DNA of 62,521 bases, from contig MKTV01000065.1 of assembly GCA_001898425.1 (NCBI GenBank), positions 55,590 through 118,110 on the forward strand, read 5' to 3'. Shown here one piece after another: positions 1-62,521 of this stretch (within the stretch, counting starts at the first letter, position 1; every line of letters begins with the position of its first letter). The notes beneath the pieces were generated by a model, which was given only the letters and a program-made list of their open reading frames with translations, ran no database searches and was not told where the DNA came from. The stretch comes from Rhodospirillales bacterium 69-11. Its GTDB lineage: Bacteria; Pseudomonadota; Alphaproteobacteria; Acetobacterales; Acetobacteraceae. A program made the translations under genes and the position numbers.

Positions 1-128
1 CCCCCGGTGTCGAACTCGAACATGTGGAACGTCGTGCCGCCGTCGAGGCTGGCCTCGATGCCGATCTTGTAGCCGTGCTGGTAGGGGAACACGTAGAGCG
101 GGATGGTGGCGGTGGTCGGCAGGGACAT
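1..128 (-). CDS. Hypothetical protein, N-terminal fragment (runs off the left edge)
   Basis: A reading frame begins at ATG (complement 126-128) and stays open to the window edge, giving 42 residues that start MSLPTTATIPLYVFP. A purine-rich GAAGGACA lies just upstream as a weak ribosome binding site. The visible part is rich in aromatic residues and Gly and has no signal peptide. I do not recognise the family. It is transcribed away from the ribosomal-protein operon, so the operon is not preceded here by secE-nusG. Confidence 0.5.
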   Translation of the reverse strand, partial: MSLPTTATIPLYVFPYQHGYKIGIEASLDGGTTFHMFEFDTG

Positions 129-508
129 GGCCTGTCCTTCGCGGTCGCGCGTTGGCCGCAACAATCACGCATCCGTGAGTTCCCGACAAGGGGAATGACG
201 AGGGCGCCGCCCGCGGTGGGGAGGGCGGACGCGGGCGTTGTTGCACAGGGGTGAAGAGTGCGTGAGAGGGGCGCGGGCGGGCTCCGAGGCGGCGAATTCA
301 CTTTGCAGCATTTGCCGCGCCGCTTACGATTGTCACAATTGGGCAAAGAACCCGATTGGGCGCCGCGCAACGGGATCCGCGTCGCCTGCGCGACCCCGCG
401 CCACCCGGCCGGAGGTCGCGCTGCGCAGCCGGCACGGCGATCCACGAGCATCGAACGGGCGATTCAAGCCGGGCGGCCGCCACACCGCCCATAACAGGGA
501 GCATCGAA
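129..508. other. Intergenic region with a weak promoter candidate
   Basis: No gene is supported in this 380-nt gap. The only signal is TTGCAG at 303-308 and TACGAT at 325-330 with 16 nt between them, a possible sigma70 promoter reading towards the small gene at 509. It lies in a short AT-richer patch of an otherwise very GC-rich stretch. Low confidence. Confidence 0.25.
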
Positions 509-775
509 ATGGCCGGGCCGGATGGGGGTGGGGCGGACCGTGTGCGGGCTGACGCGGAGCCCAGGCACGATGGCTGCCGAGCAGCCGGTGGCGCCCTGGT
601 GCTGTTCGACCTGCTGTCCGGTTCCCTGCATGACGGCCTGGCCAGCCGGGAGGAGATCCGCCGCGCCGTCGACGCCTTCGCCTGGGACCTGATCGGGCGG
701 ATGACCGAAGGGGCGCCCTGGCACGCGGAGCCCGAGGTGCAGAAAGCCCTGGACAGGCGTGCGGCCAGGGTCTAA
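509..775 (+). CDS. Small hypothetical protein (88 aa)
   Basis: ATG at 509 is preceded by AGGGAG eight nucleotides upstream, a good ribosome binding site. The product has a polar, low-complexity first 25 residues, then an apparently folded segment (LVLFDLLSGSLHDGLASREE) and an acidic/basic helix up to residue 88. No signal peptide or membrane segment is visible. I do not recognise the family. It reads in the same direction as rplK and ends 161 nt before it, with a GC-rich hairpin (779-784 pairing with 796-801) after its stop. The ribosome binding site argues that it is real. Confidence 0.5.
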   Translation: MAGPDGGGADRVRADAEPRHDGCRAAGGALVLFDLLSGSLHDGLASREEIRRAVDAFAWDLIGRMTEGAPWHAEPEVQKALDRRAARV

Positions 776-898
776 ACGCCCGCGCTCCATCGGAACGCGG
801 GAGATGGCGGACGTCTCGTCCTGGCTGGCGGCCTGTTGCGGGTCGAAAAGCAGGTCGGGCGGCGTTATCGCATGCACCGCGGTCCCTCGGTAACCGCG

Positions 899-915
899 CC
901 CCGGACGATCCGGGG
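899..915 (+). promoter_or_regulatory. Hairpin in the rplK leader
   Basis: CCCCGG (899-904) and CCGGGG (910-915) form a perfect six-base stem with a five-base loop, ending 21 nt before the rplK start. There is no following T-run, so it is more likely a leader structure than a terminator. The L1 repressor of this operon binds a structured leader in other bacteria, but I cannot show that this is its site. Confidence 0.3.
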
Positions 916-936
916 GCAACCTGAGGACCAGGGATC

Positions 937-1371
937 ATGGCGAAGAAGATCGTCGGCTACATCAAGCTGCAAATCCCGGCCGGGAAGGCCAACCCATCCC
1001 CGCCGGTCGGCCCCGCGCTCGGTCAGCGTGGCCTGAACATCATGGCCTTCGTGAAGGAATTCAACGCCGTCACGCAGAACATGGAGCCGGGGATGCCGGT
1101 TCCGGTGGTGATCACCGCCTATGCGGACCGCAGCTTCACCTTCATCACCAAGACGCCGCCGAACACCTACTTCCTCAAGAAGGCGGCGAAGATCGACAAG
1201 GGCAGCCAGACCGTTGGCAAGGGCCAGCCGGTCGGCAGCGTCACCATGGCGCAGCTGCGCGAGATCGCCGAGATCAAGATGAAGGACATGAACGCCAACG
1301 ACGTCGACGGCGCCGTGCGCATGCTCGCCGGGTCGGCGCGTTCGATGGGTCTCACCGTGGTGGAGGGCTGA
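937..1371 (+). CDS. rplK: 50S ribosomal protein L11
   Basis: L11 is the 50S stalk-base protein that binds the GTPase centre of 23S rRNA and is needed for the RelA stringent response. The product is 144 aa, the usual length. The N-terminal domain begins [16 protein letters not shown], with the Pro-rich turn around residues 20-25; the C-terminal rRNA-binding domain occupies about residues 75-140 and ends [17 protein letters not shown] sequence nine nucleotides upstream supports the start. rplA follows after only 4 nt, so the two are co-transcribed. Unusually, secE and nusG do not lie immediately upstream. Confidence 0.98.
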
Positions 1372-1375
1372 TCCG

Positions 1376-2065
1376 ATGGCGAAGAACAAGCGCCTGGCCG
1401 CCGCCCGGGCCTCGGTCGACGGGGCGAAGGCCTATCCGCTCGCGGACGCGATCGCGCTGATCAAGTCGATCTCGAAGGCGAAGTTCGACGAGACGATCGA
1501 GATGTCCATGAACCTGGGCATCGATCCGCGGCATGCGGACCAGATGGTGCGCGGCCTGACCAACCTGCCGAACGGCACGGGCAAGACGGTGCGCGTGGGC
1601 GTCTTCGCCCGGGGGCCCAAGGCCGAGGAGGCGCTGGCCGCCGGGGCCGACGTGGTCGGCGCCGAGGACCTGATGGAGAAGGTGCAGGGCGGGGAGATCG
1701 CCTTCGACCGCTGCATCGCGACGCCCGACATGATGGGCATCGTCGGCCGGCTGGGTAAGATCCTGGGCCCGCGCGGCCTGATGCCGAATCCGCGCCTGGG
1801 CACCGTCACGATGGACGTGCGCGGCGCGGTGACGGCGGCGAAGGGCGGGCAGGTCGAGTTCCGCGCCGAGAAGGCCGGCATCATCCATGCCGGCATCGGC
1901 AAGGTGTCCTTCGAGGAGGACAAGCTGGTCGAGAACGCGAAGGCGTTGGCCGATGCGGTCACGCGCGCGAAGCCGACCGGCGCCAAGGGCACCTATGTGA
2001 AGGCCGTCTCGATCAGCTCGACGATGGGGCCCGGCATCCGGGTCGACGTCAGCTCGATCGCCTGA
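1376..2065 (+). CDS. rplA: 50S ribosomal protein L1
   Basis: L1 forms the mobile stalk of the 50S subunit at the E site and, in other bacteria, represses translation of its own L11-L1 message. The 229-aa product is of normal length. The family core is visible around residues 120-150 ([20 protein letters not shown]), followed by the conserved [19 protein letters not shown] segment. Its start lies four bases after the rplK stop, implying translational coupling. A 388-nt untranslated region follows before rplJ. Confidence 0.98.
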
Positions 2066-2453
2066 CGCGAGATACGTCCCCACGCGGCGAGCGATCGCCG
2101 GGGCGGGGACGGGCAGGGGCATGCGCCGGGACCGCCCGTTCGGGATGGTCCTGGCCCAGGCCCCGAACCTGTCCGAGACCGCACGTTCCCCAAGGGCGAT
2201 TCGCCGGCGGGGCTAATGGGCCTTCGGGTCCGCGCGCGGGAGACGGGGAAGCCGCACATGCATGCCCCGGCCTGACCGGGGACGGATGTCGGTGGTTCCG
2301 GCTTGACGGGATGTCCCGCGGTGACGCGGCGGCATGCCGAGGACAGGCGAACCGGTCGCGGGGCGGGCAACCGCCGCGTGGCCATGGGCAACCCGGCCCG
2401 GCATGGTTCCGCCTGCGAGGGCGGCATCGTGACGGGCCAACTGGAGACGATAC
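2066..2453 (+). promoter_or_regulatory. Candidate L10 leader ahead of rplJ-rplL
   Basis: This 388-nt gap between rplA and rplJ is where bacteria place the leader bound by the L10-(L12) complex, which represses rplJL translation. Several hairpins are visible: CCCCGG/CCGGGG (2265-2270 with 2276-2281, loop CCTGA) and CCGCC/GGCGG (2409-2413 with 2420-2424) just ahead of the ribosome binding site. CATGCC (2261) and GGCATG (2331) could also pair at longer range. No clear internal promoter was found. The role follows from position and known biology; I could not fold the RNA or match it to a covariance model. Confidence 0.55.
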
Positions 2454-2984
2454 GTGGACCGTACGGAGAAGCGGGAGTTCGTCGCCGGGCTCAATCAGGC
2501 GCTGACCGCCACCCAGATGATCGTCGTGACCCGCAATGCGGGGCTGACGGTCGCCGAGGCGACGGATTTGCGGCGCAAGATGGGAGCTGCGGGGGCGACC
2601 TACAAAGTCGCGAAGAACCGGCTGGCCCACCTCGCCCTGGAGGGGACCCGATTCGAGGGCATCAAGCCGCTGCTGAAGGGACCGACCGCGCTCGCGTGGT
2701 CGACGGACCCGGTGGCCGTGGCGAAGACTGCCGTCGAGTTCGCCAAGACCAACGAGAAGTTCGTGCTGGTCGGCGGTGCGCTTGGCACCCAGACGCTGGA
2801 TGCGGCTGGGGTGAAGGCGCTCGCCGAACTGCCGAGCCTGGACGAGCTGCGGGCAAGGCTGGTGGGGATGATTTCGACCCCCGCCACGCGCATTGCCGGC
2901 GTGCTGCAGGCTCCGGCCGGACAACTCGCGCGGGTCTTCGGGGCCTATGCCAAGAAGGACGAGGCTTCAGCCGAGGCAGCCTGA
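2454..2984 (+). CDS. rplJ: 50S ribosomal protein L10
   Basis: L10 anchors the L12 dimers to the ribosome and is the autoregulator of the rplJL unit. The product is 176 aa and starts at GTG (2454), supported by GGAG at 2443-2446. N-terminal features of the family are present ([12 protein letters not shown], then the [14 protein letters not shown] segment around residues 45-60). The C-terminal helix that binds L12 covers about residues 140-170 ([19 protein letters not shown]). Confidence 0.98.
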
Positions 2985-3113
2985 GCGGTCTGAGATGGCA
3001 GTCATGGGATCACGTGGTCGTGATCGCATGGCAGGAAACCAGACGGGAATCGCGAGCCGGTCGGTATCCGGCTTGCAAGGAACCAATCGACGTCTAGATT
3101 AGGAAGCACGATC

Positions 3114-3500
3114 ATGGCCGATTTGCAGAGCTTGGTGGACCAGCTTTCCAGCCTCACGGTGCTGGAAGCGGCCGAATTGTCGAAGCTGCTCGAGGAGAAG
3201 TGGGGCGTGTCCGCCGCTGCTCCCGTGGCGGTTGCGGCGGCTCCGGCGGGTGGTGGCGGCGCGGCTGCCGCGGCCCCGGCCGAGGAGCAGACCGAGTTCA
3301 CCGTCATCCTGGCGAAGGCCGGTGACAAGAAGATCAACGTCATCAAGGAAGTCCGCACGATCACGGGCCTCGGGCTGAAGGAAGCCAAGGACCTGGTCGA
3401 GGGCGCGCCGAAGACCGTGAAGGAAGGCGTGAGCAAGGACGAGGCGGCGAAGATGAAGAAGATGCTCGAGGATGCCGGCGCGGGCGTGGAGATCAAGTAA
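3114..3500 (+). CDS. rplL: 50S ribosomal protein L7/L12
   Basis: L7/L12 is the multicopy stalk protein that recruits translational GTPases. The 128-aa product has an N-terminal dimerisation domain (about 1-35), an Ala/Gly/Pro hinge (about 36-55) and the C-terminal factor-binding domain with the signature [17 protein letters not shown] (about 80-100). An AGGAAG site about eight nucleotides upstream supports the start. It is 129 nt after rplJ and 172 nt before rpoB. Confidence 0.98.
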
Positions 3501-3574
3501 CGCGTATTCGGCACCTGACGAAGGGGAGGGGCGGCTCCGCCGGACCGTCCGTCCCTGTTGGACTGGGAGTGGGT

Positions 3575-3592
3575 GGGAATCGACCGATTCCC
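3575..3592 (+). terminator. Hairpin in the rplL-rpoB gap (possible attenuator or processing site)
   Basis: GGGAATCG (3575-3582) and CGATTCCC (3585-3592) are a perfect inverted repeat separated by two bases, and a GTGGG/CCCAC continuation extends the stem. A short T-run (CCCGTTTT) follows. In E. coli the rplL-rpoB gap holds a partial terminator and an RNase III site that lower rpoB output relative to ribosomal proteins. The placement here suggests the same role, by inference. Confidence 0.5.
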
Positions 3593-3672
3593 GCCCACGT
3601 TCCCGTTTTCGGCGGCGGGGTCTGCGCAGGATTGCGGCAGGCGGGCGATAGGGCAGGCAGGCAGGATCATCG

Positions 3673-7848
<4,176 letters not shown>

Positions 7849-7870
7849 GCTTGGGCGCGACGATGCCCAC

Positions 7871-8027
7871 CCCGTCATGGCCGGCCATCGAGCCGGCCAT
7901 CCAAGGCGGCACGTTCGCCCGCGTCATGGCCGCCCCTGGGCTCGGCCCGGGGGCTGTCCCGGCCATCCACGACGTCGGCGTGTGTGGAAAGCCGTGGATC
8001 CCCGGGTCAAGCCCGGGAATGACGGTG
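7871..8027. repeat. Three palindromic intergenic repeats between rpoB and rpoC
   Basis: The 270-nt rpoB-rpoC gap holds three palindromic units: 7874-7902 (ATGGCCGGC, then GCCGGCCAT), 7922-7972 (ATGGCCGCC with a longer interior, ending GGCCATCCACGACG) and 7991-8025 in inverted orientation (GTGGATCCCCGGGTC, then AAGCCCGGGAATGAC). They belong to the family seen in many gaps further right. Three hairpins inside the polymerase message are unusual and could affect read-through or stability. Confidence 0.85.
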
Positions 8028-8058
8028 GGGCGATCGTCCGGAGATGACGCCGCGATGA

Positions 8059-12279
<4,221 letters not shown>

Positions 12280-12297
12280 GCCCGCCTCTCACGCCAC

Positions 12298-12374
12298 GTG
12301 GTGTGGCCGGGTGCCCCCGGCTACACCACGCCTCCAACGACAATGGCCGGGCTTGTCCCGGCCATTGTCGTTGG
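12298..12374 (+). terminator. Two tandem hairpins after rpoC
   Basis: The first (12298-12329) pairs GTGGTGTGGCCGGG with CCCGGCTACACCAC: 14 base pairs including one G-U, with a four-base loop. The second (12334-12374) is a perfect 18-bp stem, CCAACGACAATGGCCGGG against its exact complement, with loop CTTGT; its core is the dispersed ATGGCCGG repeat. They begin 18 nt after the rpoC stop. There is no T-run, so intrinsic termination is inferred from position and stem strength. Confidence 0.65.
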
Positions 12375-12492
12375 CACGACCCGGCCGGGCGCCCGCCGCC
12401 CAACGCCCGCGCCTCACGCCCGCCGTCCGCCCCCCGGCCGACGCCCGCCGGCCGACGCCCGCCGCCCTCCGGACACCGCCCGCCGCCTCCAC

Positions 12493-12572
12493 CGTCATGG
12501 CCGGGCTTGTCCCGGCCATCCCCACCGGCACCGAACGGCGAGGGTGGCCGGAACAAGGCCGGCCATGACGGC
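12493..12572. repeat. Inverted pair of palindromic repeats upstream of liuA
   Basis: A forward unit (12493-12521, GTCATGGCCGGGC, then TTGTCCCGGCCATCC) and an inverted unit (12544-12572, GGTGGCCGGAAC, then AAGGCCGGCCATGACGG) face each other across about 22 nt, so each folds by itself and the two also pair. The rest of the 12375-12718 gap is very GC-rich and Pro/Arg-codon-like, and I see no gene in it. Confidence 0.8.
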
Positions 12573-12718
12573 GGAGGCCCCGCACGGTGCGCCCCCCGCG
12601 TATGCCCCGCCCCGTGCGCCCCGTCGCACCCACGCCCCGGCCCACGTCCCCCCTTGCCGAGACGCCCAATCTCCGGCATCGTCCGATCCGAAATCGTTCG
12701 ATGTCGAAGGATTGCCCC

Positions 12719-13897
12719 ATGGCGACCCGCCCGAACCGGCTCCCCGGCCTGAATTTCGATCTCGGCGAAACCGCCGACATGCTCCGCTCCCAGGTCGAGG
12801 CCTTCGCGGCGGACGAGATCGCGCCGCGCGCCGCGCAGATCGACCGCGACAACGCCTTCCCCATGGATCTCTGGCGCAAGTTCGGCGAGCTTGGCCTCCT
12901 CGGCATCACCGTCGAGCCCGAGTATGGCGGCGCCGGCATGGGCTATCTCGAGCATGTCGTCGCGATGGAGGAGATCTCCCGCGCCTCCGCCTCGGTCGGC
13001 CTGTCGTACGGCGCGCACTCCAATCTCTGCGTCAACCAGATCCGCCGCAACGGCTCGGAGGAGCAGAGGAAACGGTATCTGCCGAAACTGATCAGCGGCG
13101 AGCATGTCGGCGCCCTGGCGATGAGCGAGCCCGGCGCCGGCTCCGACGTCGTCGGCATGCGCACCCGCGCCGAGAAGCGCGGTGACCGCTATGTGCTGAA
13201 CGGCGGCAAGATGTGGATCACCAACGGCCCCGATGCCGATGTGCTGGTGATCTACGCCAAGACCGACCCCGAGGCCGGTCCGCGCGGCATCACCGCCTTC
13301 CTCGTCGAGAAGGGCTTCAAGGGCTTCTCCACCGCCCAGAAGCTCGACAAGCTGGGCATGCGCGGCTCCAACACCTGCGAGCTCGTGTTCCAGGACTGCG
13401 AAGTGCCGGAGGAGAACGTCCTCGGCACCGTCGGCCGCGGCGTGAACGTGCTGATGAGCGGCCTCGATTACGAACGGGCGGTGCTCGCTGCCGGCCCCAC
13501 CGGCATCATGCAGGCCTGCATGGACGTGGTCGTGCCCTACGTGCACGAGCGCAAGCAGTTCGGCCAGGCGATCGGCGAGTTCCAGCTGATGCAGGGCAAG
13601 CTCGCCGACATGTACACCACGATGAATGCCGCGAAGGCCTACGTGTACGCGGTGGCGAAGGCCTGCGACCGGGGTGAGACCACGCGCAAGGACGCGGCCG
13701 GCGCGATTCTGTACGCGGCCGAGAAGGCGACCTGGATGGCGTTGGAGGCGATCCAGGCGCTGGGCGGCAACGGCTACATCAACGACTACCCGACCGGACG
13801 TCTGCTGCGCGATGCCAAGCTCTACGAGATCGGCGCCGGCACGAGTGAGATCCGCCGGATGCTGATCGGGCGCGAGCTGTTCGCGGAGACGGCATGA
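12719..13897 (+). CDS. liuA: Isovaleryl-CoA dehydrogenase
   Basis: This flavoenzyme oxidises isovaleryl-CoA to 3-methylcrotonyl-CoA in leucine degradation and passes electrons to ETF. The start at 12719 has AAGGA seven nucleotides upstream and gives 392 aa, the family length. Acyl-CoA dehydrogenase signatures are present: [13 protein letters not shown] near residue 140, [16 protein letters not shown] near 160 and the C-terminal [17 protein letters not shown]. The Glu in [14 protein letters not shown] (about residue 257) matches the distinctive catalytic Glu of isovaleryl-CoA dehydrogenases rather than the C-terminal Glu of medium-chain enzymes. The carboxylase genes for the next step lie downstream. 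Confidence 0.93.
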
Positions 13898-13933
13898 TCG
13901 GCGTGGGGTCGGTGCCGTGGAGCGGTGAGATGA

Positions 13934-14121
13934 AACCGCAGATGCACGCTGATGAACGCAGATGGGCCGGTGCCGGCGGCACCGTTCCTGCGCAACGCCG
14001 GGCGCAGATCGAAGGCGCTTCGCGCGGCGAAGCCGCTACTATCGCAGCGATGCCGCGCGGGACGCACGAACCCATCGTGCCGCACGGACCCATCGGCGTT
14101 CATCAGCGTGCATCAGCGGTT
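13934..14121. repeat. 33-bp inverted repeat with a 122-nt interior
   Basis: The left arm 13934-13966 (AACCGCAGATGCACGCTGAT, continuing GAACGCAGATGGG) is the reverse complement of 14089-14121 with two mismatches. This CGCTGATGAACGC-type sequence differs from the ATGGCCGG family. It fills the gap between liuA and liuB and could form one long stem with the interior as a large loop. Confidence 0.75.
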
Positions 14122-14207
14122 CCATCCGCGCCCCCGGATCACCCCCACCCGTCCGACAATCCCGCCGGATCAGCGGTTCCATCCGCGCGCCCGGATCACC
14201 CCCACCC
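14113..14207. repeat. 38-bp direct repeat upstream of liuB
   Basis: Two copies of a 38-bp sequence starting TCAGCGGTTCCATCCGCG lie at 14113-14150 and 14170-14207, identical except for one base. The first copy overlaps the right arm of the adjacent inverted repeat. The liuA-liuB gap (13898-14261) contains no other feature. Confidence 0.8.
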
Positions 14208-14261
14208 CTCGGCGGTGCCCCCCTGTGCCCCGCATCCAGCGCCGAACCAGGCCGAAGCCGC

Positions 14262-15845
14262 ATGATCCTCCGCTCCGACATCACCCCCAACAGCGCCGAT
14301 TTCGCGACCAATGCCGCAGCGATGCGGGCCCTGGTCGACGACCTCCGCACCCGCGTCGCGGAGGCGAGCCTCGGCGGCGGCGAGACCGCGCGTCAGCGGC
14401 ACCTCTCGCGCGGCAAGCTGCTGCCGCGCGACCGGGTCGCGGGGCTGATCGATCCCGGCTCGCCCTTCCTCGAGCTCTCGCAGCTCGCCGCATCCGGCAT
14501 GTATGGCGGGGAGGTGCCCTCGGCCGGCATCGTCACCGGCATCGGCCGCGTGGCGGGGCGTGAATGCGTGATCGTCGCCAACGATGCGACGGTGAAGGGC
14601 GGCACGTATTTCCCGGTCACCGTGAAGAAGCACCTGCGCGCGCAGGAGATCGCGCGCGCAAACCGGCTTCCCTGCATCTATCTCGTGGATTCCGGCGGCG
14701 CCTTCCTGCCGATGCAGGACGAGATCTTTCCCGACCGCGAGCATTTCGGCCGCATCTTCTTCAACCAGGCGAACCTATCGGCCGCCGGCATCCCGCAGAT
14801 CGCGGTGGTCATGGGCTCCTGCACCGCGGGCGGCGCCTACGTGCCGGCGATGTCGGACGAGAGCATCATCGTGCGCAAGCAGGGCACGATCTTCCTGGGC
14901 GGTCCGCCGCTCGTGCAGGCCGCAACCGGCGAGATCGTCAGCGCCGAGGATCTGGGCGGCGCCGATGTGCACGCCCGCACCTCGGGCGTGGTCGATCATT
15001 ACGCGCAGAACGACCGCCATGCGCTGGCCATCTGCCGCCGCATCGTCGCCGGGCTCAATCGCGACAAGCAGGTCGCGCTCGCGACGCGCGCGCCCGAACC
15101 GCCGCGCTACGATCCCGCCGAACTGCACGGCGTCGTGCCGGCCGACCTGCGCGCCCCCTACGACGTGCGGGAGGTGATCGCGCGCATCGTCGACGGCAGC
15201 ACGTTCGACGAGTTCAAGCGCCTCTACGGCACGACGCTCGTCTGCGGTTTCGCGCATCTCCATGGCTATCCCGTCGGCATCATCGCCAACAACGGCATCC
15301 TGTTCAGCGAGTCCTCGCTGAAGGGCGCGCATTTCATCGAGCTCTGCTGTCAGCGCGGCATCCCGCTGCTGTTCCTGCAGAACATCACGGGCTTCATGGT
15401 CGGCCGGAAATACGAATCGGGCGGCATCGCCAAGGATGGCGCGAAGCTGGTCACCGCCGTGTCCACCGCCGCGGTGCCGAAGCTCACGCTGATCATCGGC
15501 GGCAGCTACGGCGCCGGCAATTACGGCATGTGCGGCCGCGCCTACGACCCGCGTTTCCTGTTCATGTGGCCGAACGCCCGCATCTCGGTGATGGGCGGGG
15601 AGCAGGCGGCCGGTGTGCTCGCGACGGTCCGGGGCAAATTCGACAGTCCCGAGGCCGAGGAAACGTTCAAGGCGCCGATCCGCGCCCAGTACGAGGCGCA
15701 GGGCAATCCCTACTACGCGACCGCGCGGCTCTGGGATGACGGCGTGATCGACCCGGCCGATTCCCGCCGCGTGCTGGGCCTTGCGCTGTCGGCCGCCCTC
15801 AATGCCCCGGTGAACGAGACGCGCTTCGGCGTGTTCCGCATGTGA
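14262..15845 (+). CDS. liuB: Methylcrotonyl-CoA carboxylase, carboxyltransferase (beta) subunit
   Basis: It transfers CO2 from carboxybiotin to 3-methylcrotonyl-CoA. ATG at 14262 gives 527 aa, close to the usual 535; the ribosome binding site is weak (GCCGAAGCC). The acetyl-CoA-carboxylase-type carboxyltransferase fold is clear: the N-domain CoA-binding region with [20 protein letters not shown] and [16 protein letters not shown], and the C-domain with [19 protein letters not shown] and [18 protein letters not shown]. These forms are specific to methylcrotonyl-CoA carboxylase. The biotin-bearing subunit begins eight nucleotides after the stop. Confidence 0.95.
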
Positions 15846-15853
15846 GAGGCGCG

Positions 15854-17857
<2,004 letters not shown>

Positions 17858-17904
17858 GCAGGGCCGCGGCGCCCCGGGTGTCACGGCCGCCGCGGGCCGC
17901 TCCC

Positions 17905-18099
17905 CGTGTGTCATGGCCGGCCTTGTGCCGGCCATCCACGGCTTCGGGACTCACGGGAAGTCGTGGATGGCCGCCCTGCGGCGGCCATGACACAGGGGGC
18001 TCCTGCGGCGGCCATGACACGGGGGGGCTGCGGCGGCCATGACACAGGGGGCCCTGCGGCGGCCTTGTGACACCGGGGCCCCGCGGCGGTCATGACACA
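17905..18099. repeat. Palindromic repeat cluster between liuD and the 3-hydroxyacyl-CoA dehydrogenase
   Basis: A forward unit at 17907-17940 (TGTCATGGCCGGCCTTGTGC, then CGGCCATCCACG) faces an inverted unit at 17960-17994 (GTCGTGGATGGCC...GGCCATGACAC). Half-units of TGCGGCGGCCATGACAC then recur about every 26 nt, at 18003, 18029, 18055 (degenerate) and 18082. The genes on either side converge, so the cluster may also terminate transcription from both. Confidence 0.8.
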
Positions 18100-18105
18100 G
18101 ACAGC

Positions 18106-19053
18106 CTATCCGCCCGCGTTCTGCTTCGCCTTCAGCTCCAGCAGCGGCAGCAGCACCGCGTCGCGGTCGCGCACCAGCTCCGCCATGGAGCGGCCATGCG
18201 CCTCCGCCTGCACGCCCTCGATCAGCTTCCGGCACGTCTCGTCGTCCAACTCCGGCGTCGTCATCGTCGCCCACCACGCCTCGAAGGCCGGCTTGAACTG
18301 GTGCAGCATGTGCGGCATCCCGCCTTCGCCGCCGCCCAGGTGGAACGTCATGTGCGGGCCCATGGCCGCCCAGCGCAGGCCGGGGCCGGCACTGATCGCC
18401 GTGTCCACGTCCTCGACCGAGGCCAGCCCGCTCGCGACCGCGCTCACCGCCTCCCGCCACAGCGCCGCCTGCAGGCGGTTCGCGAGATGCCCGCGCGCCT
18501 CCTTGCGGATGTGGATCGCGGTCTTGCCGATGTGCCGGTAGAAGTCGAGGCACCACTGCACCGTGGCCTCTGACGTGGCGCGGCCGCCCACCACCTCCAC
18601 CAGCGGGATCAGGTGCGGCGGGTTGAATGGATGCCCGACCGCGAAGCGCGCGGCGGTCGCGAGCCCCTCCTGCATGTCGCTCATCAGGAGCCCCGAGGTG
18701 GAGGAGGCGAGAATCGTCTCCGCCGGCATGGCGCGGTCGAGCCGCGCGTAGAGCTCCCGCTTGATCTCCAACCGTTCCGGCGCGTTCTCCTGGACGAACT
18801 GCGCGTCCGCCACCGCCTCCTCCGCCGTCGCGCAGAACCGCCACGTGTCGGGCGCGGCACCGGCGACCATGCCGATGCGCTGCATCGCGGGCCAGGCCTC
18901 GGCGACGTAGCGGCGCACATAGGCCTCCGCCTCGGGCCGCGGATCCCACACCGTCACCATCATGCCGCGCGCCAGGAACCAGGCCGCCCAGCTCGCCCCG
19001 ATCGTGCCGGCCCCCAGCACGGCCGCGCGGGTGACCTCGGTCGGTTGCGTCAT
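18106..19053 (-). CDS. 3-hydroxyacyl-CoA dehydrogenase family protein (carnitine-dehydrogenase-like)
   Basis: A predicted NAD-dependent dehydrogenase of a 3-hydroxy acid or acyl-CoA. The 315-aa product has the Rossmann motif AVLGAGTIGASWAAWFLARG at residues 11-30 and an Asp at the end of the second strand (VWDP), indicating NAD preference. The catalytic set is visible: Ser in ASSTSGLL, His in VGHPFNPPHLIPLVEV and Asn in GHLANRLQAALWREA. The single-domain size and sequence are nearer to L-carnitine dehydrogenase and lambda-crystallin-like proteins than to FadB. The substrate cannot be fixed from sequence. It is divergent from the kinase gene at 19128. Confidence 0.8.
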   Translation of the reverse strand: MTQPTEVTRAAVLGAGTIGASWAAWFLARGMMVTVWDPRPEAEAYVRRYVAEAWPAMQRIGMVAGAAPDTWRFCATAEEAVADAQFVQENAPERLEIKRELYARLDRAMPAETILASSTSGLLMSDMQEGLATAARFAVGHPFNPPHLIPLVEVVGGRATSEATVQWCLDFYRHIGKTAIHIRKEARGHLANRLQAALWREAVSAVASGLASVEDVDTAISAGPGLRWAAMGPHMTFHLGGGEGGMPHMLHQFKPAFEAWWATMTTPELDDETCRKLIEGVQAEAHGRSMAELVRDRDAVLLPLLELKAKQNAGG

Positions 19054-19127
19054 GGCGCGTCTCCTGTTCCAGTCGTCTTCGTTCGGCTATCTGTACCCGC
19101 ATCGGCCGAACGCCGATAGGAGGACAC

Positions 19128-20201
19128 GTGCCAGCAGACTCCGACGCCGCCAATCTGCGGCCCGAAGCCGAAAGCGTCGCGCTGGATTGGCCGGCGCTGC
19201 AGGCGCATCTCGCCGCCGCGGGCAAGACGCTGCAGATCGACCCGCCGCCGCGCCAGTTCGCGGGCGGGCTCGCGAACCTGAACTACCTCGTCGTGCTGGA
19301 CGGAACGCAGGCCGTATTGCGGCGTCCGCCGATGGGCGAGCTGCCCGCCGGCAGCCACGACATGGCGCGCGAGCACCGCATCCTCTCGCGCCTGCCGGAC
19401 GCGCTGCCCTTCGTGCCGCGCAGCCTGTGTTTCTGCGACGATCCCGCCGTCATCGGCCAGCGCTTCCAGATCCTGGAATACCGGCCCGGCCTCGTGATCC
19501 GGGAGCACGTGCCGCCCGATCTCGCGCACCGGCCGGAGATCGGCGACCGGCTCTCGCACGTGCTGCTCGAGACCCTGGCCGCGATCCATGCCGTGGACAC
19601 TGCCGCGATCGGGCTCGACGATCTCGGCCGGCCCGACGGGTTCCTCGTCCGCGCCGTCGCAGGCTGGCGCAAGCGCGGCCTCGCGGCGAAGGAGGACGGC
19701 ACCGAGACGCTGCACCAGGAGGTCGGCGCCTGGCTCGAACGCCACCTGGTGCCCGACGGCGCGCCCGGGCTCCTGCACAACGACTACAAGCTCAACAACA
19801 TGATCCTCGACCCCTCCGACTTCACGCCGCGCGCGGTGGTGGACTGGGACCAGGGGACGCGCGGCGACCCGCTGTTCGATTTCGCCACGCTGCTGAGCTA
19901 CTGGATCCACGCCGACGATCCGCCGGCGATGCACGACATGGCGCAGATGCCGGCTGACGAGGCCTGCCTCTGGCCGCGCCAGCAGGCGGTCGCGGAATAC
20001 GCGCGGATCACCGGCCGTGACGTGTCCGACTTCCTGTTCCATCGCGTGCTCGCGATGTACAAGCTCTCCGTGATTTTCCTGCAGCTGGGGCTGCGCTACC
20101 GGACGGGTGCGACGACCGATCCGCGCTATGCGCCGCTCAGCGGGATCGGCTCGGGGATCCTGGAATTCACCCACGAGATCGCGCAGGGACGCGCGTTCTG
20201 A
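19128..20201 (+). CDS. APH-like phosphotransferase (ACAD10/11-type kinase domain)
   Basis: GTG at 19128 follows a strong AGGAGG (19118-19123). The 357-aa product has the aminoglycoside-phosphotransferase/choline-kinase fold: catalytic loop H217-N-D219-YKLNN and the metal-binding VVDWD at D239/D241. It is not an antibiotic-resistance gene by context: the next genes encode an acyl-CoA dehydrogenase homologue and an SDR, and the APH and dehydrogenase domains are fused in animal ACAD10/ACAD11. In Pseudomonas putida an APH-like kinase (LvaA) phosphorylates 4-hydroxyvaleryl-CoA. A 4-hydroxyacyl-CoA kinase role is therefore the best inference. Confidence 0.8.
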   Translation: MPADSDAANLRPEAESVALDWPALQAHLAAAGKTLQIDPPPRQFAGGLANLNYLVVLDGTQAVLRRPPMGELPAGSHDMAREHRILSRLPDALPFVPRSLCFCDDPAVIGQRFQILEYRPGLVIREHVPPDLAHRPEIGDRLSHVLLETLAAIHAVDTAAIGLDDLGRPDGFLVRAVAGWRKRGLAAKEDGTETLHQEVGAWLERHLVPDGAPGLLHNDYKLNNMILDPSDFTPRAVVDWDQGTRGDPLFDFATLLSYWIHADDPPAMHDMAQMPADEACLWPRQQAVAEYARITGRDVSDFLFHRVLAMYKLSVIFLQLGLRYRTGATTDPRYAPLSGIGSGILEFTHEIAQGRAF

Positions 20202-20218
20202 TGCAGGCGCCACCCCCC

Positions 20219-20445
20219 GTGTCGTGGCCGGCGCAGGCCACACTCCCCGTGTCATCGCCAGGGCAGGCCATCCCCCGTGTTATGGCCGGCGCAGGCCGCC
20301 CACAGTGTCATGGCCGGCGCAGGCCGGCCCCAGTGTCATGGCCGGCGCAGGCCGGCCCCAGTGTCATGGCCGGCGCAGGCCGGCCATCCACGATTTCGTG
20401 CCGCTCGGAACGTCGTGGATGGCCGCGACAAGCGCGGCCATGACA
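20219..20445. repeat. 28-bp tandem array of palindromic repeat units
   Basis: Six direct units begin at 20219, 20249, 20277, 20305, 20333 and 20361, the last four spacings being exactly 28 nt. Each starts GTGTCATGGCCGGCGCAGG (earlier units are degenerate), and those at 20305 and 20333 are identical. The sixth continues into CATCCACGATTTCG and faces an inverted unit at 20412-20445 (GTCGTGGATGGCC...GGCCATGACAC). The array sits between the kinase and dehydrogenase genes, which otherwise look like one operon. Confidence 0.9.
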
Positions 20446-20529
20446 CGGGGTGCGCATCGATCGCCGCCACCCGCCCGACACGCCGCGCCTCGCCCGACAC
20501 GCCCCGCACCGCCCAAAGAGGAACGCCGC

Positions 20530-21695
<1,166 letters not shown>

Positions 21696-21699
<4 letters not shown>

Positions 21700-22448
21700 G
21701 CGCCCCCGATTTCGACCTGACCGGCAAGGTCGCGGTCGTCACGGGCGCCGGCCGCGGCATCGGGCGCGGCATGGCGGCCGGCCTCGCGCGGCACGGCGCC
21801 TTCGTCGTGCTGACCGGCCGCACCCGCGCGACGCTGGAAGAAGCGGCGGCGGAGATCGGCGCCAACTCCATGGTGTTCACCGCCGACGTGTCGCAGGAGG
21901 CCGACGTGCTCTCGCTGCGCGACGCCGTGCTCGCGCGCACCGGCAAGATCGACGTGCTGGTCAACAACGCCGGCGTGAACCCGATCTTCAAGGGCGTCGA
22001 ACGCACCAGCCTCGACGAGTGGCGGCACATCATCGACATCAACCTCACCGGCGTGTTCCTGTGCTGCAAGCACCTGGGCGGCGCGATGACCGAGGGCGGG
22101 TCGATCATCAACGTCTCCTCGGTCGCGGGCCATGGCGGGCTGCCGCGATCCGTCCCCTATTGCGCGTCCAAGGGCGGGGTGGAACTGCTGACCAAGGCCC
22201 TCGCGCTCGACTGGGCGAAGCGCGGCGTGCGGGTGAACACGCTGGCGCCGGGATGGGTGGACACCGACCTCACCCACGGCCTGCTCGAACACGACACCCA
22301 CGGCACCCGCCTCCTCGACCGCACCCCGCTCGGCCGCTTCGCGCGCCCGAACGACATGGCGGGCGGCGTGGTGTTCCTGGCCTCCGGCGCGTCGGCGTTC
22401 ATGACGGGCCAGAGCCTGGTGATCGACGGGGGCTGGGGCGCGGAGTAG
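21696..22448 (+). CDS. Short-chain dehydrogenase/reductase
   Basis: A 250-aa classical SDR. Residues 12-25 carry the cofactor motif VVTGAGRGIGRGMA; NNAG is at about 90. The catalytic Ser is in NVSSVAGH, and Tyr and Lys are in YCASK. The C-terminus (MTGQSLVIDGGWG) is typical of 3-oxoacyl reductases and beta-oxidation-type dehydrogenases. GTG at 21696 overlaps the upstream stop. As third gene of the kinase-dehydrogenase unit it may interconvert the hydroxy and oxo forms of the acyl-CoA being processed, by inference. Confidence 0.88.
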
Positions 22449-22460
22449 GGAGCGCGCCCC

Positions 22461-22648
22461 GTGTCATGGCCGGCGCGCGTCACTCCGTGTCATGGCAGGC
22501 GACGGCATCGGCCCCCCGCGTCATGGCCGGCGCAGGCCGGCCACCCACGACTTCGGGCGGCACCTGCAAGTCGTGGATGGCCGCGACAAGCGCGGCCATG
22601 ACACGAGAGCCACGAGCGGCCATGACACGAGGGCCACGCGCGGCCATG
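22461..22648. repeat. Palindromic repeat cluster after the SDR gene
   Basis: Partial forward units at 22461 and 22487 precede a full forward unit at about 22519-22555 (GTCATGGCCGGCGCAGGCC, then GGCCACCCACGACTTCG). An inverted unit at 22570-22603 follows, then two partial inverted copies (AGCGGCCATGACACGAG) to 22648. It lies between convergent genes (SDR and deaminase), where it could act as a bidirectional terminator. Confidence 0.8.
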
Positions 22649-22664
22649 GAATGTGAGGTGCGCC

Positions 22665-23159
22665 CTACCGGTTGAACTGCTCGTCCTTCGGCACGTCCGC
22701 GTCGGGCGGCACGTAGAGCGACGCGCATTCCGCGACCAGCAGCCCGCCCTCCAGCACCAGGTCGTCGCGGAACGCGTCGCGGATGAAGTCCACCGTGTCG
22801 AGGTGCCGGTCCTCGAAATACATCCGGTGCACGTCCTCGCGCCCGGCGCCGAAGACGATCCGCCCGATCTTGCCCCAGATCGAGGCCATCGTGCACATCC
22901 CGCACGGCTGCAGCGTCGAGTACAGCGTGGCGCCGCGGAACTCGTGCGTGCGCAGGCGCTCCCCGGCGCGGCGCATCGTGACGATCTCGGCATGCGCCGT
23001 GGGGTCGTATCGCGCGTCGACCTCGTTGAACCCCTCGGCAATCAGCGTGCCGTCCCGCACGATCACGACGCCGATCGGGTTCGCCCCCTCGGTCGCCTCG
23101 GCCTGCCGCGCCAGCGCGATCGCGCGGCGCATCCATTTCTCGTCGTCACGGTCCGGCAT
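22665..23159 (-). CDS. Nucleoside/guanine deaminase-like protein
   Basis: A zinc-dependent cytidine/deoxycytidylate-deaminase-fold enzyme that probably deaminates a purine or related base in the cytoplasm. The start at 23159 has GGAGG six nucleotides upstream and gives 164 aa. The zinc site and proton shuttle are complete: H56-A-E58 and P-C86-GM-C89. The C-terminal part (REDVHRMYFEDRHLDTVDF) resembles guanine-deaminase-type members more than tRNA-adenosine deaminase, but the substrate is not certain. It diverges from the thiolase gene. Confidence 0.8.
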   Translation of the reverse strand: MPDRDDEKWMRRAIALARQAEATEGANPIGVVIVRDGTLIAEGFNEVDARYDPTAHAEIVTMRRAGERLRTHEFRGATLYSTLQPCGMCTMASIWGKIGRIVFGAGREDVHRMYFEDRHLDTVDFIRDAFRDDLVLEGGLLVAECASLYVPPDADVPKDEQFNR

Positions 23160-23238
23160 GCGTGTCCTCCATGCATCGCATGAAGGGCAGGGGAGACGCG
23201 CTGCAACCCTGTTCACCGCATCATGACGGGCCCAGTTT

Positions 23239-23256
23239 ACATGACGATCGTAATGT
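23239..23256. promoter_or_regulatory. 18-bp palindromic operator candidate upstream of the thiolase gene
   Basis: ACATGACGATCGTAATGT is an inverted repeat over all 18 bases except one mismatched pair (G23243 with A23252), centred on ACGATCGT. It lies 47 nt before the thiolase start and 80 nt from the divergent deaminase start, in an AT-richer patch. Size and symmetry suit a TetR-type repressor, the class that often controls acyl-CoA genes. No TetR gene is in the window. Confidence 0.5.
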
Positions 23257-23302
23257 CTTACGCGTTGTCCTACGTTCCGGGACGCGCAGACAGGAGACGC
23301 CA

Positions 23303-24475
23303 ATGACCGAAGCCTGCATCGTCGGCTGGGCCCACTCGCCGTTCGGCAAGCTCGAGGACCCCGATATCGAATCCCTGATCGGGCGCGTCGCTGGCGCCGC
23401 CATCGCCGATGCCGGCGTGGCGGCGCACGACATCGACGCGACGTTCGTCAGCCTGTTCAACAACGGCTTCTCGGCGCAGGACTTCCCCGCCTCGCTCGTC
23501 TTGCAGCACGTCCCGGAGATGCGGTTCAAGCCGATCACGCGGTACGAGAACGCCTGCGCCTCCGGCTCCGCCGCGGTGTACGGGGCGCGCGACTTCCTGC
23601 TGTCGGGGCGCGGCAAGTTCGCGCTGGTGATCGGCGTCGAGAAGATGACCGCGACCGGCGGCAAGGAGGTGGGCGACATCCTGCTCAAGGCCTCCTACCA
23701 GAAGGAGGAAGCGGACATTCCCGCCGGGTTCGCCGGCGTCTTCGGCCGCATCGCGGAGAAGTATTTCCAGCGCTACGGCGACCAGTCCGACGCGCTCGCC
23801 GCGATTGCGGCGAAGAACCACAAGAACGGCGTCGAGAACCCGTTCGCGCAGATGCGCAAGGACCTGGGCTACGAGTTCTGCCGCGCGGTCTCCGACAAGA
23901 ACCCGTACGTCGCACCGCCGTTGAAGCGCACCGACTGCTCGCTGGTGTCGGACGGCGCCGCGGCCCTGGTGCTGGCCGACGAGGAGACCGCGAAGGCGTT
24001 GGGCAAGGCCGTGCGCTTCCGTGCCGCCGTGCAGGTGAACGACTACCTGCCGATCAGCAAGCGCGACATCACCCAGTTCGAGGGTGCGCGCGAGGCGTGG
24101 TCCCGCGCGCTCGCCGCCGCGGATCGCAAGCTGGAAGACCTGTCCTTCGTGGAATCGCATGACTGCTTCACCATCGCCGAACTCCTGGAATACGAGGCGA
24201 TGGGGCTGACCGCGCCGGGGCAGGGCGCGCGCGCCGTGCTCGAGGGCTGGACCGCGAAGGACGGCAAGCTGCCGGTGAACGTCTCCGGCGGGCTGAAGGC
24301 GAAGGGCCACCCGATCGGCGCGACCGGCGTGTCCATGCACGCGATCACCGCGATGCAGCTCACCGGCCAGGCGCCGGCTGGCATGCAGTTGCCGAAGGCG
24401 GATCTGGGCGCGGTGTTCAACATGGGCGGCGCCGCGGTGGCCAATTACGTGTCGATCCTCGAGCCGGTCCGGTAA
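23303..24475 (+). CDS. SCP2-type thiolase / acetyl-CoA acetyltransferase
   Basis: ATG at 23303 with CAGGAG six nucleotides upstream gives 390 aa. The nucleophilic Cys is C85 in NACASGSAAVYGA, and GHPIGATG carries His336. The C-terminal motif is FNMGGAAVANY instead of the CxGGG of classical thiolases, placing it with SCP2/SCPx-type thiolases that cleave 3-oxoacyl-CoA, often branched or cyclic. It would be the terminal step for products of the neighbouring dehydrogenases. Expression may be controlled from the palindrome at 23239. Confidence 0.88.
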   Translation: MTEACIVGWAHSPFGKLEDPDIESLIGRVAGAAIADAGVAAHDIDATFVSLFNNGFSAQDFPASLVLQHVPEMRFKPITRYENACASGSAAVYGARDFLLSGRGKFALVIGVEKMTATGGKEVGDILLKASYQKEEADIPAGFAGVFGRIAEKYFQRYGDQSDALAAIAAKNHKNGVENPFAQMRKDLGYEFCRAVSDKNPYVAPPLKRTDCSLVSDGAAALVLADEETAKALGKAVRFRAAVQVNDYLPISKRDITQFEGAREAWSRALAAADRKLEDLSFVESHDCFTIAELLEYEAMGLTAPGQGARAVLEGWTAKDGKLPVNVSGGLKAKGHPIGATGVSMHAITAMQLTGQAPAGMQLPKADLGAVFNMGGAAVANYVSILEPVR

Positions 24476-24566
24476 GGGGCGAGGACGCGGCGGGCTGGGG
24501 CGCGCCGGCTGACGGCTGCTGCGGGCTGGCAAGTGCGGCGGGCTGGCGGGTGCCGGGGAACGAGAA

Positions 24567-24740
24567 GTCGTGGATGGCCGGCCTGCGCCGGCCATGACAC
24601 GGGGGAGGCTCGGCCGGCGTGACACGGGGCCCCACGGCCGGCCATGGCACGGGGCCGCGGCCGACCATGGCACGGGGCTCCATGGCCGGCCACGACCCCT
24701 CAGTGTCATGGCCGCCGAAGGGCGGCCATCCACGACTTCG
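24567..24740. repeat. Palindromic repeat cluster after the thiolase gene
   Basis: An inverted unit (24567-24600, GTCGTGGATGGCCGG, then CCTGCGCCGGCCATGACAC) is followed by four partial units (GACACGGGGC, then GGCCGGCCATGGCAC) to about 24695 and a forward unit at 24703-24740 ending CATCCACGACTTCG. Inverted-then-forward order is the reverse of the other clusters. The rest of the 24476-24911 gap is GC-rich with no recognisable gene. Confidence 0.8.
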
Positions 24741-24911
24741 GTCGCGCCCACCCTTCTCCGAGCGCATCCGTGTCACCCCTTCCGTACCCGCGGCGCGTCC
24801 CCCCTCCGTACCCCGCGGCGCGCCCTTTCGCACGCGCGGCACGTCGGCCCATGACGGCCCGCACCCGACCGGCTACTCTCCTGGCGTGACCACCGACCTC
24901 AGGAGGCGTCT

Positions 24912-26459
24912 CTGATCCCGACGGCCAATCTCGCCGACCTGCTGCTGCAGACCGCGCGCCGCGTGCCCGATCGGCCGGCGCTGATCTGGCGTGACACGAC
25001 CTGGAGCTGGGCGGAGCTCACGCGCCGCGTCCAGGCGGCGGCGGGGGCGCTGCGCGCACACGGGGTCCAGCACGGTGACCGCATCCTGCTGCACGCGCGC
25101 AACTCGAACGCCGTGTTGGAGACGATGTTCGCCTCCTGGATGATCGGCGCGACCTGGGTGCCGACCAATTTCCGCCTGACCCCGCCCGAGGTCGCCTATC
25201 TCGCGCAATCCTCCGGTGCGGCGGTCCACATCTTCGACAGCGCCTTCCCCGACCATGCCGCCGCCGCCCGCGCGGAGAACCCGGCCTGCCGGCTGGAGAT
25301 CGCGATCGGGGAGGGGGCGCTGACCTGGGAGGCGCTGGCCGCGCATCCCGACCCCGTCACCCGGTCGGTCGACGTGGATCGCGACCATCCCGCCTGGTTC
25401 TTCTACACCTCGGGCACCACCGGCCGGCCCAAGGCGGGCGTGCTGACGCATGGGCAGATGAATTATGTCGTCTGCAACCATCTCTGCGACCTGATGCCTG
25501 GGACCACCGAACAGGACGTGTCCCTCGTGGTGGCGCCGCTGTCGCATGGCGCCGGCGTGCATGCGCTGCCGCAGGTCGCCCGCGGTGCCGCCAGCGTGCT
25601 GCTGCCCAGCGAGCGCCTCGACTGCGAGGAGGCGTGGCGCCTGGTGGAGCGGCACCGCGTGACGAACATGTTCACCGTGCCCACCATCCTGACCATGCTG
25701 ACGCGGCACGAGTCGGTGGATCGCACCGACCATTCCTCCCTGCGCTACGTGATCTATGCGGGCGCGCCGATGTACCGCGCCGACCAGGTGCATGCGCTGC
25801 GCAAGCTCGGCCGCGTGCTGGTGCAGTATTTCGGACTGGGGGAGGTCACCGGCAACATCACCATCCTCCGTCCCGACCAGCACAGCGAGGACGATGCGGA
25901 GACCCCGGTCGGCAGTTGCGGGGTGCCGCGCGTCGGCATGACGGTCGCGATCCTGGACGAGGCGGGACAGGAAGTCCCCGCCGGCACCACGGGCGAGCTG
26001 TGCGTGCGCGGGCCCGGCGTGTTCGCGGGCTATCACGGCAACCCCGACGCGACCGAGGCCGCGTTCCGCCACGGCTGGTTCCACACCGGCGATCTCGGCC
26101 ACATGGACGCGCGCGGGTTCTTCTACATCACCGGCCGCGCCTCCGACATGTACATCTCCGGCGGCTCCAACGTGTATCCGCGCGAGATCGAGGAGGCGCT
26201 GCTGCTGCATCCCGCCGTGCGGGAGGCCTGTGTGCTGGGCGTGCCGCACGAGAAATGGGGCGAGACCGGCGTTGCCGTGCTGGTGCTGGAGGAGGGGGCG
26301 CAGGTCGGCGATGCGGAGCTGCTGGCACATCTCGATGGCCGGCTCGCCAAGTACAAATGGCCGACCCGCTTCGCGTTCTGGTCGGAGCTGCCGAAGTCGG
26401 GCTACGGCAAGGTCACGAAGCGGGACGTGCGCCGGCTGCTGGACGAAGGCGCGGGCTGA
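24912..26459 (+). CDS. Acyl-CoA synthetase (AMP-forming), probably with a non-canonical start codon
   Basis: It activates a carboxylic acid to its CoA thioester through an acyl-adenylate. ATP motifs are YTSGTTGRPKAGVLTHGQ and the C-terminal GGSNVYPREIEE. The family N-terminus (NLADLLLQTARRVPDRPALI) extends in frame upstream of the first usual start, GTG at 24963. Tracing back, no ATG, GTG or TTG is available next to the strong AGGAGG at 24901-24906; only CTG (24912, five nucleotides away) or ATC (24915) fits. I place the start at CTG, giving 515 aa; a mutated or misread start is the alternative. Confidence 0.85.
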   Translation: MIPTANLADLLLQTARRVPDRPALIWRDTTWSWAELTRRVQAAAGALRAHGVQHGDRILLHARNSNAVLETMFASWMIGATWVPTNFRLTPPEVAYLAQSSGAAVHIFDSAFPDHAAAARAENPACRLEIAIGEGALTWEALAAHPDPVTRSVDVDRDHPAWFFYTSGTTGRPKAGVLTHGQMNYVVCNHLCDLMPGTTEQDVSLVVAPLSHGAGVHALPQVARGAASVLLPSERLDCEEAWRLVERHRVTNMFTVPTILTMLTRHESVDRTDHSSLRYVIYAGAPMYRADQVHALRKLGRVLVQYFGLGEVTGNITILRPDQHSEDDAETPVGSCGVPRVGMTVAILDEAGQEVPAGTTGELCVRGPGVFAGYHGNPDATEAAFRHGWFHTGDLGHMDARGFFYITGRASDMYISGGSNVYPREIEEALLLHPAVREACVLGVPHEKWGETGVAVLVLEEGAQVGDAELLAHLDGRLAKYKWPTRFAFWSELPKSGYGKVTKRDVRRLLDEGAG

Positions 26460-26484
26460 GGCGCATTAGGCGCTCGTTGCGCCT
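26459..26484 (+). terminator. Hairpin at the end of the acyl-CoA synthetase gene
   Basis: AGGCGC (26468-26473) pairs with GCGCCT (26479-26484) around a five-base loop. An alternative 5' arm, AGGCGCA at 26459-26465, overlaps the stop codon and can pair with TGCGCCT (26478-26484). No T-run follows. Position suggests a terminator or 3'-end stabiliser. Confidence 0.4.
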
Positions 26485-26544
26485 GATGGGATGCGGCGCG
26501 TGGTCCACCGGGTCGGGGGCGGCCACGCGGATCGACCGACGTCA

Positions 26545-26578
26545 GTCGTGGATGGCCGGCCTTCGCCGGCCATGACAC
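26545..26578. repeat. Single inverted palindromic repeat unit
   Basis: GTCGTGGATGGCCGGCC, then TTCGCCGGCCATGACAC, is one complete unit in the convergent gap between the acyl-CoA synthetase and alcohol dehydrogenase genes. No further full copy is seen until 49.7 kb. Confidence 0.8.
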
Positions 26579-26598
26579 GAAGGGTTCGACCGCCGCAA

Positions 26599-27672
26599 TC
26601 ACGGCGTGATCGCGACCTTCAGCACGCCGTCGCGCTGGTGGCTGAACAGGTCGTAGGCCGTCTCGATGTCGTCCAGCTTGAAGCGGTGCGTCACCAGCGG
26701 CTTCAGGTCCACCCGCCCGCCGGCGATCACGCTCATCAGCCGGCGCATGCGCTCCTTCCCGCCGGGGCACAGCGTCGTGACGATCTTCAGGTCCGCGAGC
26801 CCCGCGGCGAACGGCCCGATCGGGATCGTCAGGTCGCGCGAGTAGACGCCGAGGCTCGACAGCGTTCCGCCCGGGCGCAGCACGCGGAGCGCCGCCTCGA
26901 AGGTGGGCTGGGTGCCGAGCGCCTCGATGGCGACGTCGACTCCGCGGCCGTTGGTGAGGCGCATGATTTCCGCGACCGGGTCCACCGACTTGAAGTCGAT
27001 GACGTGATCGGCGCCCATCCGCCGCGCGACCTCCATCCGCGCGGGCACCGCGTCCACCGCGATGATCGTGGTCGCGCCGGACAGCCGCGCGCCGGCGGTC
27101 GCGCACAGCCCGATCGGGCCTTGCGCGAACACCGCGACGGTGTCGCCGATCCGCACATGCCCGCTCTCGGCGCCGGAGAAGCCGGTGGACATGATGTCGG
27201 GGCACATCAGCACCTGCTCGTCGGTCAGGCCGTCCGGCACGGGCGCCAGGTTCGCCATCGCGTCGGGAACCAGCAGGTATTCCGCCTGGCAGCCGTCGAT
27301 CGTGTTGCCGAACTTCCAGCCGCCGATCGCCTTGAAGCCGGACGGCGTGTCCGGCCCGTCCTGGCTGGCGCAGCCGCACAGGCACGCCTCGGACGTGCCG
27401 GACGGCGTGATGGCGCCGGCGATCACGCGCTGTCCTTCGCGGAAGCCGGACACGGCGGAGCCGAGTTTGGCGATGACGCCGACCGGCTCGTGCCCGACGG
27501 TCAGGCCGGGCCGGACCGGGTATTCGCCCTTCAGGATGTGGACGTCGGTGCCGCAGATCGTCGTCGTGGTGACGCGCAGCACCGCGTCCAGCGGGCCGGG
27601 ATCGGGGATCGGCTTCTCGTCCAGCACGATGCGGTTCGGTTCCACGAAGATCGCGGCTTTCATCTTCGGCAT
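26599..27672 (-). CDS. Zinc-dependent (secondary) alcohol dehydrogenase
   Basis: A medium-chain dehydrogenase of 357 aa, started at 27672 where GGAGGG lies just upstream. Catalytic zinc ligands are Cys40 (TICGTDVH), the His in VGHEPVG and an Asp in MCPDIMSTGFSGAE. That last segment, together with GWKFGNTIDG, resembles the Thermoanaerobacter brockii secondary-alcohol (isopropanol) dehydrogenase group, where Asp replaces the second Cys. The Rossmann domain follows (VFAQGPIGLCATAGARLSG). It probably oxidises or reduces a secondary alcohol or ketone; the substrate is unknown. Confidence 0.85.
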   Translation of the reverse strand: MPKMKAAIFVEPNRIVLDEKPIPDPGPLDAVLRVTTTTICGTDVHILKGEYPVRPGLTVGHEPVGVIAKLGSAVSGFREGQRVIAGAITPSGTSEACLCGCASQDGPDTPSGFKAIGGWKFGNTIDGCQAEYLLVPDAMANLAPVPDGLTDEQVLMCPDIMSTGFSGAESGHVRIGDTVAVFAQGPIGLCATAGARLSGATTIIAVDAVPARMEVARRMGADHVIDFKSVDPVAEIMRLTNGRGVDVAIEALGTQPTFEAALRVLRPGGTLSSLGVYSRDLTIPIGPFAAGLADLKIVTTLCPGGKERMRRLMSVIAGGRVDLKPLVTHRFKLDDIETAYDLFSHQRDGVLKVAITP

Positions 27673-27781
27673 GGGGCCCTCCATGAAGGATGCCCCCCAC
27701 CCATCCGGCATTCGCGCGCGGCCGGCATTGATCCAGGGCAATGGCCGGGAGAAAACTGGCGCACGAGATGGAGAGACTGCG

Positions 27782-28147
27782 ATGGCCGATCCCGTCGACC
27801 CGGCTGCGATCACCGAATATCACGCGCATGTCTACTACGACGCGGTGAGCCGGCCCCGCGCCGCCGCGCTGCGCGAGTGGGTGGAGCAGCGCTTCCCCGG
27901 CGTCCGCATGGGCCGCTGGCACGACGTGCCGGTCGGCCCGCACCCCTGCGCGATGTACCAGATCGCCTTCAAGCCGGACCTGTTCCCGACCCTCGCCCCG
28001 TTCCTGCTGCTCAACCGGCAGGGGCTGACCGTGCTGCTGCACCCCGAATCGGGCCGGCCGCGGGACGATCACACCCTGCATGCCGCCTGGATGGGGCAGG
28101 TCCTGAAGCTGCGGACCGCGATCCTGCCCGAGACCGACGCCGCGTGA
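27782..28147 (+). CDS. DOPA 4,5-dioxygenase family protein
   Basis: ATG at 27782, six nucleotides after GGAGAG, gives 121 aa, the size of DOPA-dioxygenase-like proteins. Family marks are the His-containing EYHAHVYYD near the N-terminus, GPHPCAMYQIAF in the middle and LLNRQGLTVLLHPESG, with DDHTLHAAWMG at the end; the conserved His residues probably bind iron. Characterised members cleave extradiol bonds in catechols, but most bacterial members have no known substrate. It is divergent from the alcohol dehydrogenase and 62 nt from the FMN dehydrogenase. Confidence 0.85.
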   Translation: MADPVDPAAITEYHAHVYYDAVSRPRAAALREWVEQRFPGVRMGRWHDVPVGPHPCAMYQIAFKPDLFPTLAPFLLLNRQGLTVLLHPESGRPRDDHTLHAAWMGQVLKLRTAILPETDAA

Positions 28148-28209
28148 CCTGACAAGCGGCACGTTCCGGCGTAGCGTTCGTGACAGAAGGAAGACTACCG
28201 GGGGAAACG

Positions 28210-29397
28210 ATGGCTGCACTCGACAACTGCTACAACGTCTTCGACCTGCGCGAGGCCGCGAAGCGTCGTCTCCCCCGCGGCGTGTTCGAGTTCGTCGACC
28301 GGTCCACCGAGGACGAGATCGCGCTGCGCAACAACCGCGCCGCGTTCGAGAAGATCAAGCTCCGCCACCGCGCGCTGGTCGACGTCTCCGGCCGCACCAC
28401 GAAAACGACGCTGTTCGGCAAGGAAATCGCCCTGCCCATGGCGATCGCCCCCACCGGCGCCGCCGGCCTGTGCTGGCACGAGGGCGAGCTCGAGCTCGCC
28501 AAGGCCGCCGCGAAGGCCAGGATCCCCTTCACGCTCGCGACCGGCGCCATGACCGCCATGGAGAAGATCGCGCGGGAGGCGAATTTCCGCCTGTGGTTCC
28601 AGCTCTATGTCTGGAAGCAGCGGGAACTGTCCTACCAGCTGATCGAGCGCGCCAAGAACAACGGGTTCGAGGCGCTGATCGTCACCACCGACACGATCGT
28701 GCCGCCGAACCGCGAGTACAACGCGAAGAACGGCTTCCTGCTGCCGTTCCACCCGACCGCGCGCTTCACGCTGGACATCATGCGCCACCCGACCTGGGCG
28801 ACGACGGTGCTGCTGAAATACCTGCGCACCATCGGCATGCCGCGCAACGAGAACTACCCCGACCCGTATCGCCGCCCCATCGGCAACGACGCGCACACCA
28901 AGGAGGTGATGCGCCAGGACAGCCTCAACTGGGACGACATCGCGATCTTCCGCGACAAATGGCCGGGCATCCTGATGCTGAAGGGCATCAACCGCGTGGA
29001 CGACGCGCTTAAGGCGATCAGCTACGGCGTGGACGGGCTGATCGTGTCCAACCACGGCGGCCGCAACATGGACAGCGCCGCGGCGACCATCGACCTGCTG
29101 CCGGAGATCGCCGAGGCGGTGGGCGACCGCGCCACGGTGATCCTCGATTCCGGCGTCCGCCGCGGCTCTGACATCGTCAAGGCCGTCGCACTCGGCGCGC
29201 AATGCGTGCTGACCGGGCGCGCCACGCTGTACGGCACGGCGGTGGGGGGCGAGGCGGGGGCCAGCAAGGCGGTCAACATCATCCAGACGGAGATGGACAA
29301 GACCATGGCCTATACCGGCTGCAACCGGGTGGACGAGATCTCCACCGACATCTTCTTCCTGGGCGACCGGGAGCGGAACCGGATGGTCGCGGAATAG
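28210..29397 (+). CDS. FMN-dependent alpha-hydroxyacid dehydrogenase (first copy)
   Basis: A 395-aa member of the L-lactate/mandelate/glycolate oxidase family, which oxidises an L-2-hydroxy acid to a 2-oxo acid through FMN. The TIM-barrel signatures are present: AIAPTGAAGL near residue 80, QLYVWKQRE (substrate Tyr) near 137, LKGINRVDDALKA and the catalytic His282 in SNHGGRNMDSAAA; Arg in LDSGVRRGSD binds FMN phosphate. I start at ATG 28210 behind a GGGGGAAA sequence. A second copy follows after 16 nt. The natural substrate is not evident. Confidence 0.88.
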   Translation: MAALDNCYNVFDLREAAKRRLPRGVFEFVDRSTEDEIALRNNRAAFEKIKLRHRALVDVSGRTTKTTLFGKEIALPMAIAPTGAAGLCWHEGELELAKAAAKARIPFTLATGAMTAMEKIAREANFRLWFQLYVWKQRELSYQLIERAKNNGFEALIVTTDTIVPPNREYNAKNGFLLPFHPTARFTLDIMRHPTWATTVLLKYLRTIGMPRNENYPDPYRRPIGNDAHTKEVMRQDSLNWDDIAIFRDKWPGILMLKGINRVDDALKAISYGVDGLIVSNHGGRNMDSAAATIDLLPEIAEAVGDRATVILDSGVRRGSDIVKAVALGAQCVLTGRATLYGTAVGGEAGASKAVNIIQTEMDKTMAYTGCNRVDEISTDIFFLGDRERNRMVAE

Positions 29398-29413
29398 CCC
29401 GCCCGCACGCGCC

Positions 29414-30580
29414 ATGTCCGTCCTCGACCGCTGCCACAACATCCCCGACCTGCGGGAAGCCGCCGCACGCCGCCTGCCGCGCGGCGTGTTCGAGTTCGTC
29501 GACCGCGCGAGCGAGGACCACCTCGCCGTCCAGGGCAACCGCAGAGCGTTCGAGGCGATCAAGCTCCGCCACCGCGCGCTGGTCGACGTCTCCGGCCGCA
29601 CCACCGCCACCACCCTGTTCGGCAAGCCGGCCGCCATGCCGCTGGCGATCGCCCCCACCGGCGCCGCCGGCCTGTGCTGGTATCGCGGGGAGGTCGAACT
29701 CGCCCGCGCCGCGGCGAAGGCCGGCGTGCCGCTGACGCTCTCCACCACCTCCATGACTGCCATGGAGACGCTGACCGCGTTCGGCGGCCGGCTGTGGTTC
29801 CAGCTCTATGTCTGGAAGCGCCGCGACCTCTCGCACGAGATGATCGAGCGGGCGAAGCGCGCGGGGTATGAGGCGCTGATCGTCACGGTCGACTCCGCCG
29901 TCCCTGGCAACCGCGAATACAACGCGCGCAACGGCTTCGCCCTGCCGTTCCACGCCTCCCCCCGCTTCATGCGCGACGTCGCCCGCCACCCCGGCTGGAC
30001 CCTGGGCGTGATGGGCCGCTACCTCGCCAATGGCGGCATGCCCAAGCACGAGAACTACCCCGCGCAGTTCCAGAGCACGATCGTGAGCGGCCTCGCCGGA
30101 CGGCGGGAGGAGATGAACCACGACTCCCTGAGCTGGGACGACCTCGCCCGCTTTCGCGACATGTGGCCGGGTGTGCTGATGCTGAAGGGCGTCAACCGCG
30201 CGGACGACGCGGTGCGCGCGCTCGCCTATGGCGTGGACGGGCTGATCGTCTCCAACCATGGCGGGCGCAACATGGACAGCGCCGCCGCCACGCTGGCCGT
30301 GCTGCCCGAGATCGCGGAGGCGGTGGGCGAGCGCGCCACCGTGCTGCTCGATTCCGGCATCCGCCGCGGCTCCGACATCCTCAAGGCCCTGGCGCTCGGT
30401 GCAAAGGGCGTGCTGACCGGCCGCGCCACGCTGTACGGCACCGCCGTCGCCGGGGAGGCCGGGGCCGCGAAGGCGATCGGGATCCTGAAGACCGAACTCG
30501 ACAAGACGATGGCCTATACCGGCTGCCGGACGGTGGACGAGATCGGGCCGGAGGTGATGTTCGGGGAGGGGGCACGATAG
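29414..30580 (+). CDS. FMN-dependent alpha-hydroxyacid dehydrogenase (second, tandem copy)
   Basis: This 388-aa protein is a close paralogue of the gene 16 nt upstream: long stretches are identical (RLPRGVFEFVDR, KLRHRALVDVSGRTT, SNHGGRNMDSAAAT) and the catalytic His is again residue 282. Differences cluster in the loop around residues 190-240, which lines the substrate channel in this family, and the C-terminus is shorter. The pattern suggests a local duplication followed by a change in substrate range, or a heteromeric enzyme. Confidence 0.88.
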   Translation: MSVLDRCHNIPDLREAAARRLPRGVFEFVDRASEDHLAVQGNRRAFEAIKLRHRALVDVSGRTTATTLFGKPAAMPLAIAPTGAAGLCWYRGEVELARAAAKAGVPLTLSTTSMTAMETLTAFGGRLWFQLYVWKRRDLSHEMIERAKRAGYEALIVTVDSAVPGNREYNARNGFALPFHASPRFMRDVARHPGWTLGVMGRYLANGGMPKHENYPAQFQSTIVSGLAGRREEMNHDSLSWDDLARFRDMWPGVLMLKGVNRADDAVRALAYGVDGLIVSNHGGRNMDSAAATLAVLPEIAEAVGERATVLLDSGIRRGSDILKALALGAKGVLTGRATLYGTAVAGEAGAAKAIGILKTELDKTMAYTGCRTVDEIGPEVMFGEGAR

Positions 30581-30602
30581 CGCCCCTCGGCTGCGTGCCG
30601 CC

Positions 30603-30630
30603 TTGTGAGCGGAAATATTCTGGCTATATG
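30603..30630 (+). promoter_or_regulatory. Putative promoter/operator of the toxin-antitoxin pair
   Basis: TTGTGA (30603-30608) and TATATG (30625-30630) are 16 nt apart in a markedly AT-rich patch (AAATATTC...GCTATATG) just upstream of the antitoxin gene, 25 nt before its start. Each hexamer matches the sigma70 consensus at four of six positions. Such regions usually also bind the antitoxin-toxin complex. Confidence 0.4.
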
Positions 30631-30654
30631 CTTGGACATGACCGGAGAGATCCG

Positions 30655-30957
30655 ATGGCCAAGTCCTCCCAGCAACGTGCCCTCGCAAACTACCGAAGCC
30701 GCCTGTCCCAAAAAGGCATGGTGCGCTTCGAGGTGACCGGCCGCGCAGAGGACCGGGACCTGGTGCGAACGGTCGCGCGCACGCTCGCCGAGGAGGGTGC
30801 AGACGCCGAACGGCTGCGTTCGGCGCTCCAGCAAGGACTCGACCGGGAGGCGCCACGTAGAGGGGGGATCCTGGCCGCCTTGCGCGCCTCTCCGCTCGTC
30901 GACGCCGACCTCGACCTCACCCGCCCGCGCGAAACTGGCCGCCCCGTCGATCTGTGA
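30655..30957 (+). CDS. Antitoxin of a VapBC-type pair
   Basis: A 100-aa protein starting at ATG 30655 behind GGAGAG. The first half is predicted DNA-binding (a basic stretch AKSSQQRALANYRSRLSQKG, then a beta-like MVRFEVTGR); the second half is helical and ends in a flexible Arg/Pro-rich tail that would wrap the toxin. The stop overlaps the toxin GTG in GTGA (30954-30957), the coupling usual in type II systems. Identification rests mainly on the PIN-domain neighbour. Confidence 0.75.
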   Translation: MAKSSQQRALANYRSRLSQKGMVRFEVTGRAEDRDLVRTVARTLAEEGADAERLRSALQQGLDREAPRRGGILAALRASPLVDADLDLTRPRETGRPVDL

Positions 30958-31379
30958 CCCGCTACCTGCTCGACACGAACATCATCAGCAACGTCGTCAA
31001 GCCGATCCCCTCGCCGTCCCTGATCGCGTGGATGGCTCAACAACCCGACGACCGATTGTTCATCGCGTCCCTGACCCTCGCCGAGATCTGGCGAGGCATC
31101 CTGGACAAGCCGGCCGGCAAGCGACGGGATCAGCTCGAAGCCTGGTTCACCGGGCCAGTCGGCCCGCTCCGGCTCTTCGCCGGCCGGATCTTGCCCTTCG
31201 ACGCAGAGGCCGGTCTGGCCTGGGCGCGGCTGATGGCCGAAGGGAGGGCGAGGGGCCGTACCCGGAGCGCCCTGGACACCGTCATCGCGGCCGTGGCGCA
31301 GGTCAACGACTGCACCGTCGTCACCGACAATGACCGGGATTTCGAGGGCGTGGCGTGCCTCAATCCCATCCGGGGCTGA
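30954..31379 (+). CDS. PIN-domain toxin, VapC-type ribonuclease
   Basis: The 141-aa product is a PIN-domain endoribonuclease of normal VapC length that would cut structured RNA when released from its antitoxin. The acidic metal-binding residues are in place: D7 (LLDTN), E44 (LAEIWRG), D108 (SALDTVIAA) and D125 (TDNDRDF). GTG at 30954 overlaps the antitoxin stop. The pair is inserted between two catabolic genes without other mobile-element remains. Confidence 0.88.
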   Translation: MTRYLLDTNIISNVVKPIPSPSLIAWMAQQPDDRLFIASLTLAEIWRGILDKPAGKRRDQLEAWFTGPVGPLRLFAGRILPFDAEAGLAWARLMAEGRARGRTRSALDTVIAAVAQVNDCTVVTDNDRDFEGVACLNPIRG

Positions 31380-31482
31380 GGCCACCGCCTGCCGCCCCTG
31401 TCCGGCGCCCGCCGTCCGTGCCCAAATGCGCCGATGCGGGCCCGCCAGACCCGTCGGAAACGTCCAAGCGCAGGAGCCGGAC

Positions 31483-32589
31483 ATGAAGATCGCGGCCATC
31501 TCCGTCATCGCCCTCGACATCCCGCTCGACCGGAATTTCGGCGGCAGCAAATACAACGTCACCAAGCGCTGCACGATCATCACGCAGATGCGGACGGACA
31601 CAGGCCTGGTCAGCGAGGTCTACAACGGCGACAACCGCGACCACATGCGCGCCGTGGTCGACATCATCGAGCAGGAGCTGGCGCCGCTGCTGATCGGGCA
31701 GGAGATCTACGCCGTCGAGCGCCTGTGGCAGCGCATGTTCAAATGCGCCGAATGGAACCGCGACCGCAAGCTGGTGATGGAGGCGATCGCCTGCATGGAC
31801 AGTGCGATCTGGGACCTCCTCGGCAAGGCCGCCGGCGTCAATGTCTGCCGTCTGCTCGGCGGCTACCGGCAGGAGCTGCCGCTGATCTGCATCGGCGGCT
31901 ACTACGAGGACGGCAAGACGCTGGCCGATCTCGGGCGGGAGATGGAGCGGCTGCGCGACGCCGGCCTCGCCGGCTGCAAGGTCAAGGTCGGCGGCCTGAG
32001 CGCGGAACAGGACGCGGCGCGGGTCGAAGCCGCCCGCAAGGGCGCCGGCCCCGAGTTCTGGATCGCGGTCGACGCCAATCGCGGCTGGCCGGTGGCCGAG
32101 GCGGTGAAGTTCGCTCGCCTGGTCGAGAAATACGACATCGCGTGGTTTGAGGAACCGTGCCTGTGGTTCGACGACGCGGCGATGATGGCGCAGGTGCGCA
32201 GCCGCACCGCGATCCCGATCAATGCGGGCCAGAGCGAGATGACCGCCGCCGGCATGCGCCGCCTGGTGGAGAGCGGGGCGGTGGACATCGTCAACTTCGA
32301 TGCCTCGGAGGCGGGCGGCGTCACCGAATGGCGCCGCGTCGCCACGCTATGCCAGTTGCGCGGGCTTCAGGTGGGGCATCACGAGGAAGCGCAGATCGCG
32401 ATGCAGATGATCGCGGCGATCCCGAACGGCGTGTGCGTGGAGTGCTTCGAGCCGGCGCGCGATCCGATCTGGGCGGGGCTGATCGCGAACCGGCCGGACC
32501 CGAAGGGCGGGATCATCCCGATCCCGCAGGGGCCCGGGTTCGGGCTGGAGCTGAACTGGGACATGGTGAAGCGTTATCGGATGAATTAG
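31483..32589 (+). CDS. Mandelate racemase/muconate lactonizing enzyme family protein
   Basis: An enolase-superfamily enzyme of 368 aa starting at ATG 31483 behind CAGGAG. The capping domain occupies about residues 1-130, then the TIM barrel. Catalytic positions match the mandelate-racemase subgroup: the K166-V-K168 base pair, metal ligands D197, E223 and E252, and a His at 299/300. It should abstract the alpha-proton of a carboxylate, as a sugar-acid dehydratase or racemase; the family does not allow the substrate to be named. It is followed by an abrupt change in base composition. Confidence 0.88.
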   Translation: MKIAAISVIALDIPLDRNFGGSKYNVTKRCTIITQMRTDTGLVSEVYNGDNRDHMRAVVDIIEQELAPLLIGQEIYAVERLWQRMFKCAEWNRDRKLVMEAIACMDSAIWDLLGKAAGVNVCRLLGGYRQELPLICIGGYYEDGKTLADLGREMERLRDAGLAGCKVKVGGLSAEQDAARVEAARKGAGPEFWIAVDANRGWPVAEAVKFARLVEKYDIAWFEEPCLWFDDAAMMAQVRSRTAIPINAGQSEMTAAGMRRLVESGAVDIVNFDASEAGGVTEWRRVATLCQLRGLQVGHHEEAQIAMQMIAAIPNGVCVECFEPARDPIWAGLIANRPDPKGGIIPIPQGPGFGLELNWDMVKRYRMN

Positions 32590-32649
32590 GGGCTGTCGAA
32601 GATGACTGCTGACGACCGGTTCTGACGCTCAGCCCGCGAGGAGAAGGCT

Positions 32650-33714
32650 TTGCCCATCTACGAATTTTCCCAGACTGCGATAACTGCGTTGAAGGAGACG
32701 ACCTTCAGTTCGGCCAATGTTCATGAGCGTCGGGATCTGCAAAGGCTTCTTCGTGAGAACATCGAGGTCATCGCACCCGAGACGCTGGTCATCTCCGAAG
32801 AGTTCGGAGAATGGGAGGATTCTCGTCGCCGCATCGATCTACTCGGGATTGATAAAGACGCCAATTTGGTCGTCATCGAGTTGAAGCGTACTGAAGACGG
32901 GGGACACATGGAGCTCCAGTCAATTCGCTACGCGGCAATGGTATCTACGATGACTTTCGAACGCGCTGCCGAGGTCTATGGACGGTACCTTGCAGGGCTC
33001 GGGAAGGAAGATCAGGACGCTCGTACGCTGATGCTGGACTTCCTCGGGTGGGACGAACCGGACGAAGACCTTTTTGGGCAAGATGTCCGCATTGTTTTAG
33101 CGTCAGCAGAGTTCTCGAAAGAGCTCACTTCCGCCGTGCTGTGGTTGATCGCGCGGACAATCGATATCCGTTGCGTGCGGTTGAAGCCTTACAGCCTAGA
33201 TAATCGCATTCTCGTAGACGTGCAGCAGGTCATTCCACTCCCTGAGGCTGAGGATTTTCAGGTCCAGATTCGTGAGAAGGCGCGCAAAGAGAGGGAGTCG
33301 CGATCTGGCGGCATGGATTTCACGCGGTTCGACATACAAGTTGACGGAGAACAACGCAAAGCCATGTGGAAGAGGAATGCAATCTTTATGATCTGCAAAC
33401 GCCTCTGCGACCGGAATGTAAATCCAGAGGAACTCTCGGCCCTCTTTAGCTGGCGCCCTAATCGGGTGTGGTATTGGGTTGATGGTAGTGTTGACTCTGC
33501 GGAGTTCAAGACGCTTGCAGCCACGAAAGCGATGACGACGGGCGCAGCATTCGATAGTCGGCGATGGTTCTGTGATGATGATGAGCTATGCCGCGCAAAC
33601 GGAAAAACCTATGCGTTTTCGACGCAATGGGGTGGTGAGAACTGGCACAGAGCGATGAACGCTCTGAAGGAGCACTATAAGCAGTTCAATATCGACTTTT
33701 CTCCTGCTGCTTAA
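32650..33714 (+). CDS. PD-(D/E)XK nuclease, NucS/DUF91-like
   Basis: The 354-aa product begins at TTG (32650) after GAGGAGAAGG. The nuclease core is clear: E54 or E56, D63 (RRRIDLLGID), E77-x-K79 (VVIELKR) and the Q90xxxY94 motif (ELQSIRYAAM), the layout of NucS/EndoMS-type endonucleases. The remaining 220 residues look like a helper domain rich in aromatics and Arg/Lys. Base composition is much more AT-rich than in the flanking genes, suggesting transfer. It converges on the kinase gene with four bases between the stops. A DNA-cleaving defence or repair role is plausible. Confidence 0.78.
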   Translation: MPIYEFSQTAITALKETTFSSANVHERRDLQRLLRENIEVIAPETLVISEEFGEWEDSRRRIDLLGIDKDANLVVIELKRTEDGGHMELQSIRYAAMVSTMTFERAAEVYGRYLAGLGKEDQDARTLMLDFLGWDEPDEDLFGQDVRIVLASAEFSKELTSAVLWLIARTIDIRCVRLKPYSLDNRILVDVQQVIPLPEAEDFQVQIREKARKERESRSGGMDFTRFDIQVDGEQRKAMWKRNAIFMICKRLCDRNVNPEELSALFSWRPNRVWYWVDGSVDSAEFKTLAATKAMTTGAAFDSRRWFCDDDELCRANGKTYAFSTQWGGENWHRAMNALKEHYKQFNIDFSPAA

Positions 33715-33718
33715 CTTA

Positions 33719-34801
33719 TTATAAGGCCTCAGCCTGTCCGATTGCCTGTTTCAACGAAGATGGACTGGCAGAATGGACTATCCTCCAAGACTTTCCCCTC
33801 TTCGCCATTTTTTCTATCCGATACTGTCCCAGGCCATTCTCCACGACTCTGAATTTCGCGTGGTCACGATACAGTGCTGGTTCTGGTTCCAGTCGCCAGT
33901 CTGGAACCGCGCTTCTCAGGTTGTTTAGGCGAGCGATGAATGCAGACACACTCTCAAGGCGGTCTGAATGTGCTACGCTACAGCACTTCCGAATCAAGGA
34001 TACCAGGCCCGGAGGACACCACGGCGGGAGGCTTCTGAGATCGACTATTTTTCCCTTCTTTATCCGTTCCTCTATGATTCCATTTGCGAATAGATCATCC
34101 GAAGGATAGGCTTTTGCCTTATATATCGCGAGTTCCTGCGGTGTCAGCCAAGCTTCCTTCTCGTATGGAAGATAGCCGCCGAGCAACTGGTAGAATATGA
34201 TGCCCAACTGGTAGATATCACTCTGGTCATATGCTTGTCTGAGTTGGACCTCTTCAGGTGTTCGGTAAATTAAAGAATGACGAGACAAAGTCTGAACATA
34301 CCCGTTGCTATTCTTCTCCGCAACCGAGCCGAAGTCGCCGATCAACAAGCGGCTCTCGTTATCTAGGAAGATGTTCGCGGGCTTGAGATCTCGGTGGAGG
34401 AACCCTTTGCCGTGCATGAAAGCGACACCGCTGGCAACGTCTAGAATCATGTCGATTGCCCGCCTGATGCCGACCCCAGCATTCTGGATCACGGCATCCA
34501 GATCACCTTGCTCGCAACAAGGCGTTATGAAGTAGGCCCAGTTTTTATCTATGGCTGCAGCATCGTGGACCGGCAGGATGCGTGGATGGCTCAGTTGCGA
34601 CAGCAATTTCGGTTCTGCGTGTTCTCCGTCGCCCCAGTAATAGAACTTTACAACTACTTTTCGATCGATGATTTTATTTTGACCAATCAGGACATATCCA
34701 TTTTGACCCTTGTCTATGACTTGTTGAAAGTCTATTTTCTCTGCAAGGTCGGTAGCGGTTGTGCGGAGACTCTCGTCTAGACTTGATATATCAATTGGCA
34801 T
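33719..34801 (-). CDS. Hanks-type serine/threonine protein kinase with C-terminal extension
   Basis: The 360-aa protein starts at 34801, four bases after the stop of the preceding minus-strand gene. The kinase domain (about 25-295) is complete and should be active: Gly-rich loop KGQNGYV (31-37), Lys52 in VVVKFYYW, catalytic H136-R-D138-LKPANIF, D156-FG and YRTPEEV as the APE segment. Residues 300-360 form a separate basic/aromatic C-terminal domain that I do not recognise. No transmembrane segment or PASTA repeat, so it is cytoplasmic. It lies in an AT-rich island (22 G/C in 34681-34740). Confidence 0.9.
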   Translation of the reverse strand: MPIDISSLDESLRTTATDLAEKIDFQQVIDKGQNGYVLIGQNKIIDRKVVVKFYYWGDGEHAEPKLLSQLSHPRILPVHDAAAIDKNWAYFITPCCEQGDLDAVIQNAGVGIRRAIDMILDVASGVAFMHGKGFLHRDLKPANIFLDNESRLLIGDFGSVAEKNSNGYVQTLSRHSLIYRTPEEVQLRQAYDQSDIYQLGIIFYQLLGGYLPYEKEAWLTPQELAIYKAKAYPSDDLFANGIIEERIKKGKIVDLRSLPPWCPPGLVSLIRKCCSVAHSDRLESVSAFIARLNNLRSAVPDWRLEPEPALYRDHAKFRVVENGLGQYRIEKMAKRGKSWRIVHSASPSSLKQAIGQAEAL

Positions 34802-34805
34802 GAAA

Positions 34806-35224
34806 TCACGTCGCCTTGGACAGACGCCAAGCTCCGGCGCGATAGGACTCATGCTGGTAGGCTTTGAGAGTTGATGGCAGTCCTGCAAGATTGCTCTTCT
34901 GTGAGAAGGTCGTGAGCGTTTTCGGACTGAGAAACACCACAGGCACTTCCGAAAGCTGGAACAGGGTCTCTATCTTGAACGTTATGCCTCCCCCGGATTT
35001 CAATCCTGTTTTGAGTCGTGTCTTGATCACAAATTCTTCAATCTTATTCTGAATGGCAAACGCTTCGATAGCTGATTTGAAACTTAGCAGTGACTGCTTT
35101 TCCTCGTCATCGAGAAGGATGAGCTTCTTTGTTGAGCAGGTAAATGGGAACTGCCGTCTGGCGAGCTGCTGACCACCGCCAGATGAGCTTCCTTTCCAGC
35201 GATCACGACGCCACAGACAATCAC
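34806..35224 (-). pseudogene. DUF3010-like gene broken by a frameshift
   Basis: From GTG (complement 35222-35224), just after GGAGAAGAGG, one frame reads MIVCGVVIAGKEAHLAVV, then SSSPDGSSHLPA, and soon stops. The -1 frame then continues STKKLILLDDEEKQSLLSF to a stop at 34806. Together they match the layout of DUF3010 proteins, predicted RNase H-like. The span is 419 nt, one short of 140 codons, so one base is missing near 35128-35140. The kinase start is four bases downstream. A sequencing error or real inactivation are both possible; no slippery heptamer is visible. Confidence 0.7.
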
Positions 35225-35253
35225 GTCCTCTTCTCCATCCCCGAATTGGGAAT

Positions 35254-35282
35254 TTCATAACGACATCGGTATTTGCTGTCCA
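35254..35282 (-). promoter_or_regulatory. Promoter of the DUF3010-kinase unit
   Basis: On the minus strand TGGACA (35277-35282) and TATGAA (35254-35259) are separated by exactly 17 nt. Transcription would start near 35247, leaving a leader of about 23 nt with the ribosome binding site for the GTG at 35224. This supports the shorter, GTG-started DUF3010 frame over a longer ATG frame beginning at 35258. Confidence 0.5.
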
Positions 35283-35300
35283 GCCACTGGTGTCCGCCCC

Positions 35301-36365
35301 CTAATCCAACACCCACTCCGCCGCCGAGGCCTGCGCGATCTGCCGCACCTGCCGCAGCAGCCCAGGCCCGACCGGAATCCCCTCCCGCATCCGCCGCTCC
35401 GCGTTCTTCCATTGCGGATCGCCCGCCACCATCACCGGCTGCGCCGGATCCACCGGCGTCGTCGCGCGCAGATCGCCGCAGAACCGCGCCACGTCCGCCT
35501 CGAACGCGCCTTCCTCCCGGAACAGCCCGGGGTCGATCACCATGAAGAAGTGCCCGATATCCATCCCCTGCGGCTTCTTCGTATGCGCGGGGTCGGTGAT
35601 CAGCGTCGCGCCCGACAGGCAGGACGACAGGATGTTCACCATCGCCGCCAGCCCATACCCCTTGTAGCTCGAGTTCTCGGGCGACCCGCCCAGTGACGTC
35701 ATGAACCCGCCTTTCTCCTTCGCCACCAGCGGGTCCACGCTGGGCTGGCCCTCGCTGTCCAGCACCCAGCCGGGCGGGCAGTCCAGCCCCTCGTTCGCCT
35801 TGTTGCGGATGCGCCCGGCGGCCACCGTCGTCGTCGCCATGTCCAGCAGGAACGGCTTGCCCTCGGCCGACGGTGCCGCGAACGACCAGGGGTCGGTGCC
35901 GAGCCGGGCCTGCTTGCCAAAGGTGGGGGCCACCTGGATGCCGGAGGCCGAGGTGCCGCCCATCCCGATCAGCCCCGCCTTCGCCGCCATCTCCGTGTAG
36001 AACCCCACCGCGCCGAAATGGGCGGAGTTGCGCACCGCCACCACCGCCATCCCTGCCTGTTGTGCCTTGGCGATCGCAGTGGACATGGCGAAATGCGCCG
36101 GCACGTGCCCGAGGCCGCCGCCGCCGTCGACCAGGGCGGAGACCGGGCTCTCCCGCACGATCTTCGGCTGCGCGTCCATCTTCGCGCGCCCGTTGCGGCG
36201 CAGCGCGTCGTAGCCGGGGATCATGGAAATGCCGTGGCTGTCCACCCCGTGCAGGTCCGCCCAGGACAGGATCTCCGCCGTGATCGCGGCGTTCTCCGCC
36301 GGCATGCCCCAGGCGCGCAGGATCGAGTCGAGCTGGGCACGATGGGCGGCATAGGGCGCGGGCAT
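35301..36365 (-). CDS. Ldh-family NAD(P)-dependent oxidoreductase (malate/lactate/ureidoglycolate dehydrogenase type)
   Basis: The 354-aa product starts at 36365 with GGAGGAG seven nucleotides upstream. It belongs to the type-2 malate/L-lactate dehydrogenase family, which has a non-Rossmann fold and includes ureidoglycolate and delta1-piperideine-2-carboxylate dehydrogenases. Family marks: DLHGVDSHGISM near residue 45, the catalytic His in VRNSAHFGAVGFYTEMA, TDPWSFAAP and GYGLAAMVNILSSCLSGA. The exact 2-hydroxy/2-oxo acid substrate is not predictable. It marks the return to high GC after the AT-rich island and is divergent from the nitroreductase gene. Confidence 0.88.
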   Translation of the reverse strand: MPAPYAAHRAQLDSILRAWGMPAENAAITAEILSWADLHGVDSHGISMIPGYDALRRNGRAKMDAQPKIVRESPVSALVDGGGGLGHVPAHFAMSTAIAKAQQAGMAVVAVRNSAHFGAVGFYTEMAAKAGLIGMGGTSASGIQVAPTFGKQARLGTDPWSFAAPSAEGKPFLLDMATTTVAAGRIRNKANEGLDCPPGWVLDSEGQPSVDPLVAKEKGGFMTSLGGSPENSSYKGYGLAAMVNILSSCLSGATLITDPAHTKKPQGMDIGHFFMVIDPGLFREEGAFEADVARFCGDLRATTPVDPAQPVMVAGDPQWKNAERRMREGIPVGPGLLRQVRQIAQASAAEWVLD

Positions 36366-36452
36366 GGGCGGTCTCCTCCGTGGTTGGCTGCAAGCCTTGC
36401 GCGGCGGCGGCGTTCCGGCAAGGCTGGCGCCACGCAGGCGGGGGAGGGGACG

Positions 36453-37277
36453 ATGGCCGACGGACCGGAGATGTTGCGCGCGCGGTTCGGCCTCGACCTG
36501 CCGGACGTGGAGGTGCCGGACGCGATCGCGCCGCTGCTCGATCGCCGCGTGACCCGCCGCTACACGGACCAGGACGTGCCCGATCCGCTGCTGGACGGGC
36601 TGCTGGCCGCGGCGCAGTCGGCGCCCGCGAAGTCGGATTTGCAGCAATATTCCGTCGTGGTGATGCGCGACCGGGCGCGGATCAAGCAGGTCGCCGACTG
36701 GATCGGCACGATGGACTGGATCGCGAGCGCCCCGGTCTTCCTGGTGTGGTGCGGCGACATGCGGCGCGGGCAGCGCCTGTGTGAGCGGCACGGGATGCCG
36801 CACGCGAACAACAACCTCGACACGTTCCTCAACACCGCGGTCGACTGCGCGCTCGCCATGGGCGCGTTCATGGCGGCGGCCGAGGCAGTGGGACTCGGCA
36901 CCTGCCCGATCTCCTACGTGCGCTCGCATATCGAGCGTGTGTCGCCGCTGCTGGGCCTGCCCGCCGGCGTGTATCCGGTGGCGGGGCTGACGGTGGGCTG
37001 GCCGCAGTTCCGCCGGCCCGTGGCGATGCGCCTGCCGCCCACGGTGGTGGTGCATCGGGAGCGCTACGACGACTGGGCGCTGGACGCGGAGATCGCGTCC
37101 TATGACGAGCGCCGCCGCGCCCGCGAGCCGGTGGCGCCCGCCAGCCTGAAGAACGTCGACGTCTACCCCCCGCGGGAGGGCGTGGGCTGGAGCGAGAACG
37201 TCGCCCGCCAGTTGTCGGTGCCGGAGCGGTTCGGCTTCGCCGCCTATCTCAAGACCAAGGGATTCGATCTTGCCTGA
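36453..37277 (+). CDS. Nitroreductase family protein
   Basis: A 274-aa FMN flavoprotein behind GGGGAGGGGA. The N-terminal FMN-phosphate motif LLDRRVTRRYTDQDVPD and SAPAKSDLQQYSVVVM, and the middle segment AAAEAVGLGTCPISYVR, are typical of NfsA-like nitroreductases (nitro compounds, quinones or flavins as acceptors, NAD(P)H as donor). The Nudix gene begins eight bases before its stop, so both are translated from one message. Confidence 0.85.
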   Translation: MADGPEMLRARFGLDLPDVEVPDAIAPLLDRRVTRRYTDQDVPDPLLDGLLAAAQSAPAKSDLQQYSVVVMRDRARIKQVADWIGTMDWIASAPVFLVWCGDMRRGQRLCERHGMPHANNNLDTFLNTAVDCALAMGAFMAAAEAVGLGTCPISYVRSHIERVSPLLGLPAGVYPVAGLTVGWPQFRRPVAMRLPPTVVVHRERYDDWALDAEIASYDERRRAREPVAPASLKNVDVYPPREGVGWSENVARQLSVPERFGFAAYLKTKGFDLA

Positions 37278-37932
37278 GGACCACGCGCACTCCGCCCCGG
37301 CGCCGCTGATCGACCAGCAGGAGCCGCCGCGGCCCCGCACCGTCCGCGCGCGGCATGCGGCGAGCCTGATCGTGTATCGGATGCGGGCCGACGGGCCGGA
37401 GATGCTGATGGGCCTGCGCGGCGCGAAGCACCGGTTCATGCCGAACCGGCTGGTGTTCCCGGGGGGTGCGGTGGACCGCGCCGACCTCTCCGCACCCGCC
37501 GCCGTGCCGCTGACGCCGCACACCGAACGGATGCTGCGCAAGAAGGCGAATGCGCACCTGACACACGGGCTGGGGATCGCCGCGGCGCGGGAGCTGGCGG
37601 AAGAAACGGGGCTGAGCCTCGGCGGCCCGCCGGACCTGTCGGGCCTGTCCTACCTGGCGCGCGCGGTGACCCCGCCCGGCCTGCCCATCCGCTTCAACGC
37701 GCGGTTCCTGGTGGTGGACGCGGAGCGCGCGACCGGCACGCTGGGCGGCGACGGGGAGCTTGACGCGCTCCGCTACTACGGCCTGGGGGAGGCGCTGGCG
37801 CTCGACCTTGCGCTGCCGACCCGACGGGTGCTGGAGCGGCTGCAGATCTGGCTATCCATGTCTGTTGAGGAACGAATGGCGCAGACCCACGCCCCGGTCC
37901 TGCTCCGCGACCGCGGCTGGCGCATGGAGTAG
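37270..37932 (+). CDS. Nudix hydrolase
   Basis: The 220-aa product starts at TTG 37270, overlapping the nitroreductase end by eight bases. FPGGAVD (residues 63-69) begins the Nudix fold and R107-E-L-A-E111-E112-TGL is the metal-binding half of the Nudix box. The usual short link between the Gly pair and the REUxEExGU part is expanded to about 40 residues here, as in some large Nudix proteins. It would hydrolyse a nucleoside diphosphate linked to another moiety, possibly CoA or a dinucleotide; the substrate is unknown. Confidence 0.82.
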   Translation: MPEDHAHSAPAPLIDQQEPPRPRTVRARHAASLIVYRMRADGPEMLMGLRGAKHRFMPNRLVFPGGAVDRADLSAPAAVPLTPHTERMLRKKANAHLTHGLGIAAARELAEETGLSLGGPPDLSGLSYLARAVTPPGLPIRFNARFLVVDAERATGTLGGDGELDALRYYGLGEALALDLALPTRRVLERLQIWLSMSVEERMAQTHAPVLLRDRGWRME

Positions 37933-38059
37933 CGCGGCCGTTCGGGGGCGGGCGGTTTCCCGCGGAGTCGATGGCGGCGGGGAGGGGGGCCGTGCAGGCG
38001 CTCCGATGGGGCGGATGGCCCCGGGATCGCCGTGCGAGGGCCCCCCGCCGCGGATTGCA

Positions 38060-38266
38060 CTACGTTCGTAGTGCGACCGGCAATATCGCGGCGAGCCCGG
38101 CCAGCGCGGAGCCGAGTCGGACGCCGCGTCCGCGCGGGCGGCACCACAATGCCGCGGTGGGGGCGTCGGTCCGCAGCGCGAGCAGCAGCGGCGCGCGGGT
38201 CCAGACGGCGAGCGGCAGCGCGTCGTTCGGGCGCGCGGACGGACGGAAAGCGGTGAAGGCGGTCAT
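38060..38266 (-). CDS. Small hypothetical protein (68 aa)
   Basis: ATG at 38266 is preceded by GCAGGAGAAGG at a suitable distance. The product is Arg/Ala/Leu-rich with no charged cluster and a hydrophobic C-terminal third (GSALAGLAAILPVALRT) that could lie in the membrane. I do not recognise it. Only the ribosome binding site supports it, in a region with many chance frames. Confidence 0.4.
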   Translation of the reverse strand: MTAFTAFRPSARPNDALPLAVWTRAPLLLALRTDAPTAALWCRPRGRGVRLGSALAGLAAILPVALRT

Positions 38267-38320
38267 CGGCCCTTCTCCTGCAAGCTCGAGGTCTCTCGAA
38301 CCGGGAAGGGCCGGCAGGCG

Positions 38321-38452
38321 CTACGCCGAACGGAGGGTCCGCTGGGCGAGGGCGATCACGGGCCGATCCCGGAAGATGATCCAATCCGACGGACACCGCT
38401 GGGGGACTGCCCCGAGGCTCTCCGTGGATTGGCGACTAGATGGCGGTTCCAT
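38321..38452 (-). CDS. Possible very small protein (43 aa)
   Basis: ATG at 38452 with CAGGA five nucleotides upstream opens a frame that ends DWIIFRDRPVIALAQRTLR plus two residues. The tail looks protein-like and the gene points the same way as the small gene 54 nt downstream. No family is recognised. The flanking gaps (37933-38059 and 38453-38608) show nothing else. Confidence 0.3.
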   Translation of the reverse strand: MEPPSSRQSTESLGAVPQRCPSDWIIFRDRPVIALAQRTLRSA

Positions 38453-38608
38453 GTGATCCTGGCTGGGTTGCGCACGGCCACGCCGCCGCCGGACGGCGAC
38501 GCACCGAGGTCCGCGATATACGCCATGTGCCGCTGCGATCAAGGCCCTTCCGGATCACGTCGCCCCGATGATTGGGATCCCGGCCGCGACCCGCCGGCAT
38601 CCCCCGCG

Positions 38609-40006
38609 TCACGTCGCCCCGACCAGCGCGGAGCGGCGGCGGGCGCGCCACTCGCTCGTAACCGCCAGGGCCGAGGTCAGCGCCATGAACCCCACCGACG
38701 CGTAGAAGATCCCGCGCGGCAGCCCGTGGTCCATGATCATCCCGCCGATCAGTGGCCCCACCGTGCCGCCGATGTTGAACCCGGTGGTCACGATCCCGAA
38801 CACCCGCCCGGCCGCGCCCGGGGGTGAGGCGGCGCGGACCAGCATGTCCCGCGACGGCGCGATCATGCCCGACAGGAACCCCGCGCCGGCCATCGCCGCC
38901 AGCAGCGCCACCTGGTGCAGCGGCAGGCTCCCCACCAGCAGCACCAGCACCGCGGCGCCGCCGAACCCGACCGCGGCGACCTCGCCATGCCGGCGCGTCC
39001 GGTCCGCGACGACGCCGCCCGCCAGCACGCCCAGCGCGCTCGCGAAAAGGAAGCCGGAGAGCGCGAGGTTCGCCGCCTCGAGTCCGATGCCATACAGCGA
39101 CACCAGCGCCACCGCCGCGTAGTTGGTCAGCGCGCCGGTGGAGAGGCTGAGCAGGGTGAAGAACACCACCAGGCTGAGCACCGCGGGGGTGAGCAGGTTG
39201 CGCAGCGGGATCGCCTCCGCCCCGGCCGCCGGGGCGTGGGCGGCGGCGGTGCGGTCCAGCCAGCCGGCGGCCATCAGCGGCACCGCGACCACGAGGCCCA
39301 GCATGCCGGCCCCGATGATGGCGGCGGACAGGCCCCAGTGGCTGGCGGCGAACACCATCACGATGGGCGCGATCGCGCCGCCGATGAAGCCCGAGAAGGT
39401 GTGGAAGGAGAAGGCGCGGCCCAGCCGGGCGGGCTCGATGACGGCGCCAAGGATGGCGTAGTCGGCGGGATGGTAGACCGCGTTCGCCACGCCCAGCAGG
39501 GCGGAGGCGACCAGCAGCCAGGCGTAACTCGGGAACAGCCCGATCGAGACATAGGCCGCGCCGCCCAGCACCAGCCCCGCGACCAGCACGCGCCGCGCGC
39601 CCCAGCGGTCCACCGCGACCCCCATCGGCGTCTGCACCAGCCCGCTGACCACGTTGAAGATCGTCAGCGCGAGGCCGAGTTCCACGAAGCCGACCCCGAG
39701 ACGCGCCTTCAGCAGGGGAAAGAGCGGCACCAGGACCAGATAGTAGAAGTGGCTGACGAGGTGGGCGCTGCAGATCAGCCCCAGCGCGCGGCGTTCGGTC
39801 GCGCGGGTCGGGTGCGCCAGGTCGGGGTGCGGTTGCGGCGGGAGGGCGGCGGATGGCGTGTGGCGAGCAGCGGCTCCGGTGCCCGACGGCGTCGGATCGA
39901 CCCGCCGCGGCGTGGTGCCGGCCGGAGGCGGCGTGGTGGCGGCCGGGGGTGTGGCGGGGGCGCCAGGCGGTGTCGCCGCCGATGCGGGCGGCGTCGTGGC
40001 CGACAT
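38609..40006 (-). CDS. Major facilitator superfamily transporter (Fsr-like)
   Basis: A 465-aa inner-membrane secondary transporter with about 12 hydrophobic segments. The MFS loop-2/3 motif appears as [16 protein letters not shown]. The first 60 residues are a Thr/Pro/Ala-rich low-complexity extension not needed for the fold. The sequence resembles fosmidomycin-resistance-type exporters, but the substrate is unknown. Its ATG (40006) shares one base with the stop of the upstream flavoenzyme gene (TGATG), so the two are co-translated. Confidence 0.83.
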
Positions 40007-41076
40007 CAGGCGAAGGCTCGCTTGACGCGGGCCCAGTCCTCGATCGCGCGCTCCTCGCCGGGCGTGATCGGGATCACGATCTGCCGGTAGCCGGCATCGC
40101 GCAGCCCCTCGATCCGCTGCTTCAGCTCCTGCTCCGTCGCGGTGAAGGTGGTGCGGCGGATCAGCTCCGCGGTCACGAAGCGGCGCTCCTCGGGTTTGAC
40201 GAAGACGAAGTGGCCGCGGTGGTTCATCAGGTAGCGCGCGTCCGGCGGCTCGAACCCGCGGGCCATGGCGACGTAGCCGTCCACCGTCTCCTGCAGCTCC
40301 GGCGCGACCGGGGAGGTGTTCTGCCAGCCCTCCATGTCGAGATCGGCGGCGCGATGCAGCACGACCGCGGCGCGCGGGCCGGCCTGCGCGATGGCGCGCG
40401 GGCTGTCGGCCGGCTCCCCGTCATCCAGCACGCAGCCGCAGGCCCAGGCAGTGGCGTAGAGATCCTCGGCCGCGTGGCCGGCGGCGGTCCAGTCGCGGCG
40501 CATGCCCTCGATCGCGTTCATCGCGCCGGGCACGTCGGCGATGAAGGTCTTCCACGCCGCCCCAAGCTTGCCCACCAGCGCCTGCGACTTCGGCCCGTAG
40601 GCGGAGACGTGCAGGCGGATCGGCTCGCGCGTGTTGATCAGGTTGGCATCGGGATTGAGGAAGCGGATCTTGCGGCGCTTGCCTTCGATCGTGGTCTCCA
40701 GCGTGTCGCCGTTCAGCAGGCCGTACACGACACGGATGTATTCCTCCATGTCGGCCAGCTTCATCGCGCCGAGGCCCATGGCGCGGCGGGCGGAAAAGCC
40801 GGTGCCCACGCCGAAATCGATGCGGCCGGGTGCCATGCCGTTCAGCGTGGCGAAGGCGTTGGCGGTGACGGCCGCGATGCGGTTCGACGGGACGAGCACG
40901 CCCGTTCCCAGCCTGATGCGGGAGGTCTTCATCGCGGCCGCGCCCATGGCGACGAAGCAGTCCGCGGTGATCATCTGCGTGTCGTAGAACCAGGCATGGG
41001 AGAAGCCGAGTTCCTCCGCGCGCTGGGCGAGTTTCCAGGAGTCGCTGGACGTGGCGATACCGATCCCGAAGTCCAT
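40006..41076 (-). CDS. LLM-class flavin-dependent oxidoreductase
   Basis: The 356-aa product starts at 41076 behind GGAGGAG. It has the luciferase-like TIM barrel: [19 protein letters not shown] near the N-terminus, [16 protein letters not shown], and [18 protein letters not shown] around residue 100. Such F420- or FMN-dependent enzymes include monooxygenases and methylenetetrahydromethanopterin-reductase-like proteins. It is coupled to an MFS transporter, suggesting joint handling of one substrate. The C-terminal end ([18 protein letters not shown]) is typical of the family. Confidence 0.85.
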
Positions 41077-41526
41077 CTCCGCTTCTCCTCCCGTTCTTTG
41101 GACCCGGAGGGTAGCCGGGATGGCCGGGGAGGGGGAGGGGCCTGGGGCGGGGAGCCCCCGCGCGCGGGGGGCAGACACGGCGTGGCGGTCCGGATCGTAT
41201 GGCGGAGCGATCGGGATCGTGCGGAGGGCGGTTCGGCTCCTGCCGCGCGCGGCAGCTTCGATGCGACACAGAGGTGAGACGAGAACAGACGATCCACGCA
41301 GAAGAGGTCTGGTGCCGTTTCGGTTGGCAGCGGTCCTGTCGCCCCGATGCGGCACTCGGTCCTCTCGGGCCAGCGCTCACGCACGTGGCTGGCGTGCATT
41401 TCCGCCGAGAAGTGATCGTCAAGAAAACTCGGCGCCAGCGTCGAAGCAGGCCGAGGACACCCTTGCGTGCCGCCAATCAGGCCCGCATGCGGGCGACCCG
41501 CCCAGCGAACCCCCGACCCGAGGCGA
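41077..41526. other. Intergenic region with a self-complementary GC block
   Basis: No gene is supported in this 450-nt gap between the racemase stop and the flavoenzyme start, both on the minus strand. CCCCCGCGCGCGGGGG at 41155-41170 is a perfect 16-bp palindrome and may be a terminator or alternative DNA structure. GGATCGTATGGCGGAG and GGATCGTGCGGAGG near 41195-41230 are a loose direct repeat. Confidence 0.4.
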
Positions 41527-42240
41527 TCACCCCTTCCACCACCCGATCGACGCACGCGCCAACGCGTCGATCGTGTCCACCACCGGAACCGGCAGCGTCT
41601 CCTGCGGGCCGGCCTGGATGCCCAGCGGGATCTCCGTGCAGCCCAGCACCACCGCTTGCGCGCCACGCGCCGCGAGCGACGCCACCACCTCGGCCAGCGG
41701 CGCATACGCCTCGGCCACGCGGTTGGCCTTCACCGCCGCGATGGCCGGGCTGACCAGCGCCCGCATCTGCGCCTCGTCCGGCACCAGGCACTCCCAGCCC
41801 TGCCGCGCGAACCGGTCCTGGTAGAGCCGCATCGCCAGCGTCGCCGCGGTGCCCATCACCCCGATCTGGCCCGATGCGATCCCGATCCGGCGGAGATCGG
41901 CCGCGGCGGCGTCGACGATGTGCAGCACCGGCATGCCGGCCGCCGCCTGCATCGGCTCGTACCAGCCATGCGCCGTGTTGCAGGGAATGGCGATCGCCGC
42001 GCACCCCGCCTGGCGAAGCCCCTCGATCCCGGCGAGCAGCCAGGGCAGCGGGTCCGCCGCGCCCTCCAGCCGGCCCTTGGTGCGGTCCGGCACGCGCGGG
42101 TCCGACCAGAGCACCGTGGGGATGTGGTCCTGGTCGCGCTCCGCCGGGGTCAGCAGCGTCAGTCGCACCATGAACTGGGCGCTCGCCAGCGGCCCCATGC
42201 CACCCAGCACACCGAGCCGTTCTTTTCCTTCACGTTCCAT
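41527..42240 (-). CDS. Aspartate/glutamate racemase family protein
   Basis: A 237-aa cofactor-independent racemase. The two catalytic Cys are Cys87 in IPCNTAHG and Cys201 in LGCTEIPLG, and the N-terminus LGVLGGMGPLAS is typical of the aspartate-racemase subgroup. The start at 42240 follows GAGG. It probably makes or interconverts a D-amino acid or a related compound. It is divergent from the response-regulator gene. Confidence 0.88.
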   Translation of the reverse strand: MEREGKERLGVLGGMGPLASAQFMVRLTLLTPAERDQDHIPTVLWSDPRVPDRTKGRLEGAADPLPWLLAGIEGLRQAGCAAIAIPCNTAHGWYEPMQAAAGMPVLHIVDAAAADLRRIGIASGQIGVMGTAATLAMRLYQDRFARQGWECLVPDEAQMRALVSPAIAAVKANRVAEAYAPLAEVVASLAARGAQAVVLGCTEIPLGIQAGPQETLPVPVVDTIDALARASIGWWKG

Positions 42241-42417
42241 TGCGTGCCTCGTTCGACGACCGTCGGTTCTCATGTATCACCCAGCGGATCAGACGTGCCA
42301 TGACGGGCCGAGCGGAGCGGCTCGACCACGGCGCATGGCCGCTCTCGAAACCGTGAGTTTTCGGATCGAGCCGGGCGTCGGATAAGGTCAGGATCGTATC
42401 GACTTGCGAGGCTGTCC

Positions 42418-42831
42418 GTGCCAGTGGCTAATGCGAGCGCGTTGCAGCCGGAGCCGCCGACCATCCTGATGGTGGAGGATGAGCCCGTGCTGCTCGAGAC
42501 CATTGCCGAATGCCTGCGGGATTGGGGCTACACCGTCCTGGAGGCGCCCAATGCCACCGAGGCGATCGCGCAGCTCGCCACCGTCGAACACGTGGACCTC
42601 ATCTTCAGCGACATCCGCATGCCGGGCCGCATGGACGGGTTCGCGCTCGCGCGCTGGGTGCGCGCGCGCCATCCCGAGATCCGCATCCTGCTGACCACCG
42701 GGTATGAGGGGCAGAGCCGGCCGGAGGATTCCGGCCTGTCCGATGCCCCCATCCTGCGCAAACCCTACGAGCTGGGCGTGTTGCGGACCCGCGTCGCCGA
42801 CCTCGTGATGCTCCGGTCGGCCAGAAGCTGA
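42418..42831 (+). CDS. Single-domain response regulator (orphan receiver)
   Basis: A 137-aa CheY-like receiver with no output domain. The acidic pocket is VEDE near residue 20, the phospho-acceptor Asp65 lies in FSDIRMPG, and the conserved Lys is in LRKPYEL. GTG at 42418 has GAGG upstream. No histidine kinase is nearby, so it probably works in a phosphorelay or binds a partner directly. The next gene is an NRAMP-type transporter 86 nt away. Confidence 0.88.
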   Translation: MPVANASALQPEPPTILMVEDEPVLLETIAECLRDWGYTVLEAPNATEAIAQLATVEHVDLIFSDIRMPGRMDGFALARWVRARHPEIRILLTTGYEGQSRPEDSGLSDAPILRKPYELGVLRTRVADLVMLRSARS

Positions 42832-42917
42832 GAGGGCTGCCGTCGTTCCTTGACCGGGAACGACGCCCGCCGCAGAAGCAGGGCCGCGCGAAGGCTGCGT
42901 CATTGGGGGGCTGGGAC

Positions 42918-44279
42918 ATGCGGCGCGGGGATCGGGCGACGGAACCGCGCCCCTCGTGGATCCGCCGCACCCGGCACCATCCCGCGCGCGCCGTGCTGGC
43001 CCGTCGCATCGCCCTGCACCGCGCACCGATCCGCCGCCCCGGCCTTCTCTCCAGGCTCGGCCCCGGGCTGATCACCGGCGCCTCCGACGACGATCCCAGC
43101 GGCATCGCGACGTATTCCCAGGCCGGCGCGCAGTTCGGCTTCGCGATGTGCTGGGTGATGCTGTTCACCTTTCCCCTGATGGCCGCGATCCAGGAGATCA
43201 GCGCGCGCATCGGGCGCGTCACCGGCCACGGCATCGCCGGCAACATCCGCGCGCACTACCCGACCTGGCTGCTGCGCATCATCGTGGCGCTGCTACTGGT
43301 GGCGAACCTGATCAACCTCGCCGCCGACCTGGGCGCCATGGGGGACGCGCTCGCCCTGCTGGTGGGCGGCCCGCCGCGGCTTTGGGTGGTGGGGTTCGCG
43401 CTCGCCTGCGCCTGGCTCGAGGTGTTCTCGCGCTACGAGCGCTACGTCGCGCTGCTGAAATGGACCTCGCTGTCGCTGCTGGCCTATGTCGCGACCGCGC
43501 TGGCGGTGGACGTGCCCTGGGGGGAGGTGGCGCGGCACACGCTGCTGCCCAGCTTCCTATGGCGGGAGGACTACGTGGTCGCGATCGTCGCGGTGCTGGG
43601 GACCACGATCACGCCCTACTGCTTCTTCTGGCAGTCGTCGCAAGAGGCGGAGGACGAGCGGGTCGATCCGCACGCCCATCCGCTGCTGCAGGCGCCGGAG
43701 GAGGCGCCCGCCGAACTCAGCCGCATGCGCCTCGATACCGTGGTGGGCATGGGGTACTCCAACCTGATCAGCCTGTTCATCATCGTCACGACCGGCGCGA
43801 CGCTGCACGTGCAGGGGATCACGGACATCCAGACCTCGTCCCAGGCGGCCGAGGCGCTGCGCCCGATCGCCGGCCCGTTCACCTTCGTCGTGTTCGCCGC
43901 CGGCATCGTCGGGATCGGCATGCTGGCCGTGCCCGTGCTCGCGGGGTCCTGCGCCTATGCGCTGGGGGAGGCGCTGGACTGGCCCACCGGCCTCGGCCGC
44001 GCGCCGCTCGACGCGCGGGCCTTCTACGCCACGATCGCGATCGCGACCCTGCTGGGGATCGGGGGGAACTTCGTCGGCCTCGATCCGATGAAGGCGCTGT
44101 TCTGGGCGGCGGTGGTGAACGGCGTGGTCGCGGTGCCGCTGATGGCCATGATGATGGTGATGGCGACCTCCCCGGCGATCATGGGACGCTTCGTGCTGCC
44201 ACCGGTGCTGCGCACGATGGGGTGGCTGTGCACCGCGGTGGTGGCGGTGGCCGTGGGGGTCATGCTGGTCCTGTGGTGA
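42918..44279 (+). CDS. NRAMP-related metal ion transporter, non-canonical
   Basis: A 453-aa inner-membrane protein with about 11 hydrophobic segments and an Arg-rich cytoplasmic N-terminus of 45 residues. Helix 1 has DDDPSGIATYSQAGAQFGF, where canonical NRAMP proteins have DPGN; helix 6 has TTITPYCFFWQSSQEAEDE in place of MPH. The metal-coordinating Asn and Met of Mn/Fe transporters are thus absent, so the ion carried cannot be assumed. ATG at 42918 is chosen; an in-frame TTG lies at 42903. Confidence 0.82.
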   Translation: MRRGDRATEPRPSWIRRTRHHPARAVLARRIALHRAPIRRPGLLSRLGPGLITGASDDDPSGIATYSQAGAQFGFAMCWVMLFTFPLMAAIQEISARIGRVTGHGIAGNIRAHYPTWLLRIIVALLLVANLINLAADLGAMGDALALLVGGPPRLWVVGFALACAWLEVFSRYERYVALLKWTSLSLLAYVATALAVDVPWGEVARHTLLPSFLWREDYVVAIVAVLGTTITPYCFFWQSSQEAEDERVDPHAHPLLQAPEEAPAELSRMRLDTVVGMGYSNLISLFIIVTTGATLHVQGITDIQTSSQAAEALRPIAGPFTFVVFAAGIVGIGMLAVPVLAGSCAYALGEALDWPTGLGRAPLDARAFYATIAIATLLGIGGNFVGLDPMKALFWAAVVNGVVAVPLMAMMMVMATSPAIMGRFVLPPVLRTMGWLCTAVVAVAVGVMLVLW

Positions 44280-44354
44280 GCGGTTTGAGCCACATCAACG
44301 CGCCGGTAACGGATCGGGCGCAGGGTGCCGCCGCGCAGCGCGCCAGGAGCACCG

Positions 44355-46115
44355 ATGGACGTCCCGACCCTCGTCACCTCTCCCCAAGCCACGCCAGCGG
44401 ACGGCCGCGGCTGGTCGCTCGCCGATCTCGACCGGCGGGTGCATGCCGCCCAGGGGCATCTCACCCAGGGCCTGTCGGGCAGCGCGCTGGCGCTCGCCTT
44501 CCTGGACTGGGCGCTGCACCTCGCCAATGCCCCGTATCATCAGGTCGACCTCGCGCGGCTCGCGGTGGATCATGCGCGGCGCTGGTGGTGGGCGGCCCTC
44601 GGCCTCGGCCCTTCCCCCTGTATCGAGCCCGCCCGTTCGGACCATCGCTTCGCGAGCCCTGCCTGGCAGCGGCAGCCCTTCGCGCTGATCGAGCAGGGGT
44701 TCCTGCTGCAGCAGGCGTGGTGGCAGGCGGCGACCACCGGCTTGCCTGGCGTCGCGAAGGCGCATGAGGATATCGTCGCCTTCACCATGCGCCAGGTGCT
44801 GGACGTGGCCTCGCCCTCCAACCTGCCCTGGCTGAACCCCGAGGTGTTGGAGGCGATCTGGCAGACCGGCGGGCACAACCTGCTGGACGGGCTGGCCAAC
44901 CTCGCCGCCGACATCCGCCGCCAGGTAGTGCCGGAACCGCCCGAGGAGATCGCGGGCTTCCGCCTCGGCCGCGACCTCGCCGCGACGCCGGGCCAAGTGG
45001 TGGCGCGCAACGCGCTGATGGAGCTGATCCAGTACGCGCCGGCCACCGACACGGTGCGGCCCGAACCGGTGCTGATCGTGCCGGCCTGGATCATGAAATA
45101 CTACATCCTGGACCTGTCGGCGCAGACCTCGCTGATCCGCTGGCTGGTCGGGCAGGGACATACCGTGTTCTGCATCTCCTGGCGCAATCCCGGCGCGGAG
45201 ATGGCGGACACGGGGTTCGACGACTACCGGCGCCTGGGTGTGATGGCGGCGCTGGAGGCGATCGGCGCGATCGCCGGCCCCGCGCGGGTGCATGCGGTCG
45301 GCTACTGCCTGGGCGGCACGCTGCTGTCCGTCGCCGCCGCGGCGATGGCGGGGCAGGGGGACGACCGGCTGGCGAGCGCCACGCTGTTCGCGGCACAGAC
45401 CGATTTCACCGAAGCGGGGGAGCTCCAGCTCTTCACCACCGAGGCGCAGCTCGCCGCGCTCGACGACCTGATGTGGGAGCACGGGTATCTCGACGCGAAG
45501 CAGATGGCGGGTGCGTTCCAGTTGCTGCGCTCGAACGACCTGATCTGGTCGCGGCTCGTGCGCAGCTACCTGCTGGGCCAGCGCGACGCGCCGAACGAGC
45601 TGATGGCGTGGAATGCCGACACCACGCGCATGCCGTACCGGATGCACTCGGAATACCTGCGGCGGATGTTCCTGAACAACGACCTGGCGGAGGGGCGGAT
45701 CCTGGTGGACGGGCGGCCGGTGTCGCTGGCCGATATCCGCGTGCCGTTCTTCGTGGTCGGCACCGAGAGCGACCACGTCGCCCCGTGGCGGTCGGTCTAC
45801 AAGCTGCTGCTGCTGAACGACGGCGACGTGACGTTCGTGCTGACCTCGGGCGGCCACAATGCGGGGATCGTGAGCGAGCCCGGCCACCCGCACCGGCATT
45901 TCCGGGTGCGGGAGCAACTCCGCGGCGAGCGTTACGTCGGGCCGGACGAGTGGGCCGAGATCGCTGCGAAGCAGGAGGGCTCGTGGTGGCCGGTGTGGGG
46001 GACGTGGCTGGACGAGCATTCGGGCCCGCCGGTCGCGCCGCCGCCGATGGGGGCCCCGACGCGCGGCTATCCGCCGCTGGAGGCCGCGCCGGGGCGGTAC
46101 GTGTTCGAGCGGTAG
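44355..46115 (+). CDS. phaC: Poly(3-hydroxyalkanoate) synthase, class I
   Basis: It polymerises 3-hydroxyacyl-CoA into intracellular storage granules. AGGAG five nucleotides before ATG 44355 gives 586 aa, the class I length. The catalytic triad is Cys318 in the lipase-like box GYCLGG, Asp473 in TESDHVAPW and His501 in SGGHNAG; the PhaC N-terminal domain covers about 1-200. phaA and phaB are not nearby, though the window has thiolase and SDR genes that could supply precursors. The last codons (YVFER-stop) are repeated as DNA downstream. Confidence 0.94.
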   Translation: MDVPTLVTSPQATPADGRGWSLADLDRRVHAAQGHLTQGLSGSALALAFLDWALHLANAPYHQVDLARLAVDHARRWWWAALGLGPSPCIEPARSDHRFASPAWQRQPFALIEQGFLLQQAWWQAATTGLPGVAKAHEDIVAFTMRQVLDVASPSNLPWLNPEVLEAIWQTGGHNLLDGLANLAADIRRQVVPEPPEEIAGFRLGRDLAATPGQVVARNALMELIQYAPATDTVRPEPVLIVPAWIMKYYILDLSAQTSLIRWLVGQGHTVFCISWRNPGAEMADTGFDDYRRLGVMAALEAIGAIAGPARVHAVGYCLGGTLLSVAAAAMAGQGDDRLASATLFAAQTDFTEAGELQLFTTEAQLAALDDLMWEHGYLDAKQMAGAFQLLRSNDLIWSRLVRSYLLGQRDAPNELMAWNADTTRMPYRMHSEYLRRMFLNNDLAEGRILVDGRPVSLADIRVPFFVVGTESDHVAPWRSVYKLLLLNDGDVTFVLTSGGHNAGIVSEPGHPHRHFRVREQLRGERYVGPDEWAEIAAKQEGSWWPVWGTWLDEHSGPPVAPPPMGAPTRGYPPLEAAPGRYVFER

Positions 46116-46221
46116 AGGCCGGACGTGTTCGAGCGGTAGAGGCGGGACGTGTTCGCGCGGGAGGGCCGTACGTGTTCGAGCGATAGGCGGGACGTGTTTG
46201 CACGGTAGGAGCGGTAGGCGG
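46098..46221. repeat. Tandem repeat spreading from the 3' end of phaC
   Basis: About five imperfect units of 22-30 nt start at 46098, 46123, 46147, 46170 and 46192. Each begins (T)ACGTGTTCGAGCGGTAGAGG or a variant. The first unit is the end of phaC itself, encoding Y-V-F-E-R-stop; later units keep the same stop-containing sequence with substitutions. They lie in the convergent gap between phaC and the peptidase gene. Confidence 0.85.
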
Positions 46222-46263
46222 GGCCGCGGATGCCCCGCAGGATGCCCCGCCGCGGACGCCCCT

Positions 46264-47655
46264 TTACTTCGGCGTGCCCGCCTCGCCCAGGTCCCACCAC
46301 AGGCCGGCAAACGCCGCGATCCCCTCCCGCCCGATCGACGGCAGGAAATGCTCGTCCGGACCGTGCTGCTTGCAGCCGTTGTAGCTGTGCGGGATCCACA
46401 CCAGCGGCACGCCCAGATGGTCCACGAACACGTCCCCGGGCAGCCCGCCCGAGGCGTTGGGGATCACCTGCACTCGCTTACCGAGGGACTTCTCCATGGA
46501 GCCGACCGCCCAGCGCACCCAGGGGGCGGCCGGATCCGTGCGGCTCGCCGGCATGCGCAGGCCGGCATTCTCGATCGCCACGTGGCCGAACCCTTCGGCG
46601 TCCAGGTGCCGGCGCAGCGCCGCCTCGAACGTCATCGGGTCGGTGTCGACCGTGTAGCGGATCTGGCAATGGGCGCGGGCGTTGGGGGCGACCGCGTTCA
46701 CCGGGTTCTCCGGCCGGCCGGACACCATCGCCAGCACGATGAAGCTGTTCCAGCCATAGATCTTCTCGGCCGAGGTCAGGCCAGGCTCGCCCCAGCTCTC
46801 GTCGATCGTCGCCGACTCGCCGCCGCCGCCCACCGGGCAGTCCTGCAGGACCGCGCGCACCGAGGCCGGCACGCCGTTCGCGGGCAGCCAGTCGCGCACC
46901 AGGATCTTGCCGTTGCGGTCGACGATCGCGCCCAGCGCATGGGTCAGCACCACGGCGGGATCGGTGGTCAGCCCGCCCCAATGGCCGGAATGCACGCCGC
47001 CCGGCCGCAGGGAGACCACCAGGTCGAAATGGAACGTGCCGCGGGTGCCGGTGGCGATGGTCGGGATCTCGGGCGTCACGCGCGGGCCGTCGCTCGCGAT
47101 CAGCACGTCGGCGGCAAGCTGGTCCTTCCGCTCCGCCACGAACTCGCGGAGGCCGAGCGAGCCGCGCTCCTCGGAGGTTTCGAGGACGAGCTTGACGTTG
47201 AAGCCGAGTTTGCCGCCGCGTTCGGCGAGCACCGCCTCCAGCGCGGCGAGGTTGAGCGCGTGCTGGCCCTTGTTGTCCGCGGTGCCGCGACCGTACCAGA
47301 GCGGGTCTTCCTCGATCAGCTTCCACGGTTCCAGGCCCTGGCGCCACTGGTCCTCCAGCCCGCGGACGGTGTCGCCATGGCCGTAGGTGAGCACGGTGGG
47401 CCGCGACGGATCCTCGATGCGTTCGGCGGTGAGGATCGGACCGAAGCCGGGGCGGGGGTTCGCGTGGATGGCGACGGTGAAGCCCATGCGCTCGAGCCAG
47501 GGGCGGATCGCGTCCTCGAGATAGCGCTGCACGTCGGCCTCGTGGCCGGGATCCTGCGAGGTGCTGGGGATCGCCACGAGCTCCGCCAGGTGCTGCTTGA
47601 ACGCCGTGTCGAAATGCGTCGTCGCCCGCGCGATCGCGGCGTCCCGCGTTGCCAT
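46264..47655 (-). CDS. M20-family metallopeptidase
   Basis: A 463-aa dinuclear-zinc hydrolase starting at 47655 behind AGGAG. Zinc-site motifs are visible: YGHGDTV near residue 92, GRGTADNKGQ near 122, ETSEERGS near 155 (catalytic Glu then metal Glu) and the C-terminal HGPDEHFL. The dimerisation domain sits between about 190 and 320. Sequence and length fit dipeptidases and related acylase/carboxypeptidase-like members; the substrate is not defined. Confidence 0.88.
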   Translation of the reverse strand: MATRDAAIARATTHFDTAFKQHLAELVAIPSTSQDPGHEADVQRYLEDAIRPWLERMGFTVAIHANPRPGFGPILTAERIEDPSRPTVLTYGHGDTVRGLEDQWRQGLEPWKLIEEDPLWYGRGTADNKGQHALNLAALEAVLAERGGKLGFNVKLVLETSEERGSLGLREFVAERKDQLAADVLIASDGPRVTPEIPTIATGTRGTFHFDLVVSLRPGGVHSGHWGGLTTDPAVVLTHALGAIVDRNGKILVRDWLPANGVPASVRAVLQDCPVGGGGESATIDESWGEPGLTSAEKIYGWNSFIVLAMVSGRPENPVNAVAPNARAHCQIRYTVDTDPMTFEAALRRHLDAEGFGHVAIENAGLRMPASRTDPAAPWVRWAVGSMEKSLGKRVQVIPNASGGLPGDVFVDHLGVPLVWIPHSYNGCKQHGPDEHFLPSIGREGIAAFAGLWWDLGEAGTPK

Positions 47656-47739
47656 GCCCTGCTCCTGCCGATTCGAAGGCGGCAAGCTTAGCACGCGCCG
47701 GGCGATGGGGGGCAGGGGGCGCCGGGCGGGCGCCGGCGG

Positions 47740-47901
47740 TCAGTCGATGGCGTCACCCACCGCATGCACTGGTGTTCCGAGCGGCGTGCCGACGACGGGG
47801 ACGGCCTTGATGGCGTCGCCAGTGGCGCGGAAGGGGAAGGCGACGACGCCGCAGCCGGCGAGGGCGAGCAGCATCGAGGCCAACAGGAAGGTTCGGATCA
47901 T
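47740..47901 (-). CDS. Very small lipoprotein (53 aa), DUF6726-like
   Basis: ATG at 47901, with GAGG upstream, encodes MIRTFLLASMLLALAGCG followed by 35 residues. The first 17 residues are a lipoprotein signal with lipobox LAGC, so Cys17 should be lipidated. The mature part (VVAFPFRATGDAIKAVPVVG...AVGDAID) looks like a short family of alphaproteobacterial lipoproteins that I associate with DUF6726. Function unknown. It lies 84 nt upstream of the peptidase gene on the same strand. Confidence 0.7.
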   Translation of the reverse strand: MIRTFLLASMLLALAGCGVVAFPFRATGDAIKAVPVVGTPLGTPVHAVGDAID

Positions 47902-48076
47902 CCAGAGCCTCGTGCCGGTGGGTCGAGGCGCTCGAACGCGGGGGGCGGCGGGCGGGTTCCCCTACGTGCCCGCTTCGGTGCGGGATATTGGTGCGGTCGG
48001 CCCGCTCTTCGTGTCATGGCCGGGAACGAGGCGGGGGACGGCCGGTCGTGTCAGCGCGCCTGCGCGGCGCCTCCGG

Positions 48077-48703
48077 TCAGCGCGCGCGGACGGCCACGAC
48101 GCGGCGGTGCAGCACCCATCCGGCGGCGCAGCACCCGGCGAGTGCCGCGGCCCACAGCGTCGCGGTCTGCCAGTCGCCGTCCTGCAGCCGCTCGAGCGAG
48201 AGGCCGGCGAACTGCGCCGGGAAGACGTGCACCGGTGCCCAGACGAAGGCCGAGAGGATGTTGGCCACGATGAAGCGCTGGCGCTGCATGCCCGCCATGC
48301 CGGCGACCAGCGGCACGGTCGAGCGCAGCACCGGGATGAAGCGGCACAGCGCCACGCTCAGCGTGCCGTAGCGCTGGAAGAACCGGTCGGCCTGCAGCAT
48401 CAGATGCGGCCGGGTGCGGAACGGCCACATCAGGCGCAACTGGCGGCTGTATTTCTGTCCCACCCAGAAGGACACGAAGTCGCCGATCACCGCGCCCAGG
48501 ATCGCCAGCAGCAGGAAGGGCAGCATGGGTTGCCCGGCCATGGCGGCCGCGCCGGCCACCGCCATCAGGATGGGCGTGCCGGGGATCAGGATCCCCAGGA
48601 CCGCCACCGCCTCGATGATTGCCGCCGCGAACGCCACCGCTAGCGCCCAGCTCGGGTTTTGCCCCACGAGGTCGACGACGGCATTGATCCATGACCAGAG
48701 CAC
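48077..48703 (-). CDS. DedA/SNARE-associated family membrane protein
   Basis: Inner-membrane protein of the DedA family, whose members act in lipid carrier (undecaprenyl phosphate) recycling and membrane homeostasis. I start at GTG 48703 behind GGGAGG, though the spacing is long (11 nt) and the frame stays open upstream; this gives 208 aa, the normal size. Family marks are FAAAIIEAVAVLGILIPGTP, the Gly-rich GAVIGDFVSFWVGQKY and the Arg-containing RFFQRYGTLSVALCRFIPVL. Confidence 0.82.
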   Translation of the reverse strand: MLWSWINAVVDLVGQNPSWALAVAFAAAIIEAVAVLGILIPGTPILMAVAGAAAMAGQPMLPFLLLAILGAVIGDFVSFWVGQKYSRQLRLMWPFRTRPHLMLQADRFFQRYGTLSVALCRFIPVLRSTVPLVAGMAGMQRQRFIVANILSAFVWAPVHVFPAQFAGLSLERLQDGDWQTATLWAAALAGCCAAGWVLHRRVVAVRAR

Positions 48704-48806
48704 GGCGTCCGCGACCTCCCAGCGGGTGATGATCCGGGAACTATGCGGGGCGGCGATACGAAAGGGAAGCGTTTCCCGCGAACTGAGACGTCGCCATGTG
48801 TGACGA

Positions 48807-49670
48807 TCAGGTAATGTCGAGTGTGATCGCCCCGGCCAGAGTCTCCCCCGGCACGAGCACCCGCATCCCCGGCGCCCCCTCATGGTTGAGCGCGTCGGGG
48901 GCGTGGCTCACCGGCTCCACGGCGAAGAAGGGCTGGCCGGGCGGGGTGTAGACCTGCAGATGGTCGAACATCGGGTCGGCGGTGAGCGTCAGCGTGTGGG
49001 TCGGCCAGCGCAGGACGGCCGGCTGCCGCCAGCCGACGAAGCAATTGTCCAGCGCGACGTCCCCGATCGGGCGTCCGCTGGAATGGTCCCAGGCCGGCGG
49101 GATCGCGATCCGCGTCTGCGGCAGGTTGGTGGAGTCGTTTTCCCAGACGGCCGCCGCCTGGAACTGCAGGGCGGCGCCGGGCGCGGGGAAATACGGGTGG
49201 ACGCCAAGGCCCGCGGGCGCGGGTTCAGCGTGGCGGTTGGTGATGGACAGGGTGATCCGACAACGGTCGCGCTCCAGCACGATCTCCTCCGTCGCGGTGA
49301 AGGCGAAGGGCCAGTCGATCGGTCCCTCCGGCCCGGCCGGGTCATGCGCCAGCGTGAGCCGCACGGACGCCTCGGACAGCGCCGCGATGTCCCAGGGCCG
49401 CTTCCAGCCCACGCCGTGCAACGCGTTCGGGTGGCCGGGGAAGGGGCGCAGGTGCCAGGTCTTGCCGGCCCAGGGGAAGCGGGCGTGGCCGATGCGATTG
49501 GCGTAGGGCAGCAGCGGGAAGCACGCCATCCCATGCACGTCGCCCCGCAGCACCGCGTCGGTCAGCGGCATGCGGAGCAGCCGGACCGGGCCGCGGGCCC
49601 AGCCGGCGATGGCCCCGCCGCTCTCGGGGGCGACGAGGAGGGAGGCGTCCTGGGCGCGCAAGGTCAGCAT
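48807..49670 (-). CDS. Aldose 1-epimerase family protein
   Basis: A 287-aa galactose-mutarotase-fold protein that would interconvert sugar anomers. The conserved catalytic parts are present: LLPYANRIGHARF near residue 50, HGVGWKRPW near 87, LGVHPYFP (His acting as acid) near 160 and the Glu in FFAVEPVSHAPDALN near 258. The start at 49670 is the first in-frame ATG giving a complete fold. It is divergent from the chemoreceptor gene. Confidence 0.86.
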   Translation of the reverse strand: MLTLRAQDASLLVAPESGGAIAGWARGPVRLLRMPLTDAVLRGDVHGMACFPLLPYANRIGHARFPWAGKTWHLRPFPGHPNALHGVGWKRPWDIAALSEASVRLTLAHDPAGPEGPIDWPFAFTATEEIVLERDRCRITLSITNRHAEPAPAGLGVHPYFPAPGAALQFQAAAVWENDSTNLPQTRIAIPPAWDHSSGRPIGDVALDNCFVGWRQPAVLRWPTHTLTLTADPMFDHLQVYTPPGQPFFAVEPVSHAPDALNHEGAPGMRVLVPGETLAGAITLDIT

Positions 49671-49736
49671 GGGTCGCGTATCGCGCGGTTGGCCACCGCG
49701 CCGCAAGCGGGCAGCGTCGGCGCGGTCCGCGCCCCC

Positions 49737-49830
49737 GTGCCATGCCCGGCCTCCTCCCGGCCATCCACGGCCTTCGACCAACTCGAGAGGGGAGACAGGC
49801 AGATGACCGGCACAGGGCCGGTCATGACGC
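49737..49830. repeat. Palindromic repeat pair between aldose epimerase and chemoreceptor genes
   Basis: A forward unit (49737-49770, GTGCCATGCCCGGCC, then TCCTCCCGGCCATCCACGG) is followed by a short perfect palindrome, ATGACCGG/CCGGTCAT at 49803-49825. Both are diverged members of the family seen at 7.9-26.6 kb. The rest of the gap to 49913 shows no gene. Confidence 0.7.
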
Positions 49831-49913
49831 GGGTGGCACATCGGGCCCCAACGGTAACACGGCGTTAAGGAGGCAGGCCCAGATTGTGATGCCGAAAGCT
49901 CTCGCAGGACAGC

Positions 49914-52013
49914 ATGCTCCATTTTGGTCGCCTCTCCATCCGCTCCATCCTGATCTGTGCGATCGCGGGCCTGGCCGTGGTGCCCATCGGGTTCGGCGTC
50001 GTGCAAGTGTATGAGAACGGTGTACGGCTCTCGACGGCGAATCGGACGGTCGATCTCGCGGTCCGCAGCGCCAGGCTCTTCGAGTTGTTGCAGACGTTCC
50101 GATTGGAACGCGGCGATACGATCTCTGCCCTGCAGGCGACGCCTCCGATCGGTGCGGTCCAGGAAGCGCGGAGACAGTCGCACTGGCCGCGGATTGAGGC
50201 AGCTCTTGCCGCAGCCGGTTCTGGTCTGGAGCGTGTGGACGTTGCCGGCCTCGGACCGGAAATGGCGCGTGTTCGCAAGGCCTATGCCGCCGTCGCCGCC
50301 TTGCGCGGTGCGGCGGATGCGGCGGTTCAGCAGCCGCGCGCCGCGCGCGATCCGGAGTTCGCCGGTAAGTGGCAGCGCGCCTGCGACGAGTTCCTTGCGG
50401 CTCTGGCCACGCTCTCGGACCGTGTGGACGCCGCGATCCGCCATGTCGATCCCCGGATCGACGAGATGCTGACGGTCAAGCGTGCGGGCTGGAGTACCCG
50501 GCTGAACCTGAGCCCGCGCGTCCTTCTCGCTCTGTCTGCGCTCAATGAGGGTCGTTCCTGGACGCAGGACCAGATGGTGGCCGCGGCGGAGTCGAAGGGG
50601 CAGACGGCTGCGAACTGGGCAGAGGTGAAGGAGATTGCCCGCCGCGAGGACGCCCCGTCGGCATTGAAGCGAGCGGTCGCCGACGCCGAGTCCGGATTTT
50701 TCGGTGCGTCGGAGGCCGAACGGGAAAGGGTCTATTCGGCGCTGAGCAAGGGAGAGAGCGTCACGATCTCCGGCGCGGATTTCGGTACGGCCATCCAGAA
50801 ACCGCTCGATACCATCAATGCCGTTCCAATGGTGGCGCTCGAGGAAATGGCGGTTCGGGGCGGGGATCTCGCACACGCCGCACGCCTCGGGCTGATCACG
50901 GGAATCTCGATCCTCGGCCTTTCCGTACTCCTGGCCGTCGCCGGGATGCTGATCGTGATCGGCCGGGTCGCACGTCCGCTCGCCGCACTGACTCAGGCCA
51001 TGCGCCGCCTCGCCGCCCGCGACGTGGGAACCGCGATTCCCGGCATCGACCGTCGGGACGAGATCGGAGAAATGGCGGCGGCAGTGGTCGTGTTCCGCGA
51101 CTCCATGATCGAGACCAGCCGCCTCACCGCCGAGCAGGCGGCGGAACAGGTCAGGAAGGAGCAGCGTGCCGCAGAACTGGCCGAATTGGTCCGCGGTTTC
51201 GAGGTGCAGGTGGGCGGGATGGTCGACACCCTGTCCTCCGCCTCGACGGAGCTGGAAGCCGCCGCGCAGTTCATGAGCGGCGCGGCCGTCGAGACTTCGG
51301 GCCGAACAGAAGCCGTCGCGGGCGCGGCGGAGGAGGCCAGTTCGGGCGTGCAGACCGTCGCTTCCGCAGCCGAGGAGCTGGCGGCCAGCATCGCCGAGAT
51401 CACGCGCCAGGTGAGTGATAGCGCCAGTATGACGGGAATGGCCGCGGAAGAGGCGCGGCGAACCGACGAGCTGATGCAGGCGCTTTCCGCCGGGGCGGCG
51501 CAGATCGGCAGCGTGGTCTCAATGATCCGTGGAATTGCCGCGCAGACCAATCTCCTCGCTCTGAACGCAACGATCGAGGCTGCCCGCGCCGGCGAAGCGG
51601 GCAAAGGGTTCGCCGTAGTGGCGGGCGAGGTGAAGACGCTGGCCAACCAGACGGCCAAGGCGACGGAGGAGATCGGTGCGCAGATCGCTCAGGTACAGGC
51701 GTCCGTCGAGGGAGCGGTCGCGGCGATCCGTGGCATCGTCGAGCGTGTGGAGCGGATCAGCGGCATCTCGAACTCGATCGCCGCGGCGGTGGAGGAGCAA
51801 GGCGCCGCCACGGCCGAAATCTCCCGCAACGTGCAGCAGACGTCCTCGAGCACCCAGGACGTATCGCGCAACATCGCGGTCGTGAGCGAAATGGTGGGCA
51901 AGACGGGCAACTCGGCAGGCCAAGTGCTGAGCGCGGCCGGCGAACTCTCCCGCCAGTCGGAACGTCTCACGACGGAATTCAAGACCTTCGTCCAGGGCGT
52001 TCGCGCCGCCTGA
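49914..52013 (+). CDS. Methyl-accepting chemotaxis protein
   Basis: A 699-aa transmembrane chemoreceptor. TM1 is about residues 10-31, TM2 about 325-348, with a predicted helical periplasmic sensor of nearly 300 residues between. HAMP covers about 349-400 ([20 protein letters not shown]). The signalling domain ends in the conserved hairpin tip ([20 protein letters not shown], near 542-575). No CheB/CheR-binding pentapeptide is visible at the C-terminus. Che genes are not in the window, so the receptor is remote from its partners. Confidence 0.92.
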
Positions 52014-52203
52014 GACCAGCCGCCCGACGTGCCAGCTCGGCTGTGACTGGGAGCAACCCGGGGAGGCGATCCGAACGATGTTCAGGCCACGGGGCTTGGA
52101 CATCGCGGTCGGGATTACGCAGGCGGATGTCTCGACTCGAGCTTTGAGACCGTGACGCATCTCGAAGCCGTCCTCATCGACTCACGACAACTCCCAGCAG
52201 GCA

Positions 52204-53127
52204 CTAGCCCGACGCCCCCTCCACGTGCGGCTTCAGCGCCGCGAACACCGTCGCATTCACCGGCGTCGGCACGCGCAGCTCGCGCCCCAGCGCCACCACC
52301 TTGCCGGCCAGCCACGGCAGCTCCAGCCGATTGCCGCGCAGCAGGTCCACCGCCATCGAGGCCATCATGCTCGCCGGGTTGTTGCGGATCCCCGCCAGCA
52401 GCTTGTCCACCGCGTCCGGCGGCAGCGCGACGCCGCGCGCACGGCCCACCGCATCGGTCTCGCGCATGATCTGCTCGACCATCCACAGCGAGTCCGGATC
52501 GTCCCGCAGCCGGCCGATCGGCAGGCGGGCGAGGGCGGTGCTGCCGCTCATCGCCGTCAGCATGATGAACTTCATCCAGATCGCGGTCTCGATCGCCGGG
52601 CTCAGCGTCGCCGCGAACCCGGCCTGTTTGCACAGCGCCAGGAACCGCTCGCCGCGCGGGGTCGTGCGGCCGTCGCGCTCCCCGAAGGTCATCGACATGA
52701 ACGTGCCGGTCTGGCGGATCACGCCGGGGGCGGCGATCGTCGCGCTGATCGCGACCGTGCCGGCCATCACCGCATGCTCGCCCAGGATCGGCACCAGGCG
52801 GTCCGCCGCGTCGATCCCGTTCTGCACCGGGATCACTGCCGTCTCCGGCCCGATCAGGGGGCGGATGGCCTCCCCCGCGCTCTCCACGTCCCACAGCTTG
52901 ACGCAGAACAGCACGATGTCGACCGGCCCGATCGAGGCCGGGTCGTCCGTCGCCTGGCAGGGCGCGACCACGGTGGTGCCGCGGTCGCCCTCGATCCGCA
53001 GCCCGTTCTCCCGCATCGCCGCCAGATGGGCGCCGCGCGCCACGAACGTCACGTCGCCCCCTGCCTGCGCCAGCGCCGCGCCGAACGCACCGCCCACCCC
53101 GCCCGTTCCGATCACCGCAATGCGCAT
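52204..53127 (-). CDS. 2-dehydropantoate 2-reductase family protein
   Basis: A 307-aa NADPH-dependent ketopantoate-reductase-like protein. The Rossmann motif VIGTGGVGGAFGAALAQAG is at residues 5-23. Asn in PVQNGIDAAD, Lys in ETAIWMKFIMLTAMS and the C-terminal helical domain all fit PanE. Bacteria often carry several PanE-like paralogues with other 2-oxo acid substrates, and no other pantothenate gene is near, so I do not assign the symbol. A 190-nt gap without a gene separates it from the chemoreceptor. Confidence 0.85.
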   Translation of the reverse strand: MRIAVIGTGGVGGAFGAALAQAGGDVTFVARGAHLAAMRENGLRIEGDRGTTVVAPCQATDDPASIGPVDIVLFCVKLWDVESAGEAIRPLIGPETAVIPVQNGIDAADRLVPILGEHAVMAGTVAISATIAAPGVIRQTGTFMSMTFGERDGRTTPRGERFLALCKQAGFAATLSPAIETAIWMKFIMLTAMSGSTALARLPIGRLRDDPDSLWMVEQIMRETDAVGRARGVALPPDAVDKLLAGIRNNPASMMASMAVDLLRGNRLELPWLAGKVVALGRELRVPTPVNATVFAALKPHVEGASG

Positions 53128-53229
53128 GTCCCGACTCTCCCTCGCGTCGGCGTGAGTCTAGCGCGGGTCGGCGCCCGCGCGTAAACCGGTCGGCCGCCAG
53201 GGATGCGCGAGCGGGAGGAGAGAGGCAGC

Positions 53230-54336
53230 GTGGAAGACGTCGATTGCGTGGTGGTGGGCGCAGGCGTGGTCGGGCTCGCCGTCGCCCGCGCGCTGGCGCT
53301 GTCCGGCCGCGAGGTCATCGTGGTGGAGGCGACGGAGGGGATCGGCACCGGCACCTCCTCGCGCAACAGCGAGGTGATCCACGCCGGCATCTACTATCCG
53401 GCCAACAGCCTGATGGCGCGGTTCTGCGTCGCCGGCCGCCGCGCGCTGTATGGCTACTGCGCCGAGCGCGGCGTGCCGCATCTGAATTGCGGCAAGCTGA
53501 TCGTGGCGACCAATGCGCAGGAAGACGCGATGCTGGCCGGCATCAAGCAGCGCGCCGAGGCCAACGGGGTGGAGGGCATGCGCGTGCTCTCGGCCGCCGA
53601 GGCCATTGCGCTGGAGCCGAACCTCGCCTGCACCAGCGCGCTGCATTCCCCGACGACGGGCATCATCGACAGCCACGCCTACATGCTGGCGCTGCAGGGC
53701 GACGCGGAGAATGCCGGCGCCGCCTGCGTGTTCTTCTCCCCGGTGGTGGGCGGGCGCATCCGCGACCGGCGGATCGAGCTCGACGTCGGCGGCGCCGACC
53801 CGATCACGCTACGCTGCCGGCTGCTGGTCAACGCCGCCGGGCTGACCGCGCCCGAGCTCGCGCGGGGGCTCGACGGGATGCCGGCGGACCGGGTGCCGAC
53901 GCCGTATTATGCGAAGGGCAATTACTTCACGCTTTCGGGCCGCTCCCCGTTCTCCCGCCTGATCTATCCCGTCCCGGTCCCCGGCGGGCTCGGTGTCCAT
54001 CTGACGGTGGATCTGGGCGGGCAGGCGCGGTTCGGGCCGGACGTGGAGTGGGTGGATGCGCCGGAGTACACGGTGGACCCGCATCGCGCGGACAGCTTCT
54101 ACGCGGCGGTGCGGAAATACTGGCCGGGGCTGAAGGACGGGGCGTTGCAGCCGGGCTATGCCGGCATCCGGCCGAAGATCGTGCCCAAGGGCGCGCCGGG
54201 CCAGGACTTCGTGGTGCAGGGGCCGCAGACGCACGGCATTCCCGGCCTCGTGAACCTGTTCGGCATCGAGAGCCCCGGCCTGACCGCCTCCCTCGCGATC
54301 GCGGACCACGTCGTGACGGTGTCGCAGACCGGCTGA
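53230..54336 (+). CDS. FAD-dependent oxidoreductase (L-2-hydroxyglutarate oxidase-like)
   Basis: The 368-aa product starts at GTG 53230 behind AGAGG. The FAD-binding motif [17 protein letters not shown] is at residues 6-22, followed by [19 protein letters not shown], a segment characteristic of the LhgO/L2HGDH-like DAO family. C-terminal [20 protein letters not shown] closes the FAD site. It would oxidise a 2-hydroxy acid or an amine. It is divergent from the ketopantoate-reductase-like gene by about 100 nt. Confidence 0.87.
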
Positions 54337-54396
54337 GCGGCACCGCCGCGGCCCCGCGCCGGTGGGTGCGGCCCCGTGCCGGCGCGCCCCCCCCCC

Positions 54397-54430
54397 GTGT
54401 CATGGCCGCCGCAGGGCGGCCACCCACGAC
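54397..54430. repeat. Single palindromic repeat unit
   Basis: GTGTCATGGCCGCCGCAGG, then GCGGCCACCCACGAC, is one forward member of the dispersed family. It lies in the convergent gap between the oxidoreductase and the Crp/Fnr regulator, just after the regulator's stop. Confidence 0.75.
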
Positions 54431-54449
54431 CGCAGCCGGTCCGTCCGCG

Positions 54450-55256
54450 TCAGAGCACGCAGGGGGCGTCGTCGGGATCGCAACCGGGAGGCGGGCCGCC
54501 CCCCACCTCGCCCTCCAGCGCCGCGCGCGGCTCGACCGCCAGCGCGTCCAGCGCCGCGTGATCCATTATCATGACGTAGCGGCGCTCCCGGACCCGGATG
54601 CTCCCCTGACGCAGGAGTTCGGCGAACGACCGGCTGACCGCCTCGGGGGAGACGTTGAGGTAGGACGCGATCTCGGTCCGGCTCATCGGCAGGAACATCT
54701 CCCGCAGTCCGCCGCGCTCGTCGCCGGCGCGGGCCTCGAGCCGCTGCAGGAATAGCGCGAGCCGCGCGACCGCTCGGTGGCGGCTGATCAGCACGGCATG
54801 ATCCTGCGCGGCATACAGATCGTCCGACAGCTTGCAGGCGATGGCGAACACCAGATCCGGATTGCGGAGCAGGCGCCGCTCCAACGCCTCGACGGGCAGG
54901 CGATAGGCCGTCAGGGGTGTCACGGCCTTCACGGTGGTCCGATAGCGACCGGCCCGGGCGAAGCCCACCAGGTCGTTGGCGAACTGGAACCCCACCACCT
55001 GTTGCCCCTGCTCGGGCGTGTGCAGCCACGAGCTTACGGCGCCCGATGCCAGGCTGAACATCGCGACGGCCGGCTCACCCTCCCGGCAGACGAACTCGCC
55101 GCGGCGGAACCGGACGATGCTCGCGATCCCGGCAAGCTGGGCATCGACGACCTCGGCGGCCTTCGCGCGCGCGCCATCCTCCCGCCAGGGGTGGGGGGCG
55201 TCGATGACCGGCCCCATACGAGCCGTGTCCCGCCGCAGAAGGGCGCTGGGCGCCAT
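54450..55256 (-). CDS. Crp/Fnr-family transcriptional regulator (FixK-like)
   Basis: A 268-aa regulator: effector-binding beta-barrel at about 40-125, dimer helix 130-175 and winged helix 185-232. The recognition helix contains E205-xx-S208-R209, the residues that in FNR and FixK read TTGAT half-sites. The N-terminal Cys cluster of FNR is absent (only Cys57 and Cys141 lie in the main body), so direct Fe-S oxygen sensing is unlikely. The last 25 residues are a Gly/Pro/Asp tail with Cys259 and Cys266. A perfect box lies upstream, suggesting autoregulation. Confidence 0.9.
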   Translation of the reverse strand: MAPSALLRRDTARMGPVIDAPHPWREDGARAKAAEVVDAQLAGIASIVRFRRGEFVCREGEPAVAMFSLASGAVSSWLHTPEQGQQVVGFQFANDLVGFARAGRYRTTVKAVTPLTAYRLPVEALERRLLRNPDLVFAIACKLSDDLYAAQDHAVLISRHRAVARLALFLQRLEARAGDERGGLREMFLPMSRTEIASYLNVSPEAVSRSFAELLRQGSIRVRERRYVMIMDHAALDALAVEPRAALEGEVGGGPPPGCDPDDAPCVL

Positions 55257-55294
55257 GGACTGAACCCTTTCTCATTACAGAATATGATTGTTCT

Positions 55295-55324
55295 AGTATA
55301 GCATCGATCACGCAGGCGTGACAA
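55295..55324 (-). promoter_or_regulatory. Sigma70-type promoter of the Crp/Fnr gene
   Basis: On the minus strand TTGTCA (55319-55324) and TATACT (55295-55300) are 18 nt apart; each matches the consensus at five of six positions. The transcript would start near 55288, leaving about 30 nt of leader. It could act as a constitutive promoter alongside the box-dependent one further upstream. Confidence 0.55.
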
Positions 55325-55379
55325 TTGGCAAGACTTGGGTCGTGTGCTGCGATGCTAAGCCGCAAATTTAGACGTTTCC

Positions 55380-55393
55380 TTGATTTGGATCAA
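55380..55393. promoter_or_regulatory. Perfect FNR/FixK box
   Basis: TTGAT-TTGG-ATCAA matches the FNR/FixK consensus TTGAT-N4-ATCAA exactly, and the flanking C and G extend the symmetry. On the minus strand a -10-like TAGCAT at 55352-55357 puts the box centre at exactly -41.5, the class II activator position, for transcription into the Crp/Fnr gene. It also lies 89 nt upstream of the plus-strand gene at 55482, so both directions could be controlled. Confidence 0.75.
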
Positions 55394-55481
55394 GAATCCT
55401 GTTCACGAAACCACGCGGCCTGAGGTCGTTGTCCGTTACACGTGACCCGTAGGTCGCAATAACAACCAGAGGGTGGGTGAC

Positions 55482-55832
55482 ATGACCGCAGAACCCGGCT
55501 TCCAGGTGCCCGAACGTGCCGAGTTCCCGCAGGGGCGAGACGGAAAGTTCCTGTCGGCGGAGGCGGAGCCGGCGAACTATGCCGAAATGATAGAGGCTCT
55601 GACTGCGGTTGGTGTCAGTCTCGGCGTCGCGAAGCGAACCATCGACCGCCTGGGCGACACACGACTTGACCGTGTCAGCGAACTTCTCGGACGGACACTT
55701 GACCAATACTGGCGGGCGAGCCGCGCATTCCCGCGGGTTCCGCATGTGCCGGAGCCGCTGACATGGGGGCGTACGCCGCCGCTCCGCGCCATGCCGCAAC
55801 GCACGACGCAGGACGGGACGTCGAATGGCTGA
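55482..55832 (+). CDS. Hypothetical protein downstream of the FNR box (116 aa)
   Basis: The frame opens at ATG 55482 (GTG at 55473 is an alternative) behind a GAGGGTGGGTGA purine run. The middle (about 30-80) is a plausible small helical domain: AEMIEALTAVGVSLGVAKRT and LDRVSELLGRTLDQYWRA. The C-terminal 30 residues are Pro/Arg-rich and look unstructured. I do not recognise it. Its stop overlaps the start of the receiver gene by eight bases, so the two are translated together and may act together. Confidence 0.6.
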   Translation: MTAEPGFQVPERAEFPQGRDGKFLSAEAEPANYAEMIEALTAVGVSLGVAKRTIDRLGDTRLDRVSELLGRTLDQYWRASRAFPRVPHVPEPLTWGRTPPLRAMPQRTTQDGTSNG

Positions 55833-56304
55833 CCGTTCGGACCGGCATACCGACCCTCACGCGCTCGACCGTCGGATGCACGCGCATCCGATGGCGGACG
55901 TGATGGTCGTGGAGGACGATCCCGGGGTGCGGGACGCGACCTGCGAAGTCTTGCGGGAGGAGGGGTATGTCGTGGAGGAAGCCGCCTCTGCCGTGGAGGC
56001 GCTGGAGCGGCTGGACGGCGTGCCGGATCCGCGTGTCCTGCTGATCGACATCCATCTCGGAGCGGGCGTCGACGGCATCGCGCTGGCGGGTCGCATCAGG
56101 CGGACACGCCCGGCGTGCCGTATCCTGCTCACGAGCGGCGGCGAGCCGCCCGAAGGCATCGCATTCGACGGGTTCGTGGGGAAGCCGTTCTCGACGGACC
56201 GGCTGGTGGCCGCTTTGCACGTCCTCGGGACGTACCCGGCCTTCGAGGGGTCACCCGGGTTCGCCGGTGGCGGCAGCGTCAGCGAGATGGAATACCGGGG
56301 GTGA
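55825..56304 (+). CDS. Single-domain response regulator (orphan receiver)
   Basis: A 159-aa receiver protein. A 20-residue His/Arg/Asp-rich start precedes VVEDDPGV; the phospho-acceptor is Asp75 in LLIDIHLG and the Lys is in VGKPFST. After the receiver fold only about 25 Gly/Ser-rich residues remain, so there is no output domain. It overlaps the hypothetical gene upstream. No histidine kinase is nearby; a phosphorelay or protein-binding role is likely. Confidence 0.85.
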   Translation: MADRSDRHTDPHALDRRMHAHPMADVMVVEDDPGVRDATCEVLREEGYVVEEAASAVEALERLDGVPDPRVLLIDIHLGAGVDGIALAGRIRRTRPACRILLTSGGEPPEGIAFDGFVGKPFSTDRLVAALHVLGTYPAFEGSPGFAGGGSVSEMEYRG

Positions 56305-56390
56305 GCCCCGGTACTCCATCGCTTGCGGCGGGCGGACGCGGCCGGCGCCTTGCGGCGATCGGCTGCGCGTCCTGCGCCGGCCGAGGCTGA

Positions 56391-56573
56391 TCAGCCCTTG
56401 GTCGCGTCGCGGACCTCGTCCTTGGCGCCGCCGACCGTGTTCTGCACCTTGCCTTCGGTCTTTTCCGCGGTGCCCTCGGCCTTCATCTTCTCGTCGCCGG
56501 TCACCTTCCCGGCGGCCTGCTTGACGGCGCCCTTCGCCTGGTGCGCCATGCCTTCCATCCGGTCCTTGTCCAT
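56391..56573 (-). CDS. CsbD-like stress protein
   Basis: A 60-aa hydrophilic protein from ATG 56573 with AAGGAG seven nucleotides upstream. Its sequence is the CsbD pattern of Lys, Gly, Ala and Glu repeats (KGAVKQAAGKVTGDEKMKAE, then GTAEKTEGKVQNTVGGAKDE). Members accumulate in general stress in many bacteria and are thought to be largely unfolded in solution. No regulator binding site is visible next to it. Confidence 0.88.
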   Translation of the reverse strand: MDKDRMEGMAHQAKGAVKQAAGKVTGDEKMKAEGTAEKTEGKVQNTVGGAKDEVRDATKG

Positions 56574-56666
56574 GCGTCGTCTCCTTGGTGTGTCGCAGCC
56601 CGCGGGCCGCAGCACCTGAACGACCGGAGCCGCGTGGAGTTGCGCAGCTCTGCCCCGCGCCGCGCG

Positions 56667-57317
56667 CTACCCGGCGCGCTGGCTCTGCCACGCGGCGAAG
56701 CGGGCGGCGTTGTCGTTCGCCTCCTGCTCCACGAGCCGGCTGTCGGCCACGTAGTGCGCGGCGAATTCCGCGAGCCCCCAGCGCTGCACCTGCATCACAT
56801 GCGTCAGGTGATGCGCCCAGAGACCCAGGTCGCGGATGCGGCGCTCGTCGCGGAACAGGATCACGTCGCCCAGCGTCACCGCCGCGCGATCGGCGAACGC
56901 GCCGGTGAGCGCCGGCACGCCGACCGCCCGCCGGCCGGTGGCGAAGCGCGCCCGCTGCAGGAGGGCAGCCGGGAAGTACCCGAGCAGGCCGCGATACACG
57001 GCAGGGGGTATGGGCTGCACGCCCTCGGCGATGGCGCGTTCCCGCGCCGCCTCGATCGACTCCGCGAGGCCCCTTGCCGCGCGGCCCTGCGGCCCCTCAT
57101 CGGGGGGCAGCCGCATCGCCTGCCCCACCTCCGATCGCGATGCGGGGTCGGAGGGGGCACACGGCCGGACGTCGATGGTGGCCGGGACGTCGGCGAGGCC
57201 GCACCCACCGCGCAGCGCCGCATCGGACGACGCGTGCAGACCCGTCGGTGCCGATGCGTCGTCCGCATGGTCGAAGGGCCAGAACAGGCTCGCCACCGCT
57301 TCCCGAAAACGTTGCAC
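56667..57317 (-). CDS. DUF4157-like protein
   Basis: A 216-aa protein started at GTG 57317 (GGAG seven nucleotides upstream). The C-terminal half has WAHHLTHVMQVQRWG followed by VEQEANDNAARFA. An HxxxH with a following acidic residue and nearby Gln is the pattern of DUF4157, a predicted zinc-metallopeptidase-like domain. The N-terminal 80 residues are low-complexity and lack a signal peptide. No toxin or secretion gene is adjacent. The exact family is moderately certain, the function unknown. Confidence 0.62.
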   Translation of the reverse strand: MQRFREAVASLFWPFDHADDASAPTGLHASSDAALRGGCGLADVPATIDVRPCAPSDPASRSEVGQAMRLPPDEGPQGRAARGLAESIEAARERAIAEGVQPIPPAVYRGLLGYFPAALLQRARFATGRRAVGVPALTGAFADRAAVTLGDVILFRDERRIRDLGLWAHHLTHVMQVQRWGLAEFAAHYVADSRLVEQEANDNAARFAAWQSQRAG

Positions 57318-57439
57318 GCCTCGTCTCCCGCGTTGGAACGATGCGGAATAAACACCCCCATCACGTCGAAACGACGCCCGGATTGTGGCGCTGCTGCCAT
57401 CGGTCCGCTACCGTCCGCCTGGACAGCCGCCGGGGCAGC

Positions 57440-58285
57440 ATGTTCGACGTCAGGCGCTACGACCGCATCGGGTCCACCAACGACGAGGCGCGTCGCCTCG
57501 CCGAGGAGGGTGCGCCGCACGGCACGGTGGTGCATGCGGACGAGCAGACCGCGGGCCGCGGCCGGCTTGCGCGGCGCTGGTTCAGCCCGCCCGGCAACCT
57601 CTACCTCTCCGTCCTGCTGCGCGAGGTGCCGCCGGAGCGGCTCTGGCAACTGAGCTTCCTGTCGGCGCTGGCGGTCGCGGATGCGGTGGACGCATTGCTG
57701 CCCAGCCATACGCGGGCGCAGTTGAAGTGGCCGAACGACGTGCTGGTGGGCGGCGCGAAGATCTCGGGCATCCTGATCGAGCAGGCGGGGTCGGCGGTGA
57801 TCCTGGGGATCGGGATCAACGTGCTGGTCGCGCCGCAGGGGCCGGCCTATCCGACCACGACCTTGGCCGCGTCGGGCGGGATCGCCACGGTGGACGGCGC
57901 GTGCAGCCTGCTGCTGCGCGGTCTCGAGGCGTGGCTGGCGCGCTGGACCGAGGGCGGGTTTCCGGTGGTCCGCGAGGCGTGGCTCGCGCGCGCCCACCGG
58001 CTGGGCGAGACGCTGCACGTCGCGACCAGCGGCCGGTCGGCGAGCGGGGTGTTCGTGGGGCTCGACGCCGATGGGGCGCTGCTGCTCGACACCGATGCGG
58101 GGCGGGTGCGGATCGTCGCGGGCGACGTGGGTGGAAGCGTCGCGGGCGACGGCGGTGCCGGTGGCGGTGCCGCGAGCGAGCTGGGCCAGGGCGATGCGGC
58201 GGGCGAGGGGACGCGCAGCGACGGGCGCGGCGACGGGACCGCCGGCAGTGTCGCTGGTGGCGCGGGACCGGGGCGCACCGGCTGA
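57440..58285 (+). CDS. birA: Biotin--[acetyl-CoA-carboxylase] ligase
   Basis: It attaches biotin to carboxylase carrier domains through biotinyl-AMP. The ligase core is complete: STNDEARRLAEEG, the biotin/ATP loop TAGRGRLARRWFSPPGNLY and KWPNDVLVGGAKISGIL. There is no N-terminal helix-turn-helix, so it is a non-repressor (group I) ligase. Residues 235-281 are an unusual Gly/Ala/Asp/Ser-rich tail beyond the normal C-terminal domain. Its clients in the window are LiuD (Lys628) and probably a carrier subunit partnering the carboxyltransferase downstream. Confidence 0.92.
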   Translation: MFDVRRYDRIGSTNDEARRLAEEGAPHGTVVHADEQTAGRGRLARRWFSPPGNLYLSVLLREVPPERLWQLSFLSALAVADAVDALLPSHTRAQLKWPNDVLVGGAKISGILIEQAGSAVILGIGINVLVAPQGPAYPTTTLAASGGIATVDGACSLLLRGLEAWLARWTEGGFPVVREAWLARAHRLGETLHVATSGRSASGVFVGLDADGALLLDTDAGRVRIVAGDVGGSVAGDGGAGGGAASELGQGDAAGEGTRSDGRGDGTAGSVAGGAGPGRTG

Positions 58286-58365
58286 CCGCAGGGCGGCGGA
58301 TTTGACCCCTCGGCACCCGGATGAAATGCTCCCGGGGAGAACGTCCAAGAGAAGAACCGCCCTCC

Positions 58366-59970
58366 ATGGATCATCCCGTCCCGGAGCGCACCGCGCCGCC
58401 GCAGGCGAGCGACTGGCAGCCCGAACTCGACGAACTTGCCGAACGCCAGCGCATCGCGCGGCAGATGGGCGGTCCCGACCGCATCGCGCGGCAGCACGCC
58501 GCCGGCCGCCTCACCGTCCGCGAACGCATCGACCGGCTGCTCGATCCGGACAGCTTCCAGGAGATCGGCTCGATCGCGGGCAAGGCGACCTACGATTCCA
58601 GCCAGCGGACAATCACCGACTTCCTGCCGGCCAACGGCGTGTGCGGGCGCGGCCGGATCGAGGGGCGGCCGGTGGTGGTGTACGGCGACGACTTCACCGT
58701 GCGCGGCGGATCGGCGGATGCGTCGATCAAGAACAAGTATTTCCTGCCCGAGAAGCTGGCCGGCGAATACCGCATGCCGCTGATCCGCATGATCGAGGGA
58801 TCGGGCGGCGGCGGTTCGGTCAAGACGATCGAGACGCGGGGCCACGCCAACCTGCCGGGCGGCATCGGGCAAAGCTCCGGCCTGTGGCTGTGCGCGCAGA
58901 ACATGGGCCGCATCCCGGTGGTCTCCATGGGTCTCGGCTCCGTCGCCGGGCTGGGCGCGGCGCGGCTCGCGGCGAGCCACTACTCGCTGATGGTGCGCGA
59001 CACCTCGGCCGTGTTCGTGGCCGGCCCGCCCGTCGTCGAGCGTCTCGGCGAGAAGCGCAGCAAGGCGGAGCTCGGGGGGCACGCCGTGCAGGTGCCGGCC
59101 GGCACGGTGGACGATGCGGTGGCCACCGAACAGGAGGCGTTCGAACGCGCGCGGCGGTTCCTGTCGTATCTGCCGAGTTCGGTCTGGGACCTGCCGCCGC
59201 GCGTGACGCCCTGGGATGATCCGGAGCGGCGCGACGAGCACCTGATCTCGATCGTGCCCAAGGACCGCCGCAAGGCGTATTCCATGCGCAAGATCATCGA
59301 CTCCGTGGTCGATCGCGGCAGTTTCTTCGAGATGTCCAAGGGGTTCGGCCGCGCCATCATCACTGGGTTCGCGCGGCTGGACGGCTGGCCGGTCGCGATC
59401 CTGGCCGGTGACCCGCTCTACAACGGCGGCGCCTGGGGCGCGGCGGCGTCGCGCAAGATCACCCGCTTCGTCGATCTGGCGCAGACCTTTCACCTGCCGG
59501 TCGTGCACCTGGTCGACTGCTTCGGCTTCGCGGTCGGGCTGCAGGCGGAATCGACCGCGACCATGCGCCACGCGGTGACGGCGGTCAGCGCAATCCACCA
59601 GTCCACCGTGCCCTGGGCCGCGGTGATCATCCGCAACGTCTTCGGTGTGGGCGGCGGCGCGCACGTGCCGCACACGCAGACGCCGCTGCGTTGGTCCTGG
59701 CCGTCGGGCAATTGGGGCTCCCTGCCGCTGGAGGGCGGGATCGAGGCGGCGTACCGCGCGGAGCTCGACGCCGCCGCCGACCCCGCCGAGAAGCTCGCGG
59801 AGATCGAGACCCGGCTCGAGCAGTTGCGATCCCCGTTCCGGTCCGCGGAGGCATTCCTGATCGACGAGATCATCGACCCGCGCGACACGCGGCCATTGCT
59901 CTGCGAGTTCGCGAATCTCGTGGCGCCGCTGCGCACGCCTGGCCCCTCCATGTTCACGATGCGGCCATGA
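58366..59970 (+). CDS. Acyl-CoA carboxylase, carboxyltransferase subunit
   Basis: A 534-aa carboxyltransferase of the propionyl/acyl-CoA carboxylase beta type, distinct from LiuB: EGSGGGGSVKTIETRGH and GLGSVAGLGAARLAASHYS in the N-domain, GDPLYNGGAWGAAASRKITR and LVDCFGFAVGLQAE in the C-domain. No biotin carboxylase gene is adjacent; it must share LiuD or use a subunit elsewhere. The ATG at 58366 has only a weak purine-rich sequence (AAGAGAAGAA). Its stop overlaps the CoA-transferase ATG (ATGA), implying one pathway. The acyl substrate is unknown. Confidence 0.86.
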   Translation: MDHPVPERTAPPQASDWQPELDELAERQRIARQMGGPDRIARQHAAGRLTVRERIDRLLDPDSFQEIGSIAGKATYDSSQRTITDFLPANGVCGRGRIEGRPVVVYGDDFTVRGGSADASIKNKYFLPEKLAGEYRMPLIRMIEGSGGGGSVKTIETRGHANLPGGIGQSSGLWLCAQNMGRIPVVSMGLGSVAGLGAARLAASHYSLMVRDTSAVFVAGPPVVERLGEKRSKAELGGHAVQVPAGTVDDAVATEQEAFERARRFLSYLPSSVWDLPPRVTPWDDPERRDEHLISIVPKDRRKAYSMRKIIDSVVDRGSFFEMSKGFGRAIITGFARLDGWPVAILAGDPLYNGGAWGAAASRKITRFVDLAQTFHLPVVHLVDCFGFAVGLQAESTATMRHAVTAVSAIHQSTVPWAAVIIRNVFGVGGGAHVPHTQTPLRWSWPSGNWGSLPLEGGIEAAYRAELDAAADPAEKLAEIETRLEQLRSPFRSAEAFLIDEIIDPRDTRPLLCEFANLVAPLRTPGPSMFTMRP

Positions 59971-62381
59971 GCACGCCCACCGGAGACGCGCCGCCCCTCG
60001 CGGCCTATCGCGTGCTGCAGGTGGGATCGGGCGTGGCGCTCGACTATTGCGGCAAGCTGTTCGCCGATTTCGGCGCCGACGTCGTGAAGCTGGAACCCGC
60101 CGGTGGCGATCCCCTGCGCCGCACGCCGCCGATCCTCGCGAACGGCGAGAGCGGGCTGTTTGCCTGGCTCAACACCAACAAGCGCAGCGTGACCGGCAGC
60201 GACGCCGCCCTCGCCGCGCTGCTGCCCGACGCGGACGTGCTGCTCGACGGCCGGCCGCCGCACGAGGTCGCGGCGAGCGATCCCGGCCACGCGGCGCTGC
60301 GGCGCGCGCATCCGGGCCTCGCGATCACCACGCTGTCCTGGTTCGGGGAGGACGGGCCGTATCGCGACTTCGCCGCGACCGAGGCGACGGTGCGCGCGCT
60401 CGCCGGCCTCGTCGTGCTGACCGGTCCGGCCGAGGGTCCGCCGATCCTCGCGACCGATCACCAGTCGGGCATCCTGGCGGGCATCGCGGCCTTCATCGCG
60501 ACCGCGAGCGGCCTGTACGGCCGTGCGGGCGGGGCGCGGCGCTTCGCGGCCAGCGTGCACGAGGCGTCGATCGGGGTGTCGGAATACGAGGCCGGCGTCG
60601 CCTGGGACGGGGCGGAGAGCCGCCATCGGCCGGGCGTGAACCGTTTCGGGCGCAACTATCCGGTCGGGATCTATCCGACGAAGCAGGGGCTGATCGGCGT
60701 CACCATCGTCACCCCCGGCCAATGGCGCGGGCTGTGCGCGATGATGGGCGTGCCCGACATCGCGAAGGAGCCGCGCTTCTCGCTGAACATCGACCGGCTG
60801 AGGCAGGCCGCCGAACTGGATGCGCTGTTCGGGCCAATCTGGATGACGCGCACCGCGGAGGAATGGTTCGCGCTCGCGCTCGAACACAAGCTGCCGCTGG
60901 CGGTCGTGCCCAACATGGCGGAGCTGCTGGCGCAGGCCGTGCACCGGGAGCGTGGCGCATTCGCGACCGTCGCGATCGGGGACGCGCGGTTCGAGGCGCC
61001 GGCGCTGCCGCAGACCCTGACCCGCACGCCGCCCCTGCCGGAGGGCCGCGCCCCGCTGGCGGGTGCGGACGCAGCCGCCTGGCGCCCGCAGGCCTTCGCC
61101 CCGGCCGTCGCCCGTCCTGCGCAGGCCGCACCCGAGGGCACCCTGCCGCTCGCGGGCCTGCGCATCGTCGACCTGACCATGGGCTGGGCGGGCCCGACCG
61201 CGGCGCGTCACCTGTGCGACCTCGGCGCCGAGGTGATCAAGGTCGAGGCCTGCCAGTATCCCGACTGGTGGCGCGGCACCGACCTGCGCGCGAGCTTCAT
61301 CGCGGAGCAGCGCTACGAGAAGATCCCGTGGTTCCAGCTCATGAACCGCAACAAGCTCGACGTCACGCTGGACCTGACGCAGCCCGAGGGTGTCGCGCTG
61401 CTGAAGCGCCTCGTCGCCGGCGCGCACGCGGTGATCGAGAACTATTCCAGCGAGGTGCTGGGCAAGCTGGGCCTCGACTATCCGGTGCTGTCGCAGGTGC
61501 GGCCGGGCCTGGTCATGGCGTCGATGCCGGCCTTCGGCTGCGGCAATGCCTGGAGCGCCTGCCGCGCCTACGGCTCCACGCTCGAGCAGGCGTCGGGCCT
61601 GCCGACGATCACCGGCTTCCCGCACCATCCGCCCACGATGAACCAGACCGCCTATGGCGATCCGGTCGGCGGGTTCAACGCGGCGGCGGCGCTGATCGTC
61701 GCGCTGCTGCACCAGCAGCGAACGGGGGAGGGGCAGCATGTCGACCTCTCCCAGGTCGCCTGCATGCTGCCGCTGGTCGCCGCCGCGATGATCGAGCAGT
61801 CGGCGACCGGCGCCGTTCCGCCGCGCATCGGCAACCGCCATCCGGTGTTCGTGCCGCAGGGCGCGTTCCGCTGCGCCGGCGCGGATTCCTGGCTCGCGGT
61901 GTCGGTCACCGACGACGCGGCCTGGCGCGCGCTGTGCGGGGTGATCGGGCGAGAGGATCTGGCCGGCCTGCCGGCCGCCGAACGCCGCGCGCGGGAGGAG
62001 GCGCTCGAGGCGGTGATCGCCGCCTGGACCGCAGCTCGGGAAGCGGAGGACGCGATGCTGGCGCTGCAGGCGGTGGGCGTGGCGGCGGGCGTGGCGCGGC
62101 TGCCGGCGACGCTGGACCGCGACCCGCATCTGCAGGCGCGCGGCTTCTGGCGCCGGGTGGACCGGCCGTTCATCGGGCCGCACTGGCAGTCCTCGGCGGC
62201 GTTCCGGGAAGGCGCCGCGCCCTATCCGCTGCGCCGCGTCGCGCCCACGCTGGGCCAGGACAACCACGCGATCCTGGTCGGGCGGATCGGCCTCTCGGAG
62301 GCGGAGTACGCGGACCTTGCGGCGCGCGACGTGATCGGGACGGTGCCCAAGCCGCGCCGCCCGCAGGGCGATGCCGCCTGA
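59967..62381 (+). CDS. Double-domain family III (CaiB/BaiF-type) CoA-transferase
   Basis: An 804-aa protein, twice the normal length, made of two CoA-transferase modules in tandem: about 1-375 (begins YRVLQVGSGVALDYCGKLFA) and about 390-800 (begins LPLAGLRIVDLTMGWAGPTA). The catalytic Asp of formyl-CoA transferase (D169, in MQDA) aligns with Glu199 in the first module (SVHEAS) and Ala598 in the second (DLSQVACM), so the usual nucleophile is not conserved in either. Translational coupling to the carboxyltransferase gene suggests it activates that pathway's acid. An alternative is that only one half is active. Confidence 0.85.
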   Translation: MSTPTGDAPPLAAYRVLQVGSGVALDYCGKLFADFGADVVKLEPAGGDPLRRTPPILANGESGLFAWLNTNKRSVTGSDAALAALLPDADVLLDGRPPHEVAASDPGHAALRRAHPGLAITTLSWFGEDGPYRDFAATEATVRALAGLVVLTGPAEGPPILATDHQSGILAGIAAFIATASGLYGRAGGARRFAASVHEASIGVSEYEAGVAWDGAESRHRPGVNRFGRNYPVGIYPTKQGLIGVTIVTPGQWRGLCAMMGVPDIAKEPRFSLNIDRLRQAAELDALFGPIWMTRTAEEWFALALEHKLPLAVVPNMAELLAQAVHRERGAFATVAIGDARFEAPALPQTLTRTPPLPEGRAPLAGADAAAWRPQAFAPAVARPAQAAPEGTLPLAGLRIVDLTMGWAGPTAARHLCDLGAEVIKVEACQYPDWWRGTDLRASFIAEQRYEKIPWFQLMNRNKLDVTLDLTQPEGVALLKRLVAGAHAVIENYSSEVLGKLGLDYPVLSQVRPGLVMASMPAFGCGNAWSACRAYGSTLEQASGLPTITGFPHHPPTMNQTAYGDPVGGFNAAAALIVALLHQQRTGEGQHVDLSQVACMLPLVAAAMIEQSATGAVPPRIGNRHPVFVPQGAFRCAGADSWLAVSVTDDAAWRALCGVIGREDLAGLPAAERRAREEALEAVIAAWTAAREAEDAMLALQAVGVAAGVARLPATLDRDPHLQARGFWRRVDRPFIGPHWQSSAAFREGAAPYPLRRVAPTLGQDNHAILVGRIGLSEAEYADLAARDVIGTVPKPRRPQGDAA

Positions 62382-62435
62382 CGGGCGAGATGAGAAAAAA
62401 GGGGCGGCGATCGATGAGGCAGGGTGCTGGTGGGG

Positions 62436-62462
62436 ATGGCCGGCTCGACGGCCGGCCATGAC
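62436..62462. repeat. Palindromic repeat unit near the right edge
   Basis: ATGGCCGGC, TCGAC, GGCCGGCCAT form one compact member of the dispersed family, 55 nt after the CoA-transferase stop, where it may end that transcript. The final bases (62463-62521) show no recognisable feature. Confidence 0.7.
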
Positions 62463-62521
62463 GGTCCTGGTGGCCGAGCGGTGCCGCCGATTTCACGGCG
62501 CGGCGTGCGGTCGCCCTCCAC

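Follow-up and report, generated by a model that had tools for sequence, protein, structure and literature searches.

Staphylococci possess an abortive-infection kinase, Stk2, which a phage protein activates and which kills through phosphorylation of host proteins; in the available text of its report, it acts as a single kinase without a partner (PMC6532042). The kinase described here is likewise of the eukaryote-like Ser/Thr type, and the working logic that we propose for it is similar, but it is paired with a gene of the DUF3010 family, and the PADLOC model of Stk2 matches it over only part of the catalytic core (residues 130-232, E 5.5e-11). Its closest relatives among the PADLOC kinases are MAD6 of MADS (E 1.9e-43) and PD-T4-6 (E 1.4e-29). 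The MAD6 model has 659 positions versus the 360 residues of our kinase, and the NCBIfam score of 96.8 bits, almost the same as that for PknB (94.2 bits), lies far below the MAD6 equivalog cut-off of 460, which places the kinase outside MADS. Because PADLOC consists of defence models only, the matches to MAD6 and PD-T4-6 show kinase family resemblance, not function. No model in PADLOC-DB 2.0.0 matches DUF3010 (four intact copies searched at E 1e-20 and a broken copy at E 1).

Another pair of genes for a kinase and its partner, CapK and CapS, is linked to immune operons (PMC13373217). As described in the available text of that study, CapK belongs to the GHKL kinases and CapS is a repressor of the STAS-wHTH type, domains that are unrelated to those of the kinase-DUF3010 pair. 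In the literature, as far as the available texts go, DUF3010 appears in a superfamily paper that predicted its fold in 2014 (PMC3985635) and in a gene list (PMC10441182). The literature that we searched, with subscription papers and preprints outside its scope, yielded neither a function for DUF3010 nor a defence pair composed of a kinase and an RNase H-like or RuvC protein.

The island and its genes

The window, as we call the whole 62,521-nucleotide stretch of DNA analysed here, contains three adjacent genes with a GC content of 0.50-0.53, versus 0.68-0.71 for the flanking genes, which bears out the AT-richness claimed in the original prediction (Table 1). Pfam places the end of a mandelate-racemase-like gene at 32589, on the left border, and the end of a malate/L-lactate dehydrogenase gene at 35301, on the right. 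Homology to two congeners starts at 35303, the end of the dehydrogenase gene, and neither congener has a match to the block or to the mandelate-racemase-like gene. The block is small and foreign-looking.

Table 1. Positions of the AT-rich block and its genes in the window
Feature	Position	Strand	Basis or remark
AT-rich block	32590..35300		GC profile
PD-(D/E)XK nuclease, PDC-S11, 354 aa, TTG start	32650..33714	+	PADLOC PDLC04909, E 1e-136
Hanks-type Ser/Thr protein kinase, 360 aa	33719..34801	-	PF00069
DUF3010 gene, C-terminal part (frame B)	34806..35138	-	PF11215, 69.7 bits, profile 29-134
DUF3010 gene, N-terminal part (frame A), GTG near 35224	35141..35224	-	Different frame from C-terminal part

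The kinase is of the Hanks type (PF00069, 114.7 bits versus a Pfam cut-off of 31.7). Comparison with homologues places its start at the ATG at 34801, not at the TTG at 34888 of the listed open reading frame, and this ATG lies 4 nt past the stop codon of the DUF3010 gene. The gene had been described as complete and as coupled to its neighbour at this distance, and both statements hold: the catalytic motifs are intact, and the VAIK lysine and the HRD, N and DFG residues are invariant in all 11 kinases of the family that we collected. The C-terminus (residues ~301-360) forms a small beta-rich module.

The DUF3010 gene is in a different condition. In the open reading frame at 34806-35258 (150 aa), residues 40-142 match positions 29-134 of the 137 in PF11215, and the score of the C-terminal part clears the cut-off of 25 bits; the first 39 residues have no PF11215 match. 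The N-terminal strand, beginning VIVCGVVIAGKEAHLAVV, is found at 35224-35141 in another reading frame, so the gene is frame-broken in the assembly. The family assignment made earlier stands, but for a gene that is not whole. Over 110 residues, the C-terminal part shares 54% identity with the intact copy at locus L043. Since its DUF3010 gene is broken, the window's own copy of the pair does not have both genes intact and, judged from the sequence, is probably inactive; the frame change could reflect decay, or it could be a sequencing or assembly error beside an intact kinase.

On the opposite strand, the nuclease ends 4 bp from the stop codon of the kinase, converging as had been noted, and D63, E77 and K79, its catalytic residues in the original prediction, are all present. 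The accompanying label of NucS-like fares poorly. Both Pfam NucS_C (16.6 bits versus 24) and NCBIfam NucS (24.3 bits versus 216) fall below their cut-offs, and we reject an identity as a NucS/EndoMS mismatch endonuclease. The strong match is to PADLOC PDC-S11, where residues 1-350 align to positions 1-342 of 347, essentially the full length. PDC stands for "PADLOC defence candidate," and PDC-S11 itself is, in the available text of the source, an unvalidated candidate (PMC12813430).

Linkage of the kinase and DUF3010 genes

We find the pair at 11 distinct loci, the window included. Eight came from searches with the kinase (two plasmids, four viral contigs, G718, which is a genome of the window's class, and a single contig from the Clostridia member Anoxynatronum buryatiense) and two from searches with DUF3010 (genomes G318 and G135). 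In all 11 cases (8/8, 2/2 and the window), the gene immediately upstream of the kinase, in the same orientation, is a DUF3010 homologue; the spacing is -8 to +9 nt at the eight loci for which it was computed. DUF3010 is unbroken at nine loci, and six intact partners score 85-115.7 bits against PF11215. On plasmid pHG1 of Cupriavidus necator, it is an unannotated pseudogene (L004 5584-5997, + strand) upstream of the annotated kinase, with an in-frame stop that is identical in two database records. None of the 79 other kinase loci of the same scan (3-21 kb each) has a DUF3010 match at E 1e-3.

The association can also be seen from the DUF3010 side. Among 398 sampled genomes of the window's phylum, taken to be Pseudomonadota, 39 have DUF3010 over the cut-off. 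Thirty-six of these match at E 3.5e-43 or better and apparently carry a stand-alone form, and the three divergent ones (G318, G135 and G000) all possess the kinase. A kinase profile applied to the same sample revealed no further strong member, but three of the six rows of that profile come from these very genomes, so this search is not independent. Pairwise identities among the kinases and among their DUF3010 partners correlate across the 11 loci with r 0.90 (for the window, only the C-terminal part of DUF3010 was used), a value reached by 0 of 5000 permutations, which indicates that the two genes move jointly and evolve in step. Nor is the pair a housekeeping operon of related species, the circumstance that was to count against the original prediction: in 98 genomes (own genome, genus, family and class), DUF3010 occurs in the own genome only, as a single match. 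Among 50,697 phage records there is no DUF3010 match, and the kinase matches are only partial and generic. Six of the 11 loci derive from viral or plasmid collections, so that their mobility is partly a matter of ascertainment. The kinase and DUF3010 are a conserved, horizontally moving two-gene unit.

The nuclease does not share in this linkage. It had been grouped with the kinase and DUF3010 into one accessory unit, an idea favoured by their common AT-rich block and the tail-to-tail packing at 4 bp. Yet it stands beside the pair at 1/11 loci, the window alone, and on the opposite strand, and the pair is found at 0/28 other nuclease loci, many of them with short flanks: neither the kinase nor DUF3010 occurs at 13 other loci (flanks up to ~1.5 kb), three plasmid loci (6 kb flanks) and 12 viral-contig loci (5-11 kb each). 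Elsewhere the nuclease keeps other company: its neighbours are genes for transposases or recombinases, or else BREX and TrlF-type genes, as on Vibrio tubiashii p123, where it follows the BREX genes and precedes the TrlF-type genes. It occurs in 14/396 sampled genomes of the phylum (E 1e-20 or better), and 352 plasmid records match it at E 1e-5; in 6 of these, the match spans 80% or more of the nuclease. A single three-gene system is thus already largely refuted and seems very improbable to us; the nuclease is a candidate in its own right, already catalogued, and lies in the same island as the pair.

The DUF3010 partner has the RuvC (Holliday-junction resolvase) fold. It differs from RuvC, SPT6/Tex and YqgF in that its identity to RuvC is 9-15% and its first-strand acid is not conserved in the kinase-linked family. 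From the alignment and predicted secondary structure, we infer that the residue in question corresponds to the first catalytic acid of RuvC. It is D or E in 28/30 stand-alone proteins (the other two are unmatched by the pattern) and is kept in 5/11 kinase-linked ones; in the remaining six, the window's included, it is replaced (V, Q, F, M, F and K). There also appears to be no acid at the end of strand 4, at the IKxR motif. The stand-alone, or core, forms share with the kinase-linked ones the family and the IKxRxxxG...FKxE motif, and at all 30 fetched loci of the 36 (L013-L042; flanks up to ~1.5 kb), no kinase of the family is present. Stand-alone DUF3010 is mostly gammaproteobacterial (PMC3985635), and it is a single-copy gene in 36/398 sampled genomes. 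One stand-alone gene lies in a 62-kb viral contig (L159 5001-5405, + strand), with no family kinase in the 10 kb covered, and another on plasmid pROLI81 of Roseobacter litoralis (L005 5869-6336, + strand), where genes for a transposase and an integrase lie within a few kb.

Defence context and proposed function

Known or candidate defence genes lie within 5 kb of the pair at 5/11 loci. On pHG1, the kinase is followed by IetA (E 9.5e-76) and IetS (E 2.4e-36); on one viral contig (L048), the next gene is an MmeI-type IIG restriction-modification gene (PADLOC E 0; Pfam MmeI domains); at L044, McrC/McrB-like genes stand on one side (McrC PF10117, E 2.9e-102) and, on the other, what we take from its sequence to be gyrB; at L045, a YhcG/DUF1016 nuclease, PDC-S02 (E 2.2e-164), is nearby; and in the window, PDC-S11 adjoins the pair. 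L140 has an element with an integrase and a VapE-type primase, close to tRNA-Gly and tRNA-Glu. L043, where Pfam confirmed a terminase, is presumably a P2-like prophage, judging by gene order. Phages of this type carry defence hotspots, according to the available text of one study (PMC9122126). Past the terminase and the gene next to it lies a SIR2-like open reading frame (L043 9347-10246, + strand; PF13289, 20.8 bits, E 0.00046, under the cut-off). Transposase-like genes lie near the pair in Anoxynatronum buryatiense (L049), where a HEPN/Apea-like protein (L049 704-1633, + strand; PF18739, E 0.0001, just under the cut-off) is encoded ~1.3 kb upstream of it. No defence neighbour was recognised in the flanks viewed at L003, L046 and L047.

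The original prediction had asked for enrichment near defence genes, and this is seen, although modestly in statistical terms. The 71 neighbouring open reading frames match 51 PADLOC families at E 1e-15, the best 25 of the 51 at E 0 to 1.2e-45, as against 3 families (best 2.7e-25) for 78 control open reading frames from 11 regions in three of the genomes. By PADLOC only, among the matches listed, 4/11 pair regions and 0/11 control regions score (one-sided Fisher p 0.045), or 3/10 when the window is left out (p 0.09). The fifth locus, with McrBC, was counted via Pfam, whereas the controls were scanned by PADLOC alone, and its PADLOC match is weak (1.2e-17) and comparable to those of the controls. 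The enrichment is suggestive, but the numbers are small, and the search itself drew six of the loci from phage or plasmid collections. The other half of the proposed check, for co-occurrence, succeeded for the kinase and DUF3010 and failed for the nuclease.

Recurrence as a pair on phages and plasmids and beside anti-phage genes, in unrelated bacteria, makes the two genes a good candidate for an undescribed defence system, and a defence function seems likely. Our main reading, to which we give a probability of about one half, is that they form an anti-phage (or anti-mobile-element) module that would work through kinase signalling, as abortive-infection kinases such as Stk2 do. Rather tentatively, we suggest that DUF3010 is the sensor or activator and the kinase the effector. 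The DUF3010 partner would recognise a nucleic-acid structure or a phage protein and would then release or activate the co-translated kinase, whose phosphorylation of cell or phage proteins would halt the infection. The opposite polarity, proposed originally, with the kinase as sensor or switch and the RNase H-like protein as effector, is less likely because the invariant active site is that of the kinase. In a more specific version, which we regard as speculative and rather unlikely, a RuvC-fold protein whose nuclease site was lost in many lineages senses branched or recombining phage DNA and exerts direct control over the eukaryote-like kinase translated with it. The pair would then be a two-gene abortive-infection system, carried through Pseudomonadota and Bacillota by phages, plasmids and islands. 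If a RuvC-fold partner does sense DNA structure and drive the kinase, bacterial immune signalling through kinases would gain a new type of input. More immediately, the pair is a testable two-gene anti-phage candidate and, as the kinase was not seen here without DUF3010, a first functional handle on that family.

Other arrangements of the same two proteins can be envisaged. DUF3010 could itself be the effector, an active nuclease of the RuvC-like or RNase H-like kind, switched on when the kinase phosphorylates it. This is doubtful, given the loss of the first-strand acid in 6/11 kinase-linked forms when nearly all stand-alone forms retain it, and the apparent lack of an acid at the end of strand 4, a point that comes from the alignment and predicted secondary structure, not from a residue-level structural alignment. 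The arrangement of the genes, with the small one ahead of that for the larger enzyme and the two overlapping or almost touching, together with their mobile distribution, would also fit a toxin-antitoxin system in which the kinase is constitutively toxic and the upstream DUF3010 its antitoxin. But at the two loci with a broken DUF3010, the kinase is open with all its catalytic residues, and a free toxin should not survive there unless the kinase is unexpressed or the sequences are erroneous; the window's genome has no second DUF3010, and the pHG1 stop recurs in both records. We therefore consider this reading improbable as well.

A role for the pair on mobile elements outside defence, such as control of lysogeny or superinfection, maintenance of a plasmid or island, or phosphorylation-based control of nearby genes, is somewhat unlikely, but it has points in its favour. 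Viral contigs make up 4/11 loci, and CapK/CapS sets a precedent for a regulator pair beside immune operons, with the partner after 443/443 kinase genes in the available text (PMC13373217). Against it, no DNA-binding domain is matched by Pfam in the kinase or in six DUF3010 partners. Moreover, the surroundings are varied (plasmids, gyrB and McrBC, IetAS or MmeI-type genes), with no common downstream operon at the loci viewed.

Other genes left of the island

About 1.2 kb to the left of the island, the window encodes a VapC-like PIN-domain toxin (30954-31379, + strand; PF01850, E 2.8e-14). The open reading frame just upstream of it (30163-30957), which has no Pfam match, may encode the antitoxin. 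Farther left are two tandem open reading frames on the + strand (28180-29397 and 29414-30580), which we take to be FMN-dependent lactate-dehydrogenase-like and which are 68% identical to each other.
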